Assembly: GCA_022843925.1 (NCBI GenBank)
Contig: JALHMS010000007.1
Span: 1 to 49,421 of the forward strand
Length of the DNA: 49,421 nucleotides
Direction of reading: 5' to 3'
DNA from: Burkholderiales bacterium
GTDB taxonomy: Bacteria; Pseudomonadota; Gammaproteobacteria; Burkholderiales; Ga0077523
Both the position numbers and the translations under genes were made by a program. Shown here piece after piece: positions 1-49,421 of the stretch. The number at the start of each line of letters is the position of its first letter. Within the stretch, counting starts at the first letter, position 1. A model generated the notes under the pieces. That model was not told the origin of the DNA, did not search any database, and was given only the letters and a program-made list of their open reading frames with translations.

Positions 1-5
1 CAACG

Positions 6-359
6 ATGACCATCGTCCGCAAGCATGTCCGCCAACGCCTCTCGCAGGTGGTGATCCACAACGGGACCGTCTACCTCGCCGGCATCGTCGCCGACGAACC
101 GGTGCCGGACGATCCGGGCGCCCAGACCGCCAACATCCTGAAGAAGATCGACGGCTTCCTCGCAGAGGCCGGCAGCAACCGTTCGAGCATGCTCTCGGCC
201 ACCATCTGGCTATCGGACATGGCGTACTACGACGCGATGAACAAGGAATGGGACGCCTGGGTGCCCGAAGGCTGCGCCCCGGGCCGCGCCTGCGTCGAAT
301 CGAAGCTCGCCGCCCCGAAGTACAAGGTCGAGATCCGGATCACGGCCGCGGTGGTCTGA
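6..359 (+). CDS. RidA/YjgF-family protein
   Basis: This 117-residue protein has the length and fold pattern of the RidA (YjgF/YER057c/UK114) family, small soluble trimeric proteins; the archetype hydrolyses reactive enamine/imine intermediates released by PLP enzymes. The opening segment (SQVVIHNGTVYLAGIVAD) is the typical first strand-turn-strand, and the C-terminal part carries the family's P-K-Y-K-V-E-I pattern. The catalytic-type Arg is plausibly in the segment GRACVES near residue 95. The ATG lies only six bases into the window, but the N-terminus aligns with full-length relatives, so the gene is probably complete. It is followed 34 bp later by the antiporter gene on the same strand. Substrate is unknown; many members of this subgroup are not true RidA deaminases. 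Confidence 0.85.
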   Translation: MTIVRKHVRQRLSQVVIHNGTVYLAGIVADEPVPDDPGAQTANILKKIDGFLAEAGSNRSSMLSATIWLSDMAYYDAMNKEWDAWVPEGCAPGRACVESKLAAPKYKVEIRITAAVV

Positions 360-393
360 TCACCCCAGGGGCCGACCGCCGGCCCCGCCGCCG

Positions 394-2217
394 ATGCAGC
401 TCCTCACAGAAACCGCCGTCTTCCTGGCCGCTGCGGTCGTCACTGTTCCGATCTTCCGCAAGCTGAAGCTCGGTGCGGTCCTCGGCTTCCTCGCGGCGGG
501 GCTCGTCATCGGGCCGTGGGGGCTGCGCTTCGTCACCGAGGTGGAGAGCATCCTTCAGTTCGCGGAACTGGGCGTGGTGCTGCTGCTCTTCGTGATCGGG
601 TTGGAACTGCAGCCTTCGCGACTCTGGGCACTGCGGCGCCCGGTGTTCGGCCTGGGGGGTGTCCAGGTGGGCGTCACCACGGTCCTCGTGGGCGGCATCG
701 CCTACGCGTACGGATTCGTGTGGCAGGCCGCGCTCGTGACGGGCTTCGCGCTCGCCATGAACTCCACCGCCTTCGTGCTGCAGTTGCTGGGGGAGCGCAA
801 GCAGCTCGGCACGCGGCACGGCCGCTCGGCGTTCGCCATCGCCCTCTTCCAGGACATCTCGGTCATCCCGCTGCTGGCGCTCGTCCCGCTCCTCGTCGCG
901 CACGAGTCGGCACAGGCGACGAATCCGTGGTGGGGTGCCGGCAAGGCGGTGCTGGTGATCGCTGGCGTGATCTTCGGTGGGCGCCATCTGCTGCGGCCGG
1001 TGCTGAAGGCCGTCGCCGGCAGCGGGATCCAGGAGGTCTTCACCGCCGCCGCGCTGCTGGTGGTGATCGGCACCGCGCTGCTCATGGAAGCCACCGGGCT
1101 CTCGATGACCCTGGGCGCCTTCCTCGCCGGGGTGCTGCTGGCGGACTCCGAGTACCGTCACGAGATCGAAGCCAGCATCGAGCCGTTCAAGGGGCTGCTG
1201 CTGGGGCTCTTCTTCATCGCGGTGGGGATGAGCGCGAACCTCGGCCTGCTGGCGTCGCATCCGTTCGCGGTGATCGGGGCCGCCCTCGGGCTGATGGCCG
1301 TGAAGGCGGCCGTGCTGGCCGGTCTGGGTGCCGCCACCGGCCACGGGGCGGCCAGCACGCGCAGCCTCGCCGTCCTGCTCGCCCATGCAGGCGAATTCGC
1401 GTTCGTGCTGTTCGGCGTGGCGGCCTCCGCCGGACTGCTGGATGCGGCCCAGAACGACTTCCTCATCATGACCGTGACGCTCTCGATGGCGCTCACCCCG
1501 GTCTTCTTCCTCCTGAACGAGAACGTCCTGGGCCCGTGGCTCGCGCGGGGCGTGCCGCCGAAGTTCGACGAGATCGACGACGAGGCGACGCCCATCATCG
1601 TCGCGGGCATCGGTCGCGTCGGCCAGATCGTCACGCGGGTGCTGAACGCGAGGAAGATCCCGTACACGGCACTCGACATCGATGCGAACCAGGTGGATGT
1701 CGTCCGCCGCTTCGGCCGCAAGGCGTACTACGGCGACGTCTCGAAGCTCGACCTGCTGCGGGCGGCAAAGGCCGACCGGGCGCGGATCCTCGTGCTCGCC
1801 ATCGACAACGTCGAGGCCTCGGCCCGAACGGCAGCCCTCGCGCGGAAGCACTTCCCCCATCTCGAGATCCACGCCCGCGCCCGCAACCGCATCCATGCCC
1901 TCGAACTGCGGGAACTCGGCGTGAAGGTCATCACGCGCGAGACCTTCGCGTCCGCGCTCGAGATGGCCGAGTCCACGCTCGTCGCGGCGGGCCTCGCCCC
2001 GGAGGTCGCCGGCGACACCATCGCCCGCTTCCGTCGCCACGACGAGGATGTCCTCGAGCGCCAGTACGCCGTCCACCGCGACGAGGACCGCCTGGTCCAG
2101 ACGTCGCAGGAGGCGGCCCGCGAACTGGAAGGGCTCTTCGATTCCGACCGGAGCGACGGCGGCGCTGTCGAAGCCTCCGCGGAGGATCCGCTCGCCCTTG
2201 CGCGCGGATGGCGCTGA
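394..2217 (+). CDS. CPA2 monovalent cation:proton antiporter (KefB/KefC-like) with RCK domain
   Basis: A 607-residue inner-membrane transporter. Residues 1-380 form a Na_H_Exchanger domain with about a dozen hydrophobic segments, including the conserved stretch FQDISVIPLLAL and the HAGEFAFVLFG segment typical of KefB/KefC and YbaL-type proteins. After a linker comes a cytoplasmic RCK/TrkA-N nucleotide-binding domain (from about residue 400) with the Rossmann motif GIGRVGQ and an acidic residue at the end of strand two (ALDID). Family members exchange K+ or Na+ for H+ and are gated by nucleotides or glutathione adducts. No KefF/KefG-type ancillary oxidoreductase is adjacent, so glutathione gating cannot be inferred. 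The Shine-Dalgarno is weak. Confidence 0.9.
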   Translation: MQLLTETAVFLAAAVVTVPIFRKLKLGAVLGFLAAGLVIGPWGLRFVTEVESILQFAELGVVLLLFVIGLELQPSRLWALRRPVFGLGGVQVGVTTVLVGGIAYAYGFVWQAALVTGFALAMNSTAFVLQLLGERKQLGTRHGRSAFAIALFQDISVIPLLALVPLLVAHESAQATNPWWGAGKAVLVIAGVIFGGRHLLRPVLKAVAGSGIQEVFTAAALLVVIGTALLMEATGLSMTLGAFLAGVLLADSEYRHEIEASIEPFKGLLLGLFFIAVGMSANLGLLASHPFAVIGAALGLMAVKAAVLAGLGAATGHGAASTRSLAVLLAHAGEFAFVLFGVAASAGLLDAAQNDFLIMTVTLSMALTPVFFLLNENVLGPWLARGVPPKFDEIDDEATPIIVAGIGRVGQIVTRVLNARKIPYTALDIDANQVDVVRRFGRKAYYGDVSKLDLLRAAKADRARILVLAIDNVEASARTAALARKHFPHLEIHARARNRIHALELRELGVKVITRETFASALEMAESTLVAAGLAPEVAGDTIARFRRHDEDVLERQYAVHRDEDRLVQTSQEAARELEGLFDSDRSDGGAVEASAEDPLALARGWR

Positions 2218-2303
2218 GGCCCGCGACCGCGAAACGCGCCCCACCGCCGCTGGCAACCCGACGTCCGCGGGACTAAGCTCCCGGCATCCCTGCGCGTGCA
2301 TCC

Positions 2304-2789
2304 ATGGCCATCTCCGCACTCCCCTCGCTGATGCCCACGCTGGCCGCTCCGGCCGGTCGCAGCACGTTCGTCCCGGCGTTCATCCCGCCCACGGCGTCGG
2401 TGTCGCCGACGGACCTCTTCACCCGCGCACTGCAGACTTCCGTTGCCGCGGGTGCCCCGGTGCCCGGGGTGGGTTCCGCCACCGCCGCCGGCCGCATCGA
2501 CGTCGCCAGGGTCCTGGAAAGCTCCTACTTCCGCGATCTGGTGGCCGGCTTCGGGCAGGGCATCGGGGCGATCGATCCGCTCCGGCTCACGCCGGCCTAT
2601 CTCGGTGATCTCGGCCTCGAGGTGGCGCTCGGCCGCAACGGACTGCCCGGTGCTCTCCAGGGTTTGAGCGACCGCGATGCCGCGGGCCTCCTGTCATCGG
2701 CGATGTCGCTCTTCGACACGATCCAGGCGCTGGGCGGTGACGACGACTCGGGGCCGGAGATCGGCGCGTTGCTCGACATCACCGTCTGA
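2304..2789 (+). CDS. hypothetical protein, 161 aa
   Basis: No family is recognised. The product is rich in Ala, Gly, Pro and Leu, has no obvious signal peptide or membrane segment, and ends in an acidic stretch (GGDDDSGPEIGALL). The codon pattern resembles its neighbours and the reading frame is the longest plausible one in this interval. It is separated from the antiporter by 86 bp and followed by about 345 bp without a gene. A real gene is likely but not certain; function unknown. Confidence 0.5.
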   Translation: MAISALPSLMPTLAAPAGRSTFVPAFIPPTASVSPTDLFTRALQTSVAAGAPVPGVGSATAAGRIDVARVLESSYFRDLVAGFGQGIGAIDPLRLTPAYLGDLGLEVALGRNGLPGALQGLSDRDAAGLLSSAMSLFDTIQALGGDDDSGPEIGALLDITV

Positions 2790-3134
2790 AACTTCCCCTT
2801 CGCACAGGATTTTTTCTTTGCACCGGGAATGCGTCATTTCCCTGGACATCGCCCTACAATTGGGCGGTGACTGCGTCGCGCCGCGCCGCATCCCGGCACC
2901 CATTCCGGTGCATGCCGTTCTCGCGAATCACCGCTGTCATAGCGGAAACGGCACGCCCCGGAAGGAACCACGCTCCGGGGCTGAGGCGCTCCATCGATGA
3001 GCATGGTGCAGGGCAGGCTTCTTGCGCCCTGGGGGCTCCGCCGGAGCACGCCGCGGTCACACCGGGCACTGCAACGTCCGGCGCATCACGTGCAGGCAAC
3101 TTCCCATCGGTCATCCTGGCAGGAGAGAGATCAA
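2790..3134. other. intergenic leader region of the PQQ dehydrogenase gene
   Basis: No convincing gene. An A/T-rich patch near 2810-2860 contains a TACAAT sequence (2855-2860) that could serve as a -10 element for the dehydrogenase operon, but no good -35 is seen at the right distance. The region ends in a strong Shine-Dalgarno, AGGAGAGAG, at 3121-3129, which sets the dehydrogenase start at 3135. The long leader of about 270 bases after the TACAAT leaves room for regulation that I cannot specify. Confidence 0.4.
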
Positions 3135-4853
3135 ATGCAGACGAAGAACATGCGGCACCCGGGCATTCTGTCGAGCGCACTCTGCGCGACACTGCTCGCA
3201 GCAGGCGCGGTGCAAGCGGAGCCGGTCCATACCCCGGTGACGGACAAGATGCTGCTCGAAGCCCACAAGGAAGCCAGCAACTGGCTGATGGCCGGGCGCG
3301 ACTACGCCGGCACGCGGTACAGCCCGCTCGCCAAGGTCAACACGAAGTCGGTCAAGCGACTGGTCCCCGTGTATTCGTTCGCGCTCGGCACCCTCGACGC
3401 GCAGAACACCACGCCCATCGTCGTCGACGGGATCATGTACGTCACGGCATCGCACGGAAAGATCTACGCCGTGAACGCCGCGACGGGTCAGGAACTCTGG
3501 AGCTACTCGCATCCGCTGCCCGACAACATCGGCAAGATGATGTGCTGTGACGTGGGCAACCGCGGCGCCGCGGTGTACGAGGACAAGGTGTTCTACGCGA
3601 CGCCCGACTCGCACGTGATCGCCCTCGATCGCGAGACCGGCAAGGTCGTCTGGGACGTCGTCATCGGCGACTGGACGAAGGCGCAGACCATGACCGTGGC
3701 TCCGCTCATCGTGAAGGGCAAGGTCGTCGTCGGGATGTCCGGCGCCGAGTACCCGACGCGCCTCTGGATCGACGCCCTCGACGCCAACACCGGCGCGCAG
3801 GTGTGGCGCCGTTACACGATCCCGGAACCGCACGAGCCTGGTGGTGACACCTGGGGCGACAAGGATCCCGACGCAGGGAAGTACGGTGGCGGCTCCACGT
3901 GGATCACCGGCTCGTACGACCCCGATCTCGACATCCTGTACTGGAGCACCGGCAACCCGAACCCCGACTGGGACGGCATGGGGCGCATCGGTGACAACCT
4001 CTACACGAACTCCACGCTGGCCCTGAACCCCGACGACGGCGAGATCAAGTTCCACTACCAGTACACGCCCTGGGACGTCTGGGACTTCGACGGCGTGAAC
4101 GAGACGATCCTCGCGAACGTCAACGGCAAGAAGGTCTGGCTGCACGGCGACCGCAACGGCTTCCTCTACAACATCGATCGCACGAACGGCAAGTTCAACT
4201 GGGCGAAGGAGATCTCGAAGGTGAACTGGGCAACCGGCTTCACCGAGGAGGGCCGCCCCATCGTCGACCAGACGAAGGTGCCCACCTACGAGAACAAGGC
4301 CATGAACGTGTGCCCGGCCTCGGAAGGCGGCAAGTGGTGGAACCCCATGAGCTACAGCCCGGTGAGCAAGATCGTCGTGATCCCGAGCCGCGAGATCTGC
4401 GTCGACATCCTGGCGGGCAAGGCCGAGCGGGTCGAGGGCAAGTACAACCTCGGCATCGCCGAAGCCGACTGGATCAAGGGCTACGGTCAGCTGGTGGGCT
4501 TCGACGTGACGACAGGCGAGAAGGTGTGGACGGTCAAGGCCCCCTCGCCCTTCACGAGCGGCGTCATGACCACCGGCGGCGGGCTCGCCTTCGCGGGGAC
4601 GCCGGAGGGTGAATTCAAGGCCTTCGACATCCGCACCGGCGAGGAACTCTGGTCCTACCAGACCGGCTCCGGCATGGTCGGCAGCCCGGTCAGCTTCTCG
4701 ATCGACGGCAAGCAGTACATCGCCGTGCCGTCGGGCTGGGGCGGCTGGACGGGTTGGGCCACCTGGGGCGGCAAGGGCGGCGCCCCGCATCTGAAGAACA
4801 TGCGCAAGGGCGGCATCGTCCACGTGTTCGCGCTGTTCGAACCCAAGAAGTAA
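3135..4853 (+). CDS. PQQ-dependent alcohol/methanol dehydrogenase, lanthanide-type active site
   Basis: A 572-residue periplasmic quinoprotein. The start at 3135 follows AGGAGAGAG and gives a clean Sec signal peptide cleaved near residue 28 (AGAVQA-EP). The body is an eight-bladed propeller with repeated W-docking motifs (for example TGEELWSYQTGSG). Vicinal cysteines C137-C138 match the disulfide ring over PQQ. The active-site segment is WDVWDFDGVNE, with the catalytic base D317 and a second aspartate D319; the second Asp, replaced by Ala in calcium-dependent MxaF, marks the XoxF/ExaF/PedH lanthanide enzymes. There is no fused heme domain, so electrons should leave through the cytochrome c encoded 71 bp downstream. 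The substrate could be methanol, ethanol or another primary alcohol; sequence alone does not decide. No pqq biosynthesis genes occur in the window. Confidence 0.9.
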   Translation: MQTKNMRHPGILSSALCATLLAAGAVQAEPVHTPVTDKMLLEAHKEASNWLMAGRDYAGTRYSPLAKVNTKSVKRLVPVYSFALGTLDAQNTTPIVVDGIMYVTASHGKIYAVNAATGQELWSYSHPLPDNIGKMMCCDVGNRGAAVYEDKVFYATPDSHVIALDRETGKVVWDVVIGDWTKAQTMTVAPLIVKGKVVVGMSGAEYPTRLWIDALDANTGAQVWRRYTIPEPHEPGGDTWGDKDPDAGKYGGGSTWITGSYDPDLDILYWSTGNPNPDWDGMGRIGDNLYTNSTLALNPDDGEIKFHYQYTPWDVWDFDGVNETILANVNGKKVWLHGDRNGFLYNIDRTNGKFNWAKEISKVNWATGFTEEGRPIVDQTKVPTYENKAMNVCPASEGGKWWNPMSYSPVSKIVVIPSREICVDILAGKAERVEGKYNLGIAEADWIKGYGQLVGFDVTTGEKVWTVKAPSPFTSGVMTTGGGLAFAGTPEGEFKAFDIRTGEELWSYQTGSGMVGSPVSFSIDGKQYIAVPSGWGGWTGWATWGGKGGAPHLKNMRKGGIVHVFALFEPKK

Positions 4854-4924
4854 TCACCGCAAGCAAGTACGCTGGCACGCCGGGGGCACGCATCACGCCC
4901 CCGGACAGCATCTCGACGATCTCC

Positions 4925-5284
4925 ATGAAAACGACAATCACCCTGCTTACCTTCTTGATCGCCGCCGCGCCCGCCATGGCCGCGGACGCCATCGTGAATC
5001 CGCTATCGCCCGACGCGGAAGTCATCGCGGCGGGCCGCAAGCTCTACCACAGCGCCGGCTGCATCGCCTGCCACGGCAACAATGCCCGGGGTGCGGTGGG
5101 ACCCGACCTCACCGACGACGAATGGCTTCGCAAGCCCTCCGACGAGATGATCTTCAACACCATCCGCAACGGTCGCACCGGGACGGCGATGTCCGGCTTC
5201 TCCGGCGACATGACCGAAGAGCAGACCTGGCAGATCATCACCTGGCTGAAGGACGAGAACGCGAAGCGCAAGGCGCCGAAGTAG
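4925..5284 (+). CDS. class I cytochrome c, probable acceptor of the PQQ dehydrogenase
   Basis: A 119-residue periplasmic monoheme cytochrome. The N-terminus is a Sec signal peptide cleaved near residue 20 (APAMA-AD). The heme-binding motif CIACH lies at about residues 46-50 and the distal methionine ligand is probably the Met in TAMSGF near residue 92. The start at 4925 was chosen because it gives the signal peptide directly. It lies 71 bp behind the quinoprotein gene on the same strand, the usual arrangement of an electron acceptor of the XoxG/ExaB role, although it is shorter than many cytochromes cL. Partnership is inferred from position. Confidence 0.88.
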   Translation: MKTTITLLTFLIAAAPAMAADAIVNPLSPDAEVIAAGRKLYHSAGCIACHGNNARGAVGPDLTDDEWLRKPSDEMIFNTIRNGRTGTAMSGFSGDMTEEQTWQIITWLKDENAKRKAPK

Positions 5285-5313
5285 TCGGGGAGAAGGCGCC
5301 GGTCGCGCCGGCG

Positions 5314-6417
5314 TCAGATCTCGGGCAGACGCCCTCGGGAAGGTGTCCTGCCGGTCACCGGAGGACGGGTGGCCCGTGCCGGATCATCCAGCCGTAGAGT
5401 CTCCGAAGGCCGCTCGCCGAACAGCGCACGATACTGCCGCGTGAACTGGCTCGCATGCCAGAAGCCCCAGCGGGCTGCGGCGGTCGAGAGGATCACGCGG
5501 CCGCCACCCCGGGCAGCCAGCAGGTCTTCGCGCACGCGATTCAGACGCACGACACGCAGATACTCCCCCGCACTCATGCCCACGGCGTGCTGGAACGCGT
5601 AGTTGAGCGCGCGTACGCCGACGTGCAGGTGCTCGCACAATTCCACCAAGGTCGGTGGTACGTCAGGGCGAGCCATCACGAGATCGCGCGCCTGCCGTGC
5701 AATGCGCTCGTACGATGACTTCGGCCGACCGGCGCTGCGCAGGCGCGAGCGCCCGAGGAAGGTGCAGATGAGCAGGACCGCCGCCGACTCCTCGATCTGG
5801 CTGCAGGCCATCGCAGACACCCGGTTGGCGGCGTTGCGCTCGAAGTTCGACAACACCGTCAGCATGAACCGGCGCAGTGCCAGAAGTCGGTGGGCCGGGA
5901 GATCGATCAGGCGCGGGCAATCGCGCAGATGCTCCTCCCCCGCCAGTTGCAGCGAAGACGCGTATCTCAGGACCAGCGCCTGCGGCATCACGAGCCCGGC
6001 ATAGTCGGCGTCGGCCGGTGCGACCATCCAGAAGTCGAGGCCCGGCTCGAGCGTGAGCACGTTGGTCTCGCGGATCTCCTGCCCGAAATAGCGGCCCCGC
6101 CGGAAGGGCTCCACGGGCACGACGCACGCGTAGCTCCGTTCCCGAAAACGGGCCCAGGTCTGGGTCAGCGCCGTACAGGACTCCCGGAAGACGAAGGTGC
6201 TGCCGCAGCGCCCGAGTTCTGCCGAGACGATGCAGGGCCCCGGCGCCATCTGGTCCAGGCTCCGCACGGCCATGTCGGCGTAGAAGGACACCAGCGCGTC
6301 GGGATCCTCGGTCCGGATGCGCGACCATCCCGGGACCTGCGCGGAGGTTTCGTGTGGCGCCGCCACGGACGACATGGCGGCCACCTCGTCAATCGACGGA
6401 AGCCCCACGGCAGTCAC
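5314..6417 (-). CDS. AraC-family transcriptional regulator
   Basis: A 367-residue DNA-binding regulator. The C-terminal 100 residues hold the two helix-turn-helix motifs of AraC/XylS proteins (LVELCEHLHVGVRALNYAFQ, then WGFWHASQFTRQYRALFGERP). The N-terminal part resembles the AraC_binding_2-type sensor region found in FeaR-like regulators. The start given is GTG at 6417; an ATG at 6375 is an alternative. The gene faces the cytochrome c gene tail to tail with a 29-bp gap, and it may control the dehydrogenase operon, but this is only suggested by position. An inverted repeat overlaps the GTG start (separate entry). Confidence 0.88.
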   Translation of the reverse strand: MTAVGLPSIDEVAAMSSVAAPHETSAQVPGWSRIRTEDPDALVSFYADMAVRSLDQMAPGPCIVSAELGRCGSTFVFRESCTALTQTWARFRERSYACVVPVEPFRRGRYFGQEIRETNVLTLEPGLDFWMVAPADADYAGLVMPQALVLRYASSLQLAGEEHLRDCPRLIDLPAHRLLALRRFMLTVLSNFERNAANRVSAMACSQIEESAAVLLICTFLGRSRLRSAGRPKSSYERIARQARDLVMARPDVPPTLVELCEHLHVGVRALNYAFQHAVGMSAGEYLRVVRLNRVREDLLAARGGGRVILSTAAARWGFWHASQFTRQYRALFGERPSETLRLDDPARATRPPVTGRTPSRGRLPEI

Positions 6418-6437
6418 CTAGGGAGACTCTCTAGGTG
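6415..6437. promoter_or_regulatory. inverted repeat overlapping the AraC-regulator start codon
   Basis: CACCTAG at 6415-6421 and CTAGGTG at 6431-6437 form a perfect 7-bp inverted repeat with a 9-base spacer. The left arm contains the complement of the GTG start codon of the minus-strand regulator gene. It could be an operator for autoregulation or an mRNA hairpin hiding the start. Whether it functions is unknown. Confidence 0.4.
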
Positions 6438-6796
6438 ATACCCCAGCGGGAAAGACGGTCCGACTCCGGGCATTCGAGCATGTCTCCTTGATGGATGGGA
6501 AGTACCGACAGAGTACTTCCGGCGCCGCGCCACTGCATGGGTTCCAAGCAGAATTATCGGCGACACACCCGCACCGCGACAGCCCGAAACGTCACGCTCA
6601 ACCGACTTTCCACCGCCTCGTCCGACACCTATTAGCAGGATTCGGAAAACATTCATCCCGACGATGCCATTTGATCGCCGGCTGCTTCAGTCCCCCAGTC
6701 CGGTAGTCGTAACCGGACCCAGGTCGAACACCCCTGCAGAGGAATCGACGGACCTTCCGGTCCTGCGCGGGGTGGTGCCCTCAGGGAGACAACACA
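6418..6796. other. divergent intergenic region upstream of the chemotaxis operon
   Basis: This 379-bp gap separates the minus-strand AraC regulator from the plus-strand chemotaxis operon and must hold promoters for both. It is somewhat richer in A/T near 6545-6670. I see no full sigma-28 or sigma-70 promoter with both boxes in good register. GGGAGAC at 6784-6790 is a reasonable Shine-Dalgarno for the MCP at 6797. No open frame here looks coding. Confidence 0.5.
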
Positions 6797-7954
6797 ATGC
6801 TGTGGTACTCGGGGATGGTTCTGGGAGTTGGGCTGGGCGGTACCGGCGTTATCGCCGCCCTCGGCGCCGGTTGGGCCGCCTGCCTCGCGTCGGCCTTGGC
6901 CGCAACGGTGTCCGCGGGCATCACCCTTTTCCAGGGGCGGCGCGCAGAGCAGCAGCGGCTTGCCGAAGCAGCCCGTCAGGCGGTGGATCAGGCAGCCGGT
7001 CCGTCGACGTCGCACGAATCCCGGCTCGCGACGCTGTGCGAGGCGGTCGTTCCGCTGTGGTCGCGCCACGTGGCCTCGGCCCGTGACCAGTCGCGCGTCG
7101 CGGTGGAGGACCTCACGGTCAGCTTCGCCGCGCTGGTGGAACGGCTCGCCGCGGCGGAACGGGCCTCGTCGGGCGCCTTGGTCGGCGACGGCCTCGGGGT
7201 GGTCGGCACGCTCGCCGAGTGCGAGAACCAGCTCCGGCCGGTCGGCATCACGCTCCAGGCGGCGCATCAGGCCCAGCAACAGGTCCTCGCGGATGTCGGC
7301 GCGATGGCGCGCTTCACGGAAGAGATGCGCCACATGGCGATCGACGTGGGCCGCCTTGCGGCCCAGACCAACCTCCTCGCGCTCAACGCCGCCATCGAGG
7401 CCGCCCGCGCCGGCGAATCGGGACGCGGCTTCGCCGTCGTGGCCGACGAAGTCCGCAAGCTCTCCAGCCAGTCGGCGGAGACCGGCAAGCGCATCACCGA
7501 GAAGGTCGGGATCATCACCAAGGCGATCGAGGCCACGGTCCAGGCGACCGCCAGCTCCGCCGACGAGCAGGCGGCCGCCGCGACCGCCGCGGATGGGGCG
7601 ATCCGCGATGTCCTGGCGCGATTCAACTCGCTGGCCGGCGCCCTGGACGGCAACACCCGGCACCTCGTCGCGGAGAACGCGGCGATCCGCCACGAGATCG
7701 GCCAGCTGCTCGTCGGGTTCCAGTACCAGGATCGCGTCAGTCAGATCCTCGGACACACGCTGGAGGACATGGAGAAGCTGCAGGGCGTCGCGACCGATGC
7801 GGCGCGGGATCCGGACGCGCTCGATCGTGTCGACCCCGCTCGCTGGCGCGACGACCTGGCGCGGCACTACGCCACCGAGGAAGAGCGGGCCAACCACGGC
7901 GGCCCCATATCGGCCAGCCCCGGACGCACCGCGAGCGGCGTGAACTTCTTCTGA
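6797..7954 (+). CDS. methyl-accepting chemotaxis protein without an extracytoplasmic sensor domain
   Basis: A 385-residue chemoreceptor. Residues 5-45 are hydrophobic with only a few residues between two short membrane-like segments, so there is no periplasmic ligand domain. No HAMP or PAS domain is evident in the following 140 residues, which look like coiled coil. The conserved signalling tip is present around residues 189-225 ([20 protein letters not shown], then [15 protein letters not shown]), which binds CheA and CheW. The C-terminus ends GVNFF and has no classical CheR-tethering pentapeptide. It opens the chemotaxis operon, 63 bp ahead of cheY. The stimulus may come from the membrane or from a partner protein. 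Confidence 0.92.
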
Positions 7955-8017
7955 TTCGTGGGCGCCGCGCCTGGAACACGGGCGCGACGCATGGATGTGC
8001 CTTGAAGGGAGAAAGCA

Positions 8018-8386
8018 GTGGCGAAGACAATCATGGTGGTGGACGACTCCGCGAGCCTGCGACAGGTCGTGGCCATCGCGCTGAAGGGCGCGGGCTACGA
8101 CGTCGTCGAGGGCTCGGACGGCAAGGACGCGCTCACCAAGCTGGACGGCCGCAAGATCCACTTGATCGTGAGCGACGTGAACATGCCCAACATGGACGGC
8201 ATCTCGTTCGTGAAGGCGGTCAAGGCGAACCCGAACTACAAGTTCACGCCCGTCGTGATGCTCACGACCGAGAACCAGGAAGGCAAGATGATGGAGGGCA
8301 AGGCGGCCGGCGCGAAAGCTTGGATCGTCAAACCCTTCAAGCCTCCGGAGCTGCTCGACGCCGTCTCCCGTCTCGTCCTTCCCTGA
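8018..8386 (+). CDS. cheY: CheY-like single-domain response regulator
   Basis: A 122-residue receiver domain with nothing attached. The acidic pocket D9-D10, the phosphoacceptor D53 in SDVNMPNMDG, the Thr in MLTTEN and the Lys in IVKPFKP are all present. It starts with GTG behind AAGGGAGAAAG. It lies between the first MCP and the STAS gene, so it is the expected phosphorylation target of the CheA encoded at 8684. Its downstream partner, flagellar switch or otherwise, is not encoded here. Confidence 0.92.
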   Translation: MAKTIMVVDDSASLRQVVAIALKGAGYDVVEGSDGKDALTKLDGRKIHLIVSDVNMPNMDGISFVKAVKANPNYKFTPVVMLTTENQEGKMMEGKAAGAKAWIVKPFKPPELLDAVSRLVLP

Positions 8387-8402
8387 TCCGGGGCGACTCC
8401 TC

Positions 8403-8687
8403 ATGGACGAGAACACGCTCACCATCGACGGCGAGTTCGGCATCTACCGCGTCGCCGAGTTGAAACCCCAGATCCTGGCCCACGTGATCGACATCGACGA
8501 GCCGGCGCTGGCACTCGGCAACGTCACCGAGATCGACGCCGCGGGTCTCCAGCTGCTCCTCTTCGCACGTCGCGAGGCGGCAAACCTGGGGAAGCGGCTC
8601 CGCATCGGCAGCGCCAGCCCGGCCGTGGAGGAAGTCCTGCACGTCGCGGGCCTCTCCGCCGAAGCGCTCGAGGAGGCTGTCCCGTGA
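8403..8687 (+). CDS. STAS-domain protein of the chemotaxis operon
   Basis: A 94-residue single STAS domain (SpoIIAA/anti-sigma-antagonist fold). The loop that carries the phosphorylatable Ser or Thr in classical anti-anti-sigma factors (D-S-S-G type) reads [10 protein letters not shown] here, so both hydroxyl positions are Ala. It therefore probably works as a docking or scaffold module and not as a phosphoswitch. Its stop overlaps the GTG start of cheA by four bases, implying translational coupling. Similar stand-alone STAS proteins are found in some proteobacterial che operons; the role is not known from sequence. Confidence 0.82.
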
Positions 8688-10870
8688 ACGAATACGAACA
8701 GGCACAGCAGACCTTCTTCGAGGAGAGCCGCGACATGCTGCGGCAGATCGAGGATGCCCTCCTCGCCCTCGAATCCAACACCCACGACGACGAGACGCTG
8801 AACGGTCTCTTCCGTGCCGCCCACACCATCAAGGGTTCGGCCGGTCTCTTCGGCTTCGACCGCATCGGCAGCTTCACCCACGAGGTGGAGACGGTGCTCG
8901 ACCGGCTGCGCGCCGGCGAGATCGCGCTGAACGGGGACCTCGCGGCCCTGCTCCTGGAGAGCGGCGACCACATCGGCCACCTGCTCGCAGAAACCGCCGA
9001 CGGCAGCGATCAACCGGAGACCGATGCGGCCGGTGCGGCACTGAAATCGCGTCTCCTTGCATGGTGCCCTTCCCCCGGCATCGGCAAGGTCGCGGTATCC
9101 ACGCCATCGGCACCCGCGGTCGCGTCCCCCGAACGCCCCTGGCACATCGCGGTCGACTTCGGTCCGAGCATCTTCCGCGACGGCATGGACCCGCTGTCGT
9201 TCATCCGCTACCTCGGCACCAAGGGCGACGTCATCGGCGTGACCACGCGCATCGACGCGATGCCCGCGGCGGACGCGTTCGATCCCGAGGTCTGCCATCT
9301 CGGTTTCGACATCCTGCTCGAGGCGCAGTGCACGAAGGCGGACCTCACGGCAGTCTTCGACTTCGTGAAGGACGACTGCGAGCTTCGCATCACCGCGCCC
9401 GACGCCGAGGTCGAACGCTGGATCGGTGTTCTGCAGGGCATGCCCGCCCACGGCAAGCGGATCGGCGAGATGCTGGTCAACTGCGGCGCCGTGACGCAGC
9501 ACGAGCTGACCCGCGCGCTGTCGACGCAGCAGGACACCGATGGCGTCGCGCCGCCCATCGGCGCGCTGCTGGTCGCCCAGAACTCGGTCCCGGACCAGGT
9601 GCTGCAGGTGGCGGTCACCCGCCAGCGGGATCAGCGCACCGAGGAGAGCCGGTTCATCCGCGTGCAGGCGGACAAGCTCGACAGCCTCATCACGCTGGTC
9701 GGCGAACTGGTGATCGCGGGCGCCGGCGCCAATCTTCTCGCCCGCCGGGCCGGCGAACCGCGCCTCCTCGAATCGACGCAGGTCATCACCGATCTCGTGG
9801 AAGAGATCCGCAACGGCGCCCTGCAGATGCGGATGGTGCAGATCGGCGAGACGTTCAACCGGTTCCGGCGGGTGGTGCGCGACGTGAGCCGCGAACTCGG
9901 CAAGGAGATCGATCTCGAGATCTCCGGCGCCGATACCGAACTGGACAAGTCGGTGGTCGAGAAGATCGCCGACCCGCTGATGCACCTCGTCCGCAACGCG
10001 ATGGACCACGGCATCGAGATGCCGGACGTCCGCACGGCCAGGGGCAAGGCGCCGGGCGGGCTGATGCGTCTCAATGCGTTCCACGATTCCGGCAGCATCG
10101 TCATCGAGGTCATCGACGACGGCCGCGGTCTGGATCGCGACCGGATCCTGCAGAAGGCCTGGGAGCGCGGACAGGTGCCCGCCAACACGGAGCTGCCGGA
10201 CGACGAGGTCTTCGACCTCATCTTCACTGCCGGCTTCTCCACGGCCGAGAAGGTGACGAGCCTGTCCGGTCGCGGCGTCGGCATGGACGTCGTCCGCCGC
10301 AACATCGAGGCGCTGCGCGGCACCGTGAAACTGTCGAGCCGACCCGGCGAAGGCACGGTCGTCTCGATCCGCCTGCCGCTCACCCTCGCGATCATCGACG
10401 GCTTCCTGGTGTCGGTCGGGCCGGCCTCCTACGTGGTGCCGCTCGACATGGTCGTCGAGTGCATCGAGCTGCCGGAGAACACGCCCAACGGTGCGAGCTA
10501 CCTCAACCTTCGAGGGGAGGTACTTCCGTTCCTGCGCCTGCGCGACGTCTTCGGCATCGAGGCACCGCCGCCGGTGCATCACAACGTCGTCGTGGTACGC
10601 AACGGCACCAGCCACGCCGGCCTCGTCGTCGACCGGCTGATGGGCGAGTTCCAGACGGTGATCAAGCCGCTCGGCAAGTTGTTCAGGAATCTTCAGGGCA
10701 TCGGCGGTTCCACGATCCTCGGCACCGGGGAAGTGGCACTCATCCTCGACGTACAGGCGCTGATCGACAGCGCCACCAGAAATGCGGCCAGACAGGACGG
10801 CACGACGACGCGGGAACACACCGCCGAGTCGGCGTTCGGCGACGCCGCCACATCCAGCACGGAGAATTGA
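8684..10870 (+). CDS. cheA: chemotaxis histidine kinase CheA
   Basis: A 728-residue kinase. The N-terminal Hpt (P1) domain carries the phosphorylated H47 in [12 protein letters not shown] middle segment (about residues 145-300) includes the CheA-typical stretch [20 protein letters not shown]. The P3 dimerisation helices follow. The ATPase domain shows the N box around H434-N438 ([10 protein letters not shown]), the G1 box DDGRGLD and the G2 segment GRGVGMDVV, and the last 130 residues form the CheW-like P5 domain. The GTG start overlaps the STAS stop by four bases, and the next MCP follows after two bases. It should phosphorylate the CheY and CheB of this operon. Confidence 0.95.
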
Positions 10871-10872
10871 AC

Positions 10873-13695
10873 ATGGCTAACAGAACCGGCATCGGATTCG
10901 GCATCACGGCGGCGCTTCTCATCGCGACTGCCGCCATCGGCACGAACAGCCTGGAATCGGTGGGAACCGGGGCAGCCGCCACGGCCGCCAGCCGGATCGC
11001 CACGGCAGACGCGTTGCGGCAATGGCGCGAGGCGGCACTCGAACGGGCCGCCGCCGTACGCAGCGGCAGTCGCGACTCCGTCGAGACCGCATCGGCGCGG
11101 GCCGGTGAGGCCGTTGCCCAGCTGGCTGCCACCGACCCCGGAAGCGCAGCGCGCTGGCAGACCACCGAAGCCCAGGTCGCCGCGGCCGCGCTGGATGCGC
11201 AGAGCGCCGGCAAGTCGTCCACCTTCGGAAGTGCGCACGCCGCGCTGATGGCAACCTCGCTCGAAGCCGCGACCACGCTGAAGCGCGGCGCCGACGAGGC
11301 GAAGGCCGACACCACCGCCGCGGCCGGCACGGCGCGCCTCTGGCTGATTCTGCTCGCCGTCGCCGGCGTCGCCGTCGCCATCGCCGGCGGCGTGATGGGC
11401 GCCCTGGCAGGCGGAGGTCGTCAGCGTGCCGTCGCGGATACCGCGAACTCCCTGGCCAATGGCAACGTGGACATCCCGATCGACTCCGGCACCGACGAGG
11501 CGCTCATCGCACTCGCACGGGTCCGCGACAGCATCAAGGCGCTGCACGCGGCGCACGTGGAGGTCGCCCGGGCCCATCTCGCGGACGGCGCCATCGATCA
11601 GCGCATCCCGACGACGAACCTGCCGGGGATCTTCGGGCAGGTGGCCGAGGTGACCAACCGCCACGTGCAGAACCACATCGATGTGAAGATGGAGGTCGTA
11701 AAGCTGATCACCGCGTATGCGGCGGGTGACTTCAGCCAGCCGATGACCCGGCTGCCGGGGCTCAAGGCGCAGATCACCGCCGCCATGGACAAGACCCGCG
11801 AGGCGCTCAGCGCCGCCGCGGAGGCCGCGGTGACCAGCATGCAAGTGAGGGATGCCCTCCACAACGCGACCACCAACGTGATGATCGCCGACAACGACGG
11901 CCGGATCACCTACTGGAACGCGTCGCTGCAGGAGATGATGACCGAGGCGCAGGCCGACATCCGCAAGGATCTGCCGCAGTTCGACGTGAAGACCGTCATC
12001 GGCATGAATTTCGACCAGTTCCACAAGAACCCCGCGCATCAGCGCAACCTGCTCGGCGGACTGCGCAGCACGCACCGCGCGCAGATCGTGGTGGGCGGCC
12101 GCACGTTCCAGCTGGTGGCGACCCCCATCATCAACGGCGACGGCGAGCGCTTCGGCACCGTCGTGGAGTGGAAGGACCGCACGAAGGAGATCGCCCTCGA
12201 GAACGAAGCGAACACGACGCGCAACGCCCTCGACCAGGTGACGACCAACGTGATGATCGCCGACAACGACGGTGTGATCCGCTACTGGAACACCTCGCTC
12301 CAGGAGATGCTCACGGGCGCCGAGGCCGACATCCGGAAGGTCCTGCCGCAGTTCAACTCCCGCGCGATCATCGGCACCAACTTCGACCAGTTCCACAAGA
12401 ATCCGGCGCATCAGCGCAATCTGCTGGGTCAGCTGCGGACGACGCACCGTGCGCAGATCGAGGTCGGCGGCCGCACCTTCCTGCTCATCGCGAATCCGAT
12501 CATCGACAAGACCGGCAAGCGGCTCGGCTCGGTGGTCGAGTGGCGGGATCGCACGATGGAAGTGGCCGTCGAGCACGAGATCAATGCCATCGTGGACGCC
12601 GCCGCGCGAGGCGACTTCACGCGCCGCGTCGGTCTGGAGAACAAGGACGCCTTCTTCAAGGGGCTGGCGGAACGCCTCAACACGCTGCTCGAGACGAGCG
12701 ACACGGGCCTGAACGAAGTGGCCCGCGTGCTGAGTGCGCTGGCCCAGGGCGACCTCACGCAGCGCATCACACGCGAGTACCAGGGCACGTTCGGCCAGCT
12801 GAAGGAGGACTGCAACGCAACCTCCGAGCGGCTCGGCCAGGTGATCTCCGAAGTGCGCGTGTCGGCGGATTCCCTGACGGGGGCGGCAGAACAGGTGAGT
12901 GCCACGGCCCAGTCCCTCTCGCAGGGCGCCAGCGAACAGGCCGCGAGCGTCGAGGAGACCAGCGCATCGGTGGAGGAGATGTCGGCCTCGATCACGCAGA
13001 ACTCCGAGAACGCCAAGGTGACCGACGGGATGGCGACGAAGGCGGCCAGCGAGGCCTCCGAGGGCGGCGAGGCGGTCACGCGGACCGTGGCTGCCATGAA
13101 GCAGATCGCCGGCAAGATCGGGATCATCGACGACATCGCCTACCAGACCAACCTGCTCGCGCTCAACGCCGCCATCGAGGCGGCGCGGGCCGGCGAGCAC
13201 GGCAAGGGATTCGCCGTCGTCGCGGCGGAAGTGCGCAAGCTCGCGGAACGCAGCCAGGTGGCGGCCCAGGAGATCGGGACCCTCGCCGGCAGCAGCGTCG
13301 ACATGGCGGAGCGTGCCGGCAAGCTGCTCGAGGAGATGGTGCCGAGCATCCGCAAGACCTCCGATCTCGTGCAGGAGATCACCGCCGCGTCCGAGGAGCA
13401 GTCCACGGGCGTGTCGCAGATCAACAGCGCGATGAACCAGCTGAACCAGGCCACGCAGCAGAACGCGTCCGCCTCCGAGCAGCTGGCGGCGACCGCCGAG
13501 GAGATGAGCGGCCAGGCCGAGCAGCTCCAGCAGCTCATGGCCTTCTTCCAGGTGGCCGCCGGTCAGAGCGCGGCGGAACTGCAGCGCGTCCCGGCAGCGG
13601 ATGGCGGTAGGCACCGCAGCCCGAAGCCCGCGGCCAGCCTGCGCCGTACCGGCACCGATGGCGGCGTGGATGAGTCCTTCTTCAAGCAGTTCTAG
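10873..13695 (+). CDS. methyl-accepting chemotaxis protein with two tandem PAS domains
   Basis: A 940-residue receptor starting at 10873, three bases after the cheA stop codon. A first membrane segment (about residues 6-25) and a second (about 155-178) bracket a roughly 125-residue Ala-rich periplasmic part. Several HAMP-like segments follow, then two closely similar PAS-like domains at about 327-437 and 451-560, both containing NVMIADNDG and [17 protein letters not shown]. Another HAMP-like segment leads into the signalling domain, whose tip is around Q758-N760 ([20 protein letters not shown]). PAS domains in such receptors often bind heme, FAD or small ligands; the cofactor here is not evident. 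The two PAS copies also match at DNA level, pointing to internal duplication. Confidence 0.93.
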
Positions 13696-13705
13696 GAGTC
13701 GCGCG

Positions 13706-14230
13706 ATGACCCGTACAGCCGAAGCGGCGACGGTCTCGGCCGTCGCCCGACAGTTCCTCACGTTCCAGCTCGGCGGCGAGATGTACGCCGTGGGCATCCT
13801 GCGCATCAAGGAGATCATCGAGTACGGCGCACTCACGGCCGTGCCGATGATGCCCACGTTCATCCGCGGCGTGATCAATCTGCGCGGATCGGTGGTGCCG
13901 GTCGTGGACCTCCGGGCGCGGTTCGGTGCCGGGCCCACGGCGATCGGCCGACGCACCTGCATCGTGATCGTCGAGATCGAGGCCGACGGCGAGTCCCAGG
14001 TGGTCGGGGTGCTGGTCGATGCCGTGCACGAAGTGCTCGACATCGCCGATGCGGACATCGAACCCGCACCGTCGTTCGGAACGCAGATCCGTCCGGACTT
14101 CGTGGCCGGCATGGGCAAGGTCGCGGGCAATTTCGTGATCCTGCTGGATCTCGCGCGCGTCCTCGCCGTCGACGAGATGGCATCGGTGGCCGCCGCAGCG
14201 GATGCCGATGCCCTCCCGCCCGTCCACTGA
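13706..14230 (+). CDS. cheW: chemotaxis coupling protein CheW
   Basis: A 174-residue soluble CheW-domain protein that bridges receptors to CheA. The core motifs are present: FQLGGEMYAVGILRIKEII, then MPTFIRGVINLRGSVVPVVDLR, then VGVLVDAVHEVLDI. The ATG at 13706 follows AGGAG, which overlaps the MCP stop, so the two are translated in series. It ends six bases before the cheR start. Confidence 0.94.
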   Translation: MTRTAEAATVSAVARQFLTFQLGGEMYAVGILRIKEIIEYGALTAVPMMPTFIRGVINLRGSVVPVVDLRARFGAGPTAIGRRTCIVIVEIEADGESQVVGVLVDAVHEVLDIADADIEPAPSFGTQIRPDFVAGMGKVAGNFVILLDLARVLAVDEMASVAAAADADALPPVH

Positions 14231-14236
14231 GCCGCC

Positions 14237-15067
14237 GTGAGCACCCTGGTCCTCGGTACCGCCATCAAGGACGCGGAGTTCGAGGCGCTGCGCGCCATGC
14301 TCTACCGCGAAGCCGGCATCACGCTGTCGGAGCAGAAGAAGCCGATGGTGTGCGGCCGGCTCGGCAAGCGGCTGGTCAAGCTCGGGCTCGACAGCTACGG
14401 CGCGTACCTCCAGCGCATCGACGGCGGGCGCGATCCCGCGGAACTGCAGACCGCGATCGATCTGCTCACCACCAACGAGACGTACTTCTTCCGGGAGCCG
14501 AAGCACTTCGACTGGCTCCGCAATCGCATGAAGGCAGCGCCTCCGGGACGCGCCTTCCGCATCTGGAGTGCCGCATGTTCGAGCGGAGAAGAGCCCTACA
14601 CGATCGCGATGGTGGCCGCCGACACGCTGGGGGACAGGCCGTGGGAGGTGCACGCGTCGGACATCTCGACGCGGGTGCTGGAATCGGCGCGGGCCGGGCT
14701 GTACCCGATGGAGCGGGCGGAGCACATCCCGAAGGCGCTTCTCGAGCGCTACTGCCTGCGGGGCAGCGGACCGTACGCGAACCAGTTCCTCATCTCGAAG
14801 TCGCTTCGCGCCCGGATCCAGTTCCGGCAGGTCAACCTGCAGCGACCCTTCCCGCAGGCCGCCCCCTTCGACGTGATCTTTCTGCGGAACGTGATGATCT
14901 ATTTCGACGCCGTCACGAAGAAGTCGCTCGTGGAGCGACTTGCGCAGTGTCTCGTCCCGGATGGACGGTTGGTGATCGGCCACTCGGAGAGTCTGAACGG
15001 GATCACCTCGGCCTTGCACGCCGAGATCCCGACGATCTACGCCCGGACCCGGTCCGACGCGGGATGA
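14237..15067 (+). CDS. cheR: chemotaxis protein methyltransferase CheR
   Basis: A 276-residue S-adenosylmethionine-dependent glutamate methyltransferase that modifies receptors for adaptation. The N-terminal all-helical domain is followed by the Rossmann part with the SAM motif WSAACSSGEEPYTIAM and the typical catalytic-domain segment VNLQRPFPQAAPFDVIFLRNVMIYF. It starts with GTG and its stop overlaps the cheD start (ATGA). Neither receptor in the operon ends with the NWETF-like tether, so CheR probably acts without pentapeptide docking. Confidence 0.95.
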   Translation: MSTLVLGTAIKDAEFEALRAMLYREAGITLSEQKKPMVCGRLGKRLVKLGLDSYGAYLQRIDGGRDPAELQTAIDLLTTNETYFFREPKHFDWLRNRMKAAPPGRAFRIWSAACSSGEEPYTIAMVAADTLGDRPWEVHASDISTRVLESARAGLYPMERAEHIPKALLERYCLRGSGPYANQFLISKSLRARIQFRQVNLQRPFPQAAPFDVIFLRNVMIYFDAVTKKSLVERLAQCLVPDGRLVIGHSESLNGITSALHAEIPTIYARTRSDAG

Positions 15068-15579
15068 GTGCAGCGCGGGAGCTGTCCGGCCAGGATGTCT
15101 TCCTGATGCCGGGCGATCTCTTCTTCGGCGGCGCACCCGCGAAGGTGGCAACACTGCTGGGGAGCTGCGTGTCGATCGTGCTCTGGAACCCGAAGCGGCG
15201 CATCGGCGGCATGTGTCACTACCTGCTGCCCACCGGACGGCCGCGGACCGACGGGAAACCCGGCGCCTATGCCGACGCCGCGATGGCGAAACTGTTCGAC
15301 GCCGTCACGCGCGCCGGGAGCCGCCCCGCCGAGTACCGCACGACGCTGGTGGGCGGCGGACACATGTTCCCGCTCCTGCATCGTGCATCCATCCCCGAGG
15401 TCGGGGAACGCAATGTGGCCGCCGGCCGGGCCCTGCTCGCGCACTACCGGTTCACGCTGCACCGCGAGGACACCGGCGGCGAGGGCCACCGGCACGTCGA
15501 TTTCGATCTCGCCACCGGCGAGGTGAACGTCCGTTTCGAGCTGCAGCCGGGTGCGGCCCGCTGCCGCTCTCAGAGCTGA
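15064..15579 (+). CDS. cheD: chemoreceptor glutamine deamidase CheD
   Basis: A 171-residue deamidase that converts receptor Gln to Glu and tunes adaptation. The catalytic Cys is C35 ([11 protein letters not shown]) and the His is H52 (GGMCHYLLP); the spacing of 17 residues equals that of Thermotoga CheD (C27/H44). The start at 15064 overlaps the cheR stop by four bases. It sits immediately before cheB, the usual order in proteobacterial clusters. Confidence 0.94.
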
Positions 15580-15586
15580 GGAACGC

Positions 15587-16696
15587 ATGGGTACGAAGAC
15601 GAAGGTCCTGGTGGTCGACGACTCGGCCGTCGTGCGGAAGGTGCTCACCGATCAGCTGGCCCGTGATCCGTCGCTCGAGGTGATCGCTGCCGTGGCCGAT
15701 CCGCTGCTTGCGATCGAGCGCATGAAGATCACCTGGCCGGACGTGATCGTCCTCGACGTCGAGATGCCGCGGATGGACGGCATCACGTTCCTGCGCAAGA
15801 TCATGGCCGAGAAGCCGACGCCGGTCGTCATCTGCTCGACGCTCACCGAGAAGGGCGCCGAGACGACGATGCAGGCGCTGTCCGCCGGTGCCGTGAGTTT
15901 CGTGACCAAGCCGAAGATCGGGCTGAAGGACTTCCTGACCGAATCGGCCGCCGAACTGATCGGCGCCGTGAAGGCCGCCGCGAAGGTCAATGCGAACGCC
16001 ATCCGGCGGGGCCCCGCCCCCATGGCGACGCCGACGCCGAAACTGTCGGCGGACGCCGTCCTGCCGTCGGGCGCCCAGGCCATGGCGCGCACGACGGAAC
16101 GATTCATCGCGATCGGCACATCGACGGGTGGCACGCAGGCCCTGGAGGAGGTCCTGATGGCGCTGCCCCGGGTGAGCCCCGGCATCGTCATCGTGCAGCA
16201 CATGCCCGAGAAGTTCACCGCCTCGTTCGCGCAGCGTCTGGACAGCCTCTGCCAGATCGACGTGAAGGAGGCCGTCCACGGGGACCGCGTCATGCCGGGC
16301 CGTGCGCTCATCGCCCCCGGCGGCAAGCACATGCTGGTGCAGCGGAGCGGCGCGTACTACCAGGCCAACGTGATCGACGGGCCGGTCGTGAACCGGCATC
16401 GCCCCTCCGTCGATGTCCTGTTCCGCTCGGTGGCCCAGCAGGCGGGACGCAACTGCCTGGGCGTGATCATGACCGGCATGGGCGACGACGGCGCCCGGGG
16501 CATGAAGGAACTGCACGACGTCGGCGCCAGGACCATCGCGCAGGACGAGGCCACCTGCGTGGTCTACGGGATGCCGAAGGAGGCCGTGAAGCTCGGTGCG
16601 GTGGACCATATCGTCCCACTGTCCGAAATCGCCCGCGAGATTCTCCGGTTCGCCGGTCAGGAACTCGCCATTCAACGCAGCGAGGTGCGCCTGTGA
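15587..16696 (+). CDS. cheB: chemotaxis response regulator methylesterase CheB
   Basis: A 369-residue two-domain protein. The N-terminal receiver has D11-D12 and phosphoacceptor D57 in [10 protein letters not shown]. The C-terminal methylesterase carries the Ser nucleophile in [10 protein letters not shown], the His in [13 protein letters not shown] and the Asp in MTGMGDDGA. Phosphorylation by CheA should activate receptor demethylation. The start at 15587 follows a GAGGAA-type Shine-Dalgarno. Its TGA stop overlaps the GTG start of the BLUF gene. Confidence 0.95.
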
Positions 16697-17115
16697 ATCT
16701 AGTCGAACTGATCTACGCCAGCCGGATGACGGCGCCCATGTCGATGTCCGAGATCGTGGATCTTCTGGACAACGCACGCACGCACAACACGCGCGAAGGT
16801 CTGACCGGGATGCTCACATTCGGGTCGGAGCGCTTCCTGCAGGCGATCGAGGGACCGGCCGACGCCGTCAATCGGCTCTATGGAAGGATTCTCCAGGACA
16901 CCCGCCACGAGGGCGTGATGCTGCTGGGCTACCGCCCCGTGCCCCGTCGGAGGTTCAGTGCGTGGTCGATGGGATTCTTCGCCTACGGCGCGGACGGATC
17001 GCTCGCCCGGAGCGGTCTGCCCGACGACAAGTTCGAGCCGGCATCGATGTCGCTGGACCAGGCGTTGGCGCTCCTCGCGGACATGGCGACGCAGATGGAG
17101 TTCGCGACGACCTGA
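16693..17115 (+). CDS. BLUF-domain blue-light receptor (FAD-binding), last gene of the che operon
   Basis: A 140-residue short BLUF protein. All photocycle residues known from AppA are present with a constant offset of 13: Y8 (AppA Y21), H31 (H44), N32 (N45), Q50 (Q63), W91 (W104) and M93 (M106). Blue light rearranges the hydrogen bonds between flavin, Tyr and Gln and shifts the C-terminal helices, which here are short (about residues 110-140). There is no fused output domain, so it must act through a partner protein. The GTG start overlaps the cheB stop by four bases, which ties its translation to the chemotaxis genes and suggests that light is an input to this pathway. The partner is unknown. 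Confidence 0.93.
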
Positions 17116-17262
17116 GCCCTGCGCAGACCCTCCTGGACACGCGGTTCTGTCGAACGCCAGGCGGTGAATCGGGACCTGCACGGAACCCGACCGACCCGAC
17201 AGGGTCTCTAGCCGGCGCATGGCATGCAGTCCCGCGCGACCTCATCCCTCCAGGAGCCCATC

Positions 17263-17601
17263 ATGAACACGAAAGTTGCCGGTATCGACCGCAGGCATTT
17301 TCTGCGCGTGGGGTCGGCGCTGGCCGTCACCACGGCGGCAGCCCTGACCTCGCGTCGCGCCTCCGCCCAGGCCGCAGCAAAGCTCGACGAGAAGGACGCC
17401 CAGGCGATCGGCCTCGGGTACCGCCACGACAGCACCAAAGTGGACAAGGCCAAGTTCCCCAAGCACGCTGCCACCCAGGCCTGTTCGAACTGCCAGTTCT
17501 ACGCGGGCAAGGCGAGCGATCCGTGGGGCGCCTGTCCGCTCTTCCAGGGAAAACAGGTGAACGCCAAGGGGTGGTGCAGCGCCTGGGCGAAGAAGGCCTG
17601 A
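17263..17601 (+). CDS. high-potential iron-sulfur protein (HiPIP)
   Basis: A 112-residue periplasmic [4Fe-4S] electron carrier. The N-terminus is a Tat signal (RRHFLRVGSA, hydrophobic stretch, cleavage near ASA-QA at residue 35). The mature part has the four-cysteine pattern C-x2-C, then C-P, then C-S-A-W (ACSNCQFYAG, GACPLFQG, GWCSAW). HiPIPs shuttle electrons from the bc1 complex to photosynthetic reaction centres or oxidases. It begins 147 bp after the BLUF gene and ends in a clear terminator, so it may have its own promoter. GGAG at 17252-17255 is the Shine-Dalgarno. Confidence 0.94.
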   Translation: MNTKVAGIDRRHFLRVGSALAVTTAAALTSRRASAQAAAKLDEKDAQAIGLGYRHDSTKVDKAKFPKHAATQACSNCQFYAGKASDPWGACPLFQGKQVNAKGWCSAWAKKA

Positions 17602-17635
17602 CACGCCCAGCATCGTCCGGCCGAGCATCACGTCG

Positions 17636-17670
17636 ACAAGGCCTGCCACGCGGCAGGCCTTGTCGTTTTC
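17636..17670 (+). terminator. intrinsic terminator after the HiPIP gene
   Basis: A perfect 12-bp stem, ACAAGGCCTGCC with GGCAGGCCTTGT, and a four-base loop ACGC is followed by CGTTTTC. It lies 35 bp downstream of the HiPIP stop and before the convergent PEP-CTERM gene. The T run is short but the stem is strong. Confidence 0.8.
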
Positions 17671-17706
17671 CGGGCGGACGGCAAAGCCGCCCTCCCCGCC
17701 AAAGGA

Positions 17707-18531
17707 TCAGGCGAGCGTCTGACGACGGCGGCGGGCGAGTGCGAGCATCACCAAACCCCCTGCGGTCAGCGCCCACGTTTCGGGCTCGGGCACCGGCGCG
17801 AGTGTGATCGACGCACTGAAGGCCCGATTGGCGATCAACGTGGCAGCATCCTCCGTGTACTGGCTGATGTAGCTCGCGCCACCGACGACGACGGAGTACG
17901 TGCCGGGTCCGAGTAGGAACTGCGCCGTGACACGGCCATCGGGGTTGCCGTCGCCGACGAGATCGGTCACGCCATCATCGCTCACGTCGATGCCGTTGCC
18001 GTCGAAGGCGTGGCCCAGATGCACGACCTCAGCCGACTCGCCGGCATCGTTGCCGAGCCAGAAACTGTCGAGGGCGCGCCAGGCGCCTTCCTTGTCGCCC
18101 ACACGCGAGCCGTTCTCGACGAAGTACGGCGATGTCGGCAGGAACCCGGGATGGTTCGCGACGTAGCCGGGTGCATCGGAACCCTCGTGCGCCAGGTTCG
18201 GTACGACACCCGAGTACAGCGAGAAGCCCGGAATCAGATCTCCCAGAACCGACCCGGCGCCCGATTGCGCAGCCACGTCGATGGTGACGTTGGCAGCCTC
18301 CGTGAGCGTGAACCTCAGGAAGCGACCGCGATGGCTGTCGCCCCAGTCGGCGTCCGCGGCATCGGCCCAGCCGTAGTTCGACCGCACGCGCTGCTCGTTG
18401 AGGGTGTACGTGCCGACGCCATCGAACGTGCCGTTGATGATGAAGTCGCGGCCCGTGTAGCTGACGTGGGCGGAAGCGGCAGAAGCGGCGGCAAGCAGGA
18501 CGAGACCTGCAATAGGACGGACGGGATGCAT
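17707..18531 (-). CDS. PEP-CTERM sorting-domain protein
   Basis: A 274-residue exported protein. The N-terminal signal peptide is cleaved near residue 21 (ASA-HV). The middle is beta-rich and Asp/Gly-rich (for example FDGNGIDVSDDG, DLVGDGNPDG), resembling pre-peptidase-like surface domains. The C-terminus is a textbook PEP-CTERM: VPEPETW, a hydrophobic helix (ALTAGGLVMLALA) and a basic tail RRRRQ, recognised by exosortase EpsH/XrtA systems and linked to exopolysaccharide. No exosortase gene is in the window. It is transcribed away from regB; the shared 377-bp region holds two RegA-like palindromes. Confidence 0.9.
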   Translation of the reverse strand: MHPVRPIAGLVLLAAASAASAHVSYTGRDFIINGTFDGVGTYTLNEQRVRSNYGWADAADADWGDSHRGRFLRFTLTEAANVTIDVAAQSGAGSVLGDLIPGFSLYSGVVPNLAHEGSDAPGYVANHPGFLPTSPYFVENGSRVGDKEGAWRALDSFWLGNDAGESAEVVHLGHAFDGNGIDVSDDGVTDLVGDGNPDGRVTAQFLLGPGTYSVVVGGASYISQYTEDAATLIANRAFSASITLAPVPEPETWALTAGGLVMLALARRRRQTLA

Positions 18532-18641
18532 CGGGGATCTCCTCGGGGTTGTCTTCGGGGTGCCGGCTCGTCGGAGAGCACCTCAACCGACTCGCCTGGA
18601 CGCCGACGCGCACTCTAGAAGCCTCCCCCGGTGAGCGGAAT

Positions 18642-18656
18642 GCGACGCATTGTCGC
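18642..18656. promoter_or_regulatory. putative RegA/RegR-type binding site 1
   Basis: GCGACGCATTGTCGC is a GCGAC-N5-GTCGC palindrome. It fits the described RegR box pattern (GNG-R-C-R-TT-NN-G-N-CGC) except at the two central T positions. It lies 110 bp upstream of the minus-strand PEP-CTERM start and about 250 bp upstream of regB. Binding is inferred from similarity and from the adjacent regBA genes. Confidence 0.45.
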
Positions 18657-18855
18657 GCGACGTTCCGCCGCACCCCATTGACATGACGTTGCCCCTCGCA
18701 CGAAGACCTCCGTTCGGGAAACCGTGCCGTCCCCCTCCCGGAGTGCCCGCGCCTGGCGGATGGCGGAGCGCACCCCAGCGCCGCCGCCTGCAACGCCGGG
18801 AGTGCTGCCGCTGCCGGTCGTTGCTGCCGTGCGCGGTCGTACGGGGACTTCGCGG

Positions 18856-18872
18856 TGCGACAAGTTGTCGCA
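18856..18872. promoter_or_regulatory. putative RegA/RegR-type binding site 2, upstream of regB
   Basis: TGCGACAAGTTGTCGCA is a perfect palindrome with 8-bp arms around a central G. It shares the GCGAC-N5-GTCGC frame with site 1 and matches the RegR box pattern apart from the central TT. It is centred about 45 bp upstream of the regB start codon, a position suited to autoregulation by RegA. Confidence 0.55.
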
Positions 18873-18908
18873 GAGGCGCGGTGGAAGCCCGGCCGGTAAG
18901 ATCGCGAG

Positions 18909-20279
18909 ATGTCGAATCCGCATGCTCTCCGTCAAACTGTCACCCCGGTCGACGCCCCGCCGGCAGTCACCCCGGTCAACGCCGCTCCCGCAGTCACCCC
19001 GGTCGACGCCGCTCCCGCGGGTCCCGCCACGGATGACACCCGCGACCGACGGCATCTGCGTCGTCTCGTGACGCTTCGCTGGATCGCGCTGGCGACGATG
19101 GCGGGGGCCATTGCGATCGTCCAGTTCGCGTTCGAGATCGATCTGCCGATGACGCCGCTCACGGTGGTCGTTCTGGCTGCGGTCGGGCTCAACGGCTTCA
19201 CCCGGTGGCGCATCTCCCGCCCGTGGCCCGTGCGTCCCCGCGAGGTACTTGCGCAGTTGCTGGCGGACACGGGGTTCCTCGCCGGAGTCCTGTATTTCAC
19301 CGGCGGCTGGTCGAATCCGTTCGTGTCGCTGTTCCTGCTGCCGCTCGTCATCGCCGCCACCGTCATGCCGCCGCGACACGCCTGGACGATGGCGGCGGTC
19401 ACTTTCGTCTGCTACACCCTCCTCGGGTTCTTTCACGTGCCGCTGCCTCACGTGCACCACGGCAACGACGACGGCTTCGGTTTGCACGTGCTCGGGATGT
19501 GGGTGAGCTTCGTGCTGTCGGCCGGCGTGATCGCCTGGTTCGTCGTACGCATGGCGGGCTCCCTGCGCGAGCGGGACAGCGAGCTCGCGGCGGCGCGGGA
19601 ACGGGCGCTTCGCGATCAGCACGTACTCGCACTCGGCACGCTCGCCGCGGGCGCCGCGCACCAGCTCGGTACGCCGTTGGGAACGATGGCGGTCCTGCTC
19701 CGCGATCTCGAGCACGATTTCCGAAACGACCCGGACCTCGGCGCGGAGCTGCGCCGGGTGCGTGAGCAAGTGGACCAGTGCAAGTCGATCATCTCGGACC
19801 TCGTCGCCGCCGCCGGACAGACCCGCGGCGAGGACGGGCGCGCCGAGGGGATCGACACCTTCCTCACCACGACGGTGGAGTCCTGGCGCCTGCAGCGCCC
19901 GGGCATCCCGCTATCGCTGCACCTCGACGGCTCGACCCCCCCGCCGCGGATACTGGCGGAGCGCACACTCGGGCACACGCTCTTGACGCTTCTGAACAAC
20001 GCGGCCGACGCATCGGCGGACGGGATCGAGATGCAGGGCTCCTGGACAGCCGATCAGCTCACCGTCGAGATCCGCGACCGGGGGGCGGGACTGGAACCGG
20101 ACACGCTGTCGAGGGTGGGGCGCCTCCCGATCACGACCAAGCCGGACGGCCACGGTGTCGGCCTGCTGATCGCGAATGCAGCGCTCGAGCGTTTCGGCGG
20201 GCGCGTCACCCTGACCAACCGAGCGGACCGCGGCGCCTGCACCCGGATCGAACTGCCCCTCGCCGCTCTGGCCGCATGA
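18909..20279 (+). CDS. regB: redox-sensing histidine kinase RegB/PrrB type
   Basis: A 456-residue inner-membrane kinase. Six hydrophobic segments (about residues 55-215) precede the kinase core. Between them lies the ubiquinone-binding signature GGWSNPF at residues 132-138. The H box GAAHQLGTPLGT holds the phosphorylated H251, and C291 lies exactly 40 residues later, the same spacing as H225/C265 of Rhodobacter capsulatus RegB, where the Cys is the redox switch. The ATPase part has NNAADAS, DRGAGLEPD and KPDGHGVGLLIA. The N-terminus carries three 9-residue repeats of the VTPVDAAPA type (residues 11-37), which is unusual. The regA gene overlaps its stop. Confidence 0.93.
   Translation: MSNPHALRQTVTPVDAPPAVTPVNAAPAVTPVDAAPAGPATDDTRDRRHLRRLVTLRWIALATMAGAIAIVQFAFEIDLPMTPLTVVVLAAVGLNGFTRWRISRPWPVRPREVLAQLLADTGFLAGVLYFTGGWSNPFVSLFLLPLVIAATVMPPRHAWTMAAVTFVCYTLLGFFHVPLPHVHHGNDDGFGLHVLGMWVSFVLSAGVIAWFVVRMAGSLRERDSELAAARERALRDQHVLALGTLAAGAAHQLGTPLGTMAVLLRDLEHDFRNDPDLGAELRRVREQVDQCKSIISDLVAAAGQTRGEDGRAEGIDTFLTTTVESWRLQRPGIPLSLHLDGSTPPPRILAERTLGHTLLTLLNNAADASADGIEMQGSWTADQLTVEIRDRGAGLEPDTLSRVGRLPITTKPDGHGVGLLIANAALERFGGRVTLTNRADRGACTRIELPLAALAA
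18939..19019 (+). repeat. three 27-bp in-frame repeats in the regB N-terminal coding region
   Basis: Three consecutive 27-bp units encode VTPVDAPPA, VTPVNAAPA and VTPVDAAPA. The units are nearly identical in DNA, indicating recent slippage expansion. The encoded Pro/Ala segment is cytoplasmic and precedes the first membrane helix. Confidence 0.85.
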
Positions 20280-20836
20280 TGAACGCTCCCGATCCGGCAC
20301 CCGCTGCGCCCGACTGGTTGCTGCTGGTCGACGACGACGACACCTTCCGGACCGTACTGGCCCGGGCACTTTCGCGGCGGGGCTTCGACGTGCGGGCAGC
20401 GGCCGACGTTTCCGACGCGCTCCGCCTGGCATCGGAATCGCCGCCGAGCCATGCGGTGGTGGATCTCCGCATGCCAGGGGCATCGGGGCTGGAGCTGGTC
20501 GAGGCACTGCGGCGGCGAGCGCCGGACGCCCGGATCGTGGTGCTCACCGGCTACGCGAGCATCGCCACTGCGGTGAGCGCCATGAAGCTCGGCGCGACGC
20601 ACTATCTTGCGAAACCGGCCGACGCCGATCAGATCGTGGCGGCCTTCGGGGATGGCCCGCCGCTCCTCGCGCTGGAGGACACCGCCCGCCCCCTGTCGGT
20701 GGATCGACTGGAGTGGGAGCACATCCAGCGGGTGCTCGGCGAGCACGACGGCAACATCTCCGCGACTGCCCGCGCTCTCGGCATGCACCGCCGCACCCTG
20801 CAGCGGAAGCTCGGCAAGCACGCCCCCCGCGAGTAG
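20276..20836 (+). CDS. regA: redox response regulator RegA/PrrA type
   Basis: A 186-residue two-domain regulator. The receiver has the acidic cluster D19-D22, phosphoacceptor D63 (VVDLRMPGASGLE) and Lys in YLAKPAD. After a proline-containing linker (TARPLSVDRLEWEHIQRVL) comes the Fis-like helix-turn-helix NISATARALGMHRRTLQRKL, the hallmark of RegA/PrrA/ActR/RoxR proteins. Its start overlaps the regB stop (ATGATGA), so expression is coupled. Family members control respiration, photosynthesis and nitrogen or carbon fixation in response to quinone redox state. Confidence 0.94.
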   Translation: MMNAPDPAPAAPDWLLLVDDDDTFRTVLARALSRRGFDVRAAADVSDALRLASESPPSHAVVDLRMPGASGLELVEALRRRAPDARIVVLTGYASIATAVSAMKLGATHYLAKPADADQIVAAFGDGPPLLALEDTARPLSVDRLEWEHIQRVLGEHDGNISATARALGMHRRTLQRKLGKHAPRE

Positions 20837-20924
20837 GAGCCGCTGCCGGTACCGGGAAGAACGACCCGCACCGCCAGGTGACGACCGGCACCGGCACATC
20901 GGCGCACTGGAGCCGTCCGGAAAT

Positions 20925-21060
20925 CAGGACAAAAAAAAGGGCAGCCTTTAAGGGGCTGCCCTTCGAAACCCCCTAGCGGGGGGAGGAGACCTGCTTTTAT
21001 TTGCGACCCGGCCGGCTCGCGCTTGAGGGCCCGACCGCAAATATTCTTCACAACACTATC
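20925..21060 (-). ncRNA. candidate small RNA behind regA, minus strand
   Basis: Read on the minus strand, this interval has three consecutive hairpins. The first is closed by ATTTGCG and CGCAAAT (21037-21043 with 20998-21004). The second is a C5/G5 hairpin next to a pyrimidine stretch TCTCCTCCCCCC that is complementary to Shine-Dalgarno sequences. The third is an intrinsic terminator, AAGGGCAGCC with GGCTGCCCTT, followed by eight T. No coding frame explains it, and the only minus-strand transcript that could use the terminator would begin between here and about 21200. The 5' end and promoter are not located; I do not recognise a named RNA family. Confidence 0.5.
20931..20963 (-). terminator. 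strong intrinsic terminator, minus-strand direction
   Basis: A 10-bp perfect stem (20937-20946 with 20954-20963), a seven-base loop, and eight consecutive A on the plus strand immediately to its left, which read as T8 on the minus strand. In the plus direction there is no T tract, so it serves regA poorly and is best explained as the end of a leftward transcript. Confidence 0.75.
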
Positions 21061-21218
21061 AACAGCTTACCAAGTCCCACGGAAATTCATAGGGGCTATC
21101 GGCAAATTTTCCATTCCGGGGACGACCCTGCTGCCCGATTTGCGAATCCCATGATGAGACCGTACACCCACCGGCGAGTTGCCGCTATCGTTCGCTGATC
21201 CACGCACCGGAGTCCAAC

Positions 21219-21872
21219 ATGTCCCCCGTCCCGTCCCTGAAGACGCCCCGCACCACCGTCCGCCGCATGCCGAAGCGCGGCAGCTACGACTTCGACACGG
21301 TGGCGGCCATCCTCGACGCCGGCTTCCTCTGCCATCTCGGCTTCGTGGCCGATGGTCAGCCATACGTCGTTCCGACGGCCTACGGTCGGGAGGAGCGGCT
21401 CATCTACGTGCACGGGTCCGCCGTGAGCCGCACGCTCGGCGCCCTCGCGGAGGGTGTACCGGTGTGCATCACCGTGACCCATCTCGACGGTCTCGTGCTC
21501 GCCCGATCGGGATTCCACAGCTCCATGAACTACCGCTCGGTGATGCTGCTCGGGCGCGCGGAGGTCGTCCCGGCCGATCGCAAGGTGCACGCGATGGAGG
21601 TGATCTCCGAGCAGATCCTCCGTGGACGCTGGGCCGACCTGCGGCCGATCAAGCGCAAGGAGGTGAACGCCACGGCCGTCCTGCAGATCCCGATCGAGGA
21701 GGCCTCCGCGAAGGTGCGCACCGGCCCGCCCGGCGACGACGAGCCGGACTACGCACTGCCGATCTGGGCTGGCGTGATCCCGCTGACGCTGAAGGCCGGG
21801 AAGCCCATCCCCGATCCGCGCCTCGCCGCCGACACACCGATACCCGCGAACGTGAAGCGCTGGCGGCGCTGA
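21219..21872 (+). CDS. pyridoxamine 5'-phosphate oxidase-family (flavin-nucleotide-binding) protein
   Basis: A 217-residue soluble protein of the Pyridox_ox_2 type, with a split-barrel FMN-binding fold. Typical stretches are GFLCHLGFVADGQPYVVPTA near residue 35, LIYVHGSAVSRT near residue 60, and FHSSMNYRSVMLLGRAEVV near residue 100. Members reduce or oxidise small molecules with FMN or only bind flavin or heme; the substrate cannot be told here. It is transcribed away from the candidate small RNA and converges with the transporter gene at its 3' end with a 22-bp gap. Confidence 0.87.
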   Translation: MSPVPSLKTPRTTVRRMPKRGSYDFDTVAAILDAGFLCHLGFVADGQPYVVPTAYGREERLIYVHGSAVSRTLGALAEGVPVCITVTHLDGLVLARSGFHSSMNYRSVMLLGRAEVVPADRKVHAMEVISEQILRGRWADLRPIKRKEVNATAVLQIPIEEASAKVRTGPPGDDEPDYALPIWAGVIPLTLKAGKPIPDPRLAADTPIPANVKRWRR

Positions 21873-21894
21873 CCCCGGGCATCGCGCGACAACG

Positions 21895-22821
21895 TTACTC
21901 GATCGCGCTCTCCGGCTCCTCGTCTTTCACGTAGCGATGGCCCCAGGCCACGTAGAGTCCGCTCGCCACGATGACGGCCATCCCGATAAGCGAATGCAGG
22001 TCGGGGACGTCGTTGAACACGAGATAGCCCGCCAGGCTGATCCACAGTAGCTGCGTGTAGCCGAACGGCGAGAGCGCCGAGGCGCGCTCGATCTCGAGGG
22101 CCTTGATGAGCAGGTAGTGGCCGCCCATCCCCGCGGCGCCCAGGAGCAGGAAGATCGGCAGGTGCGCCGGCGCCGGCGTCTTCCACGTGTGCGGCAGCAT
22201 GAACGACATGAACACGAAGCCCACCAGTGCCGTGTAGAACAGCGCGGTGATCGGACTGTCGCCGCCGCTGATCCGCCGGGTGAGGATCTGATACAGGCTG
22301 TAGCAGAAGGCGGAACCGAGCGCGAGGAACACGGCGGGATTCAGCATCGCGCTCCCGGGTCGTACGATGAAGAGCGTGCCGCCGAAGCCGACGAGGATCG
22401 CGATCCAGCGGCTGAGCGAAACGCCCTCCTTCAGCAGCCATACCGCGAAGACGGTGACCAGCAGAGGCGACACGAAACTGATCGCCTTCACCTCGGCCAG
22501 CGGGAGGAAGCTGATCGCGCCGAAGTTGCACAGCGTCGAGCCGAGCATGAGCGTTGCACGCGCCAGTTGGCTCGTGGGCTGCACGGTGCGCACGAGCCGC
22601 GTGCCCATCGAAGGCAGGAACAGCACCACCATCAGTCCGACGTGACCTGCGTAGCGCGCCCACACCACCATGGGCACCGGGTAGGTCCGGCTCAGCCACT
22701 TGGCCGTGGTCTCCAGCACGGTGAAACAGAGCGCCATGGCGAGTACCATCAGGACGGCACGCGGGTTCACACCCCTGCGCGCGACGCGATCGCCTCGAGC
22801 GATATCCGGATCCTGTGTCAT
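21895..22821 (-). CDS. DMT-superfamily (EamA) transporter
   Basis: A 308-residue inner-membrane permease with ten hydrophobic helices arranged as two EamA repeats (about residues 20-145 and 160-290). The first repeat ends with SRWIAILVGFGGTLFIVRPG and the second with HSLIGMAVIVASGLYVAW, the matching segments of the two halves. Such proteins export metabolites or amino acids; the substrate is unknown. The start at 22821 was chosen because the longer open frame upstream has no homology and crosses the promoter region of the divergent gene at 23014. Confidence 0.88.
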   Translation of the reverse strand: MTQDPDIARGDRVARRGVNPRAVLMVLAMALCFTVLETTAKWLSRTYPVPMVVWARYAGHVGLMVVLFLPSMGTRLVRTVQPTSQLARATLMLGSTLCNFGAISFLPLAEVKAISFVSPLLVTVFAVWLLKEGVSLSRWIAILVGFGGTLFIVRPGSAMLNPAVFLALGSAFCYSLYQILTRRISGGDSPITALFYTALVGFVFMSFMLPHTWKTPAPAHLPIFLLLGAAGMGGHYLLIKALEIERASALSPFGYTQLLWISLAGYLVFNDVPDLHSLIGMAVIVASGLYVAWGHRYVKDEEPESAIE

Positions 22822-23013
22822 CGACGGCAGTGTAGCGGATCGACACCGTCCTTCCGCGGCGCAGCACGGCGGGAGTGCCTCGGCCCCGGGGAACCTCTCG
22901 ACCGATACAGATGCAACTGCGTGTCGTTCGTGAGGTATCCTGCGCTGCGCGCGCCCCATCGGGACCGCGCGAACCCGAACGACACGCCAACACCCGCAGG
23001 AGGAGAAAGAAAA

Positions 23014-24159
23014 ATGGAACGTGTTCACCAGCATGCGTTCGTCGACCTGTCCAAGCCAGTGGCAGCCGCGAAGGTGCCGACCGTGGAGACCCGCCGCGGT
23101 TTTCTCAGCAAGGTGACGGGCCTGGCCGCACTGACCGCGATGGCGCCCGAGGCCTTCGCGCGGAACTTCATCGACCAGTACGATCCCGACGGGCCCATCG
23201 CCCGGTACCCCAACCCCGACGTCATCGTTCTCGACAAGCGCTTCAAGTACAAGCTCGGCAACACGCCGATCGTGCGCCTCTACCGCGGCACGATGTGGGC
23301 CGAAGGCCCGGCCTGGAACGGCGTGGGCCGCTACCTGATCTGGAGTGATATTCCGGCCAACGAGCAGCTGCGCTGGATCGAGGAGGACGGCCACGTCTCC
23401 CGCCAGTTCCGCTACCCCGCGAACAATTCCAACGGCAACACGTTCGACTACCAGGGTCGCCAGATCGCCTTCGAGCACGGCACGCGTCGCGTGGCGCGCT
23501 ACGAACTGGATGGCAGCTACACGATCCTCGCCGACAAAGCCGACAACGGGAAGGAATTCAACGCCCCGAACGACGGCATGGCGCATCCGGACGGCTGGCT
23601 CTTCTTCACGGATCCCGGCTACGGCGGCCTCATGAACTACGAGGGCGTCCGCCTGAACACGGGCAGCCCGCAGCCGATCCAGAAGGAAGCCATCTACCGC
23701 TGCGACGGCCCCGGCAAGGTCCAGAAGGTGGCCGACGAACCCTTCAAACCGAACGGCCTGTGCTTCTCGCCCGACTTCAAGAAGGTGTACGTCGCCGACA
23801 CCGGCATCTCGCACTACGCCGAGGCGAAGAGCGTGATCTGGGTGTACGACGTCGACGGCAAGCGCCTGAAGAACGGCCGCGTGTTCGCCAGCATGGAGAT
23901 GAACGGCAAGGTCGGTTTCGCCGACGGTCTCCGCTGCGACGAGGACGGCAACGTCTGGGCCGGCATGGGCTGGGTGGGTGACGGCTACGACGGCGTCCAC
24001 GTGTTCGCACCGGACGGCACGCGCATCGGCATGATCCGCATGCCCGAGATCATCTCGAACGTGTGCTTCGGTGGCAGCAAGCGCAACCGCCTCTTCATGA
24101 CGGGCTCCACGTCGCTCTACTCGGTGTACGTGGAAACCCGTGGCGGCACGCTGACCTGA
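23014..24159 (+). CDS. Tat-exported SMP-30/gluconolactonase-family hydrolase
   Basis: A 381-residue six-bladed propeller protein of the SMP-30/LRE family, enzymes that open lactones with a bound divalent metal. A Tat-like signal lies at residues 24-50 (ETRRGFLSKVTGLAAL). Metal and catalytic positions are visible in MWAEGPAWN (Glu), NAPNDGMAH (Asn and Asp) and FADGLRCDEDGNVW (Asp). The start at 23014 follows a near-perfect Shine-Dalgarno GGAGGAGAAAG at 22999-23009. It is monocistronic, divergent from the transporter. The periplasmic location would suit lactone or sugar-acid oxidation linked to quinoproteins, but this is inference. Confidence 0.88.
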   Translation: MERVHQHAFVDLSKPVAAAKVPTVETRRGFLSKVTGLAALTAMAPEAFARNFIDQYDPDGPIARYPNPDVIVLDKRFKYKLGNTPIVRLYRGTMWAEGPAWNGVGRYLIWSDIPANEQLRWIEEDGHVSRQFRYPANNSNGNTFDYQGRQIAFEHGTRRVARYELDGSYTILADKADNGKEFNAPNDGMAHPDGWLFFTDPGYGGLMNYEGVRLNTGSPQPIQKEAIYRCDGPGKVQKVADEPFKPNGLCFSPDFKKVYVADTGISHYAEAKSVIWVYDVDGKRLKNGRVFASMEMNGKVGFADGLRCDEDGNVWAGMGWVGDGYDGVHVFAPDGTRIGMIRMPEIISNVCFGGSKRNRLFMTGSTSLYSVYVETRGGTLT

Positions 24160-24185
24160 TCGCGCCACCACCATCGCGCCGTCGT

Positions 24186-24210
24186 CGAGGCCCGCCCTGC
24201 GCGGGCCTCG
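24186..24210 (+). terminator. hairpin after the SMP-30 gene
   Basis: CGAGGCCCGC pairs perfectly with GCGGGCCTCG across a five-base loop, 26 bp after the stop codon. There is no T tract, so termination strength is uncertain. Confidence 0.5.
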
Positions 24211-24238
24211 GCGTCTCCAGGCCCCAGTGATACCCACG

Positions 24239-24811
24239 ATGCATATCCGCGCACTCCCGCGACGGTGGAATCCGTTGATGCGGGCCCGATCGGTCGCGGG
24301 GCTCTGCCTGTGGCTGATCGCCCAGTCGGCACCGGGCATGGAAGTGGAGCGCACGGACCTTGAACCGTGGGAACCCGCGATGGAGGAACCCGATGGCACT
24401 GCCGCGCCGTGGGCCATCCCGTCGGAGGCGCAGGACGAACCCGACTCGGGCTCCGACATCGCTGACGACGGGACAGGCGAGGTCGGCTACGCCAGCTACT
24501 ACGGACGGCGATTCCACGGACGCCGCACCGCCAGCGGGCATCCGTTCGATGCATCGGGCAGCACCGCCGCGCACCGCACGCTGCCGCTGGGCACGGAAGT
24601 GAGCATCACCAACCTGGCCAACGGCCGAGTCGTCACCGCGACGATCACCGACCGCGGACCGTTCATCCGCGGCCGCATCATCGACGTCTCCCGGGCGCTT
24701 GCCGCACGACTGGGATTCATCCATCTCGGCAAGACGAAGGTGCGCGTCGCGGTACGCAGCTTCAGGCCGCTCGATCCGCCACCGCGACGCCTGCCACGCA
24801 CGCCGCGCTGA
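24239..24811 (+). CDS. RlpA-like double-psi beta-barrel protein
   Basis: A protein of about 190 residues with an N-terminal hydrophobic segment (SVAGLCLWLIAQSAPGM) that should export it, an acidic linker of about 50 residues, and a C-terminal double-psi beta-barrel. The barrel has the RlpA pattern: GYASYYGRRFHGRRTASG, then HRTLPLGTEVSI, then TDRGPFIRGRIIDVSRALA. RlpA proteins cut denuded peptidoglycan at the septum. There is no SPOR domain and no lipobox Cys, so it is a short family member. The start could also be GTG at 24227 or ATG at 24278. Confidence 0.85.
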   Translation: MHIRALPRRWNPLMRARSVAGLCLWLIAQSAPGMEVERTDLEPWEPAMEEPDGTAAPWAIPSEAQDEPDSGSDIADDGTGEVGYASYYGRRFHGRRTASGHPFDASGSTAAHRTLPLGTEVSITNLANGRVVTATITDRGPFIRGRIIDVSRALAARLGFIHLGKTKVRVAVRSFRPLDPPPRRLPRTPR

Positions 24812-24851
24812 TCCATCGAAGCCGCGGCACGGCGGCCGCACGCAATCGGCG

Positions 24852-25655
24852 TCAGGCGGCCACGCCCGGGAAACGCGCCTCGATGCGACCGAGTCGGTCG
24901 ACCTCCATCACGACATGGTCGCCCGCCGCCACCCACTTGGTCTCGACGACGCTGCCGAGGAACACGAACTCGCCGGCCGCGATCCCGAGGCCGCGCTCCG
25001 AACGCTTGTTCGCGAGCCAGGCGAGCGCCTCGAACGGATGCCCCATGACGTCGCCACCGCGGCCGCGCCCGACCTCGACGCCGTTGATCCACGTGACGCC
25101 TGCCACAGCCGACAGATCGATGTCGCGGACACCCGTGACCTCCGGGCCCAGCACACAACCCGCATCGAAGAAGTCATCGGCGATGAGGGTCGGCGTGTCG
25201 AGCCGCGTGTAGTCGACGTAGCGCGCGTCGACGATCTCCATGCCGGCCATCACCGCCCCGACGGCCTCCGCGACCTCGGCCCGCGCATACGGTGCCGTGC
25301 GCGGGGGCAGCGGCATCGCAAGCCGCGCGACGATCTCGCATTCGACCCCCACGCGCACGAAATCGCCGTGCGGCACGACGGCTGGACTCGCATGCACCGT
25401 CCGCGCGAACACGCCACCCGCACACGGGTTCGGGATCTTCAGGAAGGCCTGCATCACGCTCGTCGTGCAGCCGATCTTGTGACCCGTCACGGCGCCTAGC
25501 GACGCCACGAGGCGTGCGTGCAGCGCATCCTGCACCGCGTACGCCTCGACCTCGTCCGCGGGCCGCATACCGACCGGCAGCGCATCGAGCGGCTTTCGTG
25601 CGAGGCGATGTTCCGCGAGCAGCGCCGCGGCCTCGTCGATCTGCGCCGTGTTCAT
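24852..25655 (-). CDS. 2-keto-4-pentenoate hydratase/FAH-family protein (MhpD-like)
   Basis: A 267-residue enzyme of the fumarylacetoacetate hydrolase superfamily, hydratase/decarboxylase branch. Recognisable stretches are GHKIGCTTSVMQAF near residue 58, VECEIVARLA (acidic metal ligand Glu) near residue 104, GMEIVDARY near residue 137 and AAGDHVVMEVDRLGRIEA at the end. It hydrates 2-oxo-dienoates formed in aromatic meta-cleavage pathways. Its start overlaps the stop of the aldolase gene by four bases, and hydratase followed by aldolase is the natural reaction order. Confidence 0.88.
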   Translation of the reverse strand: MNTAQIDEAAALLAEHRLARKPLDALPVGMRPADEVEAYAVQDALHARLVASLGAVTGHKIGCTTSVMQAFLKIPNPCAGGVFARTVHASPAVVPHGDFVRVGVECEIVARLAMPLPPRTAPYARAEVAEAVGAVMAGMEIVDARYVDYTRLDTPTLIADDFFDAGCVLGPEVTGVRDIDLSAVAGVTWINGVEVGRGRGGDVMGHPFEALAWLANKRSERGLGIAAGEFVFLGSVVETKWVAAGDHVVMEVDRLGRIEARFPGVAA

Positions 25656-26506
25656 TTCTTTCCCTTCGGGGATTTCTTTCCGGACTTCTTCGCCGACTTC
25701 GTGCCGTCACGCGCCGGCGCCGGTTCCTCCGACGCAGCGAGACCGCGCAGCATCCGGATGCCGGCGCCGATGCCGTTCTGCATGATCAACGTGTCGATGC
25801 CGTAGGCGATCAGGCGGAAGCCGCGCGCGTAGTAGTCGCGTGCCCACGTCTCGTCCGCCGCCATGAACCCGGCGACCTTGCCGTGCCTCCGCGCGGCGGC
25901 GACGATGCGCTCCACGCCCTTCACGTACTTCGGGTGATCGAACTGCGCGGGGATGCCCAGGAAGTCGGTGAGATCGAAGTGCCCGAGCCACACGCAGTCG
26001 ACGCCGTCGACAGCCGCGATGGCGTCGACGTTCTTCAACCCCACCTCGGTCTCGATGAGGCAGATGGTCAACGTGCGCGCGTGCGCCGTCGCGATCTTCT
26101 CGACCACCGGGCCGCCCAAATAGTCGTCGTGGGCCGCACCGAACGCCGCACCGCGACGCCCCTGCCGCGGATAGCGCGACCACTTCACGATCTCGCGCGC
26201 CTGCCCGGCCGTCTCGACCATCGGCACCATCACGCCCAACGCACCCGCATCGAGCACGCGCGCCACGTACTGATAGGCACCGGTGGGCACGCGCACGAAC
26301 GGCAGGATGTCGAGCCCTGCCGTCAGCGCGATCTGTGTCTTGATGGTCTCGAGACCGACGCCGCTGTGCTCCATGTCGAGGAGCAGGAACTCCGCGCCCG
26401 CCGCCTGGCAGATCCGGGGCAGTCCGGGCGTCATGAACTCCCACGCCATCGTCCCGAAACTCGCCTCGCCGCGGACGAGCTTTTCCTTCACCGGATTGCC
26501 GCGCAT
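25652..26506 (-). CDS. HpcH/HpaI-family class II pyruvate aldolase
   Basis: A 284-residue aldolase. Family motifs are FLLLDMEHSGVGLETIK near residue 40 (with the conserved Glu and His), PFVRVPTGAYQYVARVLDAGALGVMVPMVETAGQAR, and LTICLIETEVGLKNVDAIAAVDGVDCVWLGHFDL with the metal-binding Glu and Asp. Members split 4-hydroxy-2-oxo acids into pyruvate (or a related oxoacid) and an aldehyde. The start at 26506 follows GAAGGGAGA. The last 15 residues are a Lys/Ser-rich tail (KSAKKSGKKSPKGKK) not typical of the family. It is coupled to the downstream hydratase gene. Confidence 0.9.
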   Translation of the reverse strand: MRGNPVKEKLVRGEASFGTMAWEFMTPGLPRICQAAGAEFLLLDMEHSGVGLETIKTQIALTAGLDILPFVRVPTGAYQYVARVLDAGALGVMVPMVETAGQAREIVKWSRYPRQGRRGAAFGAAHDDYLGGPVVEKIATAHARTLTICLIETEVGLKNVDAIAAVDGVDCVWLGHFDLTDFLGIPAQFDHPKYVKGVERIVAAARRHGKVAGFMAADETWARDYYARGFRLIAYGIDTLIMQNGIGAGIRMLRGLAASEEPAPARDGTKSAKKSGKKSPKGKK

Positions 26507-26658
26507 CGTGATCTCCCTTCCGAATCGAATGTCGTCGCGATGTCGCCGACCGCTGCGCGATCCGGTCCGACATCCGGGCCGGATCGTAGCGCAGATGGTC
26601 CCGCGGACCACGCCCCCTCGGCGCGATTCGGATGCCGATGGCAGCCCGGAACCTCGCG

Positions 26659-27624
26659 TCATCCTCGCAGCAGGCCGCGGTTCCGATGGTATCGATCGCG
26701 GTGGGAGGCGTGCGCCGCGAGCAGCACAAGCCCCAGCACCATCATCGCCCACGTCCCCGGTTCCGGAATCGGTGCCGCTGCTTCCATGCGGATCCGGAAC
26801 GGCGGCGCACCGGCCGGGAAGTACTTCGCGATCTCCGCATCGGGATCGGCCCGCAGCGCGAACGGATCCCCGATCGATGCCCATCCGCCGAGCTCGTACC
26901 CGGGAATGCTGACGAAGGCCGACATCACGTAACTGAACTCGACGGTCTCGTCCCATCCGTACTCGCCGAGATAGGCCGTGTCGAAGAAGGGCTGCGTTTC
27001 GCGGGTGCCGATCAGGAAACCGTCGAGGTCGACGGAGCCGCGCTGCGTCCCGGCGGCGAGGAAGATCGGGTCGATCGTCTCGGCGGTCGTGCCGTTGGCC
27101 AGTTTCTCGATGCGGACGGCGCCCGACTGGCCGACGTCCGGCTCGTTCCCGGTGTACGACGTGGGCTCGATCTCGAACGAGTAGCCGGCACTGGCACCGC
27201 GAGGCGCGAAGGTGCTCAGCCCGACGGCCCCGGGAAAGACCGCATAGTCCAGGAACAGGCGATAGCCTATTCGTCCGTTGTCGGGCCCCGTGGTGAGATT
27301 GACGATGTAGCGCGTTTCCGAGGTGAAGCGATTCTCGGGCAGGCCGTTCGCCGACAGCACACCCACCCGAACGGCGTTGAAGCCCGAATAGCTCTGATAG
27401 GCGGTGTGTCGCAGTTCGAGACTCGCGTAGGAGTCGACACCCACCCCCGAATCGGCGTCCTGCGCGACGAGGACCAACCCGGCGCCCGGGGCGTTGGTGC
27501 GCTGAACATGCTCGGCCGTGGCCGAGGTCGTGATCGAGTTGATGATGATCTGGTCCGCGGCCTGCGTGACGCCGGCGCACAGCAACAGGGGCAGGCCCTG
27601 CAGGAGAAGAAGAGTCGATCGCAT
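26659..27624 (-). CDS. PEP-CTERM sorting-domain protein
   Basis: A 321-residue exported protein. The start at 27624 gives a clean signal peptide (LLLLQGLPLLLCAGVTQAA, cleavage near residue 23). The beta-rich body has no recognised domain. The C-terminus is PEP-CTERM: IPEPGTWAMM, a hydrophobic helix and a basic tail (HRDRYHRNR). It is divergent from the SoxYZ-like gene with a 240-bp gap. Role likely at the cell surface or in extracellular matrix. Confidence 0.86.
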   Translation of the reverse strand: MRSTLLLLQGLPLLLCAGVTQAADQIIINSITTSATAEHVQRTNAPGAGLVLVAQDADSGVGVDSYASLELRHTAYQSYSGFNAVRVGVLSANGLPENRFTSETRYIVNLTTGPDNGRIGYRLFLDYAVFPGAVGLSTFAPRGASAGYSFEIEPTSYTGNEPDVGQSGAVRIEKLANGTTAETIDPIFLAAGTQRGSVDLDGFLIGTRETQPFFDTAYLGEYGWDETVEFSYVMSAFVSIPGYELGGWASIGDPFALRADPDAEIAKYFPAGAPPFRIRMEAAAPIPEPGTWAMMVLGLVLLAAHASHRDRYHRNRGLLRG

Positions 27625-27864
27625 CGGAGGGCTCCGGAAGACGTGGCGGGACGGCGGCCTCGAGCTTGCATGGGGCCGACCGCGCTTGCTTCCCTCGACT
27701 GACGACCGGGGCATGCACCCCGGGGGCCGGGTGATGATTCCCGGCTCCGCGATTCTTTCGGAATGTTAGGTTCGCCCGCCACCGAATGCAACGGGCTCGC
27801 CGAGGAGAATCTTCGCTTCACGCCCCCCTGTGACGTCGCGATCCGATGGCGTAAGGTTCGATCC

Positions 27865-28659
27865 ATGCGCCGCCTCCTCCTCACCGCCCTCGCCGCTCTC
27901 AGCCTCGTCGGTCCCGTTGCCGCCGACGAACCCGTCCACGTCTGGCCCATGGTGCAGGCGAGCCTCTTCGGCACCCGCCCCATCGCGACCGCCGGCCCCG
28001 AACTCGTCCTGGTCGTCCCCGCGCGCGCGGAGGACGCCGCGGTCGTGCCGATCACGGTGCTCACGCGCCCGCGCCCCGGGATGGCGGCGCCCCGGAAGCT
28101 GCATCTCTTCATCGACCGGAACCCGTCGCCCGTCGCTGCGATCTTCGAGTTCGGTGACGCTGCCGGAAGCGTCGAGATCGACACCCGCGTGCGCGTGGAG
28201 GACAACAGTCCCGTGCGGGTGGTCGCGGAGTACGACGACGGCACGCTCACCATGGCCACGAAGTTCATCGAGGCCTCCGGTGGTTGTTCGGCCCCCGGCA
28301 GCAAGCGCGCAGCCGACGCCGCCACGCTCGGCCGCATGCGCTGGCAGATGCCCGACAGCATCCGGCCGGACATCCCCAATACCGTCACGCTGCTCATCCG
28401 CCATCCGAACACCTCCGGCCTCGCGATGGACCAGTCGTCCCGCCTGTACGAACCGCCGCAGTTCGTGCGCACCGTGCGAGTCACTTGGCGCGACCGGCTC
28501 GTGATGTCGGCAAACGTCGATTTCTCGATCAGCGAGAACCCCGCGTTCCGCTTCACCTTCCTCCCCGACGGTGAGGGCACGCTGAACGCCGAGGTGATCG
28601 ACTCCGCCGAGCTGAAGTTCGAGAGCAGCGTCGCGGTGGCGGGCGAGGCGAAGCCGTAG
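27865..28659 (+). CDS. quinoprotein-dehydrogenase-associated SoxYZ-like carrier protein
   Basis: A 264-residue exported protein that fuses a SoxY-like N-terminal domain and a SoxZ-like C-terminal domain. The start at 27865 gives a signal peptide (LLLTALAALSLVGPVAA). The SoxY part ends with TKFIEASGGCSAPGSK, where the single Cys sits at the position of the swinging Cys of SoxY (GGCGG). The SoxZ part includes TLLIRHPNTSGLAMDQ and DFSISENPAFRFTF. Such fusions usually lie beside PQQ dehydrogenases; here the only quinoprotein gene in the window is about 23 kb away. What it carries is not known from sequence. Confidence 0.85.
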   Translation: MRRLLLTALAALSLVGPVAADEPVHVWPMVQASLFGTRPIATAGPELVLVVPARAEDAAVVPITVLTRPRPGMAAPRKLHLFIDRNPSPVAAIFEFGDAAGSVEIDTRVRVEDNSPVRVVAEYDDGTLTMATKFIEASGGCSAPGSKRAADAATLGRMRWQMPDSIRPDIPNTVTLLIRHPNTSGLAMDQSSRLYEPPQFVRTVRVTWRDRLVMSANVDFSISENPAFRFTFLPDGEGTLNAEVIDSAELKFESSVAVAGEAKP

Positions 28660-28757
28660 CGACACGCGGGCGTGCGCCGAGCGATGTCATGGGGCTGCGG
28701 TATCCTCCCGGGCCTTCGACGCCGCTCAACGCATCCCGCCCGGAAACCCGCGCCACC

Positions 28758-30035
28758 ATGAACCCCCGCATCGAGGTCCTCTGCACCGGCGACGAAGTCC
28801 TGACCGGCGCAACCATCAACACCAATTTCAGCCACATCAGCCAGAAGCTCGGCGACGCCGGCCTCGAGGTCGTCTGGGGGACCACTGTCGGCGACGATCG
28901 CGAGACGCTCCTCGAAGCCTTCCTGCGGGCGGGGCAGCGGGCCGATGCCGTGATCGTGAATGGCGGGCTCGGACCGACGGTGGACGATCTCTCGCAGGAG
29001 ATGGCCGCGAAGGCCGTGGGCGTCGAACTCGTCTTCCACGCCGATTGGTTCACGCACATGGAGGCCTACTTCCAGAAGCGCGCGCGCACCATGCCGCCCA
29101 ACAACCGCAAGCAGGCGATGCTTCCGGCCGGCGCCGAGCTACTCGACAACCCGGTGGGGACCGCGTGCGGCTTCGCGGTCGACATCGGACGAGCGCGATT
29201 CTTCTTCACGCCGGGCGTGCCGCGCGAACTGCACCGCATGCTCGACGAGCAGATCATCCCGCGCCTGCTCGCGCGCTTCGACCGCCCGACGGCGACGCGT
29301 CTCAAGCGCTTTCACTCCTACGGCATCGGGGAATCGCGCGCCGACGGTCTGCTCGCCGACCTCGAAAAGATGGTCCCGGACGGCAGCCTGAAACTCGGCT
29401 TCCGCGCGCACTACCCGCAACTCGAGACGAAACTCACGATGCGCGGCGCCGATGCCGACGACGTGGCGCGCAAGCTCGCGCCGATCGAGGCGGAGGTACG
29501 CAAGCGCCTCGGCAACTTCATCCTCGCGGAAGACGAACGCAAGCTGGAAGGCGTGGTGCTGGACGCTCTCGTCGCGCGGAGTGCGACGCTCGCGACCGTC
29601 GAGACGTTCACCGGCGGCGCGATCGCCGCCCGGCTGGTGCCGCTGCCCGGAGCGGAGTCGGTGTGCCGTCGAAGCGTGGTTTCGCGCGATCTCACGGAAG
29701 TGGGGCGCGCGGTCGGTGTCGACGCGTCCGCGATGACGGGAGAGGTCACGGTGACGATGGCCGCGTCGATCGCGGAGGGCGCGCGCAACGCGAGCGGCGC
29801 GACGCACGCGCTGGCCGTGCTCGTGGCGCTCGACGAGGGCGCCGATCGCATCGAACTGGGCGGCACGATCTGCCTCGCCATCGCAACGGCGGACACGGTC
29901 GTGACGCGCCATGCGCGCCTGCTGGGCGGTCGCGACTGGATCCGCCTCGGCACCACGGAGATGGGACTCGACTGCCTGAGGCGATTCCTGCACGGGCTTC
30001 CGGTCGACGAGCGGATAGATTTCGAGAAGGTGTAG
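28758..30035 (+). CDS. CinA-family protein (competence/damage-inducible, NMN deamidase type)
   Basis: A 425-residue cytoplasmic protein. The N-terminal half is the MoCF-like COG1058 domain (CTGDEVLTGATINTNFSHIS, then VIVNGGLGPTVDDLSQEMAA, then FFFTPGVPRELHRML). The C-terminal half resembles the CinA amidohydrolase domain that deamidates nicotinamide mononucleotide (LATVETFTGGAIAARLVPLPG, then VTVTMAASIAEGARNASGA). In active deamidases the segment reads with a Ser (AESCTGG); here it is VETFTGG, so the Ser-Cys pair is lost and activity is doubtful. The stop codon is followed at once by the 130-bp repeat array. Confidence 0.88.
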   Translation: MNPRIEVLCTGDEVLTGATINTNFSHISQKLGDAGLEVVWGTTVGDDRETLLEAFLRAGQRADAVIVNGGLGPTVDDLSQEMAAKAVGVELVFHADWFTHMEAYFQKRARTMPPNNRKQAMLPAGAELLDNPVGTACGFAVDIGRARFFFTPGVPRELHRMLDEQIIPRLLARFDRPTATRLKRFHSYGIGESRADGLLADLEKMVPDGSLKLGFRAHYPQLETKLTMRGADADDVARKLAPIEAEVRKRLGNFILAEDERKLEGVVLDALVARSATLATVETFTGGAIAARLVPLPGAESVCRRSVVSRDLTEVGRAVGVDASAMTGEVTVTMAASIAEGARNASGATHALAVLVALDEGADRIELGGTICLAIATADTVVTRHARLLGGRDWIRLGTTEMGLDCLRRFLHGLPVDERIDFEKV

Positions 30036-31145
30036 GGCGGAGCGGCGTTCCGGGATTCGCCGCTGCGCCCAAGCCAGCGCAGCGTCGAGCGAAGCTCGAC
30101 CCACGAAGGACCTTCGCGACTGGATGCGTCGGCGGTGGAAACAACCCCCGTGGGTCGGGCTTTGCCCGACGCCCGCGCTCCTGGATTCGCCGCTGCGCCC
30201 AAGCCATCGCCGCGTCGAGCGAAGCTCGACCCACGAAGGACCTTCGCGACTGGATGCCGCAGCGCTGAAAACAAGCCCCGTGGGTCGGGCTCCGCCCGAC
30301 GCCCGCGTTCCTGGATTCGCCGCTGCGCCCAAGCCAGCGCAGCGTCGAGCGAAGCTCGACCCACGAAGGACCTTCGCGACTGGATGCGTCGGCGGTGGAA
30401 ACAACCCCCGTGGGTCGGGCTTTTCCCGACGCCCGCGTCCCTGGACTCGCCGCTGTACCCAAGCCCTCAACGCGTCGAGCGAAGCTCGACCCACGAAGGA
30501 CCTTCGCGACTGGATTCGTCGGCGATGGAAACAACCCCCGTGGGTCGGGCTTTTCCCGACGCCCGCGCTCCTGGATTCACCGCTGCGCCCAAGCCAGCGC
30601 CACGTCGAGCGAAGCTCGACCCACGAAGGACCTTCGCGACTGGATTCGTCGGCGATGGAAACAACCCCCGTGGGTCGGGCTCCGCCCGACACCCGCGCTC
30701 CTGGATTCGCCGCTGTACCCAAGCCCTCAACGCGTCGAGCGAAGCTCGACCCACGAAGGACCTTCGCGACTGGATTCGTCGGCGATGGAAACAACCCCCG
30801 TGGGTCGGGCTTTGCCCGACGCCCGCGTCCCTGGAATCGCCGCTGTACCCAAGCCCTCAACGCGTCGAGCGAAGCTCGACCCACGAAGGACCTTCGCGAC
30901 TGGATGCGTCGGCGGTGGAAACAACCCCCGTGGGTCGGGCTCCGCCCGACACCCGCGCTCCTGGATTCGCCGCTGCGCCCAAGCCAGCGCAGCGTCGAGC
31001 GAAGCTCGACCCACGAAGGGCCTTCGCCACGGGATACCGCCGCGCTGAAAACAACCCCCGTGGGTCGGGCTTTGCCCGACGCCCGCGTCCCTGGATTCGC
31101 CGCTGTACCCAAGCCATCGCCGCGTCGAGCGAAGCTCGACCCACG
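30036..31145 (+). repeat. tandem array of 130-bp palindromic units (array A)
   Basis: The anchor TGGGTCGGGC recurs at 30151, 30281, 30411, 30541, 30671, 30801, 30931 and 31061, exactly 130 bp apart, preceded by a truncated unit that begins right after the cinA stop. Each unit has hairpin 1 (GTCGGGC, loop, GCCCGAC), hairpin 2 (GTCGAGC-GAA-GCTCGAC) and outer CGTGGGTCG/CGACCCACG arms enclosing both, making a core of about 88 bp, then a spacer of about 42 bp. Loop 1 varies (TTT, TCC, or TTTT-type with a shorter stem) while the stems stay intact. 130 is not a multiple of three, so the frames rotate and the array is not coding. Confidence 0.95.
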
Positions 31146-31313
31146 TACACCCCCCTGCGCGGGAAACCGCTCGCGAGGCCCACCCACGGGGACGGCCTCC
31201 AACGGCTGTCAGGTCGTCGCGTCTCCGGCCGTAAGCATCCGCTACAGTCCCGCTTCGTCCACCGATGCCCACTCTGGGAACGGCGGCGTGCAGCAATCCC
31301 TGGAAGCCCATCC

Positions 31314-33131
31314 ATGACCCATCGCACGGGCCCACCTTCGGTCACGACATCGGGAACCCTCGCCCCTTGGCAACGGGTGCTCTTCGGTCCGCACTTCGCG
31401 GACCGCAAGCAGCGCGTCCGCGTATTGCGTTTCCTGATCGCGACGGGCAGCTACATGCTGCTCGTGGCACTTGCGGGAATCGGCACGATCGCGGGCTTCA
31501 TGCCGGTGGACGCGCTGATCGAAGGCAGTATCGGCGTCGCGGCATGCCTGGTCACCTTCTTCGCTCTGTTCCGGACCGGCCTCAATCGCCGCCTGCGCGA
31601 CCCGAGCCTCACCCTGCTGCAGATCTTCACGGCGGTCGGCGGCACGAGCTACCTGCTGTACCACTCGGGTGAAGCCAGGACGGTCTACATCCTCTTCTAC
31701 ATGGTCGCGTTCCTGTTCGGCGTCTTCCAGTACGGCACGCCTGTGCTCCTCCTGCTCGCGCTGGTGATGCTGACCTCGTACGGGCTGGTGATCGGGCTGC
31801 TCGTGCAGAACCACGCGGGAGACGTGAACGTCCCGCTCGAACTCCTGCGCTTCGTCGTCCTCGGCACCGTGCTCGGATGGTTCGCCCTCATGGGCGGCTA
31901 CATCCAGCGCCTGCGCGCCCGGCTACGTGCCGCCCGCGATGCCTCCGAGGCCGCCAGCCGCGCCAAGAGCGAGTTCCTCGCCAACATGAGCCACGAGATC
32001 CGCACGCCGATGAACGGGATGATCGGCATGACCCAGCTCGCACTGCAGACACCGCTCACGCCCCAGCAGCGCGACTACCTCCTCACGATCCAGGATTCCT
32101 CCACGTCGCTGCTGGCCATCCTCAACGACATCCTCGATCTCTCGAAGGTCGAGGCGGGCAGGCTCGACATCGAACGTGTGCCCTTCGCGGTGCGCGAACT
32201 GGTGGAGCACACGCTCCGTCCGCTCGGCGTGCGCGCCCACGAGAAACAGCTCCCGCTCGATATCGAAGTGAGCCCGGAGGTGCCCGTGCGCCTGGTGGGT
32301 GACCCGGTGCGCATCCGGCAGATCCTGGTGAATCTGGTGGGCAATGCGATCAAGTTCACGGAACGCGGACGCGTGGCGGTAGGCGTGGCGGTCACGCCGG
32401 TCGATGGCGATTCCCTCGAACTCGCGATCACGGTGCGCGACACGGGCATCGGAATCCCCGACGCCAAGCAGCAGGTGATCTTCGATGCCTTCTCGCAGGC
32501 CGATGCCTCGACGACGCGCGAGTTCGGCGGCACGGGCCTCGGGCTCACGATCAGCGCGCGCCTCGCGGCCTTGATGGGAGGCCGCATCACGGTGCGCTCG
32601 CGCGAGGGCGAGGGCAGCGAGTTCCGCGCGACGCTGCAGGTGCAGGTCGCGCCGCAGAACGCGGAGACGCCCGCCGCCAGCGTCGCACCCGATGTCCCGA
32701 CGCCGCTCGCCGACGGGCACACGCCCCACATCCTCCTCGTCGAGGACAACCCGGTGAACCAGCGCGTCGCCCAGGGCATGCTGCGCAAGCTGGGCTTCGA
32801 CGTGAGCACCGCCGGCAACGGCCGCGAGGCCCTCGATCGCGTCGCCGAGCGAGCCTTCGACGCGATCCTCATGGACGTGCAGATGCCCGGGATGAACGGC
32901 CTCGAGGCCACGCGTGCCATCCGCGAACGCGAGAACGGCAGCGGACAGCGCATCCCCATCCTCGCGCTATCGGCCAACGCCATGCAGGCCGACCGAGATG
33001 CCGGTGCCGCTGCCGGGATGGACGACTATCTCACGAAGCCCGTCGACATGGTTGCCTTGCGCGATGCGCTCGCGAAGGTCACATCCGTCACGTCGGTCCG
33101 ACGGGAGCGCGGGAGTCCGCCGGTCAACTGA
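31314..33131 (+). CDS. hybrid sensor histidine kinase with receiver domain
   Basis: A 605-residue membrane kinase. Six hydrophobic segments occupy about residues 40-205 with no evident extracytoplasmic domain. The HisKA box [19 protein letters not shown] holds H227. The ATPase domain shows [24 protein letters not shown] and [11 protein letters not shown] linker leads to a C-terminal receiver with [15 protein letters not shown], phosphoacceptor D521 ([11 protein letters not shown]) and Lys in YLTKPVD. There is no Hpt, so the phosphorelay must continue on a separate protein. The start at 31314 was chosen because all sequence before it is repeat DNA. The 3' end overlaps the convergent gene by 8 bp. 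Confidence 0.92.
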
Positions 33132-35622
33132 TCGGCGGTCGCTGGCGGACGACCCCGAACCTGCCTCGCCGCGCGAAAGCAAGCGCGCCCAGCCCGATTC
33201 CCATCGACAACCACGTGGCCGGCTCCGGCACCGGAACTGCCTGGAAGACGCCGGTGCTCTCGTCCACCGAAAACCGGAAGTCAGCCGGTGCCCCTGACAC
33301 CCGGAAGCTCGCGCCGGCGAGCGGCGCGGCCGACGGGGTCCCGGTCAGGAAGTCGAAGGTGTCGCCCACCTGCGGCAGAAATCCGCCGGAGAAGATGAAC
33401 CGGATCGTGCTGCCGGAGAGGTTCACGGCGCCATGAACGTCGAGCACATCGAACCCGCCGTCGGCGAGCCCCGCGACCTCGATGTCGATGCGGCCGCTGG
33501 AGACGAGATCGCCGGTGATCGTGAGCCGGCCGGGCGAGTTGCCTGGCGCAAGGATCCCGCCGGCGTTGACGACGTTGCCTTGCAGGGTCCCGTTGCCGCT
33601 CACCACGCCATTGGCGCCGATGCGGATCTCGTCGGCGATCACCCGACCGCCGTCACGCACGGTGAGCACGGCCGTGCCGCCTTCCGAGACCGTGTCCGCT
33701 GCGATGCCCACGCCGAAGAAGACGCCCGCATCGATGATGCTTCCTTCGCCGCGCACGATGGCGACGCCGCTGGCCCCCGGGCCGTTGGCCACGAAGAAGC
33801 CGCTCTCGTCCCCGGGAATCGCCGGGCCGAGGGGGCGACCGACGATCACCTGCCCGCCCCCGGTCACGTTCATGACGGCGCTGCCGCCCGAGTACGAACC
33901 CAGCTTCACGTGCGTCCCGCTGTCACCGCCCACGAGGATGCGTCCGCCATTCGAGACGTTCACGGTGCCGGTGCCGCCCGAGTCTCCGGGGCCCATCGTG
34001 CGGGTGCCGCCGACGGCCATCCCGCCGTAGGGTGCCGCGGCCGAAGCCTGGATCGATAGCGTCGCGCCGTCCGTCACGTCGAGCGTGCCGGTGCCGGCAG
34101 CGGCCACGACGAGAAAGGCACCGAAGCCGTAGCTGTCGCCTGCCAGATCGACCCGGGAATCGGCCCCTTTCAGCGTCATCGTGCCCGTGCTGCCGGCGAA
34201 GTCCCCGACGATGCCGCTCGCGGCCTTGATACGCCCGCCCGCCTCGACGGTGAGCGTGCCCGTGCCGCCACTCGTATGGCCGACGCGGAAGCTGCCGTGC
34301 GCGGACTTCACATCCACCTCGGAGCCCACGCCCGAGACGAGCAGCGTGCCGTTGCCTGCGGGCGTCCCGGCTGCCGCCTGCCCCAGGTTGCCGCCGACGG
34401 AGAAGGATCCGGATGCGTCCGGGCTGTTGTCCGTGACGACGATCCGGCCGCCGTCCAGCACCGACACGTGGCCGCTGCCCATGACACCCGCGGTGAAGCC
34501 CGAAGGGCTTCCACCGGTCGAGTTGCCGAGGATCTCGATGAGTGAACCGGCACCCGAGACCGTGACCGACCCGGTGCCGCCGGGCGCATCGTACAGCCCG
34601 CCGACGGACATGCCGGCCGAGCCACCCGAATCCGTGCCGTCGATGAAGATGCGGCCCCCGCCCGTGACCGACACGGTGCCGCTCGCGCCGGTCTTCCATC
34701 CGACGACGAAGCCGGCACCGCCGTAAACGGCGTCGCCCCCGATCATCTGCAGCAGCGAACCGGTACCCGAGACGTTCAGCGCCCCCGTGCTGCCCGCGTA
34801 GGTACCGATCTGCATGTGCGTCGTCTCGACACGGCCGCCCCCCGAGATGTTGAGCGCCCCGCTGCCGTAGCGGCCGAGGGCGATGAACGCAGGGATGCCG
34901 TTCGCCATCGGCGCCGTGGTCCACGAGGAGCCGGCCCCGTCGACGTTCACGATACCGGTGGTCCGCGACCGCCCCAGTTCGAACGAGGCATCGTGGTTGT
35001 TCGCGTTGCCGACGAACGTGGACAGCGTGCTCGCCGCGCCGCCATTCAGGATGCTCATCGTGCCGCTGGTCGGTGCGCCGGCGTTGCCGTAGGCGGGCGT
35101 CACGTTGCCGTTGCCGACGATGAAGAGCGCACTGTCGCCGAGCGCGTCTGCGGTGGTGAACCGCGACCCCGTACCGGTGACGACGAGCGTGCCGTTCGAC
35201 CCGCCGCCGTTGGCGACGATCGTCGAGTTGCATCCGGCGCAGAACGGGCTCTCGCCCCCGAGCGAGTTCGCGACACCGCCGTTCTCGATGCGCATCGTCG
35301 CATTGCCGAGGCCGCCGATGTTGAAGACGTTCGTCGCGTTCAACACGGCACCGACGCCGGTCACGAGGACGGACCCGATCGCTGTCGACACGAACTGGTT
35401 CCCAAGGCCGATGGTCGAGTAGACATCCGGGCCGGGCGCCGTGACGACGGCGCTACCGGACTGGAAATCGCCGACGTACATGAAGCCGTTCGACGGGTCG
35501 ACGCCCGCCCAGCCGTCGAACACGACGACCGCCCGGGCGGGCGTGCCGACGAGCAGACCGGCGGCGAACGCGATGCGGATGGCCGTGGTCAGGGGGTGGT
35601 TCCGGGCGTTCATGGCATTCAT
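33124..35622 (-). CDS. large repeat-built PEP-CTERM surface protein (autotransporter-like beta repeats)
   Basis: An 832-residue exported protein. A signal peptide ([18 protein letters not shown]) is followed by roughly a dozen repeats of about 50 residues with the pattern G-T-L/V-x-V-x-G-x-G-S and GGRI, for example [13 protein letters not shown] and [16 protein letters not shown]. These resemble beta-solenoid passenger repeats of autotransporter-associated proteins. The segment [19 protein letters not shown] and the stretch after it form the usual end cap. The C-terminus is PEP-CTERM ([13 protein letters not shown], helix, ARRGRFG), not an outer-membrane barrel, so it is probably handled by an exosortase. 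It is divergent from the beta-helix protein at 35773. Confidence 0.88.
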
Positions 35623-35772
35623 GGCGGCAAGCCTCCGGGGGGTCCGGCTCGATGGCGTGCGGCAGGTTGGTCACGCCGTGGTGATTGGGTGCTTCGATCG
35701 TCACACGGCGGGAGTTACCGCTCTCTTACCGATGACGCGCTACGATTCGGCCTCGCCCTTCGAAGCCCCCCG

Positions 35773-37086
35773 ATGACCCGCGCACCAGCCGCCACGCTTG
35801 CACTGCTCTCGATGTTGGCCACCGGCCTCGTCGCCGCAGCCGACATCCCCGCCGACCCTCGGACCTACCGCGCGCTCCTGCGGCAACTGCAACCCGGCGA
35901 CTCGCTGCTGCTGGCCCCGGGCGACTATGCGGACGGCCTCCCCGTGCATCGCCTGATCGGGACGGCCGCGGCCCCCATCCGCATCCGCGCCGCGAACCCG
36001 TCAGCGCGCCCCCGGTTCGTCTCGCGCAGCGATCGCAACACCGTGAGCATCGTGGACGCCATGTACGTCGCGATCTCGGACCTCGATCTCGACGGCGACA
36101 ACCTCTACGTCGACGCCGTGAAGGCCGAGGGGCACTCGCGCTTCGCGCACCACATCACGCTCGAGAACCTTCGCATCACCGGGCACGGACCGCATCAGCA
36201 GAACGTGGGCATCTCGACGAAGTGTCCGGCCTCGGGGTGGATCGTGCGCGGAAACGAGATCATCGGCGGCGGCACGGGAATGTATTTCGGCAACTCCGAC
36301 GGCAATGCGCCGTTCGTGGGCGGCCTCATCGAGGACAACCTCGTCGTCGACACCATCGGGTACAACCTGCAGATCAAGCACCAGAACCCGCGGCCTGCAG
36401 ACGTGGGGCTGCCCACCGGCGACAGCGTCACGATCATCCGCCACAACGTGTTCTCGAAGGCACGCAACGGATCGACGGGCGAACTCGCCCGACCCAACGT
36501 GCTCGTGGGTCATGCACCGCCGAGCGGCCCGGGGGTGTCCGATCGCGTGCTCGTCCACGGCAACCTCTTCCACCAGAACCCGACCGAGGCGCTGTTCCAG
36601 GGCGAGGGCCATCTGGCGCTCTATAGCAACGTGTTCTTGAATCGCGACGGCAGCGCGATCCACATCCAGCCCCACCACGCGACACCGGGCGAGGTTGCCG
36701 TCTTCGGGAACACGATCCTCGCTGCAGGCAACGGCATCCGGATCGTCGGCGGCGAGCCGGAGCAACCGCGACGCATCTGGAACAACGTGGTGTTCGCGGA
36801 GATCACGATCCAGGGCGGCGAGGCGTCGGGCAACGTGACCGGGCGATGGGCCGACGCGGCATCGGCGCTACGTCAGGCGGACGGCGCCGTCGAGACGCTG
36901 GACCTGCGGTTGCGGCGGACGACAGCGGGCGCATCTGCGGGAGCGATGTCGTTCCCGGACGCCGACCGGGATTTCTGCGGCGCACGTCGAACCGACACCA
37001 CCCCGGGAGCCTTCGCGCAGGGATCACCGGCACCGCGATTGGCGATCCGCCGGAAGGGCGCGGGTTGCGGCGCGCCGGGGCGGTGA
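35773..37086 (+). CDS. secreted right-handed parallel beta-helix protein
   Basis: A 437-residue exported protein; a signal peptide ends near residue 22 (GLVAA-AD). The opening QLQPGDSLLLAPGDYADG is the entry motif of pectate-lyase/alginate-lyase-like beta-helix proteins, and the body has the repeated N-x-hydrophobic pattern of helix coils (ITLENLRITGHG, WIVRGNEIIGGG, VLVHGNLFHQNP, LALYSNVFLNRDG). Catalytic residues cannot be assigned. Polysaccharide binding or lysis is likely but unproved. It diverges from the PEP-CTERM solenoid gene with a 150-bp gap, so the two may share control. Confidence 0.83.
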   Translation: MTRAPAATLALLSMLATGLVAAADIPADPRTYRALLRQLQPGDSLLLAPGDYADGLPVHRLIGTAAAPIRIRAANPSARPRFVSRSDRNTVSIVDAMYVAISDLDLDGDNLYVDAVKAEGHSRFAHHITLENLRITGHGPHQQNVGISTKCPASGWIVRGNEIIGGGTGMYFGNSDGNAPFVGGLIEDNLVVDTIGYNLQIKHQNPRPADVGLPTGDSVTIIRHNVFSKARNGSTGELARPNVLVGHAPPSGPGVSDRVLVHGNLFHQNPTEALFQGEGHLALYSNVFLNRDGSAIHIQPHHATPGEVAVFGNTILAAGNGIRIVGGEPEQPRRIWNNVVFAEITIQGGEASGNVTGRWADAASALRQADGAVETLDLRLRRTTAGASAGAMSFPDADRDFCGARRTDTTPGAFAQGSPAPRLAIRRKGAGCGAPGR

Positions 37087-37118
37087 AGGGTCCCCAGCGG
37101 TCACCGAAGCCGGGGTTC

Positions 37119-37825
37119 TTGTAGGAGGGGGCCATGCCCCCGAAAGCGGTGAATGCAGGGAAACGCTCCGACCGGAACCATCGCTTTCGCGGGCATGGCC
37201 CGCTCCTACAACAGCGTGGCCCATTCCCACCGCGGATGGTGTATCAAGAGGGGGATATACAAGGGGTCCTCCCCTTGTTGGTACGCCACGCGGCCAAGCC
37301 GCCGCGGGCCGACGGCCCGAAAGGCGGCCCATGGCCGCGAAAGCGGTGAATGCAAGGAAACACCCCGACCGGAACCATCGCTCTCGCGGGCATGGCCCGC
37401 TCCTACAACAGCGTGGCCCATTCCCACCGCGTATGGTGTATCAAGAGGGGGATATACAAGGGGTCCTCCCCTTGTTGGTACGCCACGCGGCCAAGCCGCC
37501 GCGGGCCGACGGCCCGAGAGGCGGCCCATGGCCGCGAAAGCGGTGAATGCAAGGAAACACCCCGACCGGAACCATCGCTTTCGCGGGCATGGCCCGCTCC
37601 TACAACAGCGTGGCCCATTCCCACCGCGGATGGTGCATCAACAGGGGGATATACAAGGGGTCCTCCCCTTGTTGGTACGCCACGCGGCCAAGCCGCCGCG
37701 GGCCGACGGCCCGAGAGGCGGCCCATGGCCGCGAAAGCGGCGAGCGCAGGGCAACCTTTCGACCGGGACAATCGCTCTCGCGGGCATGGCCCGCTCCTAC
37801 AACAGCGTGGCCCGCTCCTACAAGA
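37119..37825. repeat. tandem array of 197-bp REP-like units (array D)
   Basis: The motif GGAACCATCGCT recurs at 37174, 37371 and 37568, with a diverged fourth copy near 37765, giving a period of 197 bp. Each unit contains a REP-type palindrome (GCGGGC-ATG-GCCCGC within GTAGGAGCGGGC-like arms), a perfect hairpin ACAAGGGG-TCCT-CCCCTTGT, and GGCCCATGGCC. The outer sequence TTGTAGGAG at the left end and CTCCTACAA at the right of each core form inverted arms. The array lies between convergent genes. 197 is not a multiple of three, and open frames through it shift between units, so it is not coding. Confidence 0.93.
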
Positions 37826-37870
37826 TCCACACCCACAACGGGTGGCGCATCCGCCGCTCCTGCAAACCCT

Positions 37871-38176
37871 TCAAAACCCCAACTCCGCCCTCCTCGCGTC
37901 CGCCGTTGGCAACGCCGCCTCCTGCTCGGTGATGAGCGGAAGCGACGTGCACATCTCGGCGTTCACCGCGAGCCATCGCTCCTGCTCCGCGGTCAGATCG
38001 AACGCATCGACGATCGCGTGCACCGGGCACGCCGGGATGCACGCGCCGCAGTCGATGCACACGTCGGGGTCGATGTAGAGCCGCGCGGCGTCCGCGTGGA
38101 AGCAATCCACCGGGCACACCGCCACGCACTCGGTGTAGCGGCAGCGCTCGCAGGCGTCGGTGACGACGTGAGTCAT
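37871..38176 (-). CDS. 7Fe (3Fe-4S/4Fe-4S) ferredoxin, FdI/FdxA type
   Basis: A 101-residue ferredoxin. The cysteine pattern ACERCRYTECVAVCPVDCFH, then CIDCGACIPACPVHAI, matches Azotobacter ferredoxin I: C9, C17 and the last CP for the [3Fe-4S] cluster, and C21 with the CxxCxxC group for the [4Fe-4S] cluster. The C-terminal part (LNAEM-like region and PLITEQEAALPTADAR) follows the same family. It starts 16 bp behind the molybdopterin oxidoreductase gene on the same strand, so it is probably that enzyme's electron partner. Confidence 0.9.
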   Translation of the reverse strand: MTHVVTDACERCRYTECVAVCPVDCFHADAARLYIDPDVCIDCGACIPACPVHAIVDAFDLTAEQERWLAVNAEMCTSLPLITEQEAALPTADARRAELGF

Positions 38177-38192
38177 GCGGCCCTCCCCCGCG

Positions 38193-40292
38193 TCAGGCGC
38201 CCGCGCGCACGTTGACGCGCGTGTCAGAGAACGACGGCGCCCGACCGAGATCGCCGAACCGCGCCGTGTTCACCGCGTTCACGCTGCCCCCCGCCCCGGG
38301 CCAATACCCCATCGGCGACTGCAGCACCCCCGTCGGCACTTCGTCGCTCAGCTTCGCGACGGCCTGGAACGCACCGGTGCTGTTGAACACCGTGATCGTG
38401 GCGCCGTCGCCGATGCCGCGCGCCGCAGCGTCGGCCGCATTGATGACCACGTGCTGTTCACCTGCGTGCGCCTGCTGCCGGCGCAGGTTGCCGTAGCCGG
38501 AGTTGAGGAACGCATGGCTCTTCGGCGAGAGCAGCGCGAAGGGCAGGCCGTCACCCGCGGGCGGCTTCGTCCAGCCCGGCAACGGATCCACCGGCGTGCC
38601 GTCCTGGAACTCGTTGGACCCCTGACGGAACACCGGCAGCACGAAGTTGCCACCGGCCGCCATCGACGCCTTCAGTTCGACCTTGCCCGACGGTGTAGGG
38701 AACCCGCCCGCCGCGTGCGGCGCGTACTGGTCCGGTGCCGGCACGTTGAGCCGTGCCCAGCCTTCGCGCTTCAGGCGATCGAGCGTGATGCCCTGGAGCG
38801 TAGGCGCCGTCCAGTCGTACGAACGCTCGGCGAGTTCCTCGTCGGTGTACGAGAACTGCGGATCGTCGAAGCCCATCGTCTTCGCGAGCCGGCGGAAGAG
38901 TTCCGTGTTCGGCACGGACTCGCCGATCGGCGCGATCCACGGCAGGTTCATCGTCATGTAGAGATGGCCCCACGAGAACATCAGGTCGAACTGCTCGGCC
39001 TGGGTCGTGGCGGGCAGGACGATGTCGGCATAGCGTGCGGTGTCGGTCAGGAAGTGTTCGCTCACCACGGTGAAGAGATCCTCGCGCTCCAGGCCCTTGC
39101 GGATCTTGTCCTGCTCGGGCGCGACGACCATCGGATTCGCGTTGTAGACGAAGAGAGAGCGGATCCCCGGCGCGTCGGGCTGCTCGCCCGTCAGCACACG
39201 GCCCAGCAGCCACTGGTTCAGCACCGGCGTGCCGGGCTGCACCCACTCCGGCCGCATGAGGTTTCCCCAATTGATCGGGAAGGCCCACAGCGGCAACTGC
39301 AGGATGCCGCCGCCCGGCTTGCGCCACGCGCCCACCAGCGCGGGGAGGCACGACAGCGCGCGCACCGCCTGACCGCCGCTGCCGTTGCGCTCGATCGCAA
39401 CACCGATGCGGATGGCCGAAGGCTGCGACTTCGCGTACTCGCGGGCGAGCTTGCGGATGTCGTCGACCGACACGCCGGTGATGCTGCTCACCTTCTCGGG
39501 CGTGTACTCCGCCGCGCGCTGCGCGAGTTCGTCGTAACCCGTCGTGTAGGCGTCGACGTACTCCTTGTCGACGAGTCCCTCGGCGATGATCACGTTCGCC
39601 ATGCCCATCGCCAGCGCGGCGTCGGTGCCGGGCTTCACTGCGATGTGCCAGTCGGCGGCCTGCGCGGACCGCGTGCGGGCCGGGTCGATGACGACGACCT
39701 TCGCGCCGCGCTTCTGCGCCTCGGCGATGAAGGGCCACATGTGGGTGTTGGTGCTCATCGGGTTGCACGCCCAGAGCACGATGTACTTCGAGTACTGCAG
39801 GCTCTCCGGATCCATGCCGGCCGTCGGCCCGAGGGTCATGATGTAACCCGTACAGGCACCGGAGTCACAGAAGGTGCGCTCGCTGATCGTGGCGCCCATC
39901 TTGTTGAAGAACGGATCGCCCGCGTTCAGGCCGTTCAGCGTGCCCTGGGTGCCGAGATAGCTGTAGGGCAGGATCGCCGTGGGGCCGCTCTCCGCGATGA
40001 TCGCTTTCCACTTCGTGCCGATGGTGTCGAGCGCCTCCTGCCAGGAGATCCGCGCGAACTGCCCGGTCCCCTTCGGCCCGGTGCGCTTCATCGGATACAG
40101 CACACGGTCGGGGCTGTGCACCCGCTCCTCATAGTGGTTCACCTTCACGCACAACCGCCCGTCGGTGAACGGATGGTCCGGATTACCCGCGACCGACGCC
40201 ACCTTGCCGTCCTTGACGGTGATCACCATCGAACAGGTGTCGGGACAATCGTGGGGGCAGGCGCCCAGAACGGTGCGGTTGTCGTCGGCCAT
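38193..40292 (-). CDS. molybdopterin-dependent oxidoreductase (DMSO reductase family)
   Basis: A 699-residue Mo- or W-bis-MGD enzyme. The N-terminal [4Fe-4S] motif is CPHDCPDTCSMVITVKDGKV with the fourth Cys in RLCVKV. The molybdopterin-binding part has TFCDSGACTGY, VLWACNPMSTNTHMWPF and VVVIDPARTRSAQAADW; the C-terminal dinucleotide-binding domain contains LLSPKSHAFLNSGYG and PMGYWPGAGGSVNAV. No Tat signal is seen, so it is cytoplasmic. The substrate is unknown; related enzymes include formate dehydrogenases, thiosulfate reductase-like proteins and hydroxylating enzymes. AGGAG precedes the start. Ferredoxin is encoded next. Confidence 0.9.
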   Translation of the reverse strand: MADDNRTVLGACPHDCPDTCSMVITVKDGKVASVAGNPDHPFTDGRLCVKVNHYEERVHSPDRVLYPMKRTGPKGTGQFARISWQEALDTIGTKWKAIIAESGPTAILPYSYLGTQGTLNGLNAGDPFFNKMGATISERTFCDSGACTGYIMTLGPTAGMDPESLQYSKYIVLWACNPMSTNTHMWPFIAEAQKRGAKVVVIDPARTRSAQAADWHIAVKPGTDAALAMGMANVIIAEGLVDKEYVDAYTTGYDELAQRAAEYTPEKVSSITGVSVDDIRKLAREYAKSQPSAIRIGVAIERNGSGGQAVRALSCLPALVGAWRKPGGGILQLPLWAFPINWGNLMRPEWVQPGTPVLNQWLLGRVLTGEQPDAPGIRSLFVYNANPMVVAPEQDKIRKGLEREDLFTVVSEHFLTDTARYADIVLPATTQAEQFDLMFSWGHLYMTMNLPWIAPIGESVPNTELFRRLAKTMGFDDPQFSYTDEELAERSYDWTAPTLQGITLDRLKREGWARLNVPAPDQYAPHAAGGFPTPSGKVELKASMAAGGNFVLPVFRQGSNEFQDGTPVDPLPGWTKPPAGDGLPFALLSPKSHAFLNSGYGNLRRQQAHAGEQHVVINAADAAARGIGDGATITVFNSTGAFQAVAKLSDEVPTGVLQSPMGYWPGAGGSVNAVNTARFGDLGRAPSFSDTRVNVRAGA

Positions 40293-40581
40293 GGCAGTTC
40301 TCCTAGGTGGTCAATGCCCCGGAAGGTGGCCGGGACGGGTCGGTCGGTTCGTGCGTAGTCTCCCCCGGGCGGCGGCGGGAATCTAGGCTGGGACGGAACG
40401 GGGAGTTGACTGGGGGGGAACTGGGAGGGGCGTCACTCGCCCTGGAGTACGCGAGCGTTGCCGCAGGCGGGCGAATCGGCTAGAAGTCAGACTTCGATAT
40501 CCGATCCGGTCGCCGCGGACCGGATATGCCGGCCGTCACGCTAGGGCAGGCAAACCCCAACCCCCACCAAAGAGTGCCCGC
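40293..40581. other. intergenic region
   Basis: No gene is apparent in this 289-bp stretch. It separates the minus-strand molybdoenzyme gene from the accessory region that follows on the plus strand. CGATATCCGATCCGGTC with CGGACCGGATATGCC (about 40495-40530) forms an imperfect inverted repeat that could be a terminator-like hairpin or operator. Confidence 0.35.
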
Positions 40582-40779
40582 ATGAAGATCGCCATAGAAC
40601 TGAACGCCACCCAGAGCGAGAGCCTGACCGCGCTCGCCGCGACACTTGGCGTCAATGCCGAGGCGCTCGCGCAAGCGGCGGTTGCCGATCCGGTTAGTGC
40701 TAGCGCCGATGATTCCGAGTCTGCCGCCTCTCGCGTGCTCGAGAAGAATCGCGAACTGTATCGCCGATTGGGCCCATGA
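40582..40779 (+). CDS. small hypothetical protein, 65 aa, antitoxin-like
   Basis: The opening (MKIAIELNATQSESLTALAATLGVN) looks like a ribbon-helix-helix start: a short strand, then two helices. The tail ASRVLEKNRELYRRL resembles antitoxin C-termini. No toxin gene follows; the next gene is a YezG-like immunity protein 145 bp away. Possibly an orphan or decayed toxin-antitoxin gene; function is not proved. Confidence 0.4.
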   Translation: MKIAIELNATQSESLTALAATLGVNAEALAQAAVADPVSASADDSESAASRVLEKNRELYRRLGP

Positions 40780-40924
40780 GATGCGTAGCTCGCATGGGAC
40801 GGCCCCCGATACTGCGACGGCGCCATGATCGATTCAATGACGAAAACCAAGTGGGCGAACGACCGCCATTGACAAGCAAACGTTCGCTAACGACCGACGA
40901 CACTAGTAGCCAAAGGATGTAGCC

Positions 40925-41263
40925 ATGGCGACGATCGAGGATCTCTTCAGGGACGTAGGTGAAGCGTTGATTGAGCATGCGCCTGACGACTGGGACCGAT
41001 TGACTGTTCTCGCGCGCATTCTTGACGATTTTGCAGAGGCTTGTTTCTACTTCCAACGTGTCGAGAGAGTCGAAGAACTCTTTAGCCCTGGAATGGATGG
41101 TTTCGATCAAATCGTGATGCCGCTAAGGTCGATTCGAAAACTGATGAAGAAGCCGCACGAACGGTCATGGACGCGTGTTCGGTTCGAGTTGGCAAGAGGT
41201 GGCGAATTCAGTGTGAAGTATGCCTACGAGCCTGACGACGAGCATGCTGATGGCGTGGAGTAA
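40925..41263 (+). CDS. YezG/DUF600-like immunity protein, orphan
   Basis: A 112-residue protein. The pattern DLFRDVGEALIEHAPDDWD, then ARILDDFAEACFYFQ, fits the DUF600/YezG immunity family that protects against LXG- or polymorphic-toxin nucleases. The second half (LRSIRKLMKK, WTRVRFELARGGEFSVKY, EPDDEHADGVE) also fits. The gene is visibly richer in A/T than its neighbours, as expected for a transferred cargo gene. No toxin gene with a matching nuclease domain is present in the window, so it is an orphan immunity gene. Confidence 0.65.
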   Translation: MATIEDLFRDVGEALIEHAPDDWDRLTVLARILDDFAEACFYFQRVERVEELFSPGMDGFDQIVMPLRSIRKLMKKPHERSWTRVRFELARGGEFSVKYAYEPDDEHADGVE

Positions 41264-41538
41264 GCAGCCATATCGCAGTCGACCCCAAGCCACGCCCGGT
41301 TCATCGGCGCATCTAGGTGTCGGGTCTGCACGGGCCTGGGGTCAGGTCTCTTTTCTTGCCCCCGGCTCCATGCAACAGAAGAGACTCAACCCCGACCACA
41401 TTGCACTTCCCCGGGGACGCAGTCTGGCTCTTCTGGCAGTGCCTGGGGTCAGGTCTCTTTTCTTGCCCCCCGCTCTATGTCTCCTGGGGTCATGTCTCGT
41501 TTCTTGCGCACCACCGATGCGTTGCCCTTCCTTCGCGC

Positions 41539-41567
41539 TTGACCCGCGTTCCGGTCGCCTCTACGAT
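41539..41567 (+). promoter_or_regulatory. sigma-70-like promoter of antitoxin copy 1
   Basis: TTGACC (41539-41544), a 17-bp spacer, and TACGAT (41562-41567). Both hexamers are close to consensus and the spacing is ideal. Confidence 0.7.
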
Positions 41568-41570
41568 CTC

Positions 41571-41588
41571 GTATCTCATTTGTGATAC
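41571..41588. promoter_or_regulatory. putative toxin-antitoxin operator, copy 1
   Basis: GTATC-TCATTTGT-GATAC, an inverted repeat just downstream of the -10 box where it would cover the transcription start. It is well placed for autorepression by the ribbon-helix-helix antitoxin. The second copy is at 41877-41894. Confidence 0.6.
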
Positions 41589-41599
41589 AAGCAACGGCC

Positions 41600-41848
41600 A
41601 TGGCGATTTCACTGCGGATACCCGACGACATCAAGGAACGCGCGTCCGCCCTTGCCGAGAAGGCCGACTCGACGCCGCACGCGTTCATGGTCGAGGCCAT
41701 CCGGGAGAAGGTCGAAGCCGAAGAAGCGCGGCTGGCATTCCCGCAGTGCCTGGGGTCAGGTCTCTTTTCTTGCCCCCGCTCTATGTCTCCTGGGGTCATG
41801 TCTCGTTTCTTGCGTACCACCCATGCGTCGCCCTTCCTTCGCGCTTGA
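41600..41848 (+). pseudogene. truncated antitoxin, first copy of the duplication
   Basis: The first 47 or so residues match the intact antitoxin at 41906 (MAISLRIPDDIKERASALAE onward, with a few substitutions), covering the ribbon-helix-helix DNA-binding domain. After RLAF the frame enters duplicated upstream sequence and adds about 35 unrelated residues before a stop. The toxin-binding C-terminus is missing. The product, if stable, might still bind the operator. Confidence 0.8.
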
Positions 41849-41873
41849 CCCGCGTTCCGGTCGCCTCTACGAT
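41845..41873 (+). promoter_or_regulatory. sigma-70-like promoter of the intact toxin-antitoxin operon
   Basis: TTGACC (41845-41850), a 17-bp spacer, and TACGAT (41868-41873), identical to the upstream copy. It overlaps the stop of the truncated antitoxin. Confidence 0.7.
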
Positions 41874-41876
41874 CTC

Positions 41877-41894
41877 GTATCTCATTTGTGATAC
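41877..41894. promoter_or_regulatory. putative toxin-antitoxin operator, copy 2
   Basis: The same GTATC-TCATTTGT-GATAC inverted repeat, 12 bases upstream of the antitoxin ATG. Confidence 0.6.
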
Positions 41895-41905
41895 AAGCAA
41901 CGGCC

Positions 41906-42187
41906 ATGGCGATTTCACTGCGGATACCGGACGACATCAAGGAACGCGCGTCCGCCCTTGCCGAGAAGTCCGACTCGACGCCGCACGCGTTCATGGTCGA
42001 CGCCATCCGGGAGAAGGTCGAAGCCGAAGAAGCACGGCTGGCATTCCTGGATGAGGCAGAGACACGCCTCGCCCGGATGAAGACCGCCGGCGCGGGCATC
42101 CCCGCCGCTGAAGCATTCGCTTACTTCGAGGCGCGAGCCGGCGGCGGCGCCAAGCCGCGCAAACCGCGGGCCCGAAAACATCCATGA
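41906..42187 (+). CDS. type II antitoxin, ribbon-helix-helix type
   Basis: A 93-residue antitoxin. Residues 1-45 form the ribbon-helix-helix DNA-binding domain (ISLRIPDDIKERASALAE, then PHAFMVDAIREKVE). A helical middle and a basic tail (GGGAKPRKPRARKHP) should wrap the toxin. Its stop overlaps the toxin ATG (ATGA), the normal coupling of such pairs. It is preceded by its own promoter and operator, which are duplicated upstream. Confidence 0.88.
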   Translation: MAISLRIPDDIKERASALAEKSDSTPHAFMVDAIREKVEAEEARLAFLDEAETRLARMKTAGAGIPAAEAFAYFEARAGGGAKPRKPRARKHP

Positions 42188-42480
42188 TCCTGCTGGCGCC
42201 GGAGGCCCTCGATGACCTCGAGCGCATCTTCGACTTCCTGGCCGACCAGGACGAGGCGCTTGCACGCGGGGATCTCTCGCGGATCCGTGAAGCGATTCAG
42301 ATCCTCGAACACCACCCGGTGATCGGCCGGCTGGCACGCCCCTCCGGAACCCTCCGCGAACTCGTGATCTCCCGCGGCAGAAGCGGCTATGTGGCGCTGT
42401 ACGAGTACTCGCCTGTCGAGGGCATCGTGCGGGTCGTCGCCATCCGCCATCAACGAAAAGTGGGGTATCGGTCTCTCTGA
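42184..42480 (+). CDS. type II toxin, RelE/ParE superfamily
   Basis: A 98-residue toxin with the RelE/ParE fold pattern: LLAPEALDDLERIFDFLADQ, then IREAIQILEHHPVIGR, then RELVISRGRSGYVALYEY and VVAIRHQRKVGY. The conserved C-terminal Arg/His positions are present, so it should be functional. Target (ribosome-bound mRNA or gyrase) cannot be told apart. It overlaps the antitoxin gene by four bases and is followed within 20 bp by the flank of repeat array B. Confidence 0.88.
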   Translation: MILLAPEALDDLERIFDFLADQDEALARGDLSRIREAIQILEHHPVIGRLARPSGTLRELVISRGRSGYVALYEYSPVEGIVRVVAIRHQRKVGYRSL

Positions 42481-42496
42481 GCCGCTCCGGGTCGGG

Positions 42497-42654
42497 CGCA
42501 TCGGGGTCGAACGCACGCAACACCCGGATACCCCTCGATCCTCTCTAGGCAGATGACCATTCTCGTCGCTTGCGAGGCCAGTTTCAGCATCGTCCTGGCG
42601 GTCTCGAGCCCGCCGTTGGCTCCATCCCCGAATACTCCATTCACGACGTCTTTC
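42497..42654 (+). repeat. left flank module of array B
   Basis: This stretch of about 158 bp is homologous to 48690-48837, which precedes array C. Both begin CGCATCGGGGTCG, contain GATACCCCTCGATC, and end with a TCCATCCCCGAA spacer that leads into the first array unit. No gene is recognised in it. Confidence 0.75.
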
Positions 42655-43143
42655 GTGGGTCGAGCAATCGCTCGACGCGGCGATGGCATGGGCGCTGCGG
42701 CGAATCCAGCGACGCGGGCGTCGAGCCGTGCTCGACCCACGGGGGATGTTTGCATCCATTCCCGAAGAATCCATTCGCGACGTCTTTCGTGGGTCGAGCA
42801 ATCGCTCGAGCCACGTTGGCATGGGCGCAGCGGCGAATCCAGTAACGCGGGCGTCGAGCCGTGCTCGACCCACGGAGGATGTTTGCATCCATCCCCGAAG
42901 ACGCCATGCGCGATGTCTTTCGTGGGTCAAGCAATCGCTCGAGCGACGTTGGCATGGGCGCAGCGGCGAATCCGGCAACGCGGGCGTCGAGCCGTGCTCG
43001 ACCCACGGGGGCTGTTTGCATCCATCCCCCGAAGACACCATTCGCGACGTCTTTCGTGGGTCGAGCACTCGCTCGACGCGGCGATGGCGTTGACGCAGCG
43101 GCGAGTCCGACAACGCGGGCGTCGAGCCGTGCTCGACCCACGG
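42621..43143 (-). repeat. tandem array of 134-bp palindromic units (array B)
   Basis: GTGGGTCGAGC-type anchors lie at 42655, 42789, 42922 and 43056 (spacing 133-134). Each unit has a hairpin CGAGCAAT-CGCTCG or similar, a 40-bp middle, GTCGAGC-CGT-GCTCGAC, then CCCACGG and a spacer containing GGATGTTTGCATCCATCC. The reverse complement of the core aligns with array A units (GGATTCGCCGC-GCGCCCA-GCCATCGCCGCGTCGAGCG), so B is the same family in the opposite orientation. Confidence 0.93.
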
Positions 43144-43396
43144 GTGGGCGCATCGGGGTCGGACCCTCGCAACGCAGACATGACGTCACCGGACAGCCGT
43201 CGCGCCGAAGGATCAGACGCTTGCGTCCCTCCGACCCCGAAGGCAAAGTCGGGACGTTCATGAACAGGCGCCCGCAGGCAGGGGTTGCTCAAGAAGCCTC
43301 GCGAGTCACCGTTAGGCCTGCGATGCGATGCAGGCGTCCCGCGCCATCCGGCGAGGGACATCCGGCCCCGCGCCTGCCGCCCCACTCACTCACACC
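43144..43396. other. gap between array B and the CHASE kinase gene
   Basis: Just after the array is another CGCATCGGGGTCGGACCC motif (43149), as at the left flank. The rest shows no gene. The inverted pair TGCGTCCC/GGGACG-like segments near 43220-43260 suggest a decayed palindrome. The promoter of the kinase should be here but no clear boxes are seen. Confidence 0.4.
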
Positions 43397-46300
43397 ATGG
43401 TCCGACAACGCACGTCCGCGCCTCTGCGCCCAGCCCTGGCTGCAGGGTGGATCGCCGGTGTGCTCCTCGTCCTCAGTTTCCTCGTATGGGGCGGGCTGCG
43501 TTACGAGGAGAGCCGGTCCGCGCGCGAGCGGTTCGATCGCCAGGCGAGCGAGGCACGCGACATTCTTGTCCGGCAGTTCCAGCGGATCGAGCAGGTGATG
43601 GTCGGGGCGGCCGCGCTGTTCGCGATCAAACCGGACCTGACGGAAGCCGAATGGACATCCTTTGTGGACGGACAGCACATCCCCGCCATCGGCCGCGTCG
43701 GGGCCACCGGCATCGGGTTTCTCGAGCGTGTCACCCCTGACCGCCTCGACGAGCACCAGAGCCGGATGCGGCGAAGGGACCCGAAGTATCGCGTCTGGCC
43801 CGAGGGCGAGCGACCCGTCTACTACCCGCTGGTACTGTCGCGCCAGCCTGAGGCGTTGGCCGTCGCGGCGCCCTTCGGTTACGACCCGACCACGAGCCCC
43901 GAGCGCCATGAGGCGCTGACACGGGCGCTCGCCACCGGAAAGATCGGCTATTCGAGCGTCGTGATCCTGAAGGCGATCGACCCGGCGACGGGCAAACCGT
44001 CGGTGGAGGCGGGCAAGGCCGTCGCCATGTATGCGCCGGTCTTCCGGGCGCTTCCGGGCAACGTGTCCGCCGGGGTCGGCCCGGATCGCCATCTCGGATT
44101 CGTGCTGTCGGCGGTGCGGCTGCACACCATGACGGATCATGTGAGCCACTCGCTCCGCGATGTGGCCGTGGCGGTGAGACCACCAGGGACCCGCGATTTC
44201 ATCCAGAGCACGCTCGTCACGCCGGGTCCCGGGGCGGCGCAGTTCTCCCGGACAGACAGAGTGGAGATCGGCGGGATGCCCTGGGACGTGCGGGTGGAAT
44301 CGGTCCGGCGGGGCGCAGGCTGGCTGTCGCGCACCGATCTCGTCCTGGGGCTGGGGCTCCTCGGCGCGGCGGCTGTGGTGGCCTGGGGGCGAGCCGTCGA
44401 ACGCCGTCGCGCCGTCGCCGAGGCCGACCTCGAAGCTTCGCAGCGTGCCAACGAGGCCCGTTTCCGGGAACTGGCGGATACGGCACCCTTCATCGCCTGG
44501 ATGGCGACGCCGGATCTCAAGGTCACCTACCTGAACAACCGCTGGTGGCAGTTCGTGGGCACGCCGCCGATGGCCCTGCCCGAGGACGGCGTCGACATGG
44601 TGGCCGTCCATGCAGAGGACCTTGCCGAGGTGAAGCGGGTGGCCGCGCATGGGGAACCGTTCACCCACGCGGTACGCATGCGCAGCGCGAGCGGCCAGTA
44701 CCGCTGGTTTCTCGTTTCGGGCGAGCCCGTGCGCCGTCACGACGGCACGCTGGCCGGCTTCATGGGTACGGCCTCGGACATCCACGAACAGCACGAGACG
44801 CAGCAGCACCTCGCGACCAGCCAGGCGCGTTACCGGCTGTCCGTCGGCAGCGGTCGCACCGGCATCTGGGAATGGAACATCGCCGCCGGAACCCTGTATT
44901 GCAGTTCCGCGTTTACGAGCATGCTGGAACTCGACCCCATCGCGTTCGGTGCCGAGCCCGATGTCCTGGGGGACGGCTGCCTCGTACTGCTCCGGCATGT
45001 CCTGTCCCTGGAGCAACGCGTCCATCCGGAAGACCGGTCGACGCGGCGGGACGCCTTGCGGGCGCTGCTGCGCGACCGCGTGCCGCTCGACATCGTGGTG
45101 CGTATCGCGAACGCCGCCGGCGTCCACCGCTACTACCGCCTCCAGGCCGACGGCCTGTGGGATGACGAGGGTCGCTGCACGCGCTGCGCGGGCACCGTGA
45201 CGGACATCACCGAACTCAAGCTGGCCGAGCTCGAGGCGCAGCGCAGCCGGACGTTCCTCGACGCCATCGTCAACGCGATCCCCAGCCCCGTCGTCGTCAA
45301 GGACCAGCATCTGCGCTGGTCGATGGTGAATGCCGCGTTCGAGGAGGCGTTCGGAATTCAGGCCCGGCAAGTCATCGGCCGCACGGACGCGGACATCCTG
45401 CCGCCCGAGATCACGGCCCGCACGGAGACGGAGGATCACCGCCTCATCACCACCGGACTGGCCATGCGGTCGGAAGTGCTGTCTACGCTCGTCGCGGGCG
45501 AGGCGCGCTGGTTCCTCAAGTACAAGTCGGCACTGGACATACCGGGCGACGGCCGCTATCTGATCAGCGTGTCCAACGACATCGACGCCCGGAAGCGCGC
45601 CGAGATGGAGGTCGAACGCAGCCGCCGCTTCCTCGATGCCGTGATCGAGGCCATTCCGATCCCCGTCATGGTGCGTGACAACGAGAGACGGGTCCTCATC
45701 GCGAACGAGGCCGCAGCCAGGGTCTTCGCGCTGCCGCCCGACCGCATGATCGGGACCCTGCCGGAGTCGATGTTCAGCGAGGCCTACTGCCGCCAGGCCC
45801 GTGCGGAGGACGACGTGCTCTGGGCTCAGGGCGGCGGCATCCTCTCGAACGAAACCGAGCTGCCCCGACTCGGTGGCGAACCGCGGTGGATGCTCAAGAC
45901 CAAGGTCGGCACGGTCCTGCCCGATGGATCGCGCTACGTCATCGCAGCCTACCTGGACATCACGGAGCGGCGCCAGATGGAGGAAGCCCTGCGCGCGCAT
46001 GGAGAGCATCTCGAGGAACTGGTCGCGGCGCGCACCGGCGAGCTCGAGACCGCGAAGAATGCGGCCGAAGCGGCGAACCGGACCAAGTCGGAGTTCCTCG
46101 CCAACATGTCGCACGAGCTGCGCACGCCCATGCATGCGGTTCTGTCGTTCGCGAAGCTGGGCGCCGACCGTCTCGACGCCGGGCGGACGGATGCTGAGAA
46201 GCTGCGCCAATACCTGGGCCGCATCCAGTCGAGCGGCGGCCGCCTGCTGAACCTCCTCAATGATCTGCTCGACCTGTCGAAGCTCGAGGCGGGCCGCATG

Positions 46301-46810
46301 AATTACGACTTCGGTCGGCACGACCTGCGTCAGATCGTCGATGCGGTGGTCGAGGAGATGTCGCAGATCGCCCGCGAGAAAGGCATCACGGTCGAGGTCG
46401 CCGGGGGCGATCAGCCCGTGCCCGTGTGGTGCGATCCCGCGCGGATCGGACAGGTCTTGCGCAATCTGCTCGGCAACGCGCTCAAGTTCACCCCCGCCGG
46501 GCGGGCGGTGCGCCTGGCACTCGGATCGGGCCCGCTGCCCTTCGGGCCCGGCAGGCCGGGGGCGCATCTGGAGATCACCGACGAGGGCAACGGCATTCCC
46601 GACGGCGAGCTCGAAGCCGTCTTCGACAAGTTCGTCCAGAGCAGCAAGACCCGCAGCGGCGCCGGCGGGACCGGCCTCGGCCTCGCCATCTGCCGCGAGA
46701 TCGTGACCCAGCATGGCGGACGCATCTGGGCCGAGCACGCACCCCATGGCGGTGCGCGGTTCGTGGTGGTCATGCCCGCAGACGAGGGCGAAGCGCAACT
46801 CGCGCAGTAG
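43397..46810 (+). CDS. CHASE-domain sensor histidine kinase with four PAS domains
   Basis: A 1137-residue membrane kinase. A first membrane helix (about residues 12-34) and a second (about 313-333) enclose a CHASE domain of roughly 270 residues (IGRVGATGIGFLERVTPDRLDEH, YPLVLSRQPEALAVAAPFGYD), the extracytoplasmic small-ligand sensor. Four PAS segments follow at about 353-470, 476-605, 617-735 and 743-860. A coiled coil leads to HisKA with H906 ([19 protein letters not shown]) and an ATPase domain with LLGNALKFTP, DEGNGIPDGE and GTGLGLAIC. There is no receiver domain and no adjacent response regulator, so the output partner is elsewhere. Start at 43397 gives the membrane helix at the N-terminus. 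Confidence 0.92.
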   Translation: MVRQRTSAPLRPALAAGWIAGVLLVLSFLVWGGLRYEESRSARERFDRQASEARDILVRQFQRIEQVMVGAAALFAIKPDLTEAEWTSFVDGQHIPAIGRVGATGIGFLERVTPDRLDEHQSRMRRRDPKYRVWPEGERPVYYPLVLSRQPEALAVAAPFGYDPTTSPERHEALTRALATGKIGYSSVVILKAIDPATGKPSVEAGKAVAMYAPVFRALPGNVSAGVGPDRHLGFVLSAVRLHTMTDHVSHSLRDVAVAVRPPGTRDFIQSTLVTPGPGAAQFSRTDRVEIGGMPWDVRVESVRRGAGWLSRTDLVLGLGLLGAAAVVAWGRAVERRRAVAEADLEASQRANEARFRELADTAPFIAWMATPDLKVTYLNNRWWQFVGTPPMALPEDGVDMVAVHAEDLAEVKRVAAHGEPFTHAVRMRSASGQYRWFLVSGEPVRRHDGTLAGFMGTASDIHEQHETQQHLATSQARYRLSVGSGRTGIWEWNIAAGTLYCSSAFTSMLELDPIAFGAEPDVLGDGCLVLLRHVLSLEQRVHPEDRSTRRDALRALLRDRVPLDIVVRIANAAGVHRYYRLQADGLWDDEGRCTRCAGTVTDITELKLAELEAQRSRTFLDAIVNAIPSPVVVKDQHLRWSMVNAAFEEAFGIQARQVIGRTDADILPPEITARTETEDHRLITTGLAMRSEVLSTLVAGEARWFLKYKSALDIPGDGRYLISVSNDIDARKRAEMEVERSRRFLDAVIEAIPIPVMVRDNERRVLIANEAAARVFALPPDRMIGTLPESMFSEAYCRQARAEDDVLWAQGGGILSNETELPRLGGEPRWMLKTKVGTVLPDGSRYVIAAYLDITERRQMEEALRAHGEHLEELVAARTGELETAKNAAEAANRTKSEFLANMSHELRTPMHAVLSFAKLGADRLDAGRTDAEKLRQYLGRIQSSGGRLLNLLNDLLDLSKLEAGRMNYDFGRHDLRQIVDAVVEEMSQIAREKGITVEVAGGDQPVPVWCDPARIGQVLRNLLGNALKFTPAGRAVRLALGSGPLPFGPGRPGAHLEITDEGNGIPDGELEAVFDKFVQSSKTRSGAGGTGLGLAICREIVTQHGGRIWAEHAPHGGARFVVVMPADEGEAQLAQ

Positions 46811-46891
46811 GTGTTCGGAAGCCCGGTCGCTGGCGGGCGCAGCAGGACCTCATGGCATCGGCGCACGGCGCATTGGCGCAACGGCATCGCC

Positions 46892-46980
46892 ACATCGGGG
46901 TCGGACCCGCGCAACGCCCATTGCGCGACTCACGGGGAATGTTTCCATCCCCGAGGAATCCGCCCACGGCGACCTCGTTC
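46892..46980. repeat. decayed single copy of the array B/C element
   Basis: ACATCGGGGTCGGACCCGCG at 46892 is followed by CACGGGGAATGTTTCCATCC and CCCGAGGAATCCG, the spacer of arrays B and C with substitutions. The core palindromes are mostly lost. It lies 80 bp after the CHASE kinase stop. Confidence 0.65.
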
Positions 46981-46984
46981 GCTT

Positions 46985-47093
46985 GCGGGGGTCCGCTCCC
47001 GGTGGGAATGTGCCACGCCCGCGAAGGCGGTCGATGCACAAGCCATGCTCCCACCTGAACCACTGCCTTCGCGGCCATGGGCCGCTCCTACAA
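46985..47093. repeat. degenerate array-D-type REP element
   Basis: GCCACGCCCGCGAAGGCGGTCGATGCA and, further on, TGCCTTCGCGGCCATGGGCCGCTCCTACAA are a diverged single copy of the array D core, with the inverted CTCCTACAA end preserved. Written here in parts: GCCCGCGAAGGCGG near 47019 and GGGCCGCTCCTACAA near 47081. Confidence 0.65.
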
Positions 47094-47201
47094 AACCGAG
47101 GCCAACCACAATCGCGGCCAGCCCTGCGCATCGGGGTCGGATCCACGCAGAAATCAGCTCAGGCTGGGGAATCGCACATCCGACCGAAGCAATACTGGAC
47201 C

Positions 47202-47459
47202 TTACCGACGCGCGCCCCTTCGCAAACACCCCGCGATGACCAGCAATCCGATCGTGACGCCGGCCCGAGTGCCCGGCTCGGGAATCGGCGCCGAGACGAT
47301 CGTGAATCCTGCCTTGGGCGGGAGCGAGACACCGGCCACCGATACCGAGACTGCCCCCACGCACTCGCCGACGAGCCCCCTCTCGGACCTGTCCACATCA
47401 CCCATGGCCTCTTCACGCCCGCCGATCCCGCCGGGGAGAGCAGCCCGATCGGCATCCAC
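47202..47459 (-). pseudogene. remnant of a PEP-CTERM protein gene
   Basis: The minus-strand frame ends with APIPEPGTRAGVTIGLLVIA and a basic tail CLRRGARR, a full PEP-CTERM sorting signal (PEP box, hydrophobic helix, arginines). Only about 60 residues precede it and no signal peptide is present, so the gene has lost its 5' part. The AAA-type gene at 47501 begins just beyond the remnant on the other strand, perhaps where the deletion or insertion occurred. Confidence 0.65.
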
Positions 47460-47500
47460 TATCCTTGCATTTTGGATGCCTCCTTTCCAATATACGAGGC

Positions 47501-48658
47501 ATGTTCGATCGTCTCGCCCATGATCTCCTGCTCGACGCCGCGGCGCAGTTCCCGGCTGTCGCCATCCTCGGCGCCCGCCAGGTCGGGAAGACCACCCTCG
47601 CCCGGACCACGTTCCCAGGCTTCGCTTATGCCGACCTGGAGAACCCGCGTACGGCCGACCGTTTTCGCGACGATGCCCGGTTTTCCCTCGACCATACGGG
47701 CCGCCAGGGCGTAGTCCTCGACGAGTGCCAGGCAGTGCCTGCCGTGTTCGCCGCGCTTCGCGGCGCGATCGACGATCGTCGCTCCGAGAATGGCCGTTTC
47801 GTGATTCTCGGGTCTGCGCAACCAGCGCTGGTTCGAGGCATCTCCGAGTCCCTCGCCGGGCGGGTCGCCGTCATCGATCTCGATCCGCTGACGGCATCCG
47901 AGGCTGCCACCGGCGATGCGCCTCGAGATTGGAAGTCGCTCTGGTTGAAGGGCGGGTTTCCGGACGCGGTGCGTGGCGATTTTCGCGGTTGGTGGGAGGC
48001 GTACCTGCGCATGCTGCTCGAGCGCGACTTGCCGCAGTACGGCGTCTCGGCCGATCCGGTCCTTGTCCGACGCCTGCTGACGATGCTGGCCCATCAGCAC
48101 GGCGGGCTGTTCAATGCGTCTGCCCTCGGTAGTTCGCTGGCGGTGTCGCACCACGTCATTCAGCGATACCTCGATGTCCTCGAGTCGGTCTTCCTCGTGC
48201 GCCGCCTGGCACCGTGGTTTCGCAACGTCGGCAAACGACTGACCAAGGCCCCGAAGGTCTACATCCGCGACTCCGGCCTGCTGCATCACCTGCTGAACAT
48301 CTCCACCTTGGATGAACTGGACAACCATCCTTCGCGGGGCGCGAGTTGGGAAGGGTTCGTGATCGAAGACGTGATTCGGCGGGAACGCCTGGTCCACCGG
48401 ACTTCCCAGCCCTGGTTCTGGAGAACTGCCGCGGGCGCCGAGATCGACCTCCTTCTCGATCGCGGGAGCGAGCGCATTGCGCTGGAAGTGAAGGCCGGTC
48501 GCGGCGATGACGCCCGCGCGATCCGCTCGCTCAGGGATTCGATGCGCGACGTGGAGCCCGCCCGCGCATGGATCGTCGATCAGGCGGACGGCATCGCGAG
48601 CCTCGGCCCCGGCATCGCGCGCGCGGGCTTCACCTCAGTGATGCACGGGGCCCCCTGA
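47501..48658 (+). CDS. AAA ATPase with DUF4143 C-terminal domain
   Basis: A 385-residue protein. The AAA_14 domain has the Walker A motif GARQVGKT at residues 24-31 and Walker B GVVLDECQ, then the sensor-1-like VILGSAQPALVR. The C-terminal DUF4143 part contains PKVYIRDSGLLHHLL and a PD-(D/E)xK-like core AEIDLLLDRGSERIALEVKAG. Such proteins are common accessory genes of unknown role, perhaps nucleic acid processing. The ATG at 47501 was chosen; TTG at 47465 is possible. It lies upstream of array C. Confidence 0.88.
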   Translation: MFDRLAHDLLLDAAAQFPAVAILGARQVGKTTLARTTFPGFAYADLENPRTADRFRDDARFSLDHTGRQGVVLDECQAVPAVFAALRGAIDDRRSENGRFVILGSAQPALVRGISESLAGRVAVIDLDPLTASEAATGDAPRDWKSLWLKGGFPDAVRGDFRGWWEAYLRMLLERDLPQYGVSADPVLVRRLLTMLAHQHGGLFNASALGSSLAVSHHVIQRYLDVLESVFLVRRLAPWFRNVGKRLTKAPKVYIRDSGLLHHLLNISTLDELDNHPSRGASWEGFVIEDVIRRERLVHRTSQPWFWRTAAGAEIDLLLDRGSERIALEVKAGRGDDARAIRSLRDSMRDVEPARAWIVDQADGIASLGPGIARAGFTSVMHGAP

Positions 48659-48689
48659 AACGAAAGGACCGCACGAAGAGGGCTCGAGG

Positions 48690-48837
48690 CGCATCGGGGT
48701 CGGCCCCAAGCAACGCCCCGATACCCCTCGATCTTCTAACGCTTCTCATCGCAAACGAGGTCGATTTCAACATCTTTGTGGCGACGGTAAGCCCGCGGTT
48801 GTCTCCATCCCCGAAGAATCCGTTCGCGATAGTTCTC
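48690..48837 (+). repeat. left flank module of array C
   Basis: Homologous to 42497-42654: it begins CGCATCGGGGTCGG, continues with GCAACGCCCCGATACCCCTC and ends with the TCCATCCCCGAAGAATCCG spacer. It starts 32 bp after the AAA gene stop, as its partner starts 17 bp after the toxin stop. Confidence 0.75.
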
Positions 48838-49421
48838 GTGGGTCGAGCACTCGCTCGACGCGGCGATGGCATGGGCGCTACGGCGAATCCAGCGACGCGG
48901 GCGTCGAGCCGTGCTCGACCCACGGGGGATGTTTGCATCCATCCCCGAAGAATCCGTTCGCGATGGTTCTCATGGGTCGAGCACTCGCTCGACGCGGCGA
49001 TGGCATGGGCGCTGCGGCGGCTCCAGCGACGCGGGCGTCGAGCCGTGCTCGACCCACGGGGGATGTTTGCATCCATCCTCGAAGAATCCGTTCGCGATGG
49101 TTCTCGTGGGTCGAGCACTCGCTCGACGCGGCGATGGCATGGGCGCTGCGGCGCATCCAGCGACGCGGGCGTCGAGCCGTGCTCGACCCACGGGGGATGT
49201 TTGCATCCATCCTCGAAGAATCCGTTCGCGATGGTTCTCGTGGGTCGAGCACTCGCTCGACGCGGCGATGGCATGGGCGCTGCGACGAATCCGGCGACGC
49301 GGGCGTCGAGCCGTGCTCGACCCAAGGGGGATGTTTGCATCCATCCCCGAAGAATCCGTTCGCGATGGTTCTCGTGGGTCGAGCACTCGCTCGACGCGGC
49401 GATGGCATGGGCGCTGCGGCG
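48804..49421 (-). repeat. tandem array of 134-bp palindromic units (array C), runs off the window
   Basis: Anchors lie at 48838, 48972 (one base changed), 49106, 49240 and 49374, exactly 134 bp apart, and the array continues past the window end. Units are nearly identical to those of array B, with stem GTCGAGC-CGT-GCTCGAC, outer arms GTGGGTCGAGC and GCTCGACCCAC, and the GGATGTTTGCATCCATCC spacer. Open frames through it rotate because 134 is not a multiple of three. Confidence 0.93.

What the first reader, a model, noticed from the sequence alone, without database searches (positions are those of the whole stretch)
16693..17115. A complete BLUF photoreceptor is translationally coupled to a full chemotaxis operon
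The sequence shows a 140-residue BLUF protein with every AppA photocycle residue (Y8, H31, N32, Q50, W91, M93; constant offset 13). Its GTG start overlaps the cheB stop by four bases in an operon with cheY, STAS, cheA, two MCPs, cheW, cheR and cheD. BLUF proteins without an output domain need a partner, and no EAL/GGDEF or repressor gene lies beside it. The proposal is that blue light modulates this chemosensory array, a phototactic input by a soluble flavoprotein and not by a sensory rhodopsin.
Basis: partly seen in the sequence, partly recalled or inferred. Interest (0 to 1): 0.85.

Follow-up and report, generated by a model that had tools for sequence, protein, structure and literature searches.

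The report
Blue-light sensor in oxygen-sensing chemosensory operon
A small flavin-type blue-light sensor gene is built into a chemotaxis-like gene set with a probable oxygen-sensing receptor in a photosynthetic bacterium, and some related bacteria keep the pairing, so light is probably an input to that sensory system, though perhaps not to swimming.

Summary
Window 16693-17115 encodes a 140-residue BLUF protein (Pfam 101.6 bits) with a PixD-like predicted fold; its GTG start overlaps the cheB stop by 4 bases. The pairing is not confined to one strain: BLUF lies directly after an orthologous cheB in 9 of 73 genomes examined, in five families of the order. Seven of the nine linked BLUFs form one clade and the other two pair. 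Two results change the reading. (1) The genome has two adjacent reaction-centre genes, so it is an anoxygenic phototroph; 7 of 9 linked genomes have such genes against 2 of 64 unlinked (not independent of phylogeny). (2) The operon looks F7-type (Aer2/Che1-like): its main receptor is Aer2-like with two predicted haem-PAS domains and a CheR tether. A separate cheV-cheV-cheY-cheZ-cheA set exists on another contig. So "blue light modulates this chemosensory array" is supported by conservation; "phototaxis" is not established. Best reading: BLUF tunes an F7 array, most likely at CheB or the array core. The oxygen sensor is seen in the window's own family, not in all linked operons. Nothing was tested biochemically.

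The parts
16693..17115 (+). BLUF protein, short PixD-like type, 140 aa, GTG start overlapping the cheB stop by 4 bases
   Evidence: Pfam 101.6 bits; closest solved structures Tll0078, TePixD and Slr1694 by sequence and by predicted fold, TM 0.81-0.88
15587..16696 (+). cheB, receiver plus methylesterase; its end overlaps the BLUF start
   Evidence: Pfam CheB_methylest 234.6 bits; NCBIfam CheB above cut-off
15064..15579 (+). cheD, receptor glutamine deamidase
   Evidence: NCBIfam CheD 153 bits, below the equivalog cut-off of 236
14237..15067 (+). cheR, receptor methyltransferase
   Evidence: Pfam CheR 185.7 bits
13706..14230 (+). cheW coupling protein
   Evidence: Pfam CheW 133.3 bits on the longer ORF 13601-14230
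10873..13695 (+). Aer2-like chemoreceptor with HAMP domains, two PAS domains carrying FHKNPAHQR (predicted haem ligand) and a C-terminal FFKQF matching the CheR tether motif
   Evidence: PDB Aer2 3vol E 5.4e-65 and 4hi4 2.9e-33; NCBIfam Vibrio Aer2 466 bits, below its cut-off of 1200; tether motif as given in PMC7184735
8684..10870 (+). cheA histidine kinase, with a twin R-I-G-E-x-L-V type repeat between Hpt and dimerisation domain
   Evidence: Pfam Hpt, H-kinase_dim, HATPase_c, CheW; weak MshE-related c-di-GMP motif, 30.4 bits under the cut-off of 38; repeat aligned
8403..8687 (+). STAS-domain protein (anti-sigma-factor antagonist family)
   Evidence: Pfam STAS_2 51.9 bits; NCBIfam ant_ant_sig 36.2 bits, below cut-off
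8018..8386 (+). cheY, single receiver domain
   Evidence: Pfam Response_reg 91.3 bits
6797..7954 (+). Second receptor, McpA-like by its ending GVNFF (valine in the second place of the tether motif)
   Evidence: Pfam MCPsignal 85.1 bits; C-termini compared; McpA feature from PMC7184735
17263..17601 (+). High-potential iron-sulphur protein gene downstream, context and probably not part of the unit (gap 147 bases)
   Evidence: Pfam HIPIP 89.9 bits on ORF 17224-17601; gap
18909..20836 (+). RegB-like sensor kinase (18909-20279) and RegA-like regulator (20276-20836), redox context
   Evidence: NCBIfam ActS/PrrB/RegB 266 bits and ActR/PrrA/RegA 206 bits, both below their cut-offs of 350 and 250

Best explanation
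This is an F7-type (Aer2/Che1-like) chemosensory system of an anoxygenic phototroph that has gained a PixD-like blue-light sensor. Shown by sequence: the gene content, the 4-base overlap, the cheB-BLUF pair in nine genomes of five families, purifying selection on BLUF, conserved flavin-pocket residues, an Aer2-like receptor, reaction-centre genes in the same genome. Inferred: the BLUF protein binds FAD, changes state in blue light, and by protein-protein contact changes the state of the array. The most likely contact is CheB, or the core it works on, because cheB is the neighbour that stays with BLUF when cheR, cheD or receptors are gone. In the window's family light would thereby shift the set point of an oxygen-sensing array. 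The output would run through CheY and perhaps STAS, to stress or metabolic adaptation more likely than directly to the flagellar motor; the McpA-like receptor leaves a route to swimming open.
For: cheB-BLUF adjacency in 9 of 73 genomes with this cheB, five families. Seven linked BLUFs form one clade (support 89, 91) and the other two pair (81); one origin of all nine not rejected, p-AU 0.67. dN/dS 0.25 and 0.24. In G247 and G070 (f13) the cheW and cheB ORFs are 6 and about 110 bases apart, leaving no room for cheR or cheD there, and the receptor shows no PAS hit and no tether, yet cheB-BLUF stays. Aer2-like receptor with both haem-PAS motifs in the window, G006 and G002. Reaction-centre genes in 7 of 9 linked and 2 of 64 unlinked genomes, Fisher p 7.5e-7. 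Separate cheV-cheV-cheY-cheZ-cheA set in the same genome.
Against: No binding, photocycle or partner was tested. 64 of 73 genomes with this cheB have no BLUF directly after it, including two phototrophs (G009, G173) and a same-genus member (G003), so BLUF is optional. The reaction-centre link is not independent of phylogeny: 1 independent pair on well-supported branches, 3 on all branches. The oxygen-sensor part is not general: the haem-PAS motifs are absent from the receptors of the linked G247 and G070 operons, and no receptor lies between cheY and BLUF in G171. In a first, simpler tree of 143 BLUFs the linked rows needed four changes of label, partly because an unlabelled duplicate of the window protein was in it. 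BLUF evolves faster than its neighbours between G000 and G006 (0.25 against 0.00-0.14) and than nearly all between G000 and G002 (cheD 0.25), which does not favour a tight fixed interface. In G171 the operon begins with a GGDEF gene, so c-di-GMP could be the route there. PMC7184735 predicts motor control for later-stage F7 systems of beta-proteobacteria. CheB as the contact rests on gene order alone.
Confidence: 0.45

Rival explanations
1. One reading: BLUF feeds an array that controls the flagellum, giving true blue-light phototaxis or photophobia.
For: Full che gene set here and flagellin genes in the genome. McpA of the F7 operon signals to the motor system in S. oneidensis, and McpA-like receptors associate with the F6 array elsewhere (PMC9855816, PMC7184735; passages). 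PMC7184735 predicts motor control by F7 in stage 3 and 4 (beta-proteobacterial) species, and the named relatives are betaproteobacterial.
Against: The operon has no cheZ; cheZ sits with two cheV, cheY and cheA on another contig. Stage 3 and 4 systems have lost Aer2 and McpA, which this operon keeps, as in stages 1 and 2 where F6 runs the motor in many species. The genome has three CheA genes.
Confidence: 0.2
2. BLUF acts through the STAS protein or CheY as a light-gated stress switch, comparable with LOV-STAS control of sigma-B in Bacillus.
For: A STAS gene is in the same operon in the window, G006, G002, G247 and G070. S. [quoted passage not shown] LOV-STAS photoreceptors enter the stressosome (PMC8508746, passages).
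Against: The nine STAS sequences aligned have D-[AGS]-A-G and no serine at the usual phospho-site (site recalled). No STAS hit was seen in the linked G171 operon.
Confidence: 0.15
3. BLUF is a passenger: it uses the operon's promoter but works with a partner elsewhere, such as c-di-GMP enzymes or a photosynthesis regulator.
For: Short BLUFs often act with distant partners (recalled). BLUF is not directly after cheB in 64 of 73 genomes. BLUF evolves faster than the che genes. The genome has a second BLUF gene.
Against: The linked BLUFs group together in the trees and stay next to cheB although other operon genes are lost. 4-base overlap with cheB in the three linked f1 genomes.
Confidence: 0.2

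Closest known systems
F7 chemosensory systems with Aer2 (P. aeruginosa, V. cholerae, S. oneidensis Che1)
   Same: [quoted passage not shown] CheR tether at the Aer2 C-terminus (PMC7184735, PMC9855816; passages)
   Different: A BLUF gene is appended after cheB; no CrsR or serine phosphatase gene among the operon genes tested; gene order differs in detail
PixD (Slr1694, Tll0078), short BLUF proteins of cyanobacteria
   Same: Same length class and predicted fold over nearly the whole chain (TM 0.81-0.88); no fused output domain
   Different: PixD partners PixE, a CheY-PATAN regulator, not an MCP/CheA/CheB array (PMC5812497, passages)
AppA of Rhodobacter sphaeroides
   Same: BLUF in an anoxygenic phototroph; redox or oxygen sensing joined to light (the latter recalled)
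   Different: AppA is an anti-repressor of photosynthesis genes with further domains (details recalled); here the oxygen sensor would be a separate receptor in an array
Ppr of Rhodospirillum centenum
   Same: Photoreceptor reported to interact with CheW in a purple bacterium (PMC5812497, passages)
   Different: PYP-phytochrome histidine kinase, not BLUF; [quoted passage not shown]

Membership tests
BLUF photoreceptors | BLUF domain with Tyr, Asn, Gln, Trp, Met around the flavin | tested here: met
   Pfam 101.6 bits; invariant Y8, N32, Q50, W91, M93; roles recalled
BLUF photoreceptors | FAD binding and 10-15 nm red shift in blue light | not testable with these tools
   Needs purified protein
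PixD-type short BLUF | About 140-150 aa, BLUF plus C-terminal helices, no output domain | tested here: met
   Predicted model mean pLDDT 86.7, residues 105-111 under 50; top PDB matches are PixD proteins
PixD-type short BLUF | PixD-PixE style oligomer and PATAN-CheY partner | not tested
   Oligomer not modelled; PATAN not searched
F7 (Aer2/Che1) chemosensory system | Aer2-like receptor with PAS/HAMP repeats | tested here: met
   NCBIfam Vibrio Aer2 model hit below its cut-off
F7 (Aer2/Che1) chemosensory system | CheR tether x-[HFYW]-x(2)-[HFYW] at the Aer2 C-terminus | tested here: met
   FFKQF in the window and G006; fitting endings in G002, G003, G009, G013, G016; none in G247 and G070
F7 (Aer2/Che1) chemosensory system | 36H receptor heptad class and F7 class of CheA | not tested
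   No class models at hand
F7 (Aer2/Che1) chemosensory system | A separate (F6) chemotaxis system elsewhere in the genome | tested here: met
   cheV-cheV-cheY-cheZ-cheA on C28; its F6 class and that it drives the motor are inferred
Flagellar phototaxis system | Photoreceptor coupled to the motor's CheA/CheY | tested here: inconclusive
   Flagellin present, but a different che set carries cheZ
Haem-PAS oxygen sensor | Haem-ligating His and conserved Trp of Aer2 PAS | tested here: met
   FHKNPAHQR and EW[KR]DRT aligned with 3vol/4hi4 in both PAS; residue roles recalled, a haem histidine also mentioned in PMC9855816; haem binding itself not tested

The most novel reading that the evidence does not exclude
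A light-and-oxygen integrating chemosensory array in anoxygenic phototrophs: a PixD-like BLUF docks on CheB (or the CheB-modified core) and resets adaptation of an Aer2 haem-PAS array in blue light, so that light changes the oxygen set point at the level of a signalling array, doing what AppA does at the level of a repressor.
Probability: 0.25. Interest if true: 0.85.

Novelty: new variant of a known kind. Interest (0 to 1): 0.62.

Why it matters
A review read in passages describes scotophobic photomovement of purple bacteria as sensed indirectly through the photosynthetic apparatus (PYP in one species being an exception), and lists PixD with a PATAN-CheY and not an MCP array (PMC5812497). The function of Aer2-type F7 systems is called unclear in PMC7184735. 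A blue-light sensor locked to such a system, mainly in phototrophs, offers a direct experimental handle on both questions. My literature searches showed no report of a BLUF gene in a che operon. Their limits: the library holds open-licence papers only; of the papers listed there I opened PMC5812497 and PMC8508746 in passages and saw the others as listings.

Tried and rejected
A chance insertion in one strain was rejected: the pair occurs in nine genomes of five families. A pseudogene was rejected: dN/dS about 0.25. A general habit of BLUF genes to sit beside che genes was not seen: one search scanned 88 BLUF loci (some of them the same gene twice; the linked loci of G000, G006 and G002 and the loci fetched by CheB left out; flanks mostly about 1.5 kb) with the window's che proteins. 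Only L020 (G013) had this cheB; L019 has a CheY-like gene on the other strand; L039, L154 and L182 have receiver-type hits, L051 a weak receptor hit. Of 37 named loci three (L105-L107) had this cheB; L113 has a receptor, and L115 (Hymenobacter) has a BLUF gene ending against a stand-alone CheB methylesterase on the other strand, followed by a CheB-CheR-PAS fusion; several others had distant receiver-type hits. In 20 further regions from 17 phototrophs of the order no such che set lay directly beside BLUF; L193 had receptors and cheW some 3-8 kb away, L196 a receiver-type hit beside BLUF, L183 the CheY-like gene of L019. A class-wide search (321 genomes, 43 with a match) gave no new linked case among the 29 loci other than the window's own. 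Plasmids: 283 records match, all under 60% identity; contexts not looked at. The reaction-centre correlation was tested on the cheB tree and is not independent of phylogeny. An earlier count (8 linked genomes) was superseded when G245 was found; that BLUF was not among the rows printed.

Rows dropped before counts: of 75 genomes with an F7-type cheB taken (60% identity or more to the window CheB, plus G276 seen at a contig end in L103), G091 and G179 were left out as partial, so n is 73; second copies in G002 (C18) and G258 were not counted, both copies of G173 were in the tree. Eleven long-branch BLUF rows and a duplicate of the window's own were dropped. One search prints only its best matches, so partial cheB copies may be missed. 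Only the stretch after cheB (about 1.2-1.5 kb, more in a few) was checked for BLUF. G171 is 68% complete, so its lack of reaction-centre genes is not firm.

Full report
WHAT IS THERE. Window 16693-17115 encodes a 140-residue protein with a full BLUF domain. The start GTG overlaps the cheB stop by four bases. The predicted structure (mean pLDDT 86.7) matches PixD proteins over nearly the whole chain (TM 0.81-0.88), so this is a short, stand-alone BLUF of the PixD kind. Y8, N32, Q50, W91 and M93 are invariant in eight cheB-linked BLUFs; H31 is not.

THE OPERON. Upstream on the same strand lie a small receptor, cheY, STAS, cheA, an Aer2-like receptor, cheW, cheR, cheD and cheB, with gaps of -4 to 16 bases from cheY to BLUF. 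The larger receptor aligns with P. aeruginosa Aer2 structures. Both of its PAS domains keep FHKNPAHQR and EW[KR]DRT, which I read as two haem-PAS oxygen sensors. Its C-terminus FFKQF fits the CheR tether motif of Aer2 receptors, and the small receptor ends GVNFF, with the valine described for McpA. By these features the operon is of the F7, Aer2/Che1 kind. Formal receptor and CheA class models were not available.

THE GENOME. Two reaction-centre (Photo_RC) genes lie side by side on contig C35; I read them as pufL and pufM and the organism as an anoxygenic phototroph. Flagellin matches occur in 12 of 12 genus members. Three CheA genes are present. The one on C28 follows two cheV, a cheY and a cheZ, so the flagellar pathway is probably there. 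A second BLUF gene lies on C5. Just downstream of the window BLUF are genes for a HiPIP and a RegB/RegA-like pair.

CONSERVATION. In the order, 132 of 399 genomes have a BLUF match, 241 of 399 a CheB match at 1e-60 or better and 47 of 399 a reaction-centre match. I examined the downstream side of the orthologous cheB in 73 genomes (74 loci, G173 with two). BLUF follows directly, on the same strand, in nine: G000, G006, G002 (family f1), G070, G247, G276 (f13), G171 (f39), G013 (f3) and G245 (f10), from an overlap to a gap of 176 bases between the matches. By equal contig lengths G006 is Ga0077532 (LNEE01000034.1), G002 is Ga0077526 (LNDV01000036.1) and G171 is JANXRW010000093.1, all betaproteobacterial MAGs. 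In a tree of 131 BLUFs the seven from f1, f13 and f39 form one clade (support 89); with G245 added support is 91, the f3 and f10 proteins pair (81), and one origin of all nine is not rejected (p-AU 0.67). A first, simpler tree of 143 rows needed four changes for the linked rows, with an unlabelled duplicate of the window protein among them. On the cheB tree the nine are also not rejected as one clade (p-AU 0.74). The trees have few columns or weak deep support.

WHAT STAYS AND WHAT GOES. In G247 and G070 (f13) the cheW and cheB ORFs are 6 and about 110 bases apart, so cheR and cheD are not there; the receptor has a four-helix sensor and HAMPs, no PAS hit, and no tether. Whether cheR or cheD lie elsewhere in those genomes was not searched. 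In G171 cheA is followed by cheR, cheB and BLUF, with a GAF-GGDEF gene in front of cheY. The cheB-BLUF pair is thus the constant part, which is why I place the most likely contact at CheB or the core it acts on. This is inference from gene order. A possible independent parallel is L115 (Hymenobacter), where a BLUF gene ends against a CheB methylesterase gene on the other strand; the other four Hymenobacter loci had no che hit.

SELECTION. Between G000 and G006 BLUF has dN/dS 0.25 (cheB 0.03, cheA 0.10, highest other regA 0.14); between G000 and G002, 0.24 (cheB 0.09, cheD 0.25). BLUF is constrained but changes faster than nearly all its neighbours.

LINK WITH PHOTOSYNTHESIS. Reaction-centre genes occur in 7 of 9 genomes with the linked BLUF and in 2 of 64 without (G009, G173); Fisher p 7.5e-7. 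BLUF genes as such are also enriched in phototrophs: excluding the eight linked genomes then known, 24 of 124 BLUF genomes have them, odds ratio 3.5. The test on the tree found one independent pair on well-supported branches and three on all, so the link may rest on few events.

READING. [quoted passage not shown] The same paper predicts motor control for later-stage F7 systems of beta-proteobacteria, which have lost both receptors. S. oneidensis Che1 may act on RpoS through an anti-sigma-factor antagonist (PMC9855816, passages). I therefore read the locus as a light input to an F7 system in phototrophs, oxygen-sensing at least in the window's family. The nine STAS proteins aligned lack the usual phospho-serine, which weakens a classical partner-switch output. 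A route to swimming through the McpA-like receptor stays open. No biochemical step is shown.

Noticed in passing
window 8684-10870, CheA residues about 255-320: CheA carries a twin repeat (RIGEMLV..CGAVT..EL..AL..Q, then PIG..LV..) like the MshE-related c-di-GMP-binding motif; below the NCBIfam cut-off (30.4 against 38). Seen in most of the F7 CheAs aligned, not in G003 nor in the two other CheAs of the window's genome.
   Followed up: partly
window 8403-8687 and eight relatives: The STAS proteins have D-[AGS]-A-G in place of D-S-S-G, so the usual phosphorylated serine (recalled) is missing.
   Followed up: partly
L095 and L096 (family f13): cheR and cheD are not in the operon, and the receptor has neither PAS domains nor CheR tether, while cheB-BLUF stays; in L095 a HisKA_2/HWE-type kinase and an ANTAR regulator lie upstream.
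   Followed up: partly
L113 6798-10441 (Thiocystis violacea): A BLUF gene follows a receptor with a FHQNPAH stretch, four-helix sensor, HAMP and CZB domains, on the same strand; a possible independent case in a purple sulphur bacterium.
   Followed up: partly
L115 9719-14773 (Hymenobacter sp. H14-R3): A BLUF gene ends against a CheB methylesterase gene on the other strand, next to a CheB-CheR-PAS fusion gene.
   Followed up: partly
L097 2604-3710 and 10479-12695 (G171): A GAF-GGDEF gene stands before cheY of the BLUF-linked che operon and an EAL-GGDEF-DUF3369 gene lies nearby on the other strand.
   Followed up: no
G000:C5:675-1067 (L002): A second BLUF gene in the same genome, near a contig end.
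   Followed up: no
window 2997-5284: PQQ-dependent dehydrogenase gene with a small cytochrome-c-like ORF behind it (read, not profile-tested).
   Followed up: no
window 17707-18531 (-): PEP-CTERM protein gene between the HiPIP and RegB-like genes.
   Followed up: no
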